Positions 1 to 64,000 of a stretch of 64,000 nucleotides of DNA are shown piece after piece (within the stretch, counting starts at the first letter, position 1; every line of letters begins with the position of its first letter). The notes under the pieces were generated by a model. That model searched no databases, had not been told where the DNA came from, and was given only the letters and a program-made list of their open reading frames with translations. Source of the stretch: Pseudomonadota bacterium (GTDB lineage: Bacteria; Pseudomonadota; Alphaproteobacteria; Rhodospirillales; Magnetospirillaceae); contig JAJZUL010000009.1 in NCBI GenBank assembly GCA_021848545.1, forward strand, positions 1-64,000, given 5' to 3'. Both the position numbers and the translations under genes were made by a program.

Positions 1-156
1 GTCGAGAGGTGGGTTTTTTGTGGGCCTCAGGCGCCGGCGCTCGCGCTTGGCTGTCCTCACTCGCTTGCGCTCGCTCCGGCGCGCTGGTCTTGGTGCTCCG
101 CTCCGCTTCGGGCGCATAGTCGGCGGCTGAAGCCGCCTCCGGGTGCCGGTGGTCGA
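1..156 (+). repeat. Dispersed tandem repeat, copy A
   Basis: Unit of about 135 bp that recurs at 9815-10028 (minus) and twice at 43748-44002. The full unit here runs from GGGCCTC at 22 to GGTCGA at 151-156. Bases 1-21 match the linker that joins two units at 43869-43882, so at least one more copy should lie just outside the window. It contains the hairpin GGCGGC-TGAA-GCCGCC at about 122-137. There is no convincing coding potential and no mobility gene next to it. Function unknown. Confidence 0.85.
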
Positions 157-259
157 AAGAGGGCGGGGTGGGCGGCAGCGTTGCTTTTGTTCATAAAATA
201 TATACACCTTACCGCTATCATAGTGACGGGATCGTCTTTGATCCCAGCCCGACGGTCTG

Positions 260-403
260 AGAGCCTGACCCGAAAGTCGGCAGGGTGAGCCGAAAATGGC
301 GGTTTTCGAGAACCGCAGCGGAGCGTACTTCATGTACGTGAGCAGCGGATGCGCAGAAAACCGCCATTTGCAGGCCGCCATGGCGACTTTCGGGTCAGGC
401 TCT
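260..403. repeat. Nested inverted-repeat (MITE-like) element before ubiG
   Basis: Perfect 20-bp terminal inverted repeats (260-279 and 384-403) enclose a second perfect 13-bp inverted repeat (294-306 and 357-369). The core holds the GAGCGTAC...GTACGTGAGC palindrome. The same terminal arm recurs as a short hairpin just after ubiG at 1241-1286. The form resembles a MITE or REP-type element; no transposase is present. Confidence 0.75.
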
Positions 404-464
404 GACGTCGGGCGAAGGGGGACGCGGTGGGCGGCCGCGTTGGTATCAGCAACCGGGAGTTTCG

Positions 465-1241
465 ATGGCCAATCCCTATGCGTTCAAGCGTCTCCCGCCG
501 GCCCGGGTCAAGGACCGCGAGAGCACTGCGGCGATGGACGAGGTCGCCCGCTTCACCGCCATTGCCGAAGCCTGGTGGGACCCGGTCGGCGAGTTCCGCC
601 CGCTGCACAAGGTCAACCCCGTCCGCCTGGCCTTCATCCGCCGCATGTTGCTGGACCATTTCGGCCGCGACGAGTCGCAATTGCGCCCATTCACCGGCCT
701 CAAGCTGCTGGATGTGGGATGCGGCGGCGGCCTTTTGTCCGAACCGCTGGCGCGCATGGGATTCGAGGTCACCGCCTGTGACGCCGGCGACCGCAACATC
801 GCCGTGGCCAAGGTCCATGCCGAACAGGCCGGGCTGGCCATCGATTATCGGGTCGCGGCGCCCGAGGATATGGGGGACGAGCGTTTCGACGTCGCCGTGT
901 CGATGGAAGTCATCGAACACGTCCCCGACCCGCAGGTCTTTCTGGCGGCGATCAGCCGGCTGCTGGGGCCGAACGGCGCCTTTCTCGGCGCCACGCTGAA
1001 CCGCACGCCGAAATCCTACGCCCTGGCGGTCGTGGGGGCCGAATACATCCTGCGCTGGCTGCCCAAGGGTACCCACGACTGGCACAAATTCGTCAAGCCG
1101 TCGGAATTCGCCGGCTATCTGCGCCACGCCGGTCTGGACGTGCGCACCATTTCCGGCATGACCTACATCCCCTTCCGCGACGAATGGCAGGAAAGCGGGG
1201 ATACCGAGGTCAATTACATGCTCTACGCCGTCCGGCCCTGA
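465..1241 (+). CDS. ubiG: Ubiquinone biosynthesis O-methyltransferase UbiG
   Basis: SAM-dependent O-methyltransferase that performs both O-methylations of the ubiquinone head group. The 258 residues match the family length. SAM motif I (LDVGCGGGL) is near residues 82-90, and the family N-terminus (MDEVARFTAIAEAWWDP-type) is present. ATG at 465 is preceded by GGGAG at 6 nt. The gene stands alone between two related inverted repeats (260-403 and 1241-1286); its stop codon touches the downstream one. Assignment rests on family resemblance read by eye. Confidence 0.93.
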   Translation: MANPYAFKRLPPARVKDRESTAAMDEVARFTAIAEAWWDPVGEFRPLHKVNPVRLAFIRRMLLDHFGRDESQLRPFTGLKLLDVGCGGGLLSEPLARMGFEVTACDAGDRNIAVAKVHAEQAGLAIDYRVAAPEDMGDERFDVAVSMEVIEHVPDPQVFLAAISRLLGPNGAFLGATLNRTPKSYALAVVGAEYILRWLPKGTHDWHKFVKPSEFAGYLRHAGLDVRTISGMTYIPFRDEWQESGDTEVNYMLYAVRP

Positions 1242-1286
1242 GAGCCCGACCCGAAACTCGCCATGGCGACTTTCGGGGCGGGCTCT
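1241..1286. repeat. Hairpin sharing arms with the 260-403 element
   Basis: Arms 1241-1260 and 1267-1286 pair at 18 of 20 positions around CCATGG. Each arm is nearly identical to the terminal arms of the element before ubiG. It directly follows the ubiG stop and could end transcription, but there is no T-tract. Confidence 0.7.
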
Positions 1287-1357
1287 GACATTGCGGGAAC
1301 CACGGGGCTCGGAGGTCGGCATATTTGCCGATCTCCAAACGGTTTCCGGCGCCGGAA

Positions 1358-1447
1358 TCAGTGCAGATGCGTGATGTTGCGCCAGCCGGCCACGCCGGCG
1401 ACGATGAACAGCGCGATCAGAAACAAAAGAAGAAGAACGCCTTCCAT
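1358..1447 (-). CDS. Tiny single-pass membrane protein (29 aa)
   Basis: Minus-strand ORF of 29 codons starting MEGVLLLLF and ending ITHLH. Residues 3-21 form one hydrophobic segment, followed by a short Trp/Arg/His tail. GGGGG lies 5-7 nt before the ATG, which is a plausible ribosome site. I do not recognise it. Many small bacterial membrane proteins have this shape, but composition alone could give such an ORF by chance. It sits alone in the gap between ubiG and the next minus-strand gene. Confidence 0.4.
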   Translation of the reverse strand: MEGVLLLLFLIALFIVAGVAGWRNITHLH

Positions 1448-1642
1448 CGCACACCCCCGTCATAAACGGTCTTTTGCCACGGGTGACAACTTTTCAGTGT
1501 ACGGAAATTCGGCGGTGGCGGTGATGCCGTTACCGGGCATCAGTCATGCGTCAAGCGCAACTTCAAGATGCGCACAGGGGCGGGAGAAATACGCTATTGA
1601 TTGAAAAATTCCACGGTCCAATCCGATCGGCGAGCGCCGGCG

Positions 1643-2725
1643 TCACGCCGCCGAAGCCGGGCGGGACGGCCCGCCGGGGGCGCCGCCGGCGGCACGGGTG
1701 AACAGATTGCGGATGAAAGACGCGCACACACCGAGCGACGTTCCCGCGTCGATGCCGGCCACCATCGCCTGCTGAACCATGCGCAGCACCAGTTCCGGCT
1801 GACCCGGCTGGCCGAACAGGCGGGCATAGACCTGGGGGCCGACGGCGGCATGGGCGTTCAGCAGCACCACCGCCAATTGGTCGGCCGACAATTTCAGTCC
1901 GCTGAGGAGCAGCCGCGCCGGCACGCCGCCGGTGCCGCGCAGAATGGCGAAAGCCTTGTCGCTGCGGCCTTCGGGCGGCATGTGGGCGCGGACCTCGTCG
2001 CGAACCAGCACGTCGAAAAACGCCTCGGCGCGCAGATGCTGACCATCCAGGCTCAACAACAGCGCCACCCGTTCGGATTCGCTGGCCGCGCCTTCGCGAT
2101 CGGGCGCGGCGGCGGCGGCCGGAGTGGCGGATTGGTCGAGGCGGTCGATTTCATCCGGGTCCTTGATCAACCTGTGCAACGCGGCCAGATCGCGAATGTC
2201 CAACAACCGGGCCCCCAGAGCCCGCACCAGACCCGGGCTCATATCGGCATAGGCGGGCACCAGCGGCACCTGCCATTCATGCATCAGGTAATCCTTGATG
2301 GCGTCGTACAATTCATCGGCCGGCGACCGCCGGCGACGCCCCAGCGCCGGAACCCGCGCCCGCACGCCCGAAGGCTCGTTGTCGAGATGACGGCGGAAAT
2401 ATCGTTTGGCCGCCGTGCGGACCACCATGGCGATCACATCCTCGACGCTGCGCCCGCAGGACAGGATCTCCGTGTCGTCGGAAACCGGCCGGTTGCGGCC
2501 GTCCACCACGATATAACGGAAATGCCGCCGCTGTTCGCGGAACATCTGGAAACTGCGGCTCAGGGTGTCGAGGTCGTCGAGCGCCCGTTCATAGATCGCG
2601 TCGCGCTCCATGCCCTTGAAATCGGGCATCAAGCGACCGAGAACCGCCGCCACCGGGCCGCGCAGGGTATCGTTCACCCGCCGAACCGCCGTGGTGGAAT
2701 CGATGTCGTGGATCGCTGTCGTCAT
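1643..2725 (-). CDS. Unrecognised 360-residue protein
   Basis: Function not recognised. It looks soluble: no signal peptide or membrane segment. An Ala/Asp/Glu-rich low-complexity stretch (about residues 200-220) divides an N-terminal, Arg-rich helical half from a C-terminal half, and the C-terminus is Ala/Gly/Pro-rich. High third-position G+C and the opposite-strand pattern make this the coding frame rather than the long plus-strand ORF over it. GGGAGG precedes the ATG at about 7 nt. The promoter region upstream (2750-2880) is strikingly AT-rich. Confidence 0.7.
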   Translation of the reverse strand: MTTAIHDIDSTTAVRRVNDTLRGPVAAVLGRLMPDFKGMERDAIYERALDDLDTLSRSFQMFREQRRHFRYIVVDGRNRPVSDDTEILSCGRSVEDVIAMVVRTAAKRYFRRHLDNEPSGVRARVPALGRRRRSPADELYDAIKDYLMHEWQVPLVPAYADMSPGLVRALGARLLDIRDLAALHRLIKDPDEIDRLDQSATPAAAAAPDREGAASESERVALLLSLDGQHLRAEAFFDVLVRDEVRAHMPPEGRSDKAFAILRGTGGVPARLLLSGLKLSADQLAVVLLNAHAAVGPQVYARLFGQPGQPELVLRMVQQAMVAGIDAGTSLGVCASFIRNLFTRAAGGAPGGPSRPASAA

Positions 2726-3028
2726 GACCGGCCTCCCGCCCGTGTCGACCCGTACAATTTTACGGGTTTTTTGCGAGAATTATCTTCGTATTCGATACAA
2801 ATAAACGCCAATATTTATAAAAGTAATCATGACGATTTTGCTTTCTGTTTATTTATGACATACAGCTAATCGGTGTTTCAAGAGCGATCGTGTTTCGGCC
2901 CGCAACGAACGCGCAACACGGACGGACGGACGGAGCCGGCCGTCGCACGAATGGCAGGTGTCTCTTGGGAGGGGAACGGGAATTGCCGCCGTTTACGCGT
3001 GGAGCGCGGCCCGGACGTTATAAAGGCG
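2726..3028. other. Gene-free gap with AT-rich promoter region
   Basis: About 300 bp with no credible gene. Positions 2760-2875 are far more AT-rich than the surroundings and probably hold the promoter of the minus-strand 360-residue protein. Near map there are two close copies of GTTATAAA (about 3017-3034). The short ORFs in this gap have poor codon use and no ribosome site. Confidence 0.6.
2749..2772 (+). terminator. Terminator-like hairpin with T6
   Basis: CCCGTA (2749-2754), loop CAATTT, TACGGG (2761-2766), then six T. It reads as a plus-strand intrinsic terminator, but no plus-strand gene precedes it. It lies in the 5' leader of the minus-strand protein starting at 2725, so it may stop stray plus-strand transcription or act as an operator or leader hairpin. 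Confidence 0.4.
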
Positions 3029-3832
3029 TTATAAATAAGGCGGCTGGGTCCAGCCGCGGGGCGACAGGGTGAAAATCTCACAGCCGTCCCCGGTCACGCC
3101 CACCGTATGCTCGAACTGGGCCGACAGGGATCGGTCCTTGGTCACCGCCGTCCAGCCGTCTGCCAGAATCTTGGTCTCGGGCCGGCCGGCATTGACCATC
3201 GGCTCGATGGTGAAGATCATCCCTTCGCGCAGAACCAGACCGGCGCCGGCCCGGCCGTAATGCATGACATTGGGCGGTTCGTGGAACACCTGGCCGATGC
3301 CGTGGCCGCAGAATTCCCGGACCACCGAACAGTGATGCCCCTCGACGAAGGTCTGGATGGCGTGGCCGATATCGCCCAGGGTGGCGCCGGGTTTGACCCG
3401 TTCGATGCCCAGCATCAGCGCCTGATAGGTGATCTCCACCAGACGGCGCGCCTTCACACCCGGCTTGCCCACCAGATACATGCGGCTGGAATCGCCGTGC
3501 CAGCCATCCAGGATGGGGGTGACGTCGATATTGACGATGTCGCCATCCTCCAGCCGCTTGTCGCCGGGGATGCCGTGGCACACCACATGATTGACCGAGG
3601 TGCAGATCGAACGCGGGAAGCCCCGGTAATTGAGCGGCGCGCTGATGCCGCCGCGGTCAGCGACGAAGCGGGCGCAAAGCTGGTCGAGTTCGCCGGTGCT
3701 GACCCCCGGCACCACATGGGGAGTGATGAAATCCAGACATTCGGCGGCCAGCCGACCGGCGGCGCGCATGGCGGCGAACGCCTCCGGGCCATGTATGGTG
3801 ATCCGTCCCGCCTCGACTTCGTCTCGCTCCAT
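3029..3832 (-). CDS. map: Type I methionine aminopeptidase
   Basis: Removes the N-terminal methionine from nascent proteins; dinuclear metal enzyme. The 267 residues fit type I MetAP. All five metal ligands are visible in family context: Asp in NIDVTP, Asp in HGDSSR, His in CGHGIG, Glu in TIEPM and Glu in QFEHTV. It is the last gene of a minus-strand unit with sfsA 13 bp upstream, a pairing common in alphaproteobacteria. It starts at MERDEVEAG. Confidence 0.96.
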   Translation of the reverse strand: MERDEVEAGRITIHGPEAFAAMRAAGRLAAECLDFITPHVVPGVSTGELDQLCARFVADRGGISAPLNYRGFPRSICTSVNHVVCHGIPGDKRLEDGDIVNIDVTPILDGWHGDSSRMYLVGKPGVKARRLVEITYQALMLGIERVKPGATLGDIGHAIQTFVEGHHCSVVREFCGHGIGQVFHEPPNVMHYGRAGAGLVLREGMIFTIEPMVNAGRPETKILADGWTAVTKDRSLSAQFEHTVGVTGDGCEIFTLSPRGWTQPPYL

Positions 3833-3845
3833 GAACTTTCGACCC

Positions 3846-4547
3846 TCACGTCAGGAATAGAGGCAATCGCCCGTCCACGACAATTCCCTCAAGACTCATC
3901 CGGCACGTATAGCAGATCGCCTCGACGCCGTCGCCCGCCGCCGCCGCCAGGGCCGCCGCATAGGCCGGGTCGATATCCGCCGCCGGGCGAAAGGAGCGGC
4001 AATCGCCGCGTTGCACCACGAACAGCATCACCGCCCGGTGGCCGTCGGCCACCATCCGGCGCAACTCGCCCAGATGCCTGGTGCCCCGCGCCGTCACCGC
4101 GTCGGGGAATTCGGCCCGATCGCCCCGTTTCAAATGAACGTTCTTCACTTCGACATAACAGATGGGGCGTCCCGGCGATTCCAACAACAGATCGATGCGC
4201 GACCGCTCGCCATAGGGCACCTCGCGCCGCAAACCGTCATAGCCGGCCAGTTCGCCGATGGCGCCGGCGGCCACCGCCTCGGCCGCCACCCGATTGGCAT
4301 GGGCGGTGTTGACCCCCACCAGATGCCCGTCCACCCGGCACAATTCCCACGACCAGGCCAGTTTGCGGGCGGGATTGTCGGACCGCGACAGCCACACTTC
4401 CAACCCCGGATCGCTGGTGCCGGTCATGGCGCCGGGATTGGCGACATGCGCGGTGATTTCGGTTCCGTCATCAAGGCGGATATCGGCGAGAAAGCGCTTG
4501 TAGCGCCGGATCAGGACGCCCCGGGTCAAGGTCTGGCCGAACAGCAT
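3846..4547 (-). CDS. sfsA: Sugar fermentation stimulation protein SfsA
   Basis: SfsA family, a DNA-binding or nuclease-like protein of uncertain role. The 233 residues match the usual length (about 234). Family motifs seen are VANPGAMTG, CYVEVKNVHL and the ending with CYTCRMS. The ORF runs open further upstream, but ATG at 4547 (MLFGQTLTRG) matches the family N-terminus and lies 5 bp after the preceding methyltransferase stop. It sits between the methyltransferase and map. Confidence 0.93.
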   Translation of the reverse strand: MLFGQTLTRGVLIRRYKRFLADIRLDDGTEITAHVANPGAMTGTSDPGLEVWLSRSDNPARKLAWSWELCRVDGHLVGVNTAHANRVAAEAVAAGAIGELAGYDGLRREVPYGERSRIDLLLESPGRPICYVEVKNVHLKRGDRAEFPDAVTARGTRHLGELRRMVADGHRAVMLFVVQRGDCRSFRPAADIDPAYAAALAAAAGDGVEAICYTCRMSLEGIVVDGRLPLFLT

Positions 4548-4552
4548 GACCC

Positions 4553-5362
4553 TCACCCCGCCCAGGCGGTCATGGTCAAAAGCTCGATGGTGGCCGGCAG
4601 GCGCCCATCGGCATCGGCATGGTCCCGCCGGTAGCGGGCCAGCCCGTCGAACAGGATTCCGCGCCGGGTGGGAGCGCGGCGGCGCGCCATCGTCAGATTG
4701 GTTTCGCCCATGCCGCGCAGATCGGCGAACAGACGCATGGGTTCGGCGTAGCGGATCACCATGCGGTCGCCATCCACCACCGGCTGAACGAAGCCGGCGC
4801 GTTGCAGCAGGCCGGCGAGATCGCGGATATCGACGAAGGGCGACACGCGCATGGCGGCCTCGCCCGCCTCGCCGTCCGCCTCGGCCAGGGCGCGGCGCAA
4901 TTCCGCCAAAGTGCCGAGACCGGGCATCACCGCCAGAAACAGGCCGTCGGGTTTCAACATCCGCCGGATCTGGATCAGCGTTCCGGGCAGATCGTTGACC
5001 CAATGCAGCGACAGGCAGGACAGGACCAGATCGAAACTGGCCGGCGCGAAGGGCAGCCATTCCTCGTCGGCGGCCAGAGCGGCGCGGCCGGTCCGCGCCG
5101 CCAGACCCGCCATGGCCGGCGACAGATCGCTTTGCACCAGGGTTTCGATACCGCCGCGCCCACCGATGATTTCGGCCACCTGTCCGGTATGGCAGCCGAG
5201 ATCGAGCGCCATGGGGAAATGCCGGGCCATGTCGTCCAGACGCTCGGTCAGACGGTCGGCGGCTTCGCGCACCAGGAAATCGTATTCGCTGAACCCGGCG
5301 GCGGCGCGATCGCGTCGCTTGCGCAAGACCTCTCGATCGAACAGGATCATGGAATCGCTCAT
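4553..5362 (-). CDS. SAM-dependent methyltransferase, NDUFAF5/BioC-like
   Basis: Class I methyltransferase of 269 residues with SAM motif LDLGCHTG and the later LSLHWVND and MLKPDGLFLAV motifs. The N-terminus (MILFDREVLRKRRDRAA) resembles the family of NDUFAF5, which in mitochondria hydroxylates an arginine of a complex I subunit. BioC is a related possibility. Start chosen at 5362 (MSDSM); 5350 (MILFD) is also possible. First gene of the methyltransferase-sfsA-map unit, divergent from comF. Confidence 0.85.
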   Translation of the reverse strand: MSDSMILFDREVLRKRRDRAAAGFSEYDFLVREAADRLTERLDDMARHFPMALDLGCHTGQVAEIIGGRGGIETLVQSDLSPAMAGLAARTGRAALAADEEWLPFAPASFDLVLSCLSLHWVNDLPGTLIQIRRMLKPDGLFLAVMPGLGTLAELRRALAEADGEAGEAAMRVSPFVDIRDLAGLLQRAGFVQPVVDGDRMVIRYAEPMRLFADLRGMGETNLTMARRRAPTRRGILFDGLARYRRDHADADGRLPATIELLTMTAWAG

Positions 5363-5432
5363 GGCCGGGTTATGGCACGGTCCCGCCGCCCGACGAAAGA
5401 ACAAAGCCTCTTCGACCATAAAGACCTTCGGC

Positions 5433-6167
5433 GTGCGTCCCCCCTCCCTCGGCGCTTTCCTTCGCCCCGTCCTCGATCTGGTGCTGCCGCCCTTATGCCT
5501 GTCCTGCGGAGCGACCATCGCCGAAAACGGCGGCCTGTGCCCGTCCTGCTGGGGGGCGGTGACCTTTCTCGGCGACCCGCTTTGCGCCTGTTGCGGTCTG
5601 CCGTTCGACGTGGATTACGGACCGGACGCCCTGTGCGGCGCCTGCGCCGCCGGCCCGGCGCCGTTCCGCCGCGCCCGCGCCGCGCTCCGTTATGACGAGG
5701 GCAGCCGCGCCCTGATCCTGGCCTTCAAGCATGCCGACCGTCTGGAGGGGGCGCCGGCCTTCGCCCGCTGGATGGCGCGGGCCGGCGCCCCCCTGCTGGC
5801 CGATGCCGATCTGATCGCGCCGGTGCCGCTTCATCGCTGGCGCCTGTGGCGCCGGCGCTACAACCAGGCCGCCCTGCTGGCCCTGGCCCTGGCGCGACAA
5901 ACCGGCGTTCCGGCCCTGCCCGATCTCTTGATCCGCCCCCGCGCCACCGCCTCCATGGGACGGCTGAGCCCGGCGGAACGCGAACGCAACGTGCGCGGCG
6001 CCTTCGCCATCCATCCCCGCCGCCGGGACGCGCTGGCCGGGCGGACGGTGCTGCTGGTGGACGACGTGATGACGTCCGGCGCCACCATCGCCGCCTGCGC
6101 CCGCGTTCTGAAAGCCGGCGGCGCCCGGGCGGTGGACGTGCTGACCCTGGCGCGGGCACTGCGCTGA
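5433..6167 (+). CDS. comF: ComF family phosphoribosyltransferase-like protein
   Basis: ComF family, linked to DNA uptake in competent species and often present in others with no proven role. Four Cys pairs in the first 75 residues (CLSC, CPSC, CACC, CGAC) look like zinc ligands. The PRPP-binding motif VLLVDDVMTSGATI is near residues 205-218. GTG at 5433 is the likely start (VRPPSLGAF); the frame is open upstream, antisense to the methyltransferase. Followed by grxC. Confidence 0.9.
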   Translation: MRPPSLGAFLRPVLDLVLPPLCLSCGATIAENGGLCPSCWGAVTFLGDPLCACCGLPFDVDYGPDALCGACAAGPAPFRRARAALRYDEGSRALILAFKHADRLEGAPAFARWMARAGAPLLADADLIAPVPLHRWRLWRRRYNQAALLALALARQTGVPALPDLLIRPRATASMGRLSPAERERNVRGAFAIHPRRRDALAGRTVLLVDDVMTSGATIAACARVLKAGGARAVDVLTLARALR

Positions 6168-6228
6168 GGCGGTTTGGACGAAACCGCCGGCCGCGCTATA
6201 GTGAGGAAGTTCAATTCGGGAGTAGCCG

Positions 6229-6492
6229 ATGGCCGAAGTCGAAATCTATACCACCAGCACCTGTCCGTTTTGCCACCGGGCCAAGCGTCTGTTGGACAAA
6301 AAGGGCGTCGCCTATAAGGAAATCGACGTTACCGGCAATGACGGCTTGCGCCAGGACATGGCCAAACGCGCCGGCGGACGGCACACCGTGCCCCAGATCT
6401 TCATCGGCGGCACCGCCATCGGCGGCTGCGACGACCTGTACGAACTGGAAGCCGATGACGCTCTCGACCAGATGCTGGGCCGGACCGCGTGA
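6229..6492 (+). CDS. grxC: Glutaredoxin 3
   Basis: Small glutathione-dependent thiol oxidoreductase, 87 residues, full length. Active site CPFC at residues 12-15 (most relatives have CPYC), the cis-Pro TVPQIF motif and the glutathione-contacting GGCDD are all present. Its TGA overlaps the GTG of the nitrilase gene by 4 bp, so the two are translationally coupled. ComF-grxC-nitrilase is a familiar alphaproteobacterial order. Confidence 0.97.
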   Translation: MAEVEIYTTSTCPFCHRAKRLLDKKGVAYKEIDVTGNDGLRQDMAKRAGGRHTVPQIFIGGTAIGGCDDLYELEADDALDQMLGRTA

Positions 6493-7319
6493 TCGATTTC
6501 AAGGCCGCCTGTCTTCAGGTCAACGCCGGCAACGACATGGCGGCCAATATCGACGCCGCCAGCCGTCTGGCGGTGGAGGCCCGCGCCGCCGGGGCCGACC
6601 TGATCCTGATGCCCGAAAACGTGGCGATGATGGAACGGGGACGCGGCAACATCGTGCTGAAGGCCATGCCGGAAGACGGGCATATGGCCCTGGCCGCCTT
6701 TCGCGCCCTGGCCCGCGATCTCGATTGCTGGCTGCATGTGGGATCGCTGGCCTGTCTGCTGGACGGCGGCATGGTCGCCAACCGCTCCTTCGTCCTGTCG
6801 CCGGCGGGGGAAATCGCCGCCCGTTACGACAAGATTCACATGTTCGACGCCGATCTCGGCCTGGGCGAGGTTTACCGCGAATCGGAAACCTTCCGCCCCG
6901 GCGACCGGGCGGTGACCGTTTCCCTGCCCTGGGGACGGATGGGCCTGTCGATCTGCTACGATCTGCGTTTTCCCCATCTGTACCGGGTCCTCGCCAAATC
7001 CGGCGCCGATTTCCTGGCGGTGCCCTCGGCCTTCACCCGGCCGACGGGGCGGGCCCACTGGCATACCTTGTTGCGGGCCCGCGCCATCGAAACCGGCTGC
7101 TACGTCTTCGCCCCGGCCCAGACCGGCAGCCATCCCGGCGACCGCCAGACCTATGGCCATTCGCTGATCGTCTCGCCCTGGGGCGAGATTCTCGCCGACG
7201 CCCTGGAACAGCCGGGCTGGGTCATCGCCGACATCGATATCGGCGCCGTCTCCGACGCCCGGCGCAGGCTGCCCTGCCTCGACCACGACCGCCCCTTCGC
7301 CATGCCGTCCAAATCTTGA
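6489..7319 (+). CDS. Carbon-nitrogen hydrolase (nitrilase superfamily)
   Basis: 276-residue amidase of the Nit1/Nit2-like branch. The Glu-Lys-Cys triad is visible at Glu43 (MPENV), Lys115 (YDKIHMFD) and Cys156 (SICYDLRFP). Relatives hydrolyse deaminated glutathione or omega-amides, which would suit its coupling to glutaredoxin, but the exact substrate cannot be read. It starts at GTG 6489, overlapping the grxC stop. Confidence 0.9.
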   Translation: MIDFKAACLQVNAGNDMAANIDAASRLAVEARAAGADLILMPENVAMMERGRGNIVLKAMPEDGHMALAAFRALARDLDCWLHVGSLACLLDGGMVANRSFVLSPAGEIAARYDKIHMFDADLGLGEVYRESETFRPGDRAVTVSLPWGRMGLSICYDLRFPHLYRVLAKSGADFLAVPSAFTRPTGRAHWHTLLRARAIETGCYVFAPAQTGSHPGDRQTYGHSLIVSPWGEILADALEQPGWVIADIDIGAVSDARRRLPCLDHDRPFAMPSKS

Positions 7320-7353
7320 ATTAGGGTAAATAAAACATTTATTTTCTGTGAAA

Positions 7354-7367
7354 TCATGTTTTCATGA
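7354..7367. promoter_or_regulatory. 14-bp palindrome before the globin/HD-GYP gene
   Basis: Perfect palindrome TCATG-TTTT-CATGA in an AT-rich leader 133 bp before the chosen start. It could be an operator; no matching regulator is visible nearby. Confidence 0.3.
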
Positions 7368-7500
7368 CGGTCATATTTCTGTTATCACGATAGTTATGCA
7401 GCAACCTCTCGATGGTTTTACTTTTCGGCGTTTATACCCGCATTACGAGAAAAAATTCCGGCAAATCGGGCTTCGACACGAACAAAAACAAGGGTCCGCC

Positions 7501-8583
7501 ATGCTCATCCATTTGCAACGATGGCTGCCGCTTCTGGGTATCGACACCACAACGCTGGAGGATATACGGGAAGCCGGCGAGATCATCGCGCCGCATATCG
7601 ACGCGGTGATGGACATCGTCTACGGCACCATTTCCGAAACCCCGGAAACCGCCCGCGTCTTCACGGCGCCCGGGCAGATGGCCCGGGCCAGGGCGGCGCA
7701 AACGCGCCATTGGCTGACCTATATCCTGACCGGCGATTTCAACGAAAGCTACGCCGAGGCGACGCTGGCCATCGGCCGCATCCATTTCGCCCATAAGGTC
7801 GATCTGGTGCCCTATATGGGCAGCTATTCCGTGGCCCTGGAGGCCGTGAACGCCATCATCGGACGGGCCATCCCGGACGACGCCGTGCGGCGTCACCGCT
7901 GTGAGCGGGCGATCTACAAGGCCATCTTCCTCGACATGGGCCTGTCCACCTATGTCTATTACGACACCGAAGTCTCCCTCGTTCAGGAATTGTCCAACGA
8001 ACTGAACGCCAGCCTGGCGCGGGCCGGCGAATACCGCGACAACGAGACCGGCAAGCACATCGTCCGCATGAGCCGGATGTGCGGGGTTCTGGCCGAAGCC
8101 ATCGGCCGGGACGCCGATTGGGTGCGCATGTTGGTGATGGCCAGCCCGCTGCACGATGTCGGCAAGATCGGCATTCCCGACAAAATTCTGCTGAAGCCCG
8201 GCCGCCTGACCGACGAGGAAATGGCGGTCATGCGCGATCACCCGGCCATCGGCGGCGCCATCATCCCCGACCATTCCGCCCAGGTGATCCTGATGGCCAA
8301 GCGCATCTCGCTGACCCATCACGAACGCTGGGACGGAGACGGCTATCCGGCGGGGCTGGCCGGCGAGGCGATCCCGCTGGAAGGGCGGATCGCCGCCATC
8401 TGCGACGTCTTCGACGCCCTGGTTTCCCACCGGCCGTACAAAAAGCCCTGGCCGGTGGAGGATGCCGCCGGCTATCTTCGCGACAATGCCGGCAAGCATT
8501 TCGATCCGGCATTGGTGGAGGCGTTTCTGGAGCATCTGCCCCGGATGATCCGCATACAGACGGAATACGCGGACGAAGCGTGA
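7501..8583 (+). CDS. Globin-coupled HD-GYP phosphodiesterase
   Basis: 360 residues: an N-terminal sensor-globin (protoglobin-type) domain at about 10-165 with proximal heme His95 in IGRIHFAHKVD, then an HD-GYP domain at about 175-350. His218-Asp219 (HDVGKIGIPDKIL), HHERWDGDGYPAGL (Gly281-Tyr282-Pro283) and DVFDAL are intact, so c-di-GMP hydrolysis gated by oxygen or another gas ligand is the likely role. The start at 7501 is preferred: the upstream in-frame ATGs (7348, 7396) lie in AT-rich, non-coding-looking DNA. Cytosolic. Confidence 0.88.
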   Translation: MLIHLQRWLPLLGIDTTTLEDIREAGEIIAPHIDAVMDIVYGTISETPETARVFTAPGQMARARAAQTRHWLTYILTGDFNESYAEATLAIGRIHFAHKVDLVPYMGSYSVALEAVNAIIGRAIPDDAVRRHRCERAIYKAIFLDMGLSTYVYYDTEVSLVQELSNELNASLARAGEYRDNETGKHIVRMSRMCGVLAEAIGRDADWVRMLVMASPLHDVGKIGIPDKILLKPGRLTDEEMAVMRDHPAIGGAIIPDHSAQVILMAKRISLTHHERWDGDGYPAGLAGEAIPLEGRIAAICDVFDALVSHRPYKKPWPVEDAAGYLRDNAGKHFDPALVEAFLEHLPRMIRIQTEYADEA

Positions 8584-8603
8584 CCGGGACAAGGGGGACG
8601 ATC

Positions 8604-9194
8604 ATGGGGGTGCGTACGAAACTGGCGGGAGCGATCGCGCTGACCCTGCTGCTGCCCGGCCCCGCGGCCAACGCCGCGGACCGCACGGCCCAGCCGCTGC
8701 TCCAGCCGGTCACCGGCGAAGCGACCTATGCCTGCACCGGCGGCAAGACCATCCGCGCGCTTTTCCAGGACGACGTGCGCCTTCGTCTGAGCGACGGCCG
8801 CGATCTCATCATTCCGTACAAGGATACGGAGAGCTTCGCCCAGGAGGCGTCGGCGGGCGGCTTCGCCTTCCGCAGCAAGAGCAAGGCCGCGAACATCATC
8901 GAGAACGGCACCGAGACCTACGCCAACTGCACCGCCAAGACGCCCGCCTTCGGCAACAACACCTGGATCTATCATTGCGACGGCGGCAAGACGATCCGGG
9001 CGACCTACGAGAATTCGGTGCAGATTCTGATGGATAACGGCCAGGTTTTCGTGGCCCCGCAGACGGTTTCGGCCAACGGCGCGCGCTATGCCTCCGCCCA
9101 CGGGTCCTTCGTCTTCTGGATCGTCGGCAACCATGCCAAGCTCAAACTCGGCCCGACCTCCCTGCAATGCACCGAATTGCCGAATAAGAAATAA
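8604..9194 (+). CDS. Exported protein with two MliC-like domains
   Basis: 196 residues with a signal peptide (1-24, ending AANA). Two tandem copies of an MliC-like fold follow, about 36-112 and 123-190, each opening with Y-x-C-x-GGKTIRA and the first closing with a second Cys (YANC). MliC proteins inhibit C-type lysozyme in the envelope; here there is no clear lipobox, so the protein is probably periplasmic. The double domain is less usual. AAGGGGG precedes ATG 8604. It follows the HD-GYP gene by 20 bp and may be co-transcribed. Confidence 0.75.
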   Translation: MGVRTKLAGAIALTLLLPGPAANAADRTAQPLLQPVTGEATYACTGGKTIRALFQDDVRLRLSDGRDLIIPYKDTESFAQEASAGGFAFRSKSKAANIIENGTETYANCTAKTPAFGNNTWIYHCDGGKTIRATYENSVQILMDNGQVFVAPQTVSANGARYASAHGSFVFWIVGNHAKLKLGPTSLQCTELPNKK

Positions 9195-9198
9195 CCTC

Positions 9199-9798
9199 TC
9201 AGACCTTCCTTATCACCATCTGCAGGGTGGCGGCGGTGCCGGTGTGCAGGGGTCCCTCCTCCAGACGGTCCAGGGCCTCGACGCATTCGACGATCTCGGC
9301 GCCGGCGAAATCCTCCTTGAGCATGGCGGCGGTGAACAGCATGTCGGGGTCTTTCGGCCCCCCCGACTTGTATTGCAACTGCTCGGGCCGGAACGCCTCC
9401 ATCACCACGATGCCGCCGGGGACCAGCGCGTCGAGCATGGCCCGGTGCAGGCGGGCGCGGTGATCCTTGTGCAGATGACAGAAGACCGACACCACCGCGT
9501 CGAAGCTTTCGCGCGGCCACTCCCAGGATTGGAGATCGGACAGAGCGGTGCGATAGGGCACGCCGCGTTCGGCCGCCAGGGCGCGGGCCTTGGCCTGGCC
9601 CACCGCCGAGGAATCGACGGACAGCACGTCGAGACCGCGCTCGGCCAGCCACACCCCGTTACGCCCCTCGCCGTCGCCCGGCACCAGGGCCCGCATGCCC
9701 GGTTTGAACAAAGGCGCCCGCGCCATCAGGAAATTATTGGCGCGGGTCCCGTACAGATAATCCGTGCCGCCGAATTTCTCGTCCCAGAAGGTCGCCAT
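9199..9798 (-). CDS. Small SAM-dependent methyltransferase (TehB-like)
   Basis: 199 residues from MATFWDEKFGG. The SAM motif is LVPGDGEGRNGVWLA, which is typical of the TehB/thiopurine-type group rather than the GxGxG form; SVFCHLHKDHR follows. The real substrate is unknown. The frame is open upstream into the dispersed repeat, so ATG 9798 is chosen because the conserved N-terminus begins there. It lies downstream of eno on the same strand, separated by the repeat. Confidence 0.85.
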   Translation of the reverse strand: MATFWDEKFGGTDYLYGTRANNFLMARAPLFKPGMRALVPGDGEGRNGVWLAERGLDVLSVDSSAVGQAKARALAAERGVPYRTALSDLQSWEWPRESFDAVVSVFCHLHKDHRARLHRAMLDALVPGGIVVMEAFRPEQLQYKSGGPKDPDMLFTAAMLKEDFAGAEIVECVEALDRLEEGPLHTGTAATLQMVIRKV

Positions 9799-9814
9799 GC
9801 CATCCACCCTTGCC

Positions 9815-10025
9815 TGAAGAGCGGCCAGCATGCCCCGAAGGAGCGAACGCGATCAAGCGCGAGCGCCGGCGCTTGAAGCGCACAAACAACACAACCCTCG
9901 ACCTACGGCACCGGAGGAGCGCAGCGACGACTATGCGCCCGAAGCGGAGCGGAGCACCAAGGCCCGCACGCCGGAGCGAGCGCAAGCGAGTGAGGACAGC
10001 CAAGCGCGAGCGCCGGCGTTTGAGG

Positions 10026-10028
<3 letters not shown>
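9815..10028 (-). repeat. Dispersed tandem repeat, copy B (one full unit plus a partial unit)
   Basis: Minus-strand copy of the unit at 22-156. A full unit begins at the eno stop codon (the TAG at 10026-10028 lies in its edge) and is followed by linker sequence and the first part of a second unit (ending near 9815). It fills the gap between eno and the TehB-like methyltransferase. The central TGAA hairpin is degraded in this copy. Confidence 0.8.
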
Positions 10029-14149
<4,121 letters not shown>

Positions 14150-14153
<4 letters not shown>

Positions 14154-14821
14154 TCCCTCATCTCTTCCAGCACCGCGCGGGCCAAAGGCACGGTGATCGG
14201 CCGCCGTTCGGCCAGGGAGCGGCGGTCGAGTTCCGCCACCACCCGGCGGATGGCGGCAAAACTGCGTTCGACGCGACCGATCAGATAGGCCACCACCTCT
14301 TCGCCCACCGGGATCTGGCGGTCGGCGAATTGCTTGACCATCACCGCCGCCAGTAGGGAATCGTCGGGCAGGCCGATCCCCACCGCCGGCAGGATTTTCA
14401 GGCGCGAAGCGAGATCGGGCAGACGGAATTCCATCCGCGCCGGCGGCTTCGACCCGGCCATCACCAGGGCGCAACCGCCGGCGCGGGCCAGATTGAACAG
14501 GTGGAACAGGGCCGTTTCGCTGATCAGGCCGTCCAGATCGTCGAGGACGATCAGGCGCCGGCCGTCCACAAGCGCGGGCACCATGGCCTCGTCAAGAGCG
14601 GCGGCGACTATCGGCCGCGCCCCCTCGATGGCGGCGAAGGCGGCGAGAAGATGGCTTTTGCCGCTGCCCGGCGGACCGAACAAGGCCAATCCCGGCGCGT
14701 TCCAATCGGGCCAGCGATCCAGCCAGACCACCGCTTCCGCATTGCAGGGGGCCACCAGGAAATCTTCGCGCCCGAACGCCGGACGATGGCCGAGATCCAG
14801 GGGCAATTGCGCGCCCGTCAC
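14150..14821 (-). CDS. hdaA: DnaA regulatory protein HdaA
   Basis: 223-residue DnaA-like AAA+ protein that, with the DNA clamp, promotes ATP hydrolysis on DnaA. It begins with QLPLDL (residues 5-10), a sliding-clamp-binding motif placed as in Hda. Walker A is GPPGSGKSH, and the Walker B region is LIVLDDLDGL. No DNA-binding domain IV follows, as expected for Hda. It overlaps the upstream permease gene by 4 bp and converges on pepN. Confidence 0.92.
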
Positions 14822-15954
14822 GGTTCGGGAGCCGGATTGGAGGGCGATTCAGACATTGGGTTGCCCCGCGAGCGGGTCGCGCCAATGTCATCGCGCTCCA
14901 GCGGCCCCTCGTACAGGGAACTGGCGAGATAGCGTTTGAGAGCGAAGCGGACCAGCACGCCGGCGACGGCGGCCACCGGCACCGCCAGCAGGATGCCGAC
15001 GAACCCCACCAAAGCGCCGCCGGCCAGAAGAGCGAACATGATCCAGACCGGATGCAGGCAGATGCGATCGCCCACCAGCTTCGGCGTCAGGAAATTGCCT
15101 TCGATCTGGCTGCCGACGACGAAGACCGCGACCGCCATCGCCGGCAGGGGCCAGTCTCCGGTCTGGGCGAAGGCCACCGCCACCGCCACCACCAGACCGC
15201 TCAAGGTGCCGAAATAGGGAATGAAGGACAGCAGCCCGGCGCCCAGGCCGATCAGCAGGCCGAGATCGACGCCCACCACCGTCAGGCCGATGGCATAGAT
15301 GGTGCCCAACACCAGACAGACGATGGCCTGACCGCGCACGAAGCCGGCCAGGGTACGATCGATCTCGCGAAATTGTTCGCGGATGGTCTCGGCATCGGCG
15401 CGGGGCAGCCAGGCATTCATCCGATCCACCAGATGATGCCAGTCGCGCAGGAAATAAAAGGTGACCACGGGGGTGATGAACAGCAGCGACAGCACATTGA
15501 CCACCGCCAGACCGCCGGTCAGCACATGGCGGAGCACGCCCAGCAGCCAGCTGACGACCGTGCCGGCATAGCCGCTCGCCGACGAGCGGAGATTTTGAAT
15601 ATCGCCGACATTGAGCCGCTTCATCACGTCATGGATCAACGGCGAAAGCTGGTGAATCACCGCATTGACGTATTCGGGAACATGGGTGGCGAAACGGACC
15701 ACCTGATTCTGGATCACCGGCACCAGCAACACGCCGGCCACCACCAGGAACAGAAAGAAGACCAGGGTGATGAGGGTGGTGGCCATCAGCCGCGACAGCC
15801 CCATCCGTTCCAGGCGCCCGGCCACGGGATCGAGGAAATAGGCGATGGCCATGCCGGCGACGAACGGCAGCAGCACGCCCCGCAGCACATAAAGCAGAAC
15901 GGCGAAGGCCGCGAAACCGATCAGCCAGAACCGCAGCCTTTGCGCCGACGTCAT
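14818..15954 (-). CDS. AI-2E/PerM family transporter
   Basis: 378-residue inner-membrane protein of the AI-2E (PerM/TqsA) family with about eight predicted membrane segments: a pair at the N-terminus, one near 65-85, one near 155 and a cluster at 215-335. The large loop carries the family stretch around FLRDWHHLVDRMNAWLPR. The substrate is unknown. DUF2066-PerM-HdaA next to purM-purN is a conserved Rhodospirillales neighbourhood. Confidence 0.9.
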   Translation of the reverse strand: MTSAQRLRFWLIGFAAFAVLLYVLRGVLLPFVAGMAIAYFLDPVAGRLERMGLSRLMATTLITLVFFLFLVVAGVLLVPVIQNQVVRFATHVPEYVNAVIHQLSPLIHDVMKRLNVGDIQNLRSSASGYAGTVVSWLLGVLRHVLTGGLAVVNVLSLLFITPVVTFYFLRDWHHLVDRMNAWLPRADAETIREQFREIDRTLAGFVRGQAIVCLVLGTIYAIGLTVVGVDLGLLIGLGAGLLSFIPYFGTLSGLVVAVAVAFAQTGDWPLPAMAVAVFVVGSQIEGNFLTPKLVGDRICLHPVWIMFALLAGGALVGFVGILLAVPVAAVAGVLVRFALKRYLASSLYEGPLERDDIGATRSRGNPMSESPSNPAPEP

Positions 15955-15988
15955 CGCACCCTCGCCATCCCGGACCGGGCCGGTTCCA

Positions 15989-17077
15989 TTATTGGCCGGC
16001 CGCCACGCTCATGGTCCAATAGCTGCCGCTCCATTGGAGATCGAGGCCGGCATCGGCCAAGGCGGCCTTGGCCTTGGTCTGATCGCCGGTCACGTTCAGG
16101 ATCAGGGCGGCCTCGGACCGCGACAGGGACACCACGTCGTAGGAGCGGATGGTCGCCACCCGCGCCAGCCGGGTCCGCACCGCCAGCCAGTCGGACAGGC
16201 CGGTCAAGGGCACGATGGCCGAAAGCGGCGTGGTCGGCTGCGTCGCCGCGCCCATGGCGGTCTGCTTGAACGCGGTATCGATGGATCGGGTGATGTCGGC
16301 CGCCGCCCGGCTCATCATCCGGGCGGCGGTTTCCCCGCTTTTTTTCGTGTAGGAAATGGTGGTGAAGGGCAGGGTCAGACCGGTCGCCCCGGACAGGGTC
16401 ACGTCCAGACGGGTTCCGTCCGCCGACAGGGTGGCGGCGGCCACCAGCACGTTGGCGGAATTGAAGCGGGCGCCCTCGGCCGACAGGGCCTGGGTATCGT
16501 CCGCCAGGGCCTGGGCGGCGGTCACCGTGCGGACGTCGGACAGATCGCCCGGCGGCACGTCGATCGGCACCACGCCCCCGGCCGCGGCCGGGGCGAGATC
16601 GGCCCAGGCGTCGCGCCACGGATTGGGATCGTCCCACAACACCGTCATCCCGGCCGAGGTCAGAACCGGCAGCACCACCAACGGCGGCGCGGCGGCGGTG
16701 GTGAAGGGAATATCGGCCTTGGTCAACAGCGCCGTCACCGCGTTGCCGTCGAACTGCACGCTCATGGTGGCGATATAGCGCACGGAAGAGGCCTGCTCGC
16801 GCTCGATCTGGTAATCCTGCACGTAATCGACCCCGTCCACCTGGGGCAGGCGCGCATAGTCGGCGGGCAAGGTCAGGCGATGCAGCAAACGGGTGAAGGC
16901 CCGGCGCTGTCCTTCGGCGAGGGCCTGCTTTTTGGCGGCGCTGGCGCTGGCCGCGGTCACGTCCACCTTGACGTCCGCGACGGTAAAGGGGTTGGCGGTC
17001 TCGGCCCGCCCGGCACGGGCCAGGAACAGGGCGAAAACCATCAGGACGAAGAGACCGGCGAAACGGCGAGAAGACAT
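15989..17077 (-). CDS. DUF2066 domain protein, exported
   Basis: 362 residues with a signal peptide (1-25, ending GRA). The body matches the DUF2066 family, which has no assigned biochemical function, with the typical AALAEGQRRAFTRLLHRL-like N-terminal block. It is the first gene of the minus-strand unit with the permease and hdaA, and divergent from purM across about 200 bp. Confidence 0.82.
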   Translation of the reverse strand: MSSRRFAGLFVLMVFALFLARAGRAETANPFTVADVKVDVTAASASAAKKQALAEGQRRAFTRLLHRLTLPADYARLPQVDGVDYVQDYQIEREQASSVRYIATMSVQFDGNAVTALLTKADIPFTTAAAPPLVVLPVLTSAGMTVLWDDPNPWRDAWADLAPAAAGGVVPIDVPPGDLSDVRTVTAAQALADDTQALSAEGARFNSANVLVAAATLSADGTRLDVTLSGATGLTLPFTTISYTKKSGETAARMMSRAAADITRSIDTAFKQTAMGAATQPTTPLSAIVPLTGLSDWLAVRTRLARVATIRSYDVVSLSRSEAALILNVTGDQTKAKAALADAGLDLQWSGSYWTMSVAAGQ

Positions 17078-17284
17078 TGCAAACCACCGGGGTTGGAGTA
17101 TGTTTGGCCTACCCGATCCGGGTGCAGCCCTACCCGGGCTGCGCGTACTCTAGCACAGGCCGGTTCCGGGAAAACCCCATTCAAAACCGGACCCTGTTCC
17201 AAAGACTGAACTCCATGCCCGGATCGCTCTTGCCGGACCGAATTTTCGAACCCGGCCGATCCTCCTTACTTTGCGAGGCTTGCC

Positions 17285-18349
17285 ATTTCGCCCCATGACA
17301 AACCCCTGACCTACCGGGACGCGGGCGTCGATATCGATGCCGGCGACGCCCTGGTCGAGGCCATCAAACCCCTGGCGAAAGCCACCGCGCGGCGCGGCAC
17401 CGGTGCCGGGCTGGGCGGCTACGGCGCCCTGTTCGACCTGAAGGAAGCCGGTTTCGTCGATCCGATCCTGGTTTCGACCACCGATGGCGTCGGCACCAAG
17501 CTCAAGGTCGCCATCGACGCCGGACGGCACGATACGGTCGGCATCGATCTGGTGGCCATGTGCGTCAACGATCTGCTGGCCCAGGGCGCCGAGCCCTTGT
17601 TCTTTCTGGATTACTTCGCCACCGGCCATCTGGACGTGGCCGCGGCCAAGGACATCATCGCCGGCATCGCTTTGGGCTGCCGTCAGGCGGGCTGCGCCCT
17701 GGTGGGCGGCGAAACCGCGGAAATGCCGGGCCTTTACGCCGGCGACGATTACGATCTCGCCGGTTTCGCGGTGGGCGCCGCCGAACGCGGCCATCTGTTG
17801 CCCACCGGCGACATCCGCGCCGGCGACGTGGTTCTGGGCATCAATTCCACCGGGCTTCATTCCAACGGCTTCTCGCTGGCGCGCCGCATCGTCGCCGACC
17901 GGGGCCTGTCCTATGGCCGGCCGGCGCCGTTCGACAACACCGTGAGCCTGGGCGAGGCCCTGCTGGCCCCCACCCGCATCTATGTGCGGGGCGTTCTGCC
18001 TTTGGTGAAAAGTGGCGCGATCAAGGCCCTGGCCCATATCACCGGCGGCGGTCTGGTCGGCAACGTGCCCCGGGTTCTGCCCGCCGACGCCGTGGCCGAG
18101 ATCGATGCCGGCGGCTGGCCGATGCCGCCGATCTTCTCGTGGCTGGCCCGCGAAGGAAACGTGGCGCCCCAGGAAATGGCCCGCACCTTCAATTGCGGTA
18201 TCGGCATGGTGGCGGTGACGGCGCCGGAAAACGTCATCGAACTGTTCCATACCCTGGGCCAGCAGGGCGAAACCGCCCAGGTGATCGGCTCCATCCGGCC
18301 GCGGAGCGGCGACGAACCGCAATGCCGGGTGAACGGTCTGGCCTTCTGA
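17285..18349 (+). CDS. purM: Phosphoribosylformylglycinamidine cyclo-ligase, non-standard start
   Basis: AIR synthetase of purine synthesis. From [12 protein letters not shown] onward the whole family sequence is present, including [14 protein letters not shown]. No ATG, GTG or TTG is in frame between the upstream TGA (17207-17209) and Met codon 17552, which is far inside the conserved domain. ATT at 17285 gives [13 protein letters not shown] and has GCGAGG ending 6 nt upstream. The out-of-frame ATG at 17295 would give [11 protein letters not shown] if one base were restored. So either AUU initiation or a 1-bp deletion/sequence error; 354 aa from the ATT. Confidence 0.85.
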
Positions 18350-18351
18350 CC

Positions 18352-18999
18352 ATGGTCCGCAAACGGGTGGGCGTGCTGGTTTCGGGCCGGGGCAGCAATC
18401 TGCAGGCCCTGCTCGACGCCTGCGCCGACTCCGCCTTCCCGGCCGAAATCGCCCTGGTGATCGCCAACGTCGCCGACGCCCCGGCCCTGGCGCGGGCGGA
18501 ACGGGCGGGCGTGGCCACCCGCACCATCCCCCATCGGGATTTCCCCAGCCGCGAGGATTTCGACGCGGCGCTGGACCGCGCCCTGCGCGAGGCCGGCATC
18601 GACATCGTCTGTCTGGCCGGATTCATGCGCATTCTGACTCCCGGTTTCGTCGAGGGCTGGCGGGGACGCATGATCAACGTCCATCCCGCCTTGCTGCCCG
18701 CCTTCAAGGGATTGGACACCCACGCCCGCGCTCTGGCCGAGGGGGTGAAGCTGCACGGCTGCACCGTCCATCTGGTGGTGCCCGACCTCGATGCCGGCCC
18801 GATCCTGGCCCAGGCCGCCGTGCCGGTGCTGGACGGCGACGATGCCGACGCTTTGGCGGCGCGGGTCCTGATCCAGGAACACCGCCTGTATCCTTTGGCC
18901 CTGAAACTGCTGGCCGAGGGCCGGGTGCGGATCGGGAACGGCCGCACCCATATCGACGCCCCCGCTCCCGACGGGGTTTTGGCCAATCCGCAGCCCTGA
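18352..18999 (+). CDS. purN: Phosphoribosylglycinamide formyltransferase
   Basis: GAR transformylase using 10-formyl-THF, 215 residues. GRGSNLQAL at the N-terminus binds the substrate phosphate. The catalytic block NVHPALLPAFKG with the conserved Asn-His and the later Asp (PDLDAGPIL) are present. The ATG lies 2 bp after the purM stop, so the pair forms an operon for successive purine steps. Confidence 0.97.
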   Translation: MVRKRVGVLVSGRGSNLQALLDACADSAFPAEIALVIANVADAPALARAERAGVATRTIPHRDFPSREDFDAALDRALREAGIDIVCLAGFMRILTPGFVEGWRGRMINVHPALLPAFKGLDTHARALAEGVKLHGCTVHLVVPDLDAGPILAQAAVPVLDGDDADALAARVLIQEHRLYPLALKLLAEGRVRIGNGRTHIDAPAPDGVLANPQP

Positions 19000-19012
19000 A
19001 ATCCGGTAGCCC

Positions 19013-19105
19013 GTCATCCTCGGGTTTGGCCCGAGGATCCACGCGGGTCCCCCCGCACCATGCCGGCGGCACGGCGTGGATGGCCGGGACAAGCCCGGCC
19101 ATGAC
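19013..19105. repeat. Cruciform REP-type element after purN
   Basis: Ends GTCAT (19013) and ATGAC (19105) pair, as do ATCCACGC and GCGTGGAT. Each arm also contains its own hairpin (CCTCGGG/CCCGAGG and GGCCGGG/CCCGGCC). This form of intergenic repeat is widespread in alphaproteobacteria. It may help terminate purMN transcription. Confidence 0.8.
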
Positions 19106-19175
19106 GACAACAAACTGAAAACACGGTGTTTGGACGGCGGACGTCTGGCTGTGTCCATACCAGCGCCGAAAGCGA

Positions 19176-19208
19176 AACCGGATCGTGCCGCAACGGCACG
19201 ATCCGGTT
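19176..19208. repeat. 15-bp perfect hairpin
   Basis: Arms 19176-19190 and 19194-19208 pair perfectly around CAA. A second perfect 11-bp hairpin is at 19295-19319. Together with the cruciform they fill the 364-bp gap between purN and the DsrE2-like gene, where I see no gene. Confidence 0.75.
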
Positions 19209-19363
19209 CAAGCAACGATACGCAGCCGAGCTTGTGTATCAGCCCTCGCCGGGCGCGGCCGTCCGGCCGCTTGGCCGCTCGCTCAACGCTCGCCGGAGCG
19301 GCGCGAAGCGCGCCGCTCCAGATCACCGGAACGCGTTCATCCCGCCCCGACCCGTGCGCCGGG

Positions 19364-19849
19364 TCAGATGTACAGGTTGATCTCGGACTGGGTCGCGGTC
19401 TCGATATAGCTGGCGGCGCCGACATATTCGATGCCGTCGATCAGATCTTCGCGCTTGTACTCGAACAGGTCGAGGGTCATCTGGCAGGCCAGCATCCGAA
19501 CCTCGGCTTCGACCGCCATCTCGCGCAATTCCTCGATCGAGGCCACGCCCTTCTTCTTGATGAGGTTCTTCATCATCGAGGTGGCCATGGAATCCATGCC
19601 CGGCATCGCGCCCAGCAGATTGGGCATCACCATGTGCCCGCCCATCATCGGCATTTCCATGGCGGCGTTGCCCAGCGTGGTGATCTTGAGGTTCAGATCC
19701 TTCTTGAGCAGCGCCAGCCCGTAGAAGGTGAAGAACAACGTCACGTCGAGGCCCATGGCGGCCGCGGTGGTCGCCAGGATGAAGGGCGGATAGGCCCAGT
19801 CCAGCGTACCCTTGGTGACGATTATCGACATGCGTTTGGCATTAGCCAT
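19364..19849 (-). CDS. DsrE/DsrF-like (DsrE2) sulfur-relay family protein
   Basis: 161 residues of the DsrE2 type: SIIVTKGTLDWAYPPFILATTAAAMG at the start, a Met-rich central stretch (residues about 65-90) and RMLACQMTLDLF near the end with one Cys. Relatives bind or relay sulfane sulfur, often near rhodanese or TusA genes, none of which is visible here. ATG 19849 is chosen over an upstream TTG. The neighbouring DUF2892 gene also belongs to families often found in sulfur-relay contexts. Confidence 0.85.
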   Translation of the reverse strand: MANAKRMSIIVTKGTLDWAYPPFILATTAAAMGLDVTLFFTFYGLALLKKDLNLKITTLGNAAMEMPMMGGHMVMPNLLGAMPGMDSMATSMMKNLIKKKGVASIEELREMAVEAEVRMLACQMTLDLFEYKREDLIDGIEYVGAASYIETATQSEINLYI

Positions 19850-19998
19850 AGCGTCCAATCTCCGAAAAGTGCCCGGCTCGCATCAGCAAAGCCTAATATG
19901 GAGGCATCCTATGGGCTTTGGCGGGCGCCCGGGTAGTATCCTTGAACTACGCGCGCGCAAATCTCCCATTATCGCCCCCGCTTCCGACAGTCCAATGA

Positions 19999-20038
19999 AA
20001 AACGGCAGGCCTCCCCCCCCGGTGCGGCCTGCCGTTTT
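19999..20038 (-). terminator. Bidirectional terminator after the FadL-like gene
   Basis: AAAACGGCAGGCC (19999-20011) pairs with GGCCTGCCGTTTT (20026-20038). Read on the minus strand, a T run follows the stem, so it ends the FadL-like transcript. Confidence 0.8.
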
Positions 20039-20099
20039 CCCCGATCCGGCCCCCGGCCGGTTCAGGGTCGCGCGGTCCGTCAAGACCGCGCGATCACCA

Positions 20100-21377
20100 T
20101 TACCACTTGTAGTTCACGCCGAACGAAACGAGGTCTTCGCTCATGTTCAGAGCGATCGGCTGGGCCGTGTCGTTCGGGTTGTAGCCGCTCAACGAAGCGT
20201 TGAACGCGTGCTGATAGGCGACGGTGCCGGTCCAGTGCTTGGTGAACTGGTAATCGCCGCCGACGGCGACATGGTTCCGGATGGTGGCCGGAGCCAGGAT
20301 GTTGAACTCGGCATCGCCCTGGCCGTTGGTGAACGGGGTGGCGTGGCTGTAGCCGGTACGCAGGGTGATCTTCGGCGTCGCCTTCCACTGCAGGGCGACA
20401 CGCCAGACGTCCATGTCCTTCCAGCCGAAGCCCGATCCGGCGGCCGAACCCAGTTGCGCGGCGGTCGTATACCCGTTGGCGATGGCCGGAATCTGGCTGT
20501 AGAAGATGTGCTGCTCTTCCAACAGGACGTCCACGGCCGGGATCGGCTTGATATCGATGCCTTCGCTGACCGACGCCGGAATGTCGAAAGCGCCGCCGCC
20601 GGCGAACAGGCCGGCATATTTGCCGAACCGGGTCATCCACATCTGGGACTGGTAGGCGACCGCCAGCTTCAGCCAATTGATCGGCTGATAGGTCGCGCCG
20701 ACCTTGAAGCCGCCGCCGTAGGAATAGGAATAGCCGTTGTTGGTGACGTTGTTAGGATACTGGGACGCCGTGCTGTTCGCGAATCCCTGCAGGCCCATCG
20801 CCTCGAACCGCTGAACCGCCAGGACCGGCGCCACGCCCAGGGTCAGACCGCCGCCGATCTTGCGGGCATAGTTGACCGACAGGAAGGCCTGCGCCAGATC
20901 GACGCCGGTAGCGCCGACGGTGCCCTGAGCCCTGAACGGATCAACGGCGTAATGGGTGTCCATGCCGCCATTGGCATACATCAGAACGCCCAGGGACGAC
21001 TTGGCGTCCAGCACGTGGTTGTAGCCGAAGCACGGGATCGGGAAGAAGTTCCGCTTGCTGGTGAACTGACCCTCGTTCACGTCATAGCCCGCATAATTAC
21101 CCGTGAGGTGGCCCGCGCCGACATTGGCCTTGCGCAACGGCCGGAACGCGGTGAAGCAACCGCCGATGGAATCGCCTTCGCCTTCGCCCAGGGCCGGGTT
21201 GAGGGTGGCCGAGGTCGCGCTCTGCGACAGGGTCAAGCCGGCGCCGGCCATACCGATCGACTGGGCGTCGTAGCCGTTCGAGAAGTAGCCGTTGGTCGCG
21301 TGGGCCGGCATGGCCAAACCGACGGAGACAGCAAGACCAGCCACGCCGGCCGCCGCCTTCCACCCTCTATGAGACAT
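20100..21377 (-). CDS. FadL/OmpP1-type outer-membrane transporter
   Basis: 425 residues with a signal peptide (1-27, ending PAHA), followed by the FadL-like N-terminal plug TNGYFSNGYDAQSIGMAGAG and SATSATLNPA. It ends in an aromatic residue (VNYKW), typical of beta-barrel proteins. It probably takes up fatty acids or other hydrophobic compounds. Two Cys occur in the plug region (GGCF, PCFGY). A good ribosome site (GGGAGG) precedes ATG 21377. Confidence 0.9.
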   Translation of the reverse strand: MSHRGWKAAAGVAGLAVSVGLAMPAHATNGYFSNGYDAQSIGMAGAGLTLSQSATSATLNPALGEGEGDSIGGCFTAFRPLRKANVGAGHLTGNYAGYDVNEGQFTSKRNFFPIPCFGYNHVLDAKSSLGVLMYANGGMDTHYAVDPFRAQGTVGATGVDLAQAFLSVNYARKIGGGLTLGVAPVLAVQRFEAMGLQGFANSTASQYPNNVTNNGYSYSYGGGFKVGATYQPINWLKLAVAYQSQMWMTRFGKYAGLFAGGGAFDIPASVSEGIDIKPIPAVDVLLEEQHIFYSQIPAIANGYTTAAQLGSAAGSGFGWKDMDVWRVALQWKATPKITLRTGYSHATPFTNGQGDAEFNILAPATIRNHVAVGGDYQFTKHWTGTVAYQHAFNASLSGYNPNDTAQPIALNMSEDLVSFGVNYKW

Positions 21378-21452
21378 GATAAATCCTCCCTTGATCCGCC
21401 CGTTCGGGCCGCTGGGGGAGGACTATACGAAATGTCAGACGGCGCAGGGGGT

Positions 21453-21458
21453 ATTATA
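21453..21458 (-). promoter_or_regulatory. Candidate -10 box (TATAAT) of the FadL-like gene
   Basis: An exact TATAAT on the minus strand about 75 bp before the start. No clear -35 is seen at the right spacing, so an activator may be needed. Confidence 0.4.
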
Positions 21459-21526
21459 CTACTACCAATGCTCGCGCAGCCGCTTTCCAGCCACCCTGTG
21501 GCCAAAAGGCAACGATTACTCTTGAT

Positions 21527-21730
21527 TTAGTCGAATGCGCATCCCGGCTTGACCCCGACCTTCTTGAGAATCAGGGCCAAAGGGCAGAATCCGGTAAAGG
21601 AGGCCTGCAACATGTTGGCGCCGACGAAAGCGGTTATCCACAGCCAATAGGGTGAACCGAACTGGGCCAGCGCCAGACTGATCAGGATCACGGCGCCGGC
21701 AAAGGCCATAACGAAACGGTCGATGCTCAT
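21527..21730 (-). CDS. DUF2892 small membrane protein
   Basis: 67 residues with two hydrophobic segments (about 6-24 and 29-46), then the family ending FTGFCPLALILKKVGVKPGC. In other bacteria this domain is fused to or next to rhodaneses and persulfide-handling proteins; the Cys residues (47 and 64) are in the family positions. The divergent RND pump starts 98 bp away, with an AT-rich palindrome between them. Confidence 0.88.
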   Translation of the reverse strand: MSIDRFVMAFAGAVILISLALAQFGSPYWLWITAFVGANMLQASFTGFCPLALILKKVGVKPGCAFD

Positions 21731-21773
21731 CGCGGGTCCTTTCTGTGCGATCATAGGGCGGTGGGAGCCGTCT

Positions 21774-21799
21774 TGATAATTAGTAATATCTAATATATC
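21774..21799. promoter_or_regulatory. AT-rich operator-like palindrome
   Basis: ATTAG (21779-21783) and CTAAT (21790-21794) form an inverted repeat with 6-bp spacing, extended by GATA and TATC outside. The pattern resembles operators of ArsR/BigR-type repressors. It sits between divergent DUF2892 and the RND pump, where it could control both. Confidence 0.5.
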
Positions 21800-21827
21800 T
21801 GTCAAGCTCATCCTCCGGAGTCGCCCG

Positions 21828-22802
21828 ATGCGCCGTTTCGTTTTTCTGCTCATGCTTGGACTCGGACTGGCCGCCATCGGCCCGCATGGGGCCGAGGCCG
21901 CCGAGATGGTGATCCATCCCCGCATGATCGACGATCTCAAGGCGGTGTTCGGAACGGTGGAAAGCGTTCACGAAACCAACGCGCGGGCGCGCCTTTCGGG
22001 AACGGTGGCCGATCTCGACGTCACCGAGGGCCAGGAGGTCAAGGCCGGCCAGCGCATCGCCATGGTCACCGACGCCAAGATCGCCATCCAGGTCGCCGAG
22101 ATCGACGCCCGCATCGCCGCGGCCGAAGCCCAGCGCCAGTTGGCCGCCACCGAATACGGCCGCGCCGCCCAACTGGTGGCCAAGGGTGCCGGCACCCGGT
22201 CGCGTCTGGACGCCGCGCGCACCCAGTTGCAGGTGGCGAAACGGGCGGTGACGGCGCTGGAGGCCGAACGGGGGGTGCTGACCGAACATGCCGGCGAGGG
22301 CGCGGTGCTCGCCCCCGACAACGGACGGGTGCTGAAGGTGTGGGTGACCGAAGGCACGGTGGTCATGCCGGGCGAACCCATCGCCACCATCGCCGTCGAG
22401 AATTACGTGCTGCGCATCCGTCTGCCCGAACGCCAGGCGCGTTCGATCAAGACCGGCGATACCGTGCTGGTGGGGCGCAGGGCCCTGGCCATCACCGACA
22501 CCACCCCGCGCGACGGCGTGGTCGAAAAGGTCTATCCGCTGATTCAGAACGGACGGGTGATCGCCGACGTCAAAGTGCCGGGCCTGGGCAATTATTTCGT
22601 CGGCGAACGGGTGCTGGTCCACGTCTCCACCGGCAAGCGCCGCACCATCGTCATTCCCAAGGCGGCCGTCCACCGCCGCTTCGGCATCGATTTCGTCACC
22701 GTGAAGGGGGTCGGCCCGGTGGTGGTGCAATTGGGCCAGATCGACAAGGATGGGGTCGAGGTGCTGGCGGGCCTGCATAACGGCGACGTGATCGAGTGGT
22801 GA
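21828..22802 (+). CDS. RND pump periplasmic adaptor (membrane fusion protein)
   Basis: 324 residues: signal peptide 1-25, lipoyl half-motifs around residues 45-70 and 145-170, a short alpha-helical hairpin between them and a beta-barrel domain behind. It connects the inner-membrane pump to an outer-membrane channel; no TolC-type gene is in the window. It stops 4 bp before the pump gene. Confidence 0.9.
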   Translation: MRRFVFLLMLGLGLAAIGPHGAEAAEMVIHPRMIDDLKAVFGTVESVHETNARARLSGTVADLDVTEGQEVKAGQRIAMVTDAKIAIQVAEIDARIAAAEAQRQLAATEYGRAAQLVAKGAGTRSRLDAARTQLQVAKRAVTALEAERGVLTEHAGEGAVLAPDNGRVLKVWVTEGTVVMPGEPIATIAVENYVLRIRLPERQARSIKTGDTVLVGRRALAITDTTPRDGVVEKVYPLIQNGRVIADVKVPGLGNYFVGERVLVHVSTGKRRTIVIPKAAVHRRFGIDFVTVKGVGPVVVQLGQIDKDGVEVLAGLHNGDVIEW

Positions 22803-22806
22803 CGCC

Positions 22807-25800
22807 ATGAAGCTGGGCATCTCGGGGACCATCACCAAGACTTTCATCCGCTCGCCCTTGACGCCGCTGCTGCTGCTGGCGGCGTTGGCCATCGGGCTGG
22901 TCGCCCTGAACAAGCTGCCGCGCGAGGAGGACCCCCAGATCAAGGTGCCGATGGTGGACATCATGGTCCGGGCCAACGGGCTGAAGGCGCCGGACGTGGT
23001 GCAATTGGTGACCAAGCCGCTGGAAGACATCGTCAAGGGCATCAAGCAGGTCAAACACGTCTATTCCGAAACCCAGGACGATCAGGTGGTGGTCACCGCC
23101 CGGTTCAAGGTGGGCACCAGCGAGGACGCCGCCGTGCTCCGGGTCCGCGACCAGTTGGCCGCCCATCGCGACGAGATGCCCACCGGCATTCCCGAACCCC
23201 TGATCGTCGGGCGCGGAATCAACGACGTCGCCATCCTGGTCCTGACCCTGACGCCCACGCCCAAGGCCGCCGGCCATTGGACCGACACGTCCCTGTACGC
23301 CCTGGCCCAACAGCTTCAGCACGAACTGGTCAAGGTCGATAATGTGGGGATTTCCTACATCGTCGGCGGACGGCCCGAGGAAATCCGGGTCGAACCCGAC
23401 CCGGAGGCGCTGGCCCTGTACGGCGTCACCCTGAACCAGCTGGTCGAACGGGTCAAAGAGGCCAACCGCGAATTCCTGGTGGGGTCGATCTACCATCACG
23501 GCAAGGATTTGCCGGTGGTGGCGGGCCAGACCCTGATCGGCATCCCCGACATCGGCAACCTGCTGCTGACCACCAGCGACGGACGGCCGGTCTATATCAA
23601 GGACGTGGCGCGGATCATCGTCGGCGGCGCGCCCACCCAGCACCAGACCTGGTCGTTCGTCAAGGGCAAGGACGGCAAGCTGACCCGCCTGCCCTCCGTC
23701 AGTCTGGCCATCGCCAAACGCGGCGGATCGAACGCGGTGGTGGTGGCCGATCAAATCCTCCAGCGCCTGGGGACCCTGAAGGGCCGCCTGATCCCGCCGG
23801 ACGTCACCGTCTCGGTGACCCGCAATTACGGCGCCACCGCGTCGGACAAGGCCAACGAGCTTCTGTTCCACCTGTTCCTGGCCACGGTGTCGATCGTGGT
23901 GCTGATCACCTGGGCGCTGGGCTGGCGCGAAGGGGTGGTGGTGGCCGTGGTGGTGCCCACCACCGTTCTGCTGACTTTGTTCGCGTCCTGGCTGATGGGC
24001 TACACCTTGAACCGGGTCAGCCTGTTCGCCCTGATCTTTTCCATCGGCATCCTGGTGGACGACGCCATCGTCGTGGTGGAGAACATCGTCCGCCACTGGC
24101 GCATGAATCGCAGCGCCGACATCGTCCAGGTGGCGATCGAGGCGGTGGCCGAGGTCGGCAATCCCACCGTCATCGCCACCATGACCATCATCGCCGCCCT
24201 GTTGCCGATGATGTTCGTCAGCGGGCTGATGGGGCCTTATATGAGTCCCATTCCCGCCAACGCCTCGTCGGCGATGGTTTTCTCCTTTTTCATCGCCGTG
24301 ACCATCACGCCGTGGCTGTTGCTGAAGGTGGCCGGCGGCCGCGCCGCCCGCAGCCACGGGCGCGGCCACACCCACGGGCACGGCGCCAACGCGCTGGGCG
24401 TGCTCTACGCCCGGCTGGCGCGCCCGATTCTGGCCAGCCGGCGACGTTCGAAGATGCTGCTGGCGGGGGTGACCCTGGCGACCCTGGCGGCCATCGCCAT
24501 GTTCCCGCTGGAAGGGATCACGGTGAAGCTGCTGCCCTTCGACAACAAATCCAATCTGCAATTGGTGGCGGACCTGCCGCGCGGCAGCACGCTGGAGGAT
24601 ACCGAACGGGTGCTGGCCGCCGCCGCCCGCCGGCTGGAGGTCATTCCCGAAATAACTTCGATGCAGCTTTATGCCGGCACCGCCGCCCCGTTCGATTTCA
24701 ACGGGCTGGTGCGGCATTATTATCTGCGCGACCAGCCCGATCAGGGCCAGCTTGAGATCAACCTTCTCAACCGGCACCAGCGCGACCGCACCAGCCACGC
24801 CATCGCGCTTCAGGTCCGCCGCCTGCTGGCCGGCCTGCCGATGCCCAAAGGCACCGCGCTGAAGGTCGTCGAGGACCCGGCCGGTCCGCCGGTCCTGGCC
24901 AGCCTGCTGGCGGAAATCTACGGCCCCAACGCCGCCGTTCGCCGGGCCATGGCCCGAAAGGTGCGCGAAGCCTTCACCAAGATCCCCTATATCGTCGATA
25001 TCGACGACACCCTGTCGCAGCCGGCCAAACGGCTGCGGGTGTCCATCGACGAGGACCGGCTGGAATTTTTCGGGGTCAAGCAAAAGGCGGTCTACGACAC
25101 CATCGCCGCCCTGATGGGCCAGACGCAAGTGGGCTATTCCCTGCGCGGCAAGGGCGCCACGCCCAAACCCATCGTCATCGGCCTGCCCCGTTCGGACCTG
25201 CATCTGGGCCAATTGCTGGCCGATACCCCGGTGCCGGCCCGGAACGGCACCGTCGAACTGGGCGACGTGGTCCATATCGCCACCGAACCGGAATCCTTTC
25301 CGATCTATCGCCGCGACGGCCATTTCGCCGAAATGGTCACCGGCTCGATGATCGGGCGCCTGGACGCGCCCATCTACGGCATGCTGGCGGTGGATCACGA
25401 ACTGGCGAAGATGAAGGTGCCGATCACCATCCGCTTTCACGGCCAGCCGGTGAACGAATCCCATCCCTCGCTGTTGTGGGACGGCGAGTGGGAAGTCACC
25501 TACGTCACCTTCCGCGACATGGGGGCGGCCTTCGCCGTGGCCCTGCTCGCCATCTATCTGCTGGTGGTGGCCCAGTTCGGCAGCTTCCGCCTGCCCCTGG
25601 TGATCATGGTGCCGGTGCCGCTGACCCTGATCGGCATCGTCATCGGCCACATGCTGTTCGGCGCCCCCTTCACCGCCACGTCGATGATCGGCTTCATCGC
25701 GCTCGCCGGCATCATCGTGCGCAATTCGATCCTGCTGGTGGATTTCATCCGCCACCGCCTGGCGGACGGCGCGACCCTGCGCCAGGCTCTGCTGGAATCG

Positions 25801-26034
25801 GGCGCCACCCGCATCAAGCCCATCGTCCTGACCGCCGCCGCCGCGATGATCGGCGCCGCCTTCATCCTGACGGACCCGATCTTCCAGGGGCTGGCCATCA
25901 GTCTGGTGTTCGGCCTGGCCTCGTCGACCCTGCTGACCCTGCTGGTGATCCCGGCGCTCTATATCTGGCTGCGCGACGACGGCAAGGGCTTCGGCGACGG
26001 CGACCACCACCATCATCCGGCCGAACGGACATGA
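22807..26034 (+). CDS. RND efflux pump permease with His-rich loops
   Basis: 1,075-residue inner-membrane RND proton antiporter with the usual 12 membrane segments and two large periplasmic loops. The proton-relay pair is in GILVDDAIVVVEN (about residue 415). Two His-rich tracts stand out: RSHGRGHTHGHGA near residue 515 in the central cytosolic link, and HHHH at the C-terminus. These hint at metal binding, but the DD motif is that of organic-compound (HAE-like) pumps, so the substrate is open. Confidence 0.9.
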   Translation: MKLGISGTITKTFIRSPLTPLLLLAALAIGLVALNKLPREEDPQIKVPMVDIMVRANGLKAPDVVQLVTKPLEDIVKGIKQVKHVYSETQDDQVVVTARFKVGTSEDAAVLRVRDQLAAHRDEMPTGIPEPLIVGRGINDVAILVLTLTPTPKAAGHWTDTSLYALAQQLQHELVKVDNVGISYIVGGRPEEIRVEPDPEALALYGVTLNQLVERVKEANREFLVGSIYHHGKDLPVVAGQTLIGIPDIGNLLLTTSDGRPVYIKDVARIIVGGAPTQHQTWSFVKGKDGKLTRLPSVSLAIAKRGGSNAVVVADQILQRLGTLKGRLIPPDVTVSVTRNYGATASDKANELLFHLFLATVSIVVLITWALGWREGVVVAVVVPTTVLLTLFASWLMGYTLNRVSLFALIFSIGILVDDAIVVVENIVRHWRMNRSADIVQVAIEAVAEVGNPTVIATMTIIAALLPMMFVSGLMGPYMSPIPANASSAMVFSFFIAVTITPWLLLKVAGGRAARSHGRGHTHGHGANALGVLYARLARPILASRRRSKMLLAGVTLATLAAIAMFPLEGITVKLLPFDNKSNLQLVADLPRGSTLEDTERVLAAAARRLEVIPEITSMQLYAGTAAPFDFNGLVRHYYLRDQPDQGQLEINLLNRHQRDRTSHAIALQVRRLLAGLPMPKGTALKVVEDPAGPPVLASLLAEIYGPNAAVRRAMARKVREAFTKIPYIVDIDDTLSQPAKRLRVSIDEDRLEFFGVKQKAVYDTIAALMGQTQVGYSLRGKGATPKPIVIGLPRSDLHLGQLLADTPVPARNGTVELGDVVHIATEPESFPIYRRDGHFAEMVTGSMIGRLDAPIYGMLAVDHELAKMKVPITIRFHGQPVNESHPSLLWDGEWEVTYVTFRDMGAAFAVALLAIYLLVVAQFGSFRLPLVIMVPVPLTLIGIVIGHMLFGAPFTATSMIGFIALAGIIVRNSILLVDFIRHRLADGATLRQALLESGATRIKPIVLTAAAAMIGAAFILTDPIFQGLAISLVFGLASSTLLTLLVIPALYIWLRDDGKGFGDGDHHHHPAERT

Positions 26035-26041
26035 ACCGGGC

Positions 26042-26473
26042 TCACCGCCCGGCGGATGCGCGCTCCAGTTCGATTTTGGGGCAGTGATCCATGACCACCG
26101 CCAGACCGGCGGCGCGGGCGCGCGCGGCGGCGTCCTCATTGACGATGCCCAATTGCATCCACACCACGCGGGCGCCGATGGCCACCGCTTCGTCGGCGAT
26201 GGGGCCGGCCGCCTCGGCGTTGCGGAAGATGTCCACCATGTCCACCGGCACCGGAATCGCCCTGAGATCGGGATAGACCACTTCGCCCAGCAGGGTCTGC
26301 CCGGCCAAACCGGGATTGACCGGTATGCAGCGATAGCCGTGACGTTGCAGAAACGCCATGACGATGGCGCTGGGACGCTCGGGCCGGGCGCTGGCCCCGA
26401 CCACGGCGATGGTTTTCACGGACCGCAGAATATCGAGAATCCGGGCGGCCTCGGCCCCAGGCTGATCGGTCAT
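26042..26473 (-). CDS. CoA-binding (YccU-like) protein
   Basis: 143-residue Rossmann-fold CoA-binding domain: [17 protein letters not shown] at residues 19-35 and [21 protein letters not shown] later. Single-domain members have no firm function. Convergent with the RND pump, 7 bp apart. Confidence 0.88.
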
Positions 26474-26778
26474 TGGATTTCACCCCGAAGATGACTTGAA
26501 CGCCGGAAAGCCTCGCTCCCCGCGGGAAAGCGGTCAAGCGGCGGAACGCGCAAGCGGAAGCTGTCACCGCGCATTTTTTCGGAACGTCGCCGCAAATCGG
26601 AATGTCGCCGCAAAGAGGATTTTGCGCTTACCCTATGGTTTCAAGACCAAACGATGGCTGTTATCCTCATGGAAGTTGTGCATTTTTACCCATAAGGAAA
26701 CGGGGTCCGTTTCACCCCGGCACGCCCCGCCCGACGGAGCGCTCACGTCAGGCGGGTCCCCTCAGGCTAGGCTCGCCC
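26474..26778. other. Gene-free gap with an 18-bp direct repeat
   Basis: No gene is seen. Two near-identical 18-bp units (26580-26597 and 26598-26615; consensus CGGAAYGTCGCCGCAAA) lie in tandem. An imperfect hairpin (about 26729-26756) precedes the next gene. The repeats resemble the short repeats near ends of IS21-type elements, so this may be the scar of a lost element. Confidence 0.45.
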
Positions 26779-29700
26779 ATGGATGACGCCCATTTTTCGT
26801 ATGATGATCGCGCCCTGAAACGCGTCACCCGATGGATCGCGATGGGGGCGCTGGCGGTGGGCGCGGCCACCCTGCCGGCTTCATGGGCGCACACCGAAGT
26901 GTCGCTGTCCCTGATGGCGGGCGGGCTGGCCCTGTATCTGCTGACGAGGCACGGATGGGCGCCGTTTCTGGGACGCGCCTTGGCGGCGGTGGTGGCGATC
27001 GTCGCCGCCATCAAGCTGGCCCTGTTGCCGACCAACGCGCCGTCGCTGGCGGTGCGGTTGGCCGGTCCCGTTTCCGGATGGTCGATCTGCGATGAGATCG
27101 GCCAGATGCTGACCGGGCTGGCCCTGATGCTGGCCGGACTCTCGGTCGGACGGCGCATGATCGGCAATTGGCTGGCGCTGGCCGCCATCACCATCCTGCT
27201 TTACACCCTGACGGCGGTCGGCTTCACCGAGAATCCCTTCACCGGCACCGCCCCCTTGACCGCCCGGCCGGCCATCGCCGCGTCCCTGCTGCTGCTGGCC
27301 GGGGGCAGCCTGCTCGCCCGTCCCCGGCCGGGCGTCGTGCGCCGCATCCTGGCCGCCCGGGCCAGCAGCGTGATGCTGCGCAACCTGCTTCCCTTCGCCG
27401 TCATGGGACCGATGCTGCTGGGATTGGCGGATATATCGGCCCACCGCTGGGGCCTTTTTCCGGAAACGACGGTTCTGTCCCTGATCGTGCTGGCGGCCAT
27501 CGTCTTCACCGTGGCGTTGCTGTGGCACGCGGCGGGACGGATCGACGCGCTGGACGAGGAACGCGTCAAGGCCGTCAGCCTGTTCCAGGGCACCCTGGAA
27601 ACCGCGCCGGACGGCATCCTGGTCGGCACCGAGCAAGGGCGGATCATTTTCGCCAACCGGCAGGCGGAAACCTTGTTCGGTTACGGCCCCGGCGAGCTGA
27701 TCGGCCTGGAGATCGAAACCCTGGTTCCCAAGGAATTCCGGGCGAATCATCTTGCGTACCAGCGCCGCTTCTTCGACACGCCCCATCCGCGCCCCATGGG
27801 ATTGGGCATCTCCATCTTCGGGCAACGCCGCGACGGCACCACCATGCCGGTGGAAATCGCCCTGGGGCCGCAATCCTTCCAGGGACAAAAAGCGGTCACC
27901 GCCATCATCCGCGACGTCACCGAGCGCAATTTGCGCGAGGAGGCGTTGCGACGCCGCGACCGGGCGCTGACCATGCTGTCGCGGGGCAACCGCGCGATGC
28001 TGCATTGTACCGACGAGCGGCAGCTTCTCGACACCATGTGCCGCGAAGTGGTCGAAGCCGGCGGTTATAAACTGGCCTGGGTCGGCTATCGGGGCGACAA
28101 CGAGGCCAAATCGATCACGCCCATGGCGCAACGGGGCTTCGATGACGATTATCTGACGCGGGCCACCATCACATGGGCCGACGACGAATTCGGGCGCGGC
28201 CCCACCGGACGCGCCATTCGCACCGGCCAAACCCAATTCAGCCGCGACGTCGCCACCGACCCCAACATGGCGCCGTGGCGGGAAGTGGCGCTGCATCTGG
28301 GATTCAGGTCCACCGCCTCGTTCCCGCTGAAGGCCGCCGGAGACACGTTCGGCGCCCTGACCATCTATTCCGAACGCCCCGACGCCTTCGACGAAATGGA
28401 GGTGCATCTTCTGGAGGAAATGACCGACGATCTGTCCTTCGGCATCGCCACCCTGCGCAGCACCATTTTGCGGGCGAAGGCGGAACGCGAGTTGAGCCTG
28501 TCGCTGTCGATGCTGGAAACCACCATCGAGGCCACGGCCGACGCCATCGTCGTCACCTCCATGACCGGACAGATCGAACGCTACAATCAGAAGTTCGCCG
28601 ACCTCTGGCGCCTGCCGCCGGTCAAGGATACGAGCGCGAAGACCTGTCACGACCTGATGACGCTGATCCAGTCCCAGGTGGCCAACGCCCCCGATTTCGC
28701 CGACCACACCCGGGCGATGTACGAAACCCCCGAGGCGGCCTTTCGCGATCTGATCGAGACCATCGACGGCCGCGTGATCGAACGGGTCGGCCAGCCGCAA
28801 TATCTGGACGGGCATATCGTCGGCCGGGTGTGCAGCCTGCGCGACGTCACCGACCAGAAGGAATATGAACGCCGTCTCACCTATCTGGCCAATTACGACG
28901 ATCTCACCGGTCTGCCCAACCGCAATCTTTTGAGCGACCGCCTGACCCAGGCCATCGCCTACGCGGCGCGCATGGACCAGCATGTGGCCCTGTTGTTCCT
29001 GGATCTCGACCGCTTCAAGATCGTCAATGACAGCCTGGGCCACGAATATGGCGACCTGTTGCTGAAGGAGGTGGCCAAACGGCTGGTGGCCGGGGTCCGC
29101 GACATCGATACCGTCGCCCGCATGGGCGGCGACGAATTCGTCATCCTTCTGCCCGAAATCACCCATGACGAGGAAATCGCCGTCATCGCCGGCAACCTGT
29201 TGACCTCGATCGCCGCCCCCTATGCCATCGCCGGTCGCGAATTGCTGCTGGGCGGGTCCATCGGCATCGCCCTTTACCCCCGCGACGGCACCGACGCCGC
29301 CACTTTGCTCAAACGGGGCGACGCCGCCATGTACCGGGCCAAGGACCAGGGCGGCGGCGTCTTCCGCTTTTTCACCAGCGATATCGACACCCAGATCAAT
29401 CGCCATATGGAAATCGCCGGCCAGCTCCAATACGCGATGGAGCGCGACGAGCTGACGTTGCTGTACCAGCCGAAATTCGACATCCGCACGGGGCGCATCG
29501 TCAGCGCCGAAGCGCTGATCCGCTGGAACCACCCCGTGTTGGGATTGATTTCGCCGGCCGAATTCATCCCCATCGCCGAGGAATCGAAGATCATCCTGGA
29601 TATCGGCACCTGGGTGGCCGATTCCGTGTTCCATCAGTTCAAGACGTGGCAGGAGAACGGCGTACCGCTGGCCAACGTCGCCCTGAACCTGTCGGCCCGC

Positions 29701-30210
29701 CAGCTCGACGACCCCGACCTGCCGCGTCTTCTGGCGCAATTGGCCACCAAACATCGTCTGTACGGCAAGATCGACGGCATCGAGCTGGAAATCACCGAAG
29801 GGATGATGATGCGCCACCCGGATCAGGCCATCGATACCCTGCACCGGCTCAAGGCCATGGATTTCGGCATTTCCGTGGATGATTTCGGCACGGGCTATTC
29901 ATCGTTGGCCTATCTCAAGCGCTTTCCCATCGACACCATCAAGATCGACCGCGCCTTCATCTCCGGCACACCCGACGACATCGACGACGTCGCCATCACC
30001 CGGGCCATCATCGTCATGGCCCACGAGTTGGGCCTGAAAGTGGTGGCCGAGGGCGTGGAAACCGACGAGCAACTGGCCTTCCTCACGGCCCATGGCTGCG
30101 ACATGGCCCAGGGGTACCTGATCGGGCGGCCGATGAGCGTCGACGCCCTGACCGCCCTGCTGCGAGCGCCGAAACCGCGGCAGGCCGCGGGATGCGGCGA
30201 AGGGATTTGA
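26779..30210 (+). CDS. Membrane PAS-GAF-PAS-GGDEF-EAL signalling protein
   Basis: 1,143 residues. Seven or eight membrane segments (about 15-255) form an N-terminal sensor. Then come PAS (about 270-385), GAF (405-545), PAS (570-680), GGDEF and EAL domains. GGDEF is intact at 783-787 with the inhibitory I-site RDID five residues before it. EAL (911-913) and DDFGTGYS (about 1034) are intact. Both c-di-GMP synthesis and breakdown are therefore possible. The start at 26779 (MDDAHFSYDD) is preferred, although it has no strong ribosome site. Confidence 0.92.
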   Translation: MDDAHFSYDDRALKRVTRWIAMGALAVGAATLPASWAHTEVSLSLMAGGLALYLLTRHGWAPFLGRALAAVVAIVAAIKLALLPTNAPSLAVRLAGPVSGWSICDEIGQMLTGLALMLAGLSVGRRMIGNWLALAAITILLYTLTAVGFTENPFTGTAPLTARPAIAASLLLLAGGSLLARPRPGVVRRILAARASSVMLRNLLPFAVMGPMLLGLADISAHRWGLFPETTVLSLIVLAAIVFTVALLWHAAGRIDALDEERVKAVSLFQGTLETAPDGILVGTEQGRIIFANRQAETLFGYGPGELIGLEIETLVPKEFRANHLAYQRRFFDTPHPRPMGLGISIFGQRRDGTTMPVEIALGPQSFQGQKAVTAIIRDVTERNLREEALRRRDRALTMLSRGNRAMLHCTDERQLLDTMCREVVEAGGYKLAWVGYRGDNEAKSITPMAQRGFDDDYLTRATITWADDEFGRGPTGRAIRTGQTQFSRDVATDPNMAPWREVALHLGFRSTASFPLKAAGDTFGALTIYSERPDAFDEMEVHLLEEMTDDLSFGIATLRSTILRAKAERELSLSLSMLETTIEATADAIVVTSMTGQIERYNQKFADLWRLPPVKDTSAKTCHDLMTLIQSQVANAPDFADHTRAMYETPEAAFRDLIETIDGRVIERVGQPQYLDGHIVGRVCSLRDVTDQKEYERRLTYLANYDDLTGLPNRNLLSDRLTQAIAYAARMDQHVALLFLDLDRFKIVNDSLGHEYGDLLLKEVAKRLVAGVRDIDTVARMGGDEFVILLPEITHDEEIAVIAGNLLTSIAAPYAIAGRELLLGGSIGIALYPRDGTDAATLLKRGDAAMYRAKDQGGGVFRFFTSDIDTQINRHMEIAGQLQYAMERDELTLLYQPKFDIRTGRIVSAEALIRWNHPVLGLISPAEFIPIAEESKIILDIGTWVADSVFHQFKTWQENGVPLANVALNLSARQLDDPDLPRLLAQLATKHRLYGKIDGIELEITEGMMMRHPDQAIDTLHRLKAMDFGISVDDFGTGYSSLAYLKRFPIDTIKIDRAFISGTPDDIDDVAITRAIIVMAHELGLKVVAEGVETDEQLAFLTAHGCDMAQGYLIGRPMSVDALTALLRAPKPRQAAGCGEGI

Positions 30211-30264
30211 AGTTTTTCCTGAATCGTGCCAAGCTAGCCGGTCAAGTCGGGTTTGGAGGCTAGA

Positions 30265-30645
30265 ATGGACATCAAACCTTTGGGCGGCCCAAGCGTACCC
30301 ACGCCGAAGGAGGTCGCGCCCGTTCCGGCGCAAGCCTCGGGCCAGCAGCAGGCGGCGAACGGGCAGCAATCGGCCAATGCCAACACCGCCAATGCCAACA
30401 CCGCCAATGCCAACACCGCCAATGCCAATACCACCAACGCGAATGGCATCGGCGGACAGCGGACACAGCAAGGCTTCATCAGCCCCATCCTCAGCGTCGA
30501 CCAATCCACCGGCGCGGCGGTGCTGTCGTTCCGCAACCAGGCCACGGGCACCCAATTGTTCCAGGTGCCGTCGCGTAAGGCGCTGGTCTACGAGCACCAG
30601 CAGGCGATAACGCCGCCGCACGCCCACGGGAAAATCACGGCGTAA
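30265..30645 (+). CDS. FlaG-like small flagellar protein with Asn-Ala repeat
   Basis: 126 residues. The N-terminal half is disordered, rich in Pro/Gln/Asn/Ala, and holds a tandem repeat of NANTA. The C-terminal half (SPILSVDQSTGAAVLSFRNQ, then QLFQVPSRKALVYEHQQ) resembles the C-terminus of FlaG proteins, where a TG turn and a Q-x-P-S motif recur. FlaG affects filament length in other bacteria. It lies just upstream of the glycosyltransferase and giant hook-associated protein genes. TTGGAGG is 6 nt before ATG 30265. Confidence 0.6.
   Translation: MDIKPLGGPSVPTPKEVAPVPAQASGQQQAANGQQSANANTANANTANANTANANTTNANGIGGQRTQQGFISPILSVDQSTGAAVLSFRNQATGTQLFQVPSRKALVYEHQQAITPPHAHGKITA
30376..30435 (+). repeat. 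15-bp in-frame tandem repeat (4 units)
   Basis: Three exact copies of AATGCCAACACCGCC (30376-30420) and one diverged copy to 30435, each encoding NANTA. In-frame repeats like this change copy number easily. Confidence 0.9.
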
Positions 30646-30796
30646 GCAGGCCGCGGCCAAACGTTCGACGCTTGAAAACCGGGCGGCCTGGACCCCGATC
30701 GGGGTGGTTGCCGGTTGTGGCGGACATGTCCCCGGCGGCAAGACCGGGTTTGAGCGGATGCCGGATTCGACCAAGACCAGGAAAGAGCGCCTGTCC

Positions 30797-33019
30797 ATGG
30801 ACGCCGCCCCCCCGGACATCGCCGCCACCCGGCCGAAGACCGTCGAGCCGGACGGGCGCGACGCCCTGATCGACCGCGCCCGGGCGCTTCAGGAAGCGGG
30901 GGACCATGCCGGCGCCACCCGGACCTATACGCAAATTCTGGAACGCTGGCCCGATTGCGCCGTCGCCCACAACAATCTGGGGGCGATCCTGGCGGCCGGG
31001 GGCGACCATGCCGGCGCGCTGGCCGCCTATGGCCGGGCGATCGCCGCCGATTCCGCCTATGGCGAACCCTTGTACAATATGGGCGTCCTGTTCCAGGGAC
31101 GAGGAGAAACCGACCAGGCCGCCCGATCCTACCGGGCGGCTTTGGCGCTGCGGCCCGACCATGTCGCCGCCCATCACAATCTGGCTTTGGTGCTGGACGG
31201 GGCGGACCGGCGGGACGAGGCCCTGTTTCATGCCGGCGAAGCGGTCCGGCTGGGTCCGCAAATCCCCGAGACATGGTTCAATTTCGGCAATCTTCTCGGC
31301 GCCGCCGGACGGAGCGACGACGCCATCGCCGCCTTCACCCGGGCGGCCACCCTGCGGCCGGACTTTCCCGAGGCGCTCAACAATCTTGCCGGACTCCTGA
31401 TCCGGCGCGGACGCCACCACGAAGCCGCCGAACTGTGCCTGCGCGCCGTGCGGCTGCGCCCCGCCTATGGCGAGGCCCGGTCCAATCTCGGCCTCGCCCT
31501 TCTGGGCCTGGGCCGGACCGGGGACGCCATCGCCGCTTTCGGCGCCGCCATCCGCCTGATGCCCGGCCTTGCCCAGGCCCATGCCAATCTCGGCAACGCG
31601 CTGCGCGAACAGGGCCGCATGGACGAGGCCCTGGAGGCCTGCCGACGCGCCCTTGAGCTGGCGCCCGAACTGCCCGAGGCGGTGGTCGGGCTGGTCCACC
31701 TCCGCCAGCATATGTGCGACTGGAGCGTCTGGCGCGAGGACGAGGCCGCGCTGGTGGCCCTGGTGCGGCGCCGTACCGGCCAGGTTCCGCCTTTGGCCCT
31801 GCTGGGCCTCGACACCGGGCCCGGCGACCAGTTGACCTGCGCCCGCGACTGGTCCGCCCAGTTCGTGCCGGCGGCGCCCCTGCCCGCCGCCCCCCGGCGC
31901 GAGACGGACGGCCGCCTGCGGCTGGGATACGCGTCGGCCGATTTCCACCAGCACGCCACCGCCTATCTGACCGCGGAAGTGTTCGAACGCCACGACCGCG
32001 AGCGTTTCGAGCTGTTCGCCTATTCCTTCGGACCCGACGATGACAGCGCCATGCGCCGCCGCCTGGAGGCCGGATTCGATCATTTCGTCGATATCCGCGC
32101 CCTGTCCCCCAGCGAAGCCGCGCGGCGCATCCAGGACGACGGCATCGACATCCTGATCGATCTCAAGGGCCATACCCAGAACGCGCGCACCGCCATCTTC
32201 GCCCATCGGCCGGCGCCGGTGCAGCTCGCCTTTCTCGGCTATCCCGGCACCATGGGGGCGGCGTTCATCGATGGCGTTCTGGCCGACCCGATCGTCCTGC
32301 CCCATGATCGCCAGCCCTTCTATAGCGAGCGGATCATCCATCTGCCCCATTGCTACCAGCCCAACGACAGCCGACGGCCGCTTCCCGCGGGCGCCGTGGA
32401 GCGGGGCCGGTACGGACTGCCCGCCGACGGTTTCGTTTTTTGCTGTTTCAACAACGCCTTCAAGATCCGGCCGGCGATCTTCGACATCTGGATGCGCCTG
32501 TTGGGCCGCATTCCGGGCGCGGTGTTGTGGCTGCTCGACGCCAATCCGGCGGTATCAGTCAATCTGCGGCGCGAGACCGCCCGCCGCGGAATCGATCCCG
32601 CCCGCCTGATCTTCGCGCCGCGCCTGGCTCTGGCCGACCATCTCGCCCGCTATGCCGCCGCCGATCTGTTTCTCGACACCCTGCCCTACAACGCCCACAC
32701 CACCGCCAGCGATGCCCTATGGGTCGGCCTGCCGGTACTGACCCGGCAGGGGGACGGATTCGCCGGCCGGGTCGCCGCCAGCCTGCTGCGGGCGGCGGGA
32801 TTGCCCGAGCTGATCACCCGGACGGAAGCGGAATACGAAGACCTGGCGCTGCGATTGGCCGGCGACCCGGCACGGCTGCGCGCGATCCGCGATCGGCTGG
32901 AAAACGGACGGAAGACGGCGCCCCTGTTCGATTGCGCCGGATTCACCCGCGATCTGGAGGCGGTCTATCGGGATTTGTGGCACACTCATCGCCAGCGCGA
33001 GGATCGGGAAACGGGATGA
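30797..33019 (+). CDS. TPR O-GlcNAc-transferase-like glycosyltransferase (GT41 family)
   Basis: 740 residues. About eight TPR repeats (residues 20-310) precede a GT41-type catalytic region (about 370-735). Conserved catalytic-region motifs are HQHATAYLTAEVFERHD, DLKGHTQNART, QLAFLGYPGTMG and LPYNAHTTASDALW with GLPVLT. Family members add GlcNAc or related sugars to Ser/Thr. The place between a FlaG-like gene and a giant Ser/Thr-rich flagellar protein suggests that a flagellar protein is the target; this is inference. Start 30797 is one of several possible in-frame ATGs (another at 30758). Confidence 0.85.
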   Translation: MDAAPPDIAATRPKTVEPDGRDALIDRARALQEAGDHAGATRTYTQILERWPDCAVAHNNLGAILAAGGDHAGALAAYGRAIAADSAYGEPLYNMGVLFQGRGETDQAARSYRAALALRPDHVAAHHNLALVLDGADRRDEALFHAGEAVRLGPQIPETWFNFGNLLGAAGRSDDAIAAFTRAATLRPDFPEALNNLAGLLIRRGRHHEAAELCLRAVRLRPAYGEARSNLGLALLGLGRTGDAIAAFGAAIRLMPGLAQAHANLGNALREQGRMDEALEACRRALELAPELPEAVVGLVHLRQHMCDWSVWREDEAALVALVRRRTGQVPPLALLGLDTGPGDQLTCARDWSAQFVPAAPLPAAPRRETDGRLRLGYASADFHQHATAYLTAEVFERHDRERFELFAYSFGPDDDSAMRRRLEAGFDHFVDIRALSPSEAARRIQDDGIDILIDLKGHTQNARTAIFAHRPAPVQLAFLGYPGTMGAAFIDGVLADPIVLPHDRQPFYSERIIHLPHCYQPNDSRRPLPAGAVERGRYGLPADGFVFCCFNNAFKIRPAIFDIWMRLLGRIPGAVLWLLDANPAVSVNLRRETARRGIDPARLIFAPRLALADHLARYAAADLFLDTLPYNAHTTASDALWVGLPVLTRQGDGFAGRVAASLLRAAGLPELITRTEAEYEDLALRLAGDPARLRAIRDRLENGRKTAPLFDCAGFTRDLEAVYRDLWHTHRQREDRETG

Positions 33020-33102
33020 AGCGGCAGATTTTGCCCGGCAAAATTTGCCCGGACGGACGGACGGATCGCCCCGATCCCGTGGAATCCGGGGCATTCGAGC
33101 AT

Positions 33103-33118
33103 TGGCGTGGATTTTGCT
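33103..33118 (+). promoter_or_regulatory. Sigma-54 promoter for the giant FlgL-like gene
   Basis: TGGCGTG-GATT-TTGCT matches the sigma-54 consensus (TGGCACG-N4-TTGCW), with GG and GC exactly 10 bp apart. It is 84 bp before the ATG at 33202 and points at it. Sigma-54 drives late flagellar genes in several alphaproteobacteria. Confidence 0.75.
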
Positions 33119-33201
33119 CCGTATTCGAAGTTTTGAATTGTACGGCAGGCAATCCGGATGGGCCGGTCGATCGACCGTTTCGAGACGGGAAAAGGTGACG
33201 C

Positions 33202-36057
33202 ATGACGACGCGCATCGGCAATTACGCTGAAACCCAGATCTATCTGAGCCAGTTGGCGACGCTGCAGAACCGGCTGAACACCAACGAAAGCCAGGTGGCC
33301 ACCGGGCTGGTTTCGACGGTTTATTCGGGTATCGCCACCCAGGCCTATACCGCCCTGTCGCTGCAAAACGAAAAGACCAATACGCAGCAATACATCGACA
33401 GTTCGGCCTATCTGAAGACGCAGCTCAGCACCCAATCGACGGCGATGAGCGCGATTCAGACCACCATCGACCAGTTTTCCCAGTCCCTGACCACCTATGC
33501 GACCACCAATCCCAAGGACCAGAGCAACGTCCAGAATATTCAGAACGAAGCCTACAATTCGATGATGTCGATCGCCGCCTATCTGAATACCAATATCGGC
33601 GGCGACTATCTGTTTTCTGGCGCCCGCACCGCCACCGAGCCGGTGCAGTTCGGCTTTTCGTCCCTGTCCCAGTTCCAGCAGACCTATAACGGCTCCACCG
33701 TCAGCTACCCGATCACCAATCCGGGCGATCTGCTCAACGCCAACCTGACCAGCACGGATACCGGCGCGGTTTCCTTCGTGCCCAACGACGGCACCATCGT
33801 GCCCACCAACGCCGCCGCCTATCAGGACGTCTCGGCGTCGGGCACCATCACCATCGGCGGCACCAACAACAATAACGGCACCTATACGGTCCTCAACCAC
33901 GCCCCCACCAATCTGGCGGGCGTCGCCCTGACCGAAACCTCGAACGCCGGCAGCAACGCCTTCATCACCTATTCGGGCGGCAATATCGTCAATTCCACCA
34001 CCGGCCCCCTGTCCTTCGCCTTCAACCAATTCGGCCAGATGACCATGTCGGCCGGCAATTCCAATTCCCTGGCGAATCTGACCACGGGAACCAACTTCAC
34101 CATTTCCGGCTCGGTCCCCAACCTGACCAGCATCACCGCCGCCGACGGCACCGCTCTGGTGAATGGCGGTCTTTATACCTACACCGCCAATTCCTCGGCC
34201 TCGAACCCGATCAACATCAAGTCCGGCGACAGCCTGACCGTGAGCAACGGCACCAATTCCTACACCTTCTACGCCGGCAATACCGGCGAGACGACGGTAG
34301 CCAATCTGGTCTCCAAGCTTAATGGCGCCATCCCCGGCCTCTCGACGTCGGTCGACAATCAGGGCCATATCGTTCTGACCAACACCAGCGGCAGCGCCAT
34401 CTCGGTCAGCGGCCCTCTGGCCACCACCCTGGGATTGTCCTCCGCCAATCCCGGCACCATCCCATCGGGCGGCGGGACGCTGTCCACGGTACCCCTGTTC
34501 GACAACGTCAATGTCGACCCGCTGACCTCCTACAAGGTCGCCGGCCAGACGGCGCCGATCGCCGCGGGCGACACCCTGACCATGAACGGAGCGACCTTCA
34601 CCGTCGGCAACAACGCCACCAATGCCGGCAATCCGCCGACACCGCCCACCACCATGGCCGATCTCGCCAACTTCATCCAAAAACAGGACCCCACCGCCAC
34701 GGTTTCGGTATCGGGCGGCAAGCTGACCATCACCGGCACCACCAGCTACACCATATCCGGCACCTTGGCGACCTATCTGGGGATTAGCGGCACCAACAGC
34801 TCCTTCACCTCCTCCCCGCTGATGGGAACCCATGACGGCGCCTTCACGGTGCTATCCAACGACGGCACCACCGTCACCCTGGCCAATGCCGACGGCCTGC
34901 CCAACGCCACCTCGGCGGCCACCAACGAAACCGTGGCGGTTTCGTCCCTGGGACTGGTGTCCGGCACCGCCGACAGCGGACCTCCCGCCACCACCGTCAC
35001 CCCCAGTTCGACCACCGGCAACGCCACTTTCACCACCAGTGGCTCGACGGTCACCATGACCTTGCCCACCGGCACCACCCTCGCCCCCGCTTTGGCCGCC
35101 GGCGACGCCCTCACCATCAGCGGCACCGCCGATCACAACGGCACCTTCACCGTCAATTCGGCCTCGGGCAACACCGTCACCTTTTCCGTCAATCCCGACG
35201 CGCTCCGGGTCTCGCAATTCGTGCCCCAGGCGGGCCGCACCGACGTGACGCTCAGCTATCCGAGCACCACGAGCAGCGGATCCGCGACCACCACCAGTTT
35301 CACCGCGACCAATTACGGGACGCTGTCCTTCAGCCCCACCGGCTATGACGGCGCCGTCGGCGAAACCATCACCGCCTCCACGCCCGGCGCCTTCCAGGAT
35401 GTCGGCGGCAACCCCCAGCCGCCGGTGGGAACGGTGTTCTCCATCTCCAGCCCCAACGGGGTCAATAACGGTTCCTACAAGGTGGTCAGCAACGACCGCA
35501 CCCATATCGTGGTGGAAAATACCGACCTCACCGCCGAAACGGCGGCCTCGTCCACGCTGGGCGCCTCGTCCTGGTACAAGGGCGACACCATGTCGATCAA
35601 GCAGGGGGTCAGCTCGGACCAGACCATCTCGGTCGGCATCAACGCCCAGAACCCGGCCTTTGAAAAGGCGTTGCGCGCCATGGCGATCATCGCCCAGGGG
35701 GTCTTTGGAACGGCGGGGGGACTCGACCAGAACCAGGGACGGGTCGCGGACGCCCAATATCTGTTGCAGAGCGCCATGAACCCCGCCCCGGCCGGCACGC
35801 CGCCCTACGGGACCGAGCCGGCCGGCAACATGTCCACGCTGCAATCCGAGCTTGGGGTCAATCAGACCACCGTTCAGAACGCGGTGAGCAACCAGACCAA
35901 TTTCGTCGGTTTTCTGGACACCCAGATCAGCAGCATCGAGCAGGCGGACCCCTCGACGGCGATCACCAAATTGCTGGCCGACCAGACCGCTCTCCAGGGC
36001 AGTTACCAGGCGATGTCGTCGATCTGGAACCTGTCGCTGCTGAACTACATCAAGTAG
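33202..36057 (+). CDS. Giant flagellar hook-associated protein 3 (FlgL)/flagellin-like protein
   Basis: 951 residues against about 300 for a typical FlgL. Residues 1-150 (MTTRIGNYAETQIYLSQLATLQNRLN..., GGDYLFSGART) and about 810-951 (ending SLLNYIK) are the flagellin-like coiled-coil ends that pack in the filament or junction. The roughly 660-residue insert is Thr/Ser/Gly/Asn-rich. It contains four copies of a module with N-G-[TS]-[YF]-x-V followed by a short beta segment, and two longer modules (SGDSLTV... and AGDTLTM..., each ending in LATxLGxS) like flagellin variable domains. It would be a surface-exposed, probably glycosylated outer part. A sigma-54 promoter precedes it. Confidence 0.85.
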   Translation: MTTRIGNYAETQIYLSQLATLQNRLNTNESQVATGLVSTVYSGIATQAYTALSLQNEKTNTQQYIDSSAYLKTQLSTQSTAMSAIQTTIDQFSQSLTTYATTNPKDQSNVQNIQNEAYNSMMSIAAYLNTNIGGDYLFSGARTATEPVQFGFSSLSQFQQTYNGSTVSYPITNPGDLLNANLTSTDTGAVSFVPNDGTIVPTNAAAYQDVSASGTITIGGTNNNNGTYTVLNHAPTNLAGVALTETSNAGSNAFITYSGGNIVNSTTGPLSFAFNQFGQMTMSAGNSNSLANLTTGTNFTISGSVPNLTSITAADGTALVNGGLYTYTANSSASNPINIKSGDSLTVSNGTNSYTFYAGNTGETTVANLVSKLNGAIPGLSTSVDNQGHIVLTNTSGSAISVSGPLATTLGLSSANPGTIPSGGGTLSTVPLFDNVNVDPLTSYKVAGQTAPIAAGDTLTMNGATFTVGNNATNAGNPPTPPTTMADLANFIQKQDPTATVSVSGGKLTITGTTSYTISGTLATYLGISGTNSSFTSSPLMGTHDGAFTVLSNDGTTVTLANADGLPNATSAATNETVAVSSLGLVSGTADSGPPATTVTPSSTTGNATFTTSGSTVTMTLPTGTTLAPALAAGDALTISGTADHNGTFTVNSASGNTVTFSVNPDALRVSQFVPQAGRTDVTLSYPSTTSSGSATTTSFTATNYGTLSFSPTGYDGAVGETITASTPGAFQDVGGNPQPPVGTVFSISSPNGVNNGSYKVVSNDRTHIVVENTDLTAETAASSTLGASSWYKGDTMSIKQGVSSDQTISVGINAQNPAFEKALRAMAIIAQGVFGTAGGLDQNQGRVADAQYLLQSAMNPAPAGTPPYGTEPAGNMSTLQSELGVNQTTVQNAVSNQTNFVGFLDTQISSIEQADPSTAITKLLADQTALQGSYQAMSSIWNLSLLNYIK

Positions 36058-36072
36058 GGTTTCGGGCCTCTC

Positions 36073-36741
36073 CTACCAGGGCACGGGCCGACCGTCGTAA
36101 TGGCGGAAAGCGCCGGTGTCGGCGGGGGTCAGGCCGGCCAGCACCCGGCGCATGCCGGCGACCGCCTCGGGCGGGGCCAGCGGCGCCGAAGGACCGCCCA
36201 TATCGGTGCGCACCCAGCCCGGCGACAGGGCGACCACCGTCACCCCCTGGGCCTTGAGATCGACGGACAGGGTCTTGACCACCATGTTCACCGCCGCCTT
36301 GCTGGCGCGATAGGCGTAGGACCCGCCGGACGTGGTCTCGGCCATCGATCCCATCTTGGACGACACCACGGCGATGGTGGCCCCCTTGGCCAGACGGGGA
36401 CGCAGGGCTTCAACCAGCAGCAGCGGCCCCAGGGCGTTGATCCGCATCACCCGCATGAAATCCTCGCCATCGATTTCCCCCAGGCTTTGGCGATCGCCGT
36501 AATATCCGGCATTGCAGACCAGCAGGTCGATGGCGATTCCGTCCAGACGGCCGGCAAAGGCGGCCATGGCGGAACCATCGGTCATGTCCAGCAGATGCAC
36601 CTCGGCTCCAGCCCCGGCCGCCGCCTTTCCCTTGGCCGCGTCGCGCACGGTGGCCAGCACCCGCCAGCCGTCGGCCTGATATTGACGGACGAATTCCAGG
36701 CCCAGCCCGCGATTGGCGCCGGTGATCAACACGGTCGGCAT
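36073..36741 (-). CDS. SDR-family short-chain oxidoreductase
   Basis: 222-residue Rossmann oxidoreductase. NAD(P) motif TGANRGLG at residues 6-13, NAG near 80, and the catalytic Tyr and Lys in YAYRASKAAVN. The substrate is unknown. ATG 36741 is chosen because AAGGAGG lies 6 nt before it; the longer ORF would start upstream of that site. Convergent with the FlgL-like gene. Confidence 0.92.
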   Translation of the reverse strand: MPTVLITGANRGLGLEFVRQYQADGWRVLATVRDAAKGKAAAGAGAEVHLLDMTDGSAMAAFAGRLDGIAIDLLVCNAGYYGDRQSLGEIDGEDFMRVMRINALGPLLLVEALRPRLAKGATIAVVSSKMGSMAETTSGGSYAYRASKAAVNMVVKTLSVDLKAQGVTVVALSPGWVRTDMGGPSAPLAPPEAVAGMRRVLAGLTPADTGAFRHYDGRPVPW

Positions 36742-36772
36742 GGTTTCCTCCTTCATGTATGCCCTCAATGGG

Positions 36773-36834
36773 CGCAAGAGCGGCGTGCCTCGTATTTAAG
36801 GCACGCCGCTCTTGCGATGAGCAAAGCTCATCGC
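36773..36834. terminator. Two stacked perfect hairpins
   Basis: An 18-bp perfect stem (36773-36790 with 36799-36816) around an 8-nt loop is followed by a 9-bp perfect stem (36814-36822 with 36826-36834) around AAA, the two sharing three bases. They lie between two minus-strand genes and probably end the DUF1491 transcript. Confidence 0.7.
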
Positions 36835-36843
36835 GGGTTGGGA

Positions 36844-37182
36844 TTAGGTTACGATCGGCTCGTCAAGGGGCACGCGTCCGGCCCGGTCCTCGATCTCGAT
36901 CACCCACAAATCGCTGTCGATCTTCACCGCCCGCGCGATATAGGAATCGGCCGCGTCCTCGGGCGCCGAGCCGCCCGGCAAGGCCCGCATCCAGGCCGGG
37001 TTGCCGTCGCGATCGCGGGTCTGGGCGAAGATTTCGCACCCGGCCTCGCCGCGATTGAGCTTGACCAGCACCGCGCCCGCATCGACGTCGCCCGACCGCA
37101 CCACCATCGCCGGAACGGCCCGGATATCGCAACGGCGCAGCAGCGCCTGCACCCAAAGGCGGGTTTTCAGCCGGTCGCTCAT
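36844..37182 (-). CDS. DUF1491 family protein
   Basis: 112 residues, matching the alphaproteobacterial DUF1491 family by length and blocks (VQALLRRCDIRAVPAMVVRSGD; LDEPIVT-type end). No known function. The start overlaps the stop of the channel gene by 4 bp, so it is the last gene of the nuclease-channel-DUF1491 unit. Confidence 0.85.
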   Translation of the reverse strand: MSDRLKTRLWVQALLRRCDIRAVPAMVVRSGDVDAGAVLVKLNRGEAGCEIFAQTRDRDGNPAWMRALPGGSAPEDAADSYIARAVKIDSDLWVIEIEDRAGRVPLDEPIVT

Positions 37183-38363
37183 GACGGCGCCATTTCCGGG
37201 GCTTTCGCTTCCTTGTCGCTCAGGTTCTGGGCCAGACGCTGGCGAGCCGTTTCCCAGATCGCCATCATCAGATCGGGATAACCGGACACGAATTTCTGGA
37301 AGTCGCGGGCGTCCAACACCAAAAGCTGGCTCCGGGTCAGGGCGGCGATGGTGGCGGTCCGCCGACAGCTTTCCACCAGGGCGATTTCACCGAAGAACTC
37401 GCCCGCCCGCAAGACGAAACGGCCGTTGCGATTGCGGCCTTCGACCTGGCCCGAGACGATGAAATACATGGAATCGCCCATATCGCCTTCACGAACCAGC
37501 ACCTCGCCGCGGGTGGCCCGGTAGGGTTTGAGCAAGGCCGCGATCTGGGCGATCTGTCCGGCGTGCAGCCGGTCGAAGAACGGAACCTTGGCCACCAGAT
37601 GCCAGTTGGAGACGAAATCGCGGCGGCGCATTTCCTCGGCGAAACCGGTGGCCAGGATCGATGCCGGCAGAGCGAACATGCACAGGCCGAGGACCGCCAC
37701 CACCGCGTTGATCAGCTTGCCCAGCACCGTCACCGGCACCACGTCGCCGTAACCGACCGTGGTCAGGGTGATGATGGCCCACCACAGGGCCTGGGGCACG
37801 GTGCGGATATTGGGATTGACGCCGCGCTCGGCGAAATAGAGCGCGGTGGCCGACGTCACCGCCAACAAAATGATGATGAACAAGGCCGCCACCAGCGGCT
37901 TCAATTCGCTGAGCAGCACCGTGCCCAGGGTTTCCAGGGCCGGGGAATAGCGGGCGAGTTTGAGAAACCGCAGGACGCCGAACATGGTGGCGGCGTCCAG
38001 GGGCAATCCCCCCGTCACCGGACCGACCATGAACGGCACCGCCGCCAGGAAATCGAAAACGCCATAGACACCCAGGGCGTACCGGCGCAAACCACGCCAG
38101 CCTCCGCCGACCTCGCCGTTGCCGTGCCAGGCCAGACGCAGGCGGAGCAGGTAATCGATGAACATCACCGTCAGAGTGGCCTGGGCGGCCAGGACCACCC
38201 ACGGTTTGGCCGCCCCCCAGGGGTGGGGAACCGTATCGATCGTGGAAATGGCGGTGGCGCCGATGATGCACAGGCCCAGAAACCATCGATAGAGGATGGC
38301 ATGGCCGGGCGCCATCGCACCGTCAGCCACCATCTCCCGCAACCATTTGTCCAACCGCCCCAA
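37179..38363 (-). CDS. Cyclic-nucleotide-gated K+ channel (MlotiK1-like)
   Basis: 394-residue six-helix channel. The selectivity filter TTVGYGD is near residue 200, followed by the last pore helix and a short linker to a cyclic-nucleotide-binding domain (about 255-375) with the phosphate-binding cassette GEFFGEIALVESCRRTAT. The Arg in the cassette is kept, so cAMP or cGMP binding is likely. The S4 region has few positive charges, as in MlotiK1, so it is ligand- rather than voltage-gated. Confidence 0.93.
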   Translation of the reverse strand: MGRLDKWLREMVADGAMAPGHAILYRWFLGLCIIGATAISTIDTVPHPWGAAKPWVVLAAQATLTVMFIDYLLRLRLAWHGNGEVGGGWRGLRRYALGVYGVFDFLAAVPFMVGPVTGGLPLDAATMFGVLRFLKLARYSPALETLGTVLLSELKPLVAALFIIILLAVTSATALYFAERGVNPNIRTVPQALWWAIITLTTVGYGDVVPVTVLGKLINAVVAVLGLCMFALPASILATGFAEEMRRRDFVSNWHLVAKVPFFDRLHAGQIAQIAALLKPYRATRGEVLVREGDMGDSMYFIVSGQVEGRNRNGRFVLRAGEFFGEIALVESCRRTATIAALTRSQLLVLDARDFQKFVSGYPDLMMAIWETARQRLAQNLSDKEAKAPEMAPS

Positions 38364-38397
38364 CAGCGCCCCCCAAGCTTGTTACGCCGCCGCCCCG

Positions 38398-39378
38398 TCA
38401 CGCCGGCGGCGCGAAAACGGCCACCAGCGGCGCGTGGAAACTGTCGGGCGGCGTGCGAACCAACGCCGGCGACAGGGATTCGTCACCCAACGCCTCGTTA
38501 TGAATTTCCGAATTGAGATACCACCCGGTCAGGGATCGCGACACAAGGATATGGTCCAGCATCACCCGCCTGCCGTGATGGATGACCGAAAAACGGCGGC
38601 TGTCGGACAGGCCGCGATCCAGGATCACCAGGGCGCGGGTCGCCAACCGGCCATTGCCGGCATCCTCCTCGTCGGCGGCGACGATACGCAACGGCGCCTC
38701 GCCGTCGCCGGCGTTGAAATCGCCGCAAACGGCGATCAACGCCTCGGGCTCCGCGTCGAAAATCCGTTCCACCAGCAACCGGACCTCCAAAGCCTGCCCG
38801 GCGGCCTTGACGGTCGCGGCGAAAAAGCCCTCGGCCCAATCGGCCAGCGACCGCCAGCCGCCGTCGGCCCCCTTGCGCCCCTTCAGAAAAGCGGCGCGCG
38901 GCGCCCGCAGATGGACGGCGATCACATGAAGCCGGCAGCCATCCGCCAGGGCCAGGACCGCGTGCAGCAACGGCCGCTCCCATTCCATCGAGGCGGGACC
39001 ATCCGCGCCCACGGGCGGGGTATAGGCCGGGGGCGGCATCAGATGGTGCCAAACCTGATCCTGTTCCAGCACCGGATAGCGCGACAGGATCACCAGATTA
39101 TGGCGATCGGCGGGCCGGCCGCCGCGGCCCTGGGACACCACCCGCTGGAAATCCCGGTATTCGGTTCCCTCCAACAGGCGATCGAGAGCCGGCAACCGGC
39201 GGGCGCGAACCCCGTCCGGCCCGACCTCGTCGCGGGCATTGACCTCTTGCAGACACAGCACATCCGCCCGCAGACGCCGCATCTGCGGCCGCAACATCGC
39301 CAGCCGATCGGCGAAATCGGCCCCGCCCGACGGGTGATCGTCAAGAGTCTCGAGATTGAAGGTGGCGATCCGCACCAT
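38398..39378 (-). CDS. Endonuclease/exonuclease/phosphatase family protein
   Basis: 326-residue EEP-fold hydrolase without a signal peptide. Metal and catalytic residues are visible: Asn in ATFNLETL, Glu in LCLQEV, Asp and Asn in CGDFNAGD, and Asp and His near the end. The true substrate (nucleic acid, sugar phosphate or lipid) cannot be read. First gene of a minus-strand unit with the channel and DUF1491. Confidence 0.88.
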   Translation of the reverse strand: MVRIATFNLETLDDHPSGGADFADRLAMLRPQMRRLRADVLCLQEVNARDEVGPDGVRARRLPALDRLLEGTEYRDFQRVVSQGRGGRPADRHNLVILSRYPVLEQDQVWHHLMPPPAYTPPVGADGPASMEWERPLLHAVLALADGCRLHVIAVHLRAPRAAFLKGRKGADGGWRSLADWAEGFFAATVKAAGQALEVRLLVERIFDAEPEALIAVCGDFNAGDGEAPLRIVAADEEDAGNGRLATRALVILDRGLSDSRRFSVIHHGRRVMLDHILVSRSLTGWYLNSEIHNEALGDESLSPALVRTPPDSFHAPLVAVFAPPA

Positions 39379-39531
39379 GGCCCTCCGTCCCCGTCAGCTT
39401 AACCCGGAACGGACGCATCGGCGACGTTTTCGACGCGCCCCGCTTGCTTCCGGCGCAAAGCGCATTGTATGACGTGGCCGGCGTCGCTTCCCGAGGCGGG
39501 GACGGCGGTCGTCGGAACTACGGACGGTGAC

Positions 39532-39864
39532 ATGGCAACGGAAAAGGGTCAGTTGGATTTCGGCGCGCTCAATGCCGACCATCACGTCCTTCTTTCTTTG
39601 GTGAATCAACTCATGGATGCCCTGGAAACGGGCCAAAGCCACGAGGTGGTGAGCAGCATCCTCAACGTCCTGGCGGAATATGTGGACCACCATGTTCGCA
39701 GCCGGGACATGTCCGCCGACGCCGCCGAATACGCCCGTTTCGTCTGCGAACTCCGCGATTCCTGGCTTGACGGCAGCCGAACCGGGTTACGGGACGACGA
39801 CATCGCGTATCTTAAGAATTGGTTGACCGAATGGGCGCCGGTTGCCGATAACGGTAGGGGATAG
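39532..39864 (+). CDS. Hemerythrin-like helical protein, ligands incomplete
   Basis: 110 residues. The pattern ADHHVLLSLVNQLMDAL, then LAEYVDHHV, is that of bacterial hemerythrin helices, but the HFxxEE ligand segment reads HHVRSRDMS, and the two later His ligands are missing. It may bind one metal or none. It is 64 bp upstream of cheZ on the same strand; hemerythrins often sit near chemotaxis genes. ATG 39532 is chosen for the family N-terminus. Confidence 0.6.
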   Translation: MATEKGQLDFGALNADHHVLLSLVNQLMDALETGQSHEVVSSILNVLAEYVDHHVRSRDMSADAAEYARFVCELRDSWLDGSRTGLRDDDIAYLKNWLTEWAPVADNGRG

Positions 39865-39928
39865 GACGACCGGCGGCGGGATGGTCACGGGGCCGTTCAG
39901 GCGGTGATCGGGGATGAGGACGACAGCG

Positions 39929-40693
39929 ATGAGCGGCCAGCGCAAGATGTTCACGGCGGAACTCCAGCGCATGAAATCGGGCACGGGCAAGGCGAATGCC
40001 GCGTCCGCTCCGGCCGCGGCGACCCCCGACAACGCCGAGGTCATGCGCGCGCTGAACGACCTCAAGGCCGAATTGCGGGCCCTGACCAGCTACGTCAAAG
40101 GCGAGGACGACGTCACCGCGCCGGCCGAGAATGAAGCCGTTCACGAAAATCTGGCCCGTCAGCAGAAGGCGGAAGTGTCCATGCTCAAGACCGAGCTGAG
40201 GGCGCTGGCCGTTTGCATCGAACAGACGAAAAGCGAAATCGCCGCGCTGCGACCGGCGGAAACCCAGGATGACCGCCTGATCATCGTCGCGTCCGAGTTG
40301 GACGCCATCGTCAGCGCCACCGAACAGGCGACCCAGAACATCCTGGAAGCGGCGGAAAAGATCGAGACCCTGACCCGGGAAATCCAGTCCCAGGGGGTGG
40401 ACGCCTATGTGTCGCGCTTGGCCGAGGATATCAATGAAACCATCATCGGTATCTTCGAGGCCTGCAATTTCCAGGACATTACCGGCCAACGCATCACCAA
40501 AGTGGTTCGCACCCTCAAATATATCGAGGACCGCGTCAACGCCATGATCGAGATCTGGGGGGCCGAGAGCTTCCCCGACCTGAAGCACGGGGGCGACGAG
40601 GACGCCAAGGACGAGGACGCCAAGCTGCTGAACGGTCCCCAGCTCGAAAACGAAGGCATCAGCCAGGACGAGATCGACCGTCTGTTCGGTTGA
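39929..40693 (+). CDS. cheZ: CheZ, chemotaxis CheY-P phosphatase
   Basis: 254 residues. A long helical hairpin carries the catalytic-region motif ACNFQDITGQRI (about residues 182-193), with Asp and Gln as in known CheZ. The C-terminal peptide SQDEIDRLFG is the CheY-binding tail. CheZ takes phosphate off CheY-P to reset motor switching. The middle (residues 30-110) is a coiled coil. GAGGA precedes ATG 39929 at about 9 nt. Confidence 0.93.
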   Translation: MSGQRKMFTAELQRMKSGTGKANAASAPAAATPDNAEVMRALNDLKAELRALTSYVKGEDDVTAPAENEAVHENLARQQKAEVSMLKTELRALAVCIEQTKSEIAALRPAETQDDRLIIVASELDAIVSATEQATQNILEAAEKIETLTREIQSQGVDAYVSRLAEDINETIIGIFEACNFQDITGQRITKVVRTLKYIEDRVNAMIEIWGAESFPDLKHGGDEDAKDEDAKLLNGPQLENEGISQDEIDRLFG

Positions 40694-40844
40694 CCTGGGG
40701 CTGCCCGGACCGGGCCGCGTTTCAGCATGTTTTTCTGTAAAATCACAACATGTTGCCACAACGCCACACCCTGCGGAACGCAAAAAAAATAAGCGTTTTC
40801 AGTGTGATGGCGTGTTTTCGCCTTGACGGCCGCCCGCCCCGCCG

Positions 40845-40858
40845 TTGATCCACCTCAA
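40845..40858 (+). promoter_or_regulatory. FNR/Anr-type box before the OmpW-like gene
   Basis: TTGAT-CCAC-CTCAA differs from TTGAT-N4-ATCAA at one base. It is about 110 bp before the ATG, and an AT-rich -10-like TATTAT follows at 40873. OmpW is under oxygen control in enteric bacteria, which supports the reading. Confidence 0.55.
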
Positions 40859-40964
40859 TGAAACAACAAAATTATTATGGTTTTTTTTCGCCATTCCGTG
40901 CGACCCGAATCGGTGGGTTCGACCGTCCGGACGACGCATATTTGATGGGGTGAGGGAAAAAATC

Positions 40965-41675
40965 ATGCGAAATGGGATGGCTAAATTCAATTGGATCGAA
41001 ACGGCGATTCGGGGAACCGCCGCCGGTCTGGGGATTCTGGGACTGGCGATCGGGTTGAGCGCCGCGGCGCCCGCGGCCATGGCCGCCGGGCCTGCCGCCG
41101 ACACCGGCATTCACGCCGGCGACGTCATGGTCGGCGCCCGGTTTCTGGCCGCGCTTCCCCAGGTGTCCAGCACGGTGGACAATATCGGCGGCAGCATCGC
41201 GCTGACCAATGAATACGTTCCCGAACTTTACGCCACCTATTTCTTCACCCCCCATATCGGCGTGAACGCCATCGCCGGCATGGCCCGCTTCGGCGCCACC
41301 GACAAGGGATCGGCGGCCGGCGACGTCTCCCTGGGATCGGTCTATCTGATTCCGGCGACCATCACCGCCCAGTATCACATTCTTCCCAAGGGTCCGTTCG
41401 ATCCCTATGTCGGCGCCGGCGGCAGCTACTTTATGTTCTTCGACGCCCAGCCCGCGTCGTCGCCGGTGCTCAACACCAAATATGACAACGCCTTCGGTTA
41501 CGCCTTCGAAATCGGCGCCAACTACCGGATCGCCCATCGCTGGTACGCCAACGTGGACGCCACCAAGGTCATGGTCCACACCGTCTCCAATGTCGACAGC
41601 ACCGCCGGCCATGTCCACGCCAACGTCAGCCTGGACCCCTGGCTGGTTGGCGTCGGCGTCGCCTACCGCTTCTGA
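40965..41675 (+). CDS. OmpW-family outer-membrane protein
   Basis: 236 residues. Signal peptide about 1-41 (long n-region, cleavage near AAMA-AG), then an eight-stranded barrel with GDVMVGARF, LYATYFFTPHIGVNAIAG and PYVGAGGSYFMFF, ending in AYRF. OmpW proteins form narrow hydrophobic channels. GAGGG is 9 nt before ATG 40965. An FNR-like box lies upstream and a hairpin follows the stop. Confidence 0.92.
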   Translation: MRNGMAKFNWIETAIRGTAAGLGILGLAIGLSAAAPAAMAAGPAADTGIHAGDVMVGARFLAALPQVSSTVDNIGGSIALTNEYVPELYATYFFTPHIGVNAIAGMARFGATDKGSAAGDVSLGSVYLIPATITAQYHILPKGPFDPYVGAGGSYFMFFDAQPASSPVLNTKYDNAFGYAFEIGANYRIAHRWYANVDATKVMVHTVSNVDSTAGHVHANVSLDPWLVGVGVAYRF

Positions 41676-41688
41676 TCGAGAGCCGGAT

Positions 41689-41727
41689 GCGATCAGGTTG
41701 AATCGCTTGCGCGTTCGACCTGATCGC
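41689..41727 (+). terminator. Hairpin after the OmpW-like gene
   Basis: GCGATCAGGT (41689-41698) pairs with ACCTGATCGC (41718-41727), extending inward with one mismatch. There is no T-tract, so it may be a 3' stability hairpin rather than an intrinsic terminator. Confidence 0.5.
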
Positions 41728-41752
41728 TGACTCCGCTTTCAATTCAACACCC

Positions 41753-41880
41753 CCGCACAGGCACGGGGGCGCGGCGGAAGGTCGGATACCGCGACGGCAG
41801 TGGCATGCGGCATCCGTCCGACTTGTGAGTGCTCCTCCTCGAACTCCCATTCACAGCGCCGCGCCCCTTTGCCTGTGCGG
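41753..41880 (+). other. Three-way-junction structured element upstream of the receiver pair
   Basis: A 24-bp stem (41753-41776 with 41857-41880, one mismatch and one G-U) encloses two further hairpins: 41781-41786 with 41817-41822 (plus an inner CCGC/GCGG), and 41824-41831 with 41848-41855. The layout is that of a folded RNA of about 128 nt or of a short element with terminal inverted repeats. It ends 113 bp before the response-regulator start, in the otherwise gene-free gap 41676-41993. I do not recognise it as a known riboswitch or RNA. Confidence 0.65.
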
Positions 41881-41993
41881 CGGGTTGTTACGAAACGCGT
41901 TCCTTCCACCCCCTTGCGGGACTTGCGGCATTTGTCGCAAAGATGCATCATATCGAGACGCTGCTCCCTGGACTCAGACCGAGTGGGGGCGCA

Positions 41994-42458
41994 ATGGAAC
42001 GCAACGGACTCCGGGTACTGGTCGTCGAAGACGACCCTTATTCACGTCGTCTTATCGTGCGTATGCTGCGCAACGTCGGCATCACCGAGATCGACGAAGC
42101 CGGTGACGGATGTACGGCGATCGAGCTGTACGCCAAAGATTGGCCGCATGTGGTCGTCTGCGACGTCGATATGCAGCCGATGGGCGGCATCGAATTTTTC
42201 GAAATCCTGCTGAACGAACGCCAGTCCCTGGGCCGGGTGGCACCGGTCATTTTTCTGACCTCGCACGCCGAATCCGACATCATCGCCCAGGTCCGCCGCA
42301 TGGGGGCCGCGAGCTATCTGCTCAAACCGGCTTCGGCGGCGGCGCTGGCCAAACGCATCGACCTCGCTCTGGCCAGCCAGGGCGATCCCTATTCCGGCAC
42401 GCCCCTGGCCTGGGGGACGCGCCGCGCCGCCCAGAGCAATAATTCGCGGGTGATGTGA
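41994..42458 (+). CDS. Single-domain response regulator (CheY-like receiver)
   Basis: 154 residues. Complete receiver: acidic pocket Asp13-Asp14, phosphoacceptor Asp57 (VVVCDVDM), switch Thr in FLTS and Lys in LLKPA. A 30-residue tail has no recognisable output domain. It may act on the flagellar motor or in a phosphorelay. GGGGG precedes ATG 41994 at 5 nt, which favours this start over the longer upstream frame that runs through the structured element. Confidence 0.9.
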   Translation: MERNGLRVLVVEDDPYSRRLIVRMLRNVGITEIDEAGDGCTAIELYAKDWPHVVVCDVDMQPMGGIEFFEILLNERQSLGRVAPVIFLTSHAESDIIAQVRRMGAASYLLKPASAAALAKRIDLALASQGDPYSGTPLAWGTRRAAQSNNSRVM

Positions 42459-42460
42459 CG

Positions 42461-43306
42461 ATGCCCCACAACCTGTCCAAGACGCGGGTCCTAGTTGCGG
42501 AAAACGGAATTATCGTCGGCAAAAGCGTGGTCGGCGCCCTCGATGCCTTTGGCTTCACCGACATCGAGCGGGTGGGGACCGCGGCCGAGGCGCGCGCGCG
42601 CCTGACCGGGCGTCGCGTCGATCTGGTGGCGCTGAATGCCGATTTCGACGGCGGCGCCGGCGCCGATCTGGTCCGCGCCATCCGCAACTGCGAACTGCAC
42701 GCCGACCCGTTTCCGGTCATCCTGATGATCGTAACCCGTCCCGACGAAGCCCGGATCAAAGCGGCCCTGCATAGCGGCGCCGACGATATCGTCGTGGTCC
42801 CGTTCACGCGGGAATCGTTCCATGAGCGCATGGCCCTCTATCTGGAAGACCGCAAACCGTTCATCGTCACCCACGATTATATCGGTCCCGACCGCCGCGC
42901 CGCGCCGCGCCCCGGCGAAGCCAGCGCGGCGCACCACATGGTCCCCAACCCGGTCCGCAGCCGCGCCGTCGGCCAGAGCGAGGAACGGTACGCCGCCGCC
43001 GCCCAGGCCGCCCACCGCAAACTGACCGCCGCGCGGACATCCAGCCTGGCCAAGGCGGTGCAATGGGAGATCCGGGCCATCCAGGCCGCGGTCAATAGCA
43101 GCGTGCCGGACTCCCAACTCGCGCTCCGGGTCGCCCGTCTGGACCAGTTCGCCGAAGAGATGATCGATTGTTCCGAAGGCGACTCCACCCAGGTCCGCGG
43201 CTTTCAGGCGGCGCTGATCCCCTATCGCCGGCGCCCGGAACAACTGGGACCGGCCGAGGTCGCCGCCCTGATGATGCAAGCCCAGGCGGCTTTCGCCGCG
43301 CCTTGA
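42461..43306 (+). CDS. Pseudo-receiver protein with helical C-terminal domain
   Basis: 281 residues. Residues 8-125 have the receiver fold pattern, but the phosphoacceptor is Asn59 (VALNADF), the acidic pair is Glu14-Asn15, and the Lys position is Val (VVVPF), so it cannot work as a normal phosphorylated receiver. Residues 140-281 are a separate, mostly helical region that begins with YIGPDRRAAPR and is not recognised further. It starts 2 bp after the stop of the active receiver, so the two are very likely made together. GTG 42455 is another possible start. Confidence 0.8.
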   Translation: MPHNLSKTRVLVAENGIIVGKSVVGALDAFGFTDIERVGTAAEARARLTGRRVDLVALNADFDGGAGADLVRAIRNCELHADPFPVILMIVTRPDEARIKAALHSGADDIVVVPFTRESFHERMALYLEDRKPFIVTHDYIGPDRRAAPRPGEASAAHHMVPNPVRSRAVGQSEERYAAAAQAAHRKLTAARTSSLAKAVQWEIRAIQAAVNSSVPDSQLALRVARLDQFAEEMIDCSEGDSTQVRGFQAALIPYRRRPEQLGPAEVAALMMQAQAAFAAP

Positions 43307-43331
43307 CCTGAACCCGAACCCCCGCCACAGT
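43303..43331 (+). promoter_or_regulatory. Candidate rnpB promoter
   Basis: TTGACC (43303-43308), 17 bp, CACAGT (43326-43331), placing the start near the 5' end of RNase P RNA. The -35 overlaps the TGA of the pseudo-receiver gene. Confidence 0.45.
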
Positions 43332-43340
43332 GGGGTCGCG

Positions 43341-43733
<393 letters not shown>

Positions 43734-43747
43734 CGCTTTATTTATAA

Positions 43748-43882
43748 GGGCCTCAAGCGCCGGCGCTCGCGTCCGCTCGCTTGGCTGTCCTCACTCGCTC
43801 CGCTCGCTCCGGCGCGCTCAACGCGCATAGTCGGCGCCTGAAGGCGCCTCCGGGTGCCGTAGGTCGAGGGTTGGTTTGTTGT
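43748..43882 (+). repeat. Dispersed tandem repeat, copy C
   Basis: First of two units with a 135-bp period. Contains GGCGCC-TGAA-GGCGCC at about 43834-43849, whose stem differs from copy A (GGCGGC-TGAA-GCCGCC) by a paired change on both sides. It directly follows rnpB. Confidence 0.9.
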
Positions 43883-44002
43883 GGGCCTCAAGCGCCGGCG
43901 CTCGCGTCCGCTCGCTTGGCTGTCCTCACTCGCTCCGCTCGCTCCGGCGCGCTCAACGCGCATAGTCGGCGCCTGAAGGCGCCTCCGGGTGCCGGTGGTC
44001 GA
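43883..44002 (+). repeat. Dispersed tandem repeat, copy D
   Basis: Second unit, almost identical to copy C, ending at GGTCGA about 44002. The next 20 bp lead into the first MraZ-box pair. Confidence 0.9.
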
Positions 44003-44027
44003 AAATAAAGGGCCTCGCCCACCTCCG

Positions 44028-44042
44028 TCCCATGCCGTCCCA
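44028..44042 (-). promoter_or_regulatory. MraZ-type box pair, distal
   Basis: TGGGA-N5-TGGGA on the minus strand (TCCCA at 44028-44032 and 44038-44042). Same unit and spacing as the proximal cluster; 313 bp before mraZ. Confidence 0.5.
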
Positions 44043-44245
44043 TGACGCGGTTAATGGCCGCGCGTGCGGATGATCACCCTCAATACAGAACATAAAGGGA
44101 ACGATGCTTGGCGCGGGCTCCGCTTGATGCGGCGAAGGCTCGTTGAATATCAAGCCATTCGGCAATTTTGTTTTTGTACTTTCCGAAGAACTTGCGGTTT
44201 TCAGCCATGCGGCGTGGCAGACCATGGTTTTACTACCCGATACCA

Positions 44246-44275
44246 TTGACGCCCATCCTATCCCATGGTATCCCA
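44246..44275 (+). promoter_or_regulatory. mraZ promoter with overlapping MraZ boxes
   Basis: On the minus strand TGGG(A) recurs three times with exactly 10-bp spacing (complement at 44251-44255, 44261-44265, 44271-44275), the pattern MraZ binds. A possible promoter TTGACG (44246-44251), 17 bp, TATCCC (44269-44274) lies right over the boxes, which would fit autorepression of the dcw operon by MraZ. The -10 is weak; I infer this layout. Confidence 0.55.
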
Positions 44276-44354
44276 TACCAGACCCGGCATAGGCCGTTCT
44301 GGGCGGAATCGGCTGACCGGGCAGGGGCAGGGCTTTCGGCGAAGGCGGACGAGG

Positions 44355-44822
44355 ATGCGACTCTTCCTCTCCAAGTTTACGAACAAGGTTGACCGGAAGG
44401 GCCGCGTGTCGGTTCCGGCGCCTTTCCGCACGGCTCTCGCCACCCAAACTTTCGCCGGCATTTCCGCCTATCGCAGTTTCACCGCCCCCTGCATCGAGGG
44501 CTGCGACACGGATTTTCTGGAACGCCTCGCTCAGGGCGCCCAGACCTTTGACGCCTTCAGCTCCGAACAAGCCGCCTTGTCCCACTTGATCTTCGCCGAC
44601 ACCCATCAACTGCCCTGGGACGCCGAGGGCCGGATCGTCCTGCCCGAAAAGCTGATCGCCCACGCCAACATCAGCGATTCCGTCACGTTCGTCGGGCTGG
44701 GCCAGACCTTCCAGGTGTGGGAACCCGCCGCCTACGAGGCCGTCGAGGCCGAAATCCGCGCCAAAGCCCTGCGCGACCGCCCCACCGTGCCGCTGCCCCT
44801 GCCGCCGGGAGGCACGCGATGA
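44355..44822 (+). CDS. mraZ: Transcriptional regulator MraZ
   Basis: First gene of the dcw cluster; 155 residues with two SpoVT/AbrB-like MraZ modules. The two DNA-contacting motifs are [14 protein letters not shown] (residues about 11-24) and [13 protein letters not shown] (about 93-105). MraZ forms a ring and binds TGGGN repeats before its own gene; such repeats are present upstream. The ATG at 44355 has GAGG directly before it. It overlaps rsmH by 4 bp. Confidence 0.95.
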
Positions 44823-45823
44823 TCGGCACGATCGCCCCGCCGCCGGTTCTTCATCGTCCGGTCCTGCTGGACGAGGTGGTCGCCGCCCTGGCGCCCGCCG
44901 CCGGCGACATCATCGTGGACGGCACCTTTGGTGCCGGCGGCTATTCCCTGGCCCTGCTGGAACGCGCGCCCTGCCGGGTGATCGCCATCGACCGCGACGG
45001 GAAAGCGGCGGCGCGGGGCCGCGCCATCGCCGCCGCCGGCGATGGCCGCCTGGAGGTGATCGAAGGGCGTTTCGGCGACATGGACACCCTGCTGGGCGAC
45101 CGCGGCATCGCCACCGTGAACGGCGTGACGCTGGATATCGGCGTGTCGTCGATGCAGATCGACGAGGCGGAACGGGGTTTTTCCTTCGCCAAGGACGGAC
45201 CGCTCGACATGCGCATGGGCGGCACCGGCCCCAGCGCCGCCGATCTGGTCAACCGCCTGGACGAAAGCGATCTGGCCGACATCGTCTTCCGCTATGGCGA
45301 GGAGCGTTTCGCCCGGCGCGTCGCCCGGGCCATCGTCGCCGCCCGGCGCGAACGCCCTCTCACCCGCACCCTGGAACTGGCCGATCTGGTCCGGCGCACG
45401 GTGCCCAAATCCGCCGACGGCATCGATCCCGCCACCCGGACCTTTCAGGGGCTGCGCATCGCCGTCAATGACGAGTTGGGCGAATTGTCCCGCGGCCTGA
45501 TGGCGGCGGAACGGATGCTCGCCCCCGGCGGGCGCTTGGCGGTGGTCAGCTTCCATTCCCTGGAAGACCGGATGGTCAAGGATTTCCTGAAACAGCGCAG
45601 CGGCGGCGGCGGCCGCCCTTCGCGCCATCTGCCGGGGCCGGTGGCGGAACGCGCCCCCAGCTTCACCCTGGGCCAGCGCAAGGCCACGTCCCCCCGCGCC
45701 GCCGAGATCGCCGCCAACCCCCGCGCCCGTTCGGCGCGGCTAAGGACGGCCACGCGAACCGACGCCGCCGCCTGGCCGCCGCTCTCGCCGCCCCACTCTC
45801 TCGCCTTCGGAGACGAACCATGA
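44819..45823 (+). CDS. rsmH: 16S rRNA (cytosine1402-N4)-methyltransferase RsmH (MraW)
   Basis: 334 residues. SAM-binding [15 protein letters not shown] near residues 30-45; [10 protein letters not shown] at the start and [13 protein letters not shown] near 245 are family signatures. Methylates N4 of C1402 in 16S rRNA. The start overlaps mraZ by 4 bp (ATGA), the stop overlaps ftsL the same way. Confidence 0.97.
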
Positions 45824-46290
45824 TCCGAGGCCTCGCCGCCACCGTTCTGTGGAGCCTCATGGCCGGCATCGTCGCGATCGGTCTGTTCCTGATCAAACAG
45901 GACGTCAAGGGGCTGGAAACGCGACTGACCACCATCAACCGGCACATCGCCCAGGACCGTTCGGAACTCCATGTGCTTCACGCCGAATGGAGCTATCTCG
46001 ACGAACCGTCGCGCCTGCGCGTCCTGGCCGAACGCTATCTGAAGGTAAAGCCGATCGGCATCACCCAGATCGCCACCCTGAACGACCTGCCCGCGCCCGG
46101 CGCCGACACCGGTCCGGTTGTCGCCGAACGCCGCCCCGGATGGCTGGCCGATTCGGCGGTCAAAAAGAAGAAGCCGGCGCCCGCCCTGGCCCAGGCCCAA
46201 CCCTCCCAAGCCCAGTCGCAGGCCATCGCGTCGGCCGGCGCGCCGCCTTTGACCCTTGCCGACGTGGCCCCGGAAACGGGGGCGCGATGA
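45820..46290 (+). CDS. ftsL: Cell division protein FtsL
   Basis: 156-residue bitopic divisome protein: short cytosolic end, membrane segment about 8-25, then a periplasmic coiled coil (about 28-60). The C-terminal 55 residues are Pro/Ala/Gln-rich and longer than in many relatives. It works with FtsB and FtsQ. Identity rests on place between rsmH and ftsI plus topology, as FtsL sequences are poorly conserved. Confidence 0.88.
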
Positions 46291-48143
46291 CCCTGTTTCC
46301 GCCCCGGCGCGGCGCTTCCGGCCTACACACCGGAAACGACCTTCAGGCCAACGTTCCCGCCGTGCGCATCGATGGCGTCAAGGCGGGAGCCCTGGCGGTC
46401 GGACACGCGCGTCTGGTGGCGGTGGCGGTCGCCTTCGGCCTGACCTTCGGCGCGATCGCCGTGCGCATGGTCGATGTCGGGGTGTTCAGCCACGGCCTGG
46501 GCCTGCTCTACTACCACGCCTCCGCCAATCCCACCGACGTGTCGCGCGCCGATATCGTCGACCGCAACGGCGTGGTGCTGGCCACCAGCCTGCCCACCGT
46601 GACCTTGTACGCGCGGCCCAAGGAAATCCAGAACCCGGTCACGGCCACCAACAAGCTGTTGTCGGTGCTGCCCGATCTCAACCGCGCCAAGGTGCTGGCC
46701 GATTTGTCGTCGCACCGTTATTTCGTCTATCTCCACCGCGACTTGACGCCCCATCAGCAATATCTGGTCAACGCGCTGGGCATTCCCGGCCTCCACTTTC
46801 AAAAGGACGAACGCCGGGTCTATCCCCAGGGCGATCTGGTGGCCCATCTGATCGGATTGACCAATATCGACAATCGCGGCATTTCCGGGGTCGAAAAGGA
46901 ATTCGACAAGCGCCTGCGTTCCAGCCACAAGCCGTTGCGCCTGTCCATCGACATCCGCATGCAGCAGGTGGTTCACGACGCGGTGAAGAACGCCGTCACC
47001 CGGTTCAGCGCCGTCGGCGGCTGCGGCATCATCATGAACGTGGATACCGGCGAAGTGCTGGCCATGGTCAGCTTTCCCGACTTCGACCCCAACAATCCGC
47101 CCGCGCCCAACGATCCGGCCATGTTCAACCGGGCCACCGACGGCGTCTATGAAATGGGATCGACCTTCAAGCTGTTCGACGCCGCCGCCGCTTTCAAATA
47201 CGGCGCGGCCACCCTGGAGTCGAAATTCGACGCCAGCCATCCCTTGGATGTGAACGGCGCCATCATCCATGATTTCGACGCCCAGAACCGGGTCCTTACG
47301 GTCCCGGAAATCCTGATCTATTCCTCCAATATCGGCGCCGCCCGCATGGCGTTGAAAATGGGCGCCGACAAACAGAGGGCGTTTCTCAAAAGCGTGGGAA
47401 TGCTGGCGCCGCTGCATTTCCAGGTGCCTGAACTGGGCATGCCGCTTTATCCCCGCCACGATTGGCGCCCCATCAATACCGCCACCATCGCCTTCGGCCA
47501 CGGCATCAGCGTCACCCCCCTTCACCTGATCACCGGGGTTTCGGCGCTGATCGACGGCGGCATCTATCACAACCCCACCCTGCTGCCGGTGCCGCCGGGA
47601 GCGACGGTCCCGGGCCACCGGGTGATCTCGACCAAGATCTCGGGCGAAATCCGCTATCTGATGCGTCAGGTGGTGCTGAAGGGCACCGGCAAATTCGCCA
47701 ATGTGCCGGGCTACGATATCGGCGGCAAAACCGGCACCGCCGAACTGGTGGTCAACGGCCGCTACAAAAACCACGACGTGCGCTCTTCCTTCATGGCCGC
47801 CTTCCCCATGAACGACCCCCGCTATGCGGTGCTGGTGCTGATCGACCAGCCCCACGGCACCAAGGCCACCTATGGTCTCAACGAAGGCGCCTGGGTGGCG
47901 GCGCCGGCCGTCGCCCGCATCATCAGCCGCATCGGTCCCATGGTGGGCTTCGTGCCCCGCAAACCCCAGGGCACGGCCCGCGGCCCGCGGCCCGCTTCCC
48001 ATGGACACCGGGGCATCGCCGACACCAACCGCGTTTCCAGGCCCGCCAAACACAACGGCGCCGGAACCGGACGCCGGGGCATCGCCCTGTCGTCCGTGCC
48101 CCGCGATTCGTCGATGGAGGGTCGCCATGTCGCCACCGACTGA
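46287..48143 (+). CDS. ftsI: Peptidoglycan transpeptidase FtsI (PBP3)
   Basis: 618-residue septal class B penicillin-binding protein. Membrane anchor about 45-65; transpeptidase domain with the active Ser in GSTFKLF (about residue 291), SSN near 350 and KTG (GGKTGTAE) near 485. The last 55 residues are a basic, Arg/His/Pro-rich tail beyond the catalytic domain. The start overlaps the ftsL stop (ATGA). The end overlaps murE by 17 bp. Confidence 0.96.
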   Translation: MTLFPPRRGASGLHTGNDLQANVPAVRIDGVKAGALAVGHARLVAVAVAFGLTFGAIAVRMVDVGVFSHGLGLLYYHASANPTDVSRADIVDRNGVVLATSLPTVTLYARPKEIQNPVTATNKLLSVLPDLNRAKVLADLSSHRYFVYLHRDLTPHQQYLVNALGIPGLHFQKDERRVYPQGDLVAHLIGLTNIDNRGISGVEKEFDKRLRSSHKPLRLSIDIRMQQVVHDAVKNAVTRFSAVGGCGIIMNVDTGEVLAMVSFPDFDPNNPPAPNDPAMFNRATDGVYEMGSTFKLFDAAAAFKYGAATLESKFDASHPLDVNGAIIHDFDAQNRVLTVPEILIYSSNIGAARMALKMGADKQRAFLKSVGMLAPLHFQVPELGMPLYPRHDWRPINTATIAFGHGISVTPLHLITGVSALIDGGIYHNPTLLPVPPGATVPGHRVISTKISGEIRYLMRQVVLKGTGKFANVPGYDIGGKTGTAELVVNGRYKNHDVRSSFMAAFPMNDPRYAVLVLIDQPHGTKATYGLNEGAWVAAPAVARIISRIGPMVGFVPRKPQGTARGPRPASHGHRGIADTNRVSRPAKHNGAGTGRRGIALSSVPRDSSMEGRHVATD

Positions 48144-49587
48144 CACGCCCGTGACCCGCATCGTCGACGGTCTGGAACTGACCGGCCTGACCGCCGATTC
48201 GCGCAAGGTGCGGCCCGGCGCCCTGTTCGCCGCCCTGCCCGGCGGCACCCTCGACGGGCGCGCCTTCATCGCCGACGCCGTGGCCCGGGGCGCCGTCGCC
48301 ATTCTGGCGCCGGAGGGAACGACCCTCGGCGACACCACCGTCCGTCTGATCACCGATGCCGATCCCCGGCGCCGATTCGCCTTGATGGCCGCCGCCTTCC
48401 ACGGGCGCCAGCCCTTGGTGATGGCGGCGGTGACCGGCACCAACGGCAAGACCTCGACCGCCGATTTCACCCGCCAGATCTGGCAGACGCTGGGCGTGAA
48501 CGCCGCCTCCATCGGCACTTTGGGAATCATCGCCCCCGGCCGGCCGGGCGGCGGCGGTCTGACCACCCCCGACCCGGAAGCGTTGATGGCCGAACTGGCG
48601 GAATTGGCCGATGCGGGAATCGACCATGCCTGCATCGAGGCCTCCAGCCACGGCCTCGACCAGCGCCGCCTGGACGGCGTGCGGGTCACGGCCGCCGCCT
48701 TCACCAACCTTACCCGCGACCATCTCGATTATCACGGCGACATGGAACGCTATGCCCAGGCCAAGCTGCGTCTGTTCTCGGACGTGCTGGTCCCGCAGGG
48801 AACCGCGATCATCAATGCCGACCAGCCTTTGGCCGAGCGGATCGCCGCCGCCGCCCGCGGCCGCCGGATCCTGACCTATGGCCGCGCCGGCCGCGATTTG
48901 CGCCTGATCGAAGCGGCGCCCACCCTGGCCGGCCAAACCCTGACCCTGGAAATCCTGGGCAAGACCCATACCGTCCAATTGCCCCTGGCCGGCGCCTTCC
49001 AGGCCGCCAACGTTCTGGCCGCCCTGGGTCTGGTCGTGGCCACCGGAACCGATACGCAAGCGGCCCTGGCCGCCATCGAGCGGTTGAAAGGCGTCCCCGG
49101 ACGCCTGCATCTGGCCGCCCGGCATCGGTCGGGAGCGCCGATCTATGTGGATTACGCCCATACCCCCGACGCGCTGGATACCGTTCTGCAAGCCTTGCGT
49201 CCCCATGTGGGGGGCGGCGGCCGGCTGGTGGTGGTGTTCGGCTGCGGCGGCGACCGCGATGCCGGCAAGCGTCCGGAAATGGGCGCCATCGCCGGCCTGC
49301 GCGCCGACCGGGTGATCGTCACCGACGACAATCCCCGCACCGAGGACCCGGCATCGATCCGCGACGCCATCCTGGCCGCCTGCCCCGCCGCCCTGGAAAT
49401 CGGCGACCGGGCCGCGGCCATCCGCCGGGCGGTGGCGGAACTGGGACCCCGCGACGTGCTGGTGGTGGCCGGCAAGGGCCACGAACGCGGCCAGATCGTC
49501 GGCGACAAGATTTTGCCCTTCGACGATGCCGAACAGGTCCGGCTGGCCGTGGCCGAGAACGAAGCGAATTGGGAGCACGAGCGATGA
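48127..49587 (+). CDS. murE: UDP-MurNAc-tripeptide synthetase MurE
   Basis: 486-residue Mur ligase that adds meso-diaminopimelate: the DNPR signature of DAP-adding enzymes is in VTDDNPRTEDP (about residues 399-409). ATP loop TGTNGKTST near 102-110. GGAGGG precedes the ATG 48127, which lies inside the end of ftsI. Its stop overlaps murF by 4 bp. Confidence 0.97.
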   Translation: MSPPTDTPVTRIVDGLELTGLTADSRKVRPGALFAALPGGTLDGRAFIADAVARGAVAILAPEGTTLGDTTVRLITDADPRRRFALMAAAFHGRQPLVMAAVTGTNGKTSTADFTRQIWQTLGVNAASIGTLGIIAPGRPGGGGLTTPDPEALMAELAELADAGIDHACIEASSHGLDQRRLDGVRVTAAAFTNLTRDHLDYHGDMERYAQAKLRLFSDVLVPQGTAIINADQPLAERIAAAARGRRILTYGRAGRDLRLIEAAPTLAGQTLTLEILGKTHTVQLPLAGAFQAANVLAALGLVVATGTDTQAALAAIERLKGVPGRLHLAARHRSGAPIYVDYAHTPDALDTVLQALRPHVGGGGRLVVVFGCGGDRDAGKRPEMGAIAGLRADRVIVTDDNPRTEDPASIRDAILAACPAALEIGDRAAAIRRAVAELGPRDVLVVAGKGHERGQIVGDKILPFDDAEQVRLAVAENEANWEHER

Positions 49588-51014
49588 CCGCGCCCCTGTG
49601 GACCGCCCGCGACGCCATGACCGCCACCGGCGGCCGCCTCGACGGCCCGGCCTGGACGGCGTCGGGCATCTCCATCGACAGCCGCACCGTCGCGCCGGGC
49701 GATCTGTTCGTCGCCATCGCCGGCCCCAACCATGACGGCCACGACCATGTCGGCGCGGCCCTGGCCGGCGGTGCCGCCGCCGCCATGGTCCATCGCCGTC
49801 CGCCGGGGTTGGACGCCGACGCGCCGCTGCTGACGGTCACCGACACCGTGCGCGGCCTGGAAGGGCTGGCCGTCGCCGCCCGCGCCCGCACCCGCGCCCG
49901 CATCGCCGCCGTCACCGGGTCGGTGGGCAAGACCGGCACCAAGGAGATGCTGCGCCTGGTCCTGGCCGAACACGGGGCGACCCACGCCACCCAGGGCAAT
50001 CTCAACAATCATTGGGGCGCGCCTTTGTCCCTGGCCCGCATGCCCACCGGATCGGCCTATGCGGTGTTCGAACTGGGCATGAACCATCCCGGCGAAATCG
50101 CGCCGCTTTCGCGTCTGGTCCGGCCCCATGTGGCGGTGATCACCGCCATCGAAGCGGTTCATATCGAATTCTTCGCCAGCACCGCCGACATCGCCGACGC
50201 CAAGGCGGAAATCTTCTTGGGCGTGGAGCCGGGCGGCATCGCCATCCTGCCCGCCGATTCGCCCCATTTCGAACGATTGGCCGGGGCCGCCCGCGCCGCC
50301 GGCATCGAAACGATCCTCGGCTTCGGCACCGGCACGGATGCCGACGCCCGGCTGATCGCCTGCGAGATCGAGCCCGATCGCACCCATGCCCGCGCCGAGA
50401 TTTCGGGCCGGTCCATCGATTTCCACGTCGGAATGGCCGGGCGTCATTGGGCAAACAACGCCCTGGCGGTGCTGCTGGCCGCCCAGGCGCTGGGAATCGA
50501 GCCCGGACGCGCCGCCCCGGCCCTGGCCGCCATGCGCCCGCCGGCGGGGCGGGGCAGCCGCCATGTTTTGGCCTGGGGCGCGGGAGAAATCACCGTCATC
50601 GACGAAAGCTACAACGCCAGCCCCGCCTCGATGCGGGCCGCCCTGGCCACCCTGGCCGCCTTCCGCCCGTCCAAAGGCGGACGGCGGGTGGCGGTGCTGG
50701 GCGACATGCTGGAACTGGGAGCGCAAGGCCCGGACGCCCATGCCGCCCTGGCGACGACGGCGATCGAGGCCGGCATCGATCTGGTTTTCACCGCCGGTCC
50801 GCTGATGGCCGGTCTGCGCGAAGCGTTGCCGGCCGGACGCAGCGGCGGACACGGCGCCGATGCGGACGCGCTGGCGCCGCTGGTGGTGGCGGGAGTCGAA
50901 CCGGGCGACGTGGTGATGGTGAAGGGGTCGGCGGGAAGTCGGATGAGCCGGGTGGTCGCCGCGTTGCGCCAGAAATCGGGGTCCGCGAAAGACGTGGGGG
51001 ACAATGCTCTATAA
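49584..51014 (+). CDS. murF: UDP-MurNAc-tripeptide D-Ala-D-Ala ligase MurF
   Basis: 476-residue Mur ligase adding D-Ala-D-Ala. ATP loop [12 protein letters not shown] near residue 112, then NLNNHWGAP and [10 protein letters not shown], typical of MurF. ATGA overlap with murE; the end overlaps mraY by 11 bp. Confidence 0.97.
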
Positions 51015-52092
51015 CCTGCTCTATCCGCTTTCGAGCGAGATATCGGTCTTCAACCTGTTCAGATATCTGACCTTCCGCACCGGGGGGGCGGTACTGACCG
51101 CGCTGGTGGTGGCCTTCGTCATCGGCCCGTGGCTGATCCGATGGCTGAAGACCTGGCAGGGCCAGGGCCAGCCCATCCGTACCGACGGCCCCGAAGGCCA
51201 CATCCTGACCAAGAAGGGAACCCCCACCATGGGCGGGTTCCTGATTTTGATCGCCATGGCGATCTCGACCCTGTTGTGGGCCGATCTGCGCGACCATTAC
51301 GTCTGGATCACTTTGCTGGTCACCCTGAGCTACGGCCTGGTGGGCTTTCTCGACGATTTCCTCAAGGTCTCGAAGCGCAATCCCAAGGGCCTGCCCGGCA
51401 AGACCAAGCTGATCTTCCAGATCGTCATCGGCTGCGTCGCCGCCTATTGGGTGATGAGGGTCCAGCCGGTCTCGCTGTCGGGGGCGCTGGCCGTGCCCTT
51501 CCTCAAACATCTGCTGCTGCAATTGGGCTGGTTCTTCATCCCCTTCGCCGCCCTGGTCATCGTCGGCGCGTCGAACGCCGTCAACCTGACCGACGGGCTG
51601 GACGGGCTGGCCATCGTGCCGGTGATGATCGCCGCCGGCGTGTTCTCGCTGATCGCCTATCTGGTCGGCCACGCCTTCTTCGCCAATTACCTGCAGCTCC
51701 ATTACGTGCCCGGCGCCGGCGAGCTGGCGGTGGTGTGCGGCGCCCTGATCGGCGGCGGCCTCGGTTTCCTGTGGTTCAACGCGCCCCCGGCGATGGTGTT
51801 CATGGGCGACACCGGCAGTCTGGCCATGGGCGGCGCGCTGGGGACCATCGCGGTGATCACCAAGCACGAGCTGGTGCTGGCCATCGTCGGCGGCCTGTTC
51901 GTCCTGGAAACGGTTTCCGTCATCGTCCAGGTCCTGTCCTACAAATTGACCGGCCGGCGGGTGTTCCGCATGGCGCCGCTTCACCACCATTTCGAAAAGA
52001 AGGGCTGGGCCGAACCCACCATCGTCATCCGGTTCTGGATCATCGCCTGCATCCTGGCGCTGGTCGGCCTGTCCACGTTGAAATTGCGGTGA
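51004..52092 (+). CDS. mraY: Phospho-MurNAc-pentapeptide transferase MraY
   Basis: 362-residue inner-membrane enzyme making lipid I on undecaprenyl phosphate. About ten membrane helices; the Asp-rich FLDDFLK and [10 protein letters not shown] motifs and the cytosolic HHHFEKKGW motif are intact. Ends 7 bp before murD. Confidence 0.98.
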
Positions 52093-52099
52093 GGCCGGC

Positions 52100-53473
52100 A
52101 TGATCGACACGCCCTTCCTTGCCGGAAAGACCGTCGCGATGATGGGGCTGGGCCGTTCGGGCCTGGCCACCGCCGACGCGCTTGTCCGGTCGGGAGCGCG
52201 AGTGCTGGCCTGGGACGACAACGATGCCGCCCGCGCCGCCGCGGCGGCGCGCGATCTGGAAATTGTCGATCTCGGCGCCGTCGATTTCTCCACAATCGAT
52301 CTGCTGGTGTGGAGCCCGGGCATCCCCCATACCCATCCCAGCCCCCATCCCATCGCCATCCGCGCGCGGATGGCCGATGTTCCCCTGGTCTGCGACATCG
52401 ATCTGCTGGCCCGGGCCCGACCCGCCGCCCGCGTATTGGCCATCACCGGCACCAATGGCAAATCCACCGCGACCACCCTGCTGGCCCATGTGCTGGCGGT
52501 GGCCGGTCATCCGGTATCGGCCGGCGGCAATCTCGGCATTCCGGCCCTGGCCATGGCCGACCCCGGACCCCGGGGCCGCTTCGTGCTGGAACTGTCCTCG
52601 TACCAGCTCGAACTGGCGCCGTCCCTGGCGCTGACGGGCGCCGCCCTGCTCAACATCTCCCCCGATCATCTCGGCCGCCATGGCGGCATGGCCGGTTACG
52701 TGGCGGCCAAACGGCTGCTGTTCGACCGCTTGCGCCCGACCGGCGCCGCAATCATCGGAATCGACGATTCCCATACCGCCGGCATCGCCCGCGATCTGGA
52801 GGCTCACGGCCGCGCACCGATCCGGATTTCCGCCTCCCGCCGGCTGGAGGCCGGGATCAGCGCCCCCGACGGCATTTTGCTTGAAGACGGACGGGAAATC
52901 CTGGATTTGACCGGCCTGGAGCGCCTGCCCGGCCGCCACAACTGGCAGAATGTCTGCGCCGTCTACGCCATGGCCCGCGCCGAAGGGTTGACGCCCGAGA
53001 CCATCGCGAGCGCCCTGGCGACCTATCCCGGTCTGGCCCATCGCCAGGAACGGGTGGCGACCATCGGCAAGGTCGCCTATGTCAACGATTCCAAGGCCAC
53101 CAACGCCGATGCCGCCGAAAAGGCCCTGGTCTGCTACGACCGCATCTATTGGATCGCCGGCGGCCGCGCCAAGGAAGGCGGCATCCAGGCGCTGGCCCCC
53201 CATTTCCCGCGCATCCGGCACGCCTTCCTGATCGGCGAGGCCGCCGACGTCTTCGCCGCCACCCTGGGGCCGCAGGTCCCCCACAGCCTGTGCGGCACCC
53301 TGGACGCGGCCGTCGCCGCCGCCCACGCCATGGCCCAGGCCGATCCGGCCGGCGGCGTGGTACTGCTGTCGCCGGCCGCCGCGTCGTGGGACCAGTTCGC
53401 CAATTTCGAACAACGCGGCGACCATTTTCGCGATCTGGCCCGCGCCCTGGCGGAACGGGGGGCGGCGCCATGA
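52100..53473 (+). CDS. murD: UDP-MurNAc-L-Ala-D-Glu ligase MurD
   Basis: 457-residue Mur ligase adding D-glutamate. N-terminal MGLGRSGLAT, ATP loop TGTNGKSTAT (about residues 116-125), VNDSKATNADAAEKAL in the C-terminal half. Stop overlaps ftsW by 4 bp (ATGA). Confidence 0.97.
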   Translation: MIDTPFLAGKTVAMMGLGRSGLATADALVRSGARVLAWDDNDAARAAAAARDLEIVDLGAVDFSTIDLLVWSPGIPHTHPSPHPIAIRARMADVPLVCDIDLLARARPAARVLAITGTNGKSTATTLLAHVLAVAGHPVSAGGNLGIPALAMADPGPRGRFVLELSSYQLELAPSLALTGAALLNISPDHLGRHGGMAGYVAAKRLLFDRLRPTGAAIIGIDDSHTAGIARDLEAHGRAPIRISASRRLEAGISAPDGILLEDGREILDLTGLERLPGRHNWQNVCAVYAMARAEGLTPETIASALATYPGLAHRQERVATIGKVAYVNDSKATNADAAEKALVCYDRIYWIAGGRAKEGGIQALAPHFPRIRHAFLIGEAADVFAATLGPQVPHSLCGTLDAAVAAAHAMAQADPAGGVVLLSPAAASWDQFANFEQRGDHFRDLARALAERGAAP

Positions 53474-54591
53474 GCTTCGAACGCACCGACACCTCGACTC
53501 TGGGCCGCTGGTGGTGGACCGTGGACCGCCTGTCCCTGGGCGCGATGATCCTGTTGATCGGCATCGGCATGGTGCTGACCTTCTCGGCCAGCCCGGCGGT
53601 GGCGGTGCGTTTCGGCCTCGGCCCCTATCATTTCGTCAAGCGCCAGCTCATCTTCGGCTTCCCGGCGATGCTGGTGCTGGCCGGCGCCTCGCTGTTGACG
53701 CCGCTTCAGGTGCGGCGCCTGTCGGCGATCGGCGTGATGGCGTCGGTGATGATGATGGTGGTGGTGCTGGTCATCGGCTCGGATATCGGCGGCGCCGCCC
53801 GCTGGCTGACCCTCGCCGGCCTGTCGATCCAGCCTTCGGAATTCTTCAAGCCCACCTTCGCGGTGGTGATCGCCTGGATGTTCTCCGAGGCCCGCCTCCA
53901 TCCCGGTTTTCCCGGCCGCCAGATCGCCACCGCCCTGCTCGCCCTGGGGGCCGTGCTGCTGCTGGCCGAACCCGACGTGGGCCAGACCCTGATCATTTCC
54001 GGCATCTGGGGCATCGAATTCTTTCTGGCCGGCCTGCCGCTGGTGATGGTGGGCGTCCTGATCCTTTTGGGCGCGGCCGGGGCGGTCGGCGCCTATTTCG
54101 CCTTCCATCACGTCCAGGTCCGGGTCGCCCATTTCTTCGACCCCAGGGCCGATGGCTCCTATCAGGTGATCACCGCCTTGAAGGCCATCCACCATGGCGG
54201 CCTGTTCGGGGTCGGCCCCGGCGAGGGCCGTCTCAAGCTGATCCTGCCCGACGCCCACACCGATTTCATCCTGGCGGTGGCCGGCGAGGAATTCGGCGTG
54301 CTGGTCTGCGTGGCGGTGATCGCCCTGTTCGCCCTGGTGGTGGTGCGCGGCCTGTCGCGCCTGAACCGCGAGGACAATCTGTTCATCGTGCTGGCGGCGT
54401 CGGGCCTGTTCTCGCAATTCGGCCTGGAAGCCATCGTCAACATGGCCACCACCCTGCGGCTGATGCCGGCCAAGGGCATGACCCTTCCCTTCATCTCCTA
54501 TGGCGGTTCGTCGACGGTGGGGATGGCCCTGGCCATGGGCATGGCGCTGGCGCTGACCCGCACCCGCTATCCGGCGGAGGGCGCATCATGA
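53470..54591 (+). CDS. ftsW: Septal glycosyltransferase FtsW (SEDS)
   Basis: 373-residue, ten-helix SEDS polymerase partner of FtsI. The catalytic-region Asp is in [11 protein letters not shown], and the family end PFISYGGSS is present. ATG 53470 overlaps the murD stop; the frame is open upstream only as a shadow of murD. Confidence 0.97.
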
Positions 54592-55700
54592 CCCACGGGT
54601 TGATCGCTCTCGCCGCCGGCGGCACCGGCGGCCACGTCTTCCCCGCCGAGGCTCTGGCCGACCAGCTCATCGCCCGCGGCCACCGGCTGGTACTGATCAC
54701 CGACCGGCGCGGCCAGACCTATGGCGGCACGCTGGGCAGTCTCGACACCTATCGGGTGGCAGCCGGCGGCATCGCCGGGCGCGGCCCGCTGGCCAAGATC
54801 AAGGCCCTGGTCGAACTGGGAATCGGCGTCCTTCAGGCGCGACGCCTGCTGCGGCGCCTGGCGCCGGCCGCCGTCATCGGATTCGGCGGCTATGCCTCGC
54901 TGCCGGCCATGGTGGCCGCCATCCTGTTGGGCCTGCCCACCGCCATCCACGAACAGAACGCGGTGCTGGGCCGCGCCAATCGCCTGCTGGCCGGCCGGGT
55001 GCGGCGCATCGCCATCTCGTTCGCCGACGTCGCCCATACCGCCCATCTCGCCGACCGCATGGTGCCGGTGGGCATGCCGGTGCGCGCCGCGATCGCCGCC
55101 CTGGCGGACGGCGCCTACGCCCCGCCCGAAACCGACGGCCCCATCCGCCTGCTGGTGCTGGGCGGCAGCCAGGGCGCGCGCATCCTGTCCGAGGTGGTGC
55201 CGGCCGCGCTGGCCCGCCTGCCCGAGCCTTTGCGCCGACGCCTGACGGTCAGCCAGCAATGCCGGCCCGAGGATCTGGAAAAAGTGCGCGCCGCCTATGG
55301 GCGAAGCGGCATCGACGCCGATCTCGCCAGCTTTTTCGACGACGTGCCCGCCCGCATGGCCGGCGCCCATCTGGCCATCGCCCGGGCCGGCGCCTCGACG
55401 GTGGCCGAGCTTCTGGCGCTGGGCCGCCCCGCCATCCTGGTGCCCTATCCCTTCGCCATCGACGACCACCAGACCGCCAACGCCACCGCCGTGGCCGCCA
55501 CCGGAGCCGCCTGGGCCGTGCCCCAGACCGACTTCACCCCCGAAACCCTGGCCGGGCGCCTGACCGCCCTGTTCGAAACCCCCGCATTGCTGGCCGAGGC
55601 GGCCGCTCGCGCCAAGGCTTCGGGCCATCCCGACGCCGCCCGCGATCTCGCCGATCTCGTCGCCCGCCTGCCCGCCGACCCGAAGGAGCCCCAATCATGA
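54588..55700 (+). CDS. murG: Lipid II synthase MurG
   Basis: 370-residue GT28 glycosyltransferase adding GlcNAc to lipid I at the inner face of the membrane. Gly-rich loops [12 protein letters not shown] (about residues 7-18) and [11 protein letters not shown], and the donor-site HQ-containing [12 protein letters not shown] overlaps with ftsW and murC. Confidence 0.97.
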
Positions 55701-57130
55701 GGACGATGCCGCTTTCCATCGGCGCCATCCATTTCGTCGGCATCGGCGGCATCGGCATGTCGGGCATCGCCGAGGTCATGCACAATCTCGGCTATACGGT
55801 CCAGGGCTCGGACATCACTGATAACGTCAATGTCGCCCGCCTGCGCCAGAAGGGCATTCCCGTCGCCATCGGCCACAAGGCCGACAATCTCGGCGATGCC
55901 CGGGTGGTGGTGGTGTCGTCGGCGGTGAAGGCCGACAACGCGGAACTGGTGGCCGCCCGCGCCCGTCTGGTGCCGGTGGTGCGCCGCGCCGAAATGCTGG
56001 CCGAATTGATGCGCCTGAAGACCGCCATCGCCGTCGGCGGCACCCATGGCAAGACCACCACCACCTCGATGATCGCCGCCCTCCTGGACGCGGCCGAGCT
56101 GGACCCCACCGTCATCAACGGCGGCATCATCAACGCCTACGGCACCAATGCCCGGCTGGGGGCCTCGGACTGGATGGTGGTGGAGGCCGACGAGTCCGAC
56201 GGCAGCTTCGTCAAGCTGCCGGCCACCGCGGCGATCGTCACCAATATCGATCCCGAGCACATGGATTATTACGGGACCATCGACCGTTTGCGCGACGCCT
56301 TCCGCGCCTTCGTCGAGAACGTTCCCTTCTACGGGTTCGCCTGTCTGTGCATCGACCACCCGGAAGTCCAGGCGCTGATCCCCAAGGTTCTGGATCGCAA
56401 GATCGTCACTTACGGCTTCAGCCCCCAGGCCCTGGTCCGCGCCGTCGATCTGACCATGGGGCCGGACGGCGCCCGCTACGACGTGGTGCTGACCGACCGC
56501 ATCACTCGGGCCACCCGCACCATCAGCGGCCTGCGCCTGCCCATGGTCGGCGAGCACAATGTGCTGAATTCCCTGGCGGCGGTGGCCGTGGCCGGGGAAT
56601 TGGGCTTGTCCGACGACGTGCTGAAGCGCGCTCTGGCCGGTTTCGAAGGCGTCAAGCGCCGCTTCACCCGCACCGGAACCGCCCACGGCATCACAATCAT
56701 CGACGATTACGGCCACCATCCCGTGGAAATCGCCGCGGTGCTGAAGGCGGCGCGCAGCGCGGTCGGCGCCGGCAACGTGGTGGCCGTCGTCCAGCCCCAT
56801 CGCTACAGCCGGCTGGCCGATCTGTTCGACCAGTTCTGCACCTGTTTCAACGATGCCGACACGGTGATCGTCGCCGACGTCTATGCCGCCGGCGAAACCC
56901 CCATCGCCGGCATCGACAAGGAAGCGCTGATCCGCGGCCTTCAGGAACACGGCCACCGTTCGGTGCTGGCCTTGTCCGAACCGGCGGCCCTGGCGCCGCT
57001 GGTCGCCGCCACGGCGCGGGCCGGCGATCTGGTGGTCTGTCTGGGCGCGGGCACCGTCACCGCCTGGGCCAACGCCCTGCCCGCCGAACTGGCGGCTCTG
57101 CCGGCCCCCGGCCAATGCGGCGCGTCATGA
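55697..57130 (+). CDS. murC: UDP-MurNAc-L-alanine ligase MurC
   Basis: 477-residue Mur ligase that adds the first amino acid. [15 protein letters not shown] at residues 13-27, ATP loop [12 protein letters not shown] near 114-125 and EADESDGSF near 160. Start at 55697; the second Met four codons on is possible. ATGA overlaps both sides. Confidence 0.97.
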
Positions 57131-58143
57131 CCGCAACCGCTTCCCATTGGAGCGAGCGTTTGCCGCCGGTGCGCGGACGGATCAACCGCGCCGCCCCCCT
57201 GGGCGGGCTGACCTGGTTCCGGGTCGGCGGCGTCGCCGAACTGCTGTTCCGCCCCGCCGACGTCGAGGATCTGGCGACGGTTCTGGCCGCCCTGCCCGCC
57301 GAGGTCCCGGTGACGGTGATCGGTACCGGCTCCAACGTTCTGGTGCGCGATGGCGGCGTGCCGGGTCTGGTGGTCCGTCTGGCCGGTCCCTTCGCCGGCG
57401 TCGCGGTCGAGGGCGAGGCGATCGTCGCCGGCGCCGCCGCCCTGGATCTGACCGTTTCCATGACCGCGCTGGAAGCCGGCATCGCCGGGCTGGAATTCCT
57501 GTCGGGGATTCCGGGGACCATCGGCGGCGCGCTGCGCATGAATGCCGGGGCCTATGGCGGCGACATGAAGGGCGTGACCCGCGAAGCCACGGCGCTGGAC
57601 CGGTCCGGCCGCATCCAGGTGGTGAGCGCCGCCGATCTCGGTTTCGGTTATCGGTCATGCGGCGTGCCCGAGGACTGGATCTTTCTGTCGGCCGGATTGA
57701 AGGGCGTGCCCGGCGACGGCGAGGACATCGCCCGGCGCATGGCCGACATCCGCCGCAATCGCGACGAATCCCAGCCCGTCCGCACCCGCACCGGCGGTTC
57801 GACCTTCGCCAATCCCGATCCGGCCCTGTCAGGGGGGTTGCGGGCCTGGGAACTGATCGACCGCGCCGGCTGCCGGGGCCTCAAGCGCGGCGGCGCCATG
57901 GTCAGCGAGAAGCATTGCAATTTCCTGGTCAATACCGGCGACGCCACCGCCGTCGATATCGAGGATCTGGGTGAAGAGGTCCGCCGGCGGGTGAAGGAGA
58001 CCAGCGGCATCGAGCTTCATTGGGAAATCCGCCGCATTGGTCAGCGCGGCTCCGCCGCGAAAACCAATGATTCTGGCTCCGCCGCGAAAACCAATGATTC
58101 TGGCTCCGCCGCGAAAACCAATAATCCGGGAGAGGCCAAATGA
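57127..58143 (+). CDS. murB: UDP-N-acetylenolpyruvoylglucosamine reductase MurB, repeat-bearing tail
   Basis: 338-residue FAD enzyme making UDP-MurNAc (type II form, without the extra Tyr loop). FAD-binding [14 protein letters not shown] and [18 protein letters not shown], and the catalytic Ser in TGGSTFANP and Glu near the end are present. The C-terminus carries an unusual 27-residue addition of three GSAAKTN-type repeats coded by a 27-bp tandem repeat, not part of the family fold. Confidence 0.96.
58048..58128 (+). repeat. 27-bp tandem repeat at the end of murB
   Basis: Three units (58048-58074, 58075-58101, 58102-58128); the first two are identical, the third differs near its end. Each encodes GSAAKTNDS or a variant. 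It sits right before the murB-ddl ATGA overlap. Confidence 0.95.
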
Positions 58144-59060
58144 GCCGGCGGGTCACCGTTCTGATGGGGGGCGCCTCGGCCGAGCGCGCGGTGTCGCTGA
58201 ATTCCGGGGCGGCCGCCGCCCGCGCCCTGGAGCGCGCCGGCTATGCGGTCACGGTCCTCGATATCGGCCGCGACCCCGCCCAACTGGCCCGGCGGATCGG
58301 CGAAAGCAAGCCGGACGTGGTGTTCAACGCCCTGCACGGCCGCTTCGGCGAGGATGGCTGCGTCCAGGGCCTGTTGAACATGATGGGGCTGCCCTACACC
58401 CATTCCGGACTTCTGGCCTCGGCGGCGGCCATGGACAAGGCGTTTTCCCGCCGGATCTTCGCCGCGTCCGATATTCCGGTGGCGGCGGGAAAGGTGGTGC
58501 GAAAGGGCGAAATCGAAGGCGACCCCCTGCCCCGGCCCTATGTGGTCAAGCCGCTGAACGAAGGATCGTCGGTGGGCGTCCATATCGTGCGCGCCGGCGA
58601 CGATCGTTCGCCCCTGACCGATTGGCCGTTCGACGGCGACCGGGTGCTGGTCGAGGAATTCGTTCCCGGCCGCGAAATCACCGTGGCGGTGCTGGGCGGC
58701 CGCGCCCTGGGGGCGTTGGAAATCACCTCGGACCGCGGATTCTACGATTACGAGGCCAAATACGCGCCGGGCGGTTCGCGCCATCTGATGCCGGCGCCGC
58801 TGGCCAAAGCCGATTACGACGAAGCCTGCCGGCTGGCGGAAGAGGCCCACCGGGTTCTGGGATGCCGCGGCGTCACCCGCACCGATCTGCGCTATGACGA
58901 CACCGTTCCCGGCCGCCCGCCCCGCCTCCTGGTGCTGGAGATCAACACCCAGCCGGGCATGACCGACACGTCGCTGGTCCCCGAGATCGCCGCCCATGCC
59001 GGCATGGATTTTCCGGCCCTGGTGCATTGGATGGTGGAGAACGCCGCATGCGACGGATGA
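58140..59060 (+). CDS. ddl: D-alanine-D-alanine ligase
   Basis: 306-residue ATP-grasp enzyme making the D-Ala-D-Ala substrate of MurF. Residues MGGASAERAVSLNSG near the start (family HGxxxGEDG-type region follows as NALHGRFGEDGCVQG), YVVKPLNEGSSVGV, and metal-binding EINTQPGMTD near the end. ATGA overlap with murB. Confidence 0.97.
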   Translation: MSRRVTVLMGGASAERAVSLNSGAAAARALERAGYAVTVLDIGRDPAQLARRIGESKPDVVFNALHGRFGEDGCVQGLLNMMGLPYTHSGLLASAAAMDKAFSRRIFAASDIPVAAGKVVRKGEIEGDPLPRPYVVKPLNEGSSVGVHIVRAGDDRSPLTDWPFDGDRVLVEEFVPGREITVAVLGGRALGALEITSDRGFYDYEAKYAPGGSRHLMPAPLAKADYDEACRLAEEAHRVLGCRGVTRTDLRYDDTVPGRPPRLLVLEINTQPGMTDTSLVPEIAAHAGMDFPALVHWMVENAACDG

Positions 59061-60049
59061 GCGACGCCGACATCGTCATCCTGCCCGGCGACCGTCCCTG
59101 CGTTTCCGGCGCGGGGGCCGGGACCAGGCCAAAAACCGACGTCGACCGCGCCCAGGCCCGGCCGAAACGGACGCGCGACGCCGGCACGGCCAAAACCAAG
59201 CGGGAGCGCGCGCCCAAACCCGCGCCCAAATCCAAGCGGCGGCCGCCGCGCATCTGGCTGACCCCCGTCCAGAAGATCGCCGCCATCGGCCTGCTGCTGG
59301 TGGCCCTGGCCGGCGGCGGCGCCGTCTGGTGGCATTCGGGAGCGCCGGCCCGGCTGGGCAACGACATGCTGGCGCTGACGGCGCGGGCCGGGTTCAAGGT
59401 CGGGCGCATCGTCGTCACCGGCCGCGACCGCACCACCAACGCCCAGATCGTCTCGGCCCTGGGCGTGCGCGTGGGCACCCCCATCCTGGGCATCGATCTG
59501 GCCGCCGCCCAGGCCCGTCTTCAGGCCATTCCCACCGTCGCCCTGGCGCGGGTGGAACGGCATCTGCCGGGCACCGTGACCGTGGCCCTGACCGAGCGCC
59601 AGCCGGTGGCGGTGTGGCAACGGCCGGACGGCACCTTCACCCTGATCGGCCGCCTGGGCCACGCCATCCCCGGCCCGGTGTCGGGCTACGGCGCCCTGCC
59701 GCTGGTGGTGGGACCGGGCGCGCCCAAGGCCACTGCCGCCCTGCTCGACATGCTGGCCACCGAACCGGGCATGGCGCCCCGGGTCAAGGCGGCGGTGCGG
59801 GTGGGCGAGCGGCGCTGGAACCTGTTCCTGTACCGGATCAAGGGCGGCCTGATGGTCGAACTGCCGGAAAACGGAGCGGAAACCGCCTGGCGGCGCCTGG
59901 CCAGACTCGAAGGCGATCACGGATTGACCCGACGCGGGATCGCCATGGTCGACCTGCGCCTGCCCGACCGCATGATCCTGAGGATGAGCGACAAGACCAA
60001 AGGCGGCGCGGGCAAGAGCCCCGCGCGGGCCCCAGCGGATGGAGCGTAA
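59048..60049 (+). CDS. ftsQ: Cell division protein FtsQ
   Basis: 333-residue divisome protein: a long basic cytosolic N-terminus (to about 75, Lys/Arg/Pro-rich), a membrane segment about 78-98, a POTRA domain beginning near KVGRIVVTGRDRT and the FtsQ beta domain. GGAG lies about 8 nt before ATG 59048; ATG 59057 would give an ATGA overlap with ddl and is also possible. Confidence 0.93.
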   Translation: MRRMSDADIVILPGDRPCVSGAGAGTRPKTDVDRAQARPKRTRDAGTAKTKRERAPKPAPKSKRRPPRIWLTPVQKIAAIGLLLVALAGGGAVWWHSGAPARLGNDMLALTARAGFKVGRIVVTGRDRTTNAQIVSALGVRVGTPILGIDLAAAQARLQAIPTVALARVERHLPGTVTVALTERQPVAVWQRPDGTFTLIGRLGHAIPGPVSGYGALPLVVGPGAPKATAALLDMLATEPGMAPRVKAAVRVGERRWNLFLYRIKGGLMVELPENGAETAWRRLARLEGDHGLTRRGIAMVDLRLPDRMILRMSDKTKGGAGKSPARAPADGA

Positions 60050-60055
60050 GCGGCC

Positions 60056-61306
60056 ATGAGCACTCCCCTCATCGCAGCGTTGGACGTGGGCAGCACCAAG
60101 GTCTGCTGCTTCATCGCCTCGGAGGATTCCGACGGGTCGGTCCGCGTCGCCGGCATCGGCCACCAGGTGGCCCACGGCATGCGCCAGGGCGCCGTGGTCG
60201 ACATGGAGGAACTGGAGCATTCGGTCCGCGCCGCCATGGAAGCGGCCGAGGCCATGGCCGGCGAACGGGTCCGCGCGGTGGTGGTCAACGTCTCCGGCGG
60301 CCAGCCCAATTCGGCCAACGTCCGCATCGAGGCGACCCTGAACGGCCATCCCGTGGATGACAGCGATCTGCGCCGCATCCTGGAACATGGCCGCGCCCAT
60401 CACGACGTCCCCGACCGGGTGCAACTGCACGCCATCCCGGTGGATTACACCATCGACGGCAACGAAGGCATCCGCGATCCGCGGGGCATGTTCGGCGACC
60501 GGCTGGGGGTGGCGATCCACGTCATTTCGGCGGCGACGGGGCCGGTGCGCAACCTGAGCACGGTGATCAACCGCTGCCATCTCGACGTCGCCGCCAGGGT
60601 GGCGTCGCCCTACGCCGCGGGCCTGGCCTGTCTGGTGGAGGATGAAAAGGAACTGGGGGTCACCTGCATCGACATGGGCGGCGGCACCACCTCCATCGCC
60701 GTGTTCCTGGGCGGACAGGTGGTGCATACCGACGTGCTGCCCGTCGGCGGCCATCACGTCACCAGCGACGTCGCCCGCGGCCTGTCCACCTCGGTCGCCT
60801 TGGCCGAGCGCCTGAAGACGCTGTACGGATCGGCCATTCCCTCGGCCGGCGACGACCGCGAGATGCTGAAGGTGCCGCTGGTGGGCGAAAGCGAGGACGG
60901 CGCCTCCAATCAGGTGCCGCGTTCGCTGCTCAACCAGATCATCCAACCCCGCCTTGAAGAGACCCTGGAACTGGTGCGCGCGCACCTGGAACAGGGGGGC
61001 TTCGACAAGCTGGCCGGACGGCGCGTGGTGCTGACCGGCGGCGCCAGCCAGATGCAGGGCGTGCGCGACCTGGCGGGGCTGGTTCTCGATAAACAGGTGC
61101 GGCTTGGCCGCCCTGTCGGTTTTCACGGGCTGGCCGACGCCACCGGCGGCCCGGCCTTTTCCACCTGCGCCGGACTCGTCCGCTACGCCATCGCCCACCC
61201 GCCCGCGCCCCAGCGCGGCCGGAAAGCGGCGGGCGGATACGAATCCGACGGGGGCAAGGCATCCGGTTTCGGCCGGATCGGACAGTGGCTGAAAAAGAAT
61301 TTCTGA
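60056..61306 (+). CDS. ftsA: Cell division protein FtsA
   Basis: 416-residue actin-like protein that ties FtsZ to the membrane. [14 protein letters not shown] at the start, SHS2-type 1C subdomain about 85-165, [14 protein letters not shown] nucleotide motif, [12 protein letters not shown] near 330, and a C-terminal amphipathic helix ([10 protein letters not shown]) for membrane binding. 6 bp after ftsQ. Confidence 0.97.
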
Positions 61307-61371
61307 GTGCGTTCCAAACCCGAACCCAGACCGGCCGACCGAATCAGGCCGACAACGCGGAGGACAGAACC

Positions 61372-62988
61372 ATGGCTTTGAGTTTCCTTCCAGGAGCTCC
61401 CAGCGAGCTCAAGCCCCGGATCACGGTGATCGGCGTCGGCGGTGCCGGCGGCAATGCCGTCAACAACATGATCGCCTCCAAGCTGGAGGGCGTTGAGTTC
61501 ATCGTCGCCAATACCGACGCCCAGGCCCTGGGCCAGGCGCGGACCGAAAACCGCATCCAGCTCGGCGTGGGCGCGACCCAGGGGTTGGGCGCCGGCTCCA
61601 GGCCCGACGTCGGCCGCATGGCGGCCGAGGAAAGCATCGAGGAACTGACCAATCTGCTGGCCGGCTGCAACATGGTGTTCATCACCGCCGGCATGGGCGG
61701 CGGCACCGGCACCGGCGCCGCGCCGGTGATCGCCCGGGCGGCCCGCGACATGGGCATCCTGACCGTCGGCGTGGTGACCAAGCCCTTCCATTTCGAAGGC
61801 GCCCATCGCATGCGCACCGCCGAAAGCGGCATCGAGGAACTGGCCCAGTTCGTCGATACCCTGATCATCATCCCCAACCAGAACCTGTTCCGGCTGGCCA
61901 CCGAACGCACCACCTTCGCCGACGCCTTCAAGATGGCCGACGACGTGCTGCATTCCGGCGTGCGCGGGGTCACCGACCTGATGGTCATGCCCGGCCTGAT
62001 CAACCTGGATTTCGCCGATATCCGCACGGTGATGAGCGAAATGGGCAAGGCGATGATGGGCACCGGCGAGGCCGGCGGCGAAAAGCGCGCCATCGAAGCG
62101 GCCGAGGCGGCCATTTCCAACCCGCTGCTCGACGACACCTCGATGAAGGGCGCGCGAGGGGTCCTGATCAACATCACCGGCGGCGCCGACATGACCCTGT
62201 TCGAAGTGGACGAGGCGGCCAACCGCATTCGTGACGAAGTGGACAGCGAAGCCAACATCATCTTCGGTTCGACGTTCGACGAAAAGCTGAACGGCGTGAT
62301 GCGGGTATCCGTCGTCGCCACCGGCATCCAGAGCGAAGCGGCGGCGGCGCCCCGCCCCACCACCGTCATCCAGCTGCCCACCGCCGCCCAGCAGCCCCGT
62401 CCCCAGGTCGCCCCCGGCGCCATGCCGGCGGCCCAGCCCCGTCCGGCCCAGCCGGCCATGGCGATGCAGCGCCCGGCCATGGCGCCGATTCCCCCGCGTC
62501 CCGCGATTCAGAACGAACGCCCCGCGACGATGGCCGAACAACGGCCGATGGCCCGTCCGGCGGTCCAGGCCGCGGCCCAGCTTTCGCAGGAAGAGCGCGA
62601 GCCGGAAATCGATTTCCACTCCGATCCCGGCGTCAGGATGGAACCCTCCTTCACCCGGGCGCCGGCGCGGCCGGAAATGAACGAGCAGCCGGACATGGAG
62701 GCCATGTCGCGGGCGGTCACCGGCATCACCAACGCGCCGCAACAGCAACAGCCGCAGCAGCAGCAGCAGCAGTATTTCGCCGAGGAACCGCGCCGGAACG
62801 GCTCGATTCTCGGCCGCATGCTGCCTGACCGCTGGACCAAGGGTTCCCAGCGCGCCGAAGCGGCACCCGCGCCGGCCCCGGCGCCCCAGCCCCGCATGGG
62901 AGCCGTCGAAACCCGCCACGAACCCACGGGGCCGCGGCAAAGCGACGATCTCGACATCCCCGCCTTCCTGCGCCGGCAGGCCAACTGA
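61372..62988 (+). CDS. ftsZ: Cell division GTPase FtsZ
   Basis: 538-residue tubulin-like GTPase forming the Z ring. GTP signature [11 protein letters not shown] near residue 108; GTPase domain about 14-318. A long Pro/Ala/Gln-rich linker (about 320-520) includes a near-pure Gln tract of about 13 residues (around 465-480). The terminal peptide [11 protein letters not shown] is the FtsA/ZipA-type binding tail. GGAGG is before ATG 61372, after 65 bp of non-coding DNA. Confidence 0.98.
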
Positions 62989-63072
62989 CGGTGTCGAAGA
63001 CATGCCGCCGCGCCGTCCTCCGCCGGCGCGGCGGCCGAGCCGAAAAATGGGCACGGCTCGCACGCATCGCCT

Positions 63073-63108
63073 TGGGGGCCGGCCGACCGGCCGCCCCCCC
63101 TTTTTTTG
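63073..63108 (+). terminator. Intrinsic terminator of the dcw operon
   Basis: A G-rich arm (GGGGG, CGGCC) pairs with GGCCG and CCCCC with one mismatch, followed by seven T (63101-63107). Ends the ftsZ transcript. Confidence 0.85.
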
Positions 63109-63220
63109 GCGCGCGGAGACGCCATGACGGACCGGAAGGGAGCGTAACAATTCGAAACAATGATTGATTTGAGAGGCGCGCACGAGACTGCTACACCCTA
63201 AGCGTCGTCAGAGCCGATGA

Positions 63221-63300
63221 AGTTCTTTTTGAAACGGTGAAGCCGTTCTGGAAACGGTGAGCCCTTTTTCGAAATGGTGGGGCCCTTTTCGAAAAAACGG
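63221..63300 (+). repeat. Four 20-bp imperfect tandem repeats upstream of lpxC
   Basis: Units at 63221-63240, 63241-63260, 63261-63280 and 63281-63300. Shared core: a C/T-rich left half, then GAAA-x-GGTG; the last unit ends AAACGG. Exactly two helical turns apart, which would suit binding sites for a regulator on one face of the DNA. A separate exact direct repeat TTCAAGAAT (63337-63345 and 63355-63363) follows closer to the gene. Confidence 0.7.
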
Positions 63301-63392
63301 GATAAATCACGGCCAATACGGAGAACGAACGGATCGTTCAAGAATACGGTCCGTTTCAAGAATGTCGCGTGACGACGAGCGCTGGAAGGGAA

Positions 63393-64000
63393 ATGATCGT
63401 GACTTTCATGGCAGATGGTGTGGCGTCCGCGCAGAATTGGTCTCTGGGCGCGATGGAATCCGCCGTCCCCCCCCAACGCACGCTGAAGTCCGCCATCGGC
63501 TGCACCGGCATCGGTCTGCATACGGGCGCCAAGGTGTCGATGGTCCTGCACCCGGCCGCCCCCGACAGCGGCATCCGTTTTCGCCGCACCGACCTCGGTG
63601 CCGGGAGCGCCGCCGGCGCCACCATCCCCGCCTTGTGGTCCCAGGTCGGCGATACCCGCATGAACACCAGTCTCGCCGGCGAAAACGGCGTGGTGGTGGG
63701 TACCGTCGAACATCTGATGAGCGCTTTGGCCGGATGCGGCATCGACAATTGCCTGATCGAGATCAACGGCGCGGAAGTCCCGGTGATGGACGGATCGGCG
63801 GCGCCGTTCGTGTTCCTGGTGGAATGCGCCGGCATCCAGGCGCAGCCGGCACCGCGGCGCGCCGTCCGCATACTGAAGCCGGTCACCGTGCGCGACGGCG
63901 ACCGCATGGCCAGCCTGGAGCCGGCGGACGGGTTTTCGGTACGGTTCGAGATCGATTTCGACAGCAGCGCCATCGCCCGCCAGGAACGGCAGACGGTCAT
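63393..64000 (+). CDS. lpxC: UDP-3-O-acyl-N-acetylglucosamine deacetylase LpxC (partial)
   Basis: First committed step of lipid A synthesis; zinc deacetylase. About 202 codons are in the window, the rest is cut by its end. [28 protein letters not shown] (zinc His) and [13 protein letters not shown] are family blocks. Possible starts are ATG 63393 (GGAAGG 3 nt before), 63408 or 63453 ([11 protein letters not shown], closest to the family N-terminus). It is separated from ftsZ by a terminator and its own leader. Confidence 0.95.

Follow-up and report, generated by a model that had tools for sequence, protein, structure and literature searches.

A 64,000-nt stretch of DNA (the window) carries, at positions 41753-41880 between an ompW gene and a receiver gene, a palindromic structure that is real and beyond chance. 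We read this element as an orphan palindromic insertion or remnant, of the MITE-like or insertion-sequence-remnant type, a tentative interpretation to which we assign a probability of roughly 45%. It has palindromic anatomy, occurs as a single copy and abuts a dispersed repeat; dedicated signal sensing or target pairing by the element is not indicated. The features of the locus are collected in Table 1.

Table 1. Features of the ompW-receiver locus, in window coordinates.
Feature	Position	Strand	Basis
OmpW family outer-membrane protein, upstream gene	40965..41675	+	PF03922, 3.2e-36
Left arm and linker of dispersed two-hairpin repeat, right arm missing here	41676..41749	+	genome matches
5' arm of closing stem / left inverted repeat	41750..41776	+	fold, arm matching
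Hairpin A (internal helix 2)	41780..41819	+	fold; pair probabilities mostly 0.9-1.0
Hairpin B (internal helix 3), 16-nt loop CUCCUCCUCGAACUCC	41823..41856	+	fold
3' arm of closing stem / right inverted repeat	41857..41883	+	fold, arm matching
Stand-alone receiver, phosphorylation residues intact, downstream gene	41994..42458	+	alignment
Second receiver-like protein with substitutions of the phospho-acceptor Asp and the Lys	42461..43306	+	alignment

A previous sequence-only reading of this DNA had proposed three helices in one compact fold, and this was borne out. The plus-strand MFE of 41753-41880 was -79.4 kcal/mol (z -6.83); 200 shuffled versions had a mean of -52.9 and none was as stable. 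The centroid was identical to the MFE structure. The fold is a three-way junction, in which a closing stem surrounds two hairpins, with pair probabilities of about 1 across nearly all pairs. The closing stem, earlier put at 24 bp, is present but consists of 23 pairs with one mismatch: 11 pairs between 41753-41763 and 41870-41880, a C/T mismatch, and 12 pairs between 41765-41776 and 41857-41868, to which two more outer pairs are added with a probability of about 0.6. The two inverted arms are complementary at 24 of 27 positions; when the whole 64-kb window was Markov-shuffled 10 times, the best arms reached 21 of 27. The element is 128 to 134 bp long and non-coding, with no supported gene within, and is predicted to form an independent folding domain within the whole intergenic transcript. 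In a GC-corrected fold scan of the window it ranked 4th on the plus strand and 3rd on the minus strand. The strongest plus-strand fold in that scan was the region 36770-36832, a gap that holds two adjacent hairpins (AAGAGCGGCGTGCC... and GCGATGAGC...).

The fold had been assigned to the plus strand, where it is indeed real, but the minus strand is equally stable (-78.7, z -7.1) and gives no pointer to a plus-strand RNA. Because both strands fold equally well and each fold contains 4 G-U pairs, which makes strand bias uninformative, the fold alone shows neither whether it represents an RNA or a DNA palindrome nor which strand is concerned.

The gap had also been described as otherwise empty, which proved incorrect, as a dispersed, REP-like repeat occupies the segment between ompW and the element. 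In addition to about 10 further places in its own genome, this repeat had at least 11 matches in a relative (G004); among the 60 genomes searched it was present in its own and in two family relatives, and a sample of 141 other class genomes gave no match to a complete copy. Complete copies are organized as CTAGAGC-hairpin-linker-hairpin-GCTCTAG over about 135 nt and contain GANTC-type sites. Compared by layout alone, they, and not the element, resemble CIR repeats (two arms plus linker, GANTC; PMC2229807), which are described as conserved among alphaproteobacteria (PMC2229807). The start of the element coincides with the end of the repeat's left arm and linker at 41749. The element is not the second arm of this two-hairpin repeat, since the normal right arm has no sequence similarity to it.

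The element occurs only once in its own genome (99.75% complete). A pattern search of that genome that required the inner segment to come after one end, a weak check whose gap range was unsuited to the element, returned only one unrelated place, and no insertion sequence or other locus carrying its ends was found. DNA searches yielded no relatives in 54 other genomes of the family and no credible match in phages, plasmids or viral contigs. In 317 order and 385 class genomes they gave only short partial matches (E 1e-2 to 1e-5), stretches of 19-38 nt without a matching second arm that were judged to be of chance quality. A covariance model made from the single sequence and run with strict filters, which a weak homologue may escape, found nothing credible in the 54 other family genomes; its one weak match, in G075 (E 0.37), resembles coding sequence and was attributed to chance. 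Searches of Rfam on both strands, with gathering and lax thresholds (E up to 10), returned only chance microRNA families, in agreement with the initial view that no known RNA family is recognizable. A divergent 6S RNA was rejected, as there was no 6S covariance match and the 6S RNA of this genome sits on another contig (C40).

The sequence-only reading had proposed looking for further genome copies and for covariance-model homologues, and had held that absence from all relatives would weaken both a regulator and a mobile element. The lack of copies counts against an active repeat, the lack of homologues, and with it of covariation and conserved placement, lends a regulator no support, and by that rule both options are weakened. 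As the genome sets searched contain no other species of the element's genus, absence in relatives is weak evidence against a regulator.

Several observations support an insertion, namely, the long terminal inverted repeats with equal folding of both strands and the coincidence of the element's start with the end of the dispersed half-repeat; the lack of conservation in relatives was counted on the same side. Among the characteristics of MITEs, the element has terminal inverted repeats (24/27), is non-coding and is shorter than about 200 bp. Neither further copies nor a related transposable element sharing its ends was found, none of the plausible boundaries tried showed a direct repeat of at least 3 nt, and there is no TA at its ends. 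Because copy number and target-site duplication were checked and not found as in a MITE, we do not file it as one. These negative results argue against an insertion, as does its GC richness, most described MITEs being AT-rich (PMC2229807). Mobile bacterial palindromes of less than 200 bp with structured transcripts have been described (PMC2229807), and for one MITE family some genomes are reported to contain as few as 1 copy (PMC10969869). The element resembles the bacterial MITEs with paired ends, ERIC, Correia/NEMIS and RUP (PMC2229807), in being intergenic and about 100-200 bp long, with inverted ends and a single large stem in the RNA, but it differs from them in being single copy and GC-rich, without target-site duplication or TA ends. 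The likeness is one of anatomy, with no sequence relation established.

Another palindrome of the window, at 258-405, served as a benchmark. It is 148 bp long, folds at z -13 and has 27-nt arms that match at 24 of 27 positions. The genome holds at least 20 more full copies of it, at 94-98% identity, and a few relatives have partial matches. Given its copy number and similar build, this genome carries MITE-like palindromes of the element's size. The element is alike in size and arm quality but differs from that family by the high copy number of the latter (at least 21), and no shared sequence was seen, so that the comparison does not establish membership. A short hairpin at 1237-1290 resembles both ends of the 258-405 palindrome joined. 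Of the three options put forward originally, a cis-regulator, a free small RNA or an element with terminal inverted repeats, the last gains some indirect support from the abutting dispersed repeat and from the multi-copy palindrome of the same anatomy.

Under the orphan-insertion reading, a palindrome of about 128-134 bp with 27-nt imperfect terminal inverted repeats would have come to be set against the REP-like repeat in the ompW-receiver gap, having arrived as, or been derived from, a mobile element. Its effect would probably be solely passive. Read-through from ompW or from a receiver promoter would produce a very stable RNA hairpin, which could alter mRNA decay or processing nearby, as reported for ERIC and NEMIS elements.

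The single copy, the lack of a target duplication and arms that run imperfectly into the flanks would also fit a functionless, non-mobile palindrome of local origin, generated for instance when a short segment was duplicated in inverted orientation. We consider this unlikely; such an origin would leave the two internal hairpins, which are distinct from the arms, to be explained in another way.

The element has the same orientation as the receiver gene and, as first noted, ends at 41880, 113 nt ahead of the receiver start at 41994. Alignments read by eye showed that the receiver keeps the acidic pair, acceptor Asp, Thr and Lys, and that the second protein carries Asn in place of the acceptor Asp and lacks the conserved Lys, which is consistent with the active/inactive receiver pair originally proposed. 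A class A RNase P RNA lies at 43341-43737, between the pair and mraZ, and a CheZ-family protein is encoded at 39914-40693, upstream of ompW. The nearest receiver homologues, about 45-52% identical, have other surroundings, with neither the second protein nor rnpB close by, and the pair is not syntenic or kept together in the relatives examined.

Position and orientation, together with a very stable and well-defined three-way junction that folds as an independent domain of the intergenic transcript, are compatible with a cis-regulatory RNA that is specific to this lineage, forms part of the 5' leader of the receiver pair and would act through its structure on transcription or translation. This appears improbable, however, given the absence of homologues and hence of covariation, the equal stability of the reverse strand and the absence of the element at close receiver homologues in relatives. 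In addition, the gap has no terminator, U-tract or promoter match: a search of 41500-42200 found no promoter-like site, and the sole terminator-like site, at 42178, is inside the receiver gene. Loop-to-RBS pairing as a cis switch was rejected, as the C-rich loop pairs with the receiver RBS no better than shuffled loops, 73% of which pair at least equally well.

Alphaproteobacterial sRNAs with anti-Shine-Dalgarno loops exist, e.g., the cuckoo RNAs, and the stable fold with its exposed, pyrimidine-rich 16-nt loop could represent a free small RNA of this kind, acting through a C-rich anti-Shine-Dalgarno-like sequence (CUCCUCCUC). The C-rich unpaired loop is shared with cuckoo-type sRNAs, from which the element differs by its layout, lack of an Rfam match and single orphan locus. 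A free small RNA is quite doubtful in view of the Rfam result, the lack of conservation and of promoter-like and terminator-like sites in the gap, and the pairing of the loop with the neighboring receiver, which is unremarkable among the start regions of the window. An integron attC site was dismissed because the left flank fits RYYYAAC with a motif that belongs to the repeat linker and the right side has no GTTRRRY partner, and a retron, considered for the paired ends, appears unlikely, as the neighboring genes read include no reverse transcriptase.

If the element is an orphan palindrome, it would add one more case of an intergenic repeat, of little wider consequence. That the element is a new structured RNA confined to its genus, built as a three-way junction and either controlling the receiver pair or working in trans via its C-rich loop, is a very doubtful prospect; were a transcript and genus-level conservation to be demonstrated, the locus would provide a new structured RNA beside a receiver pair.
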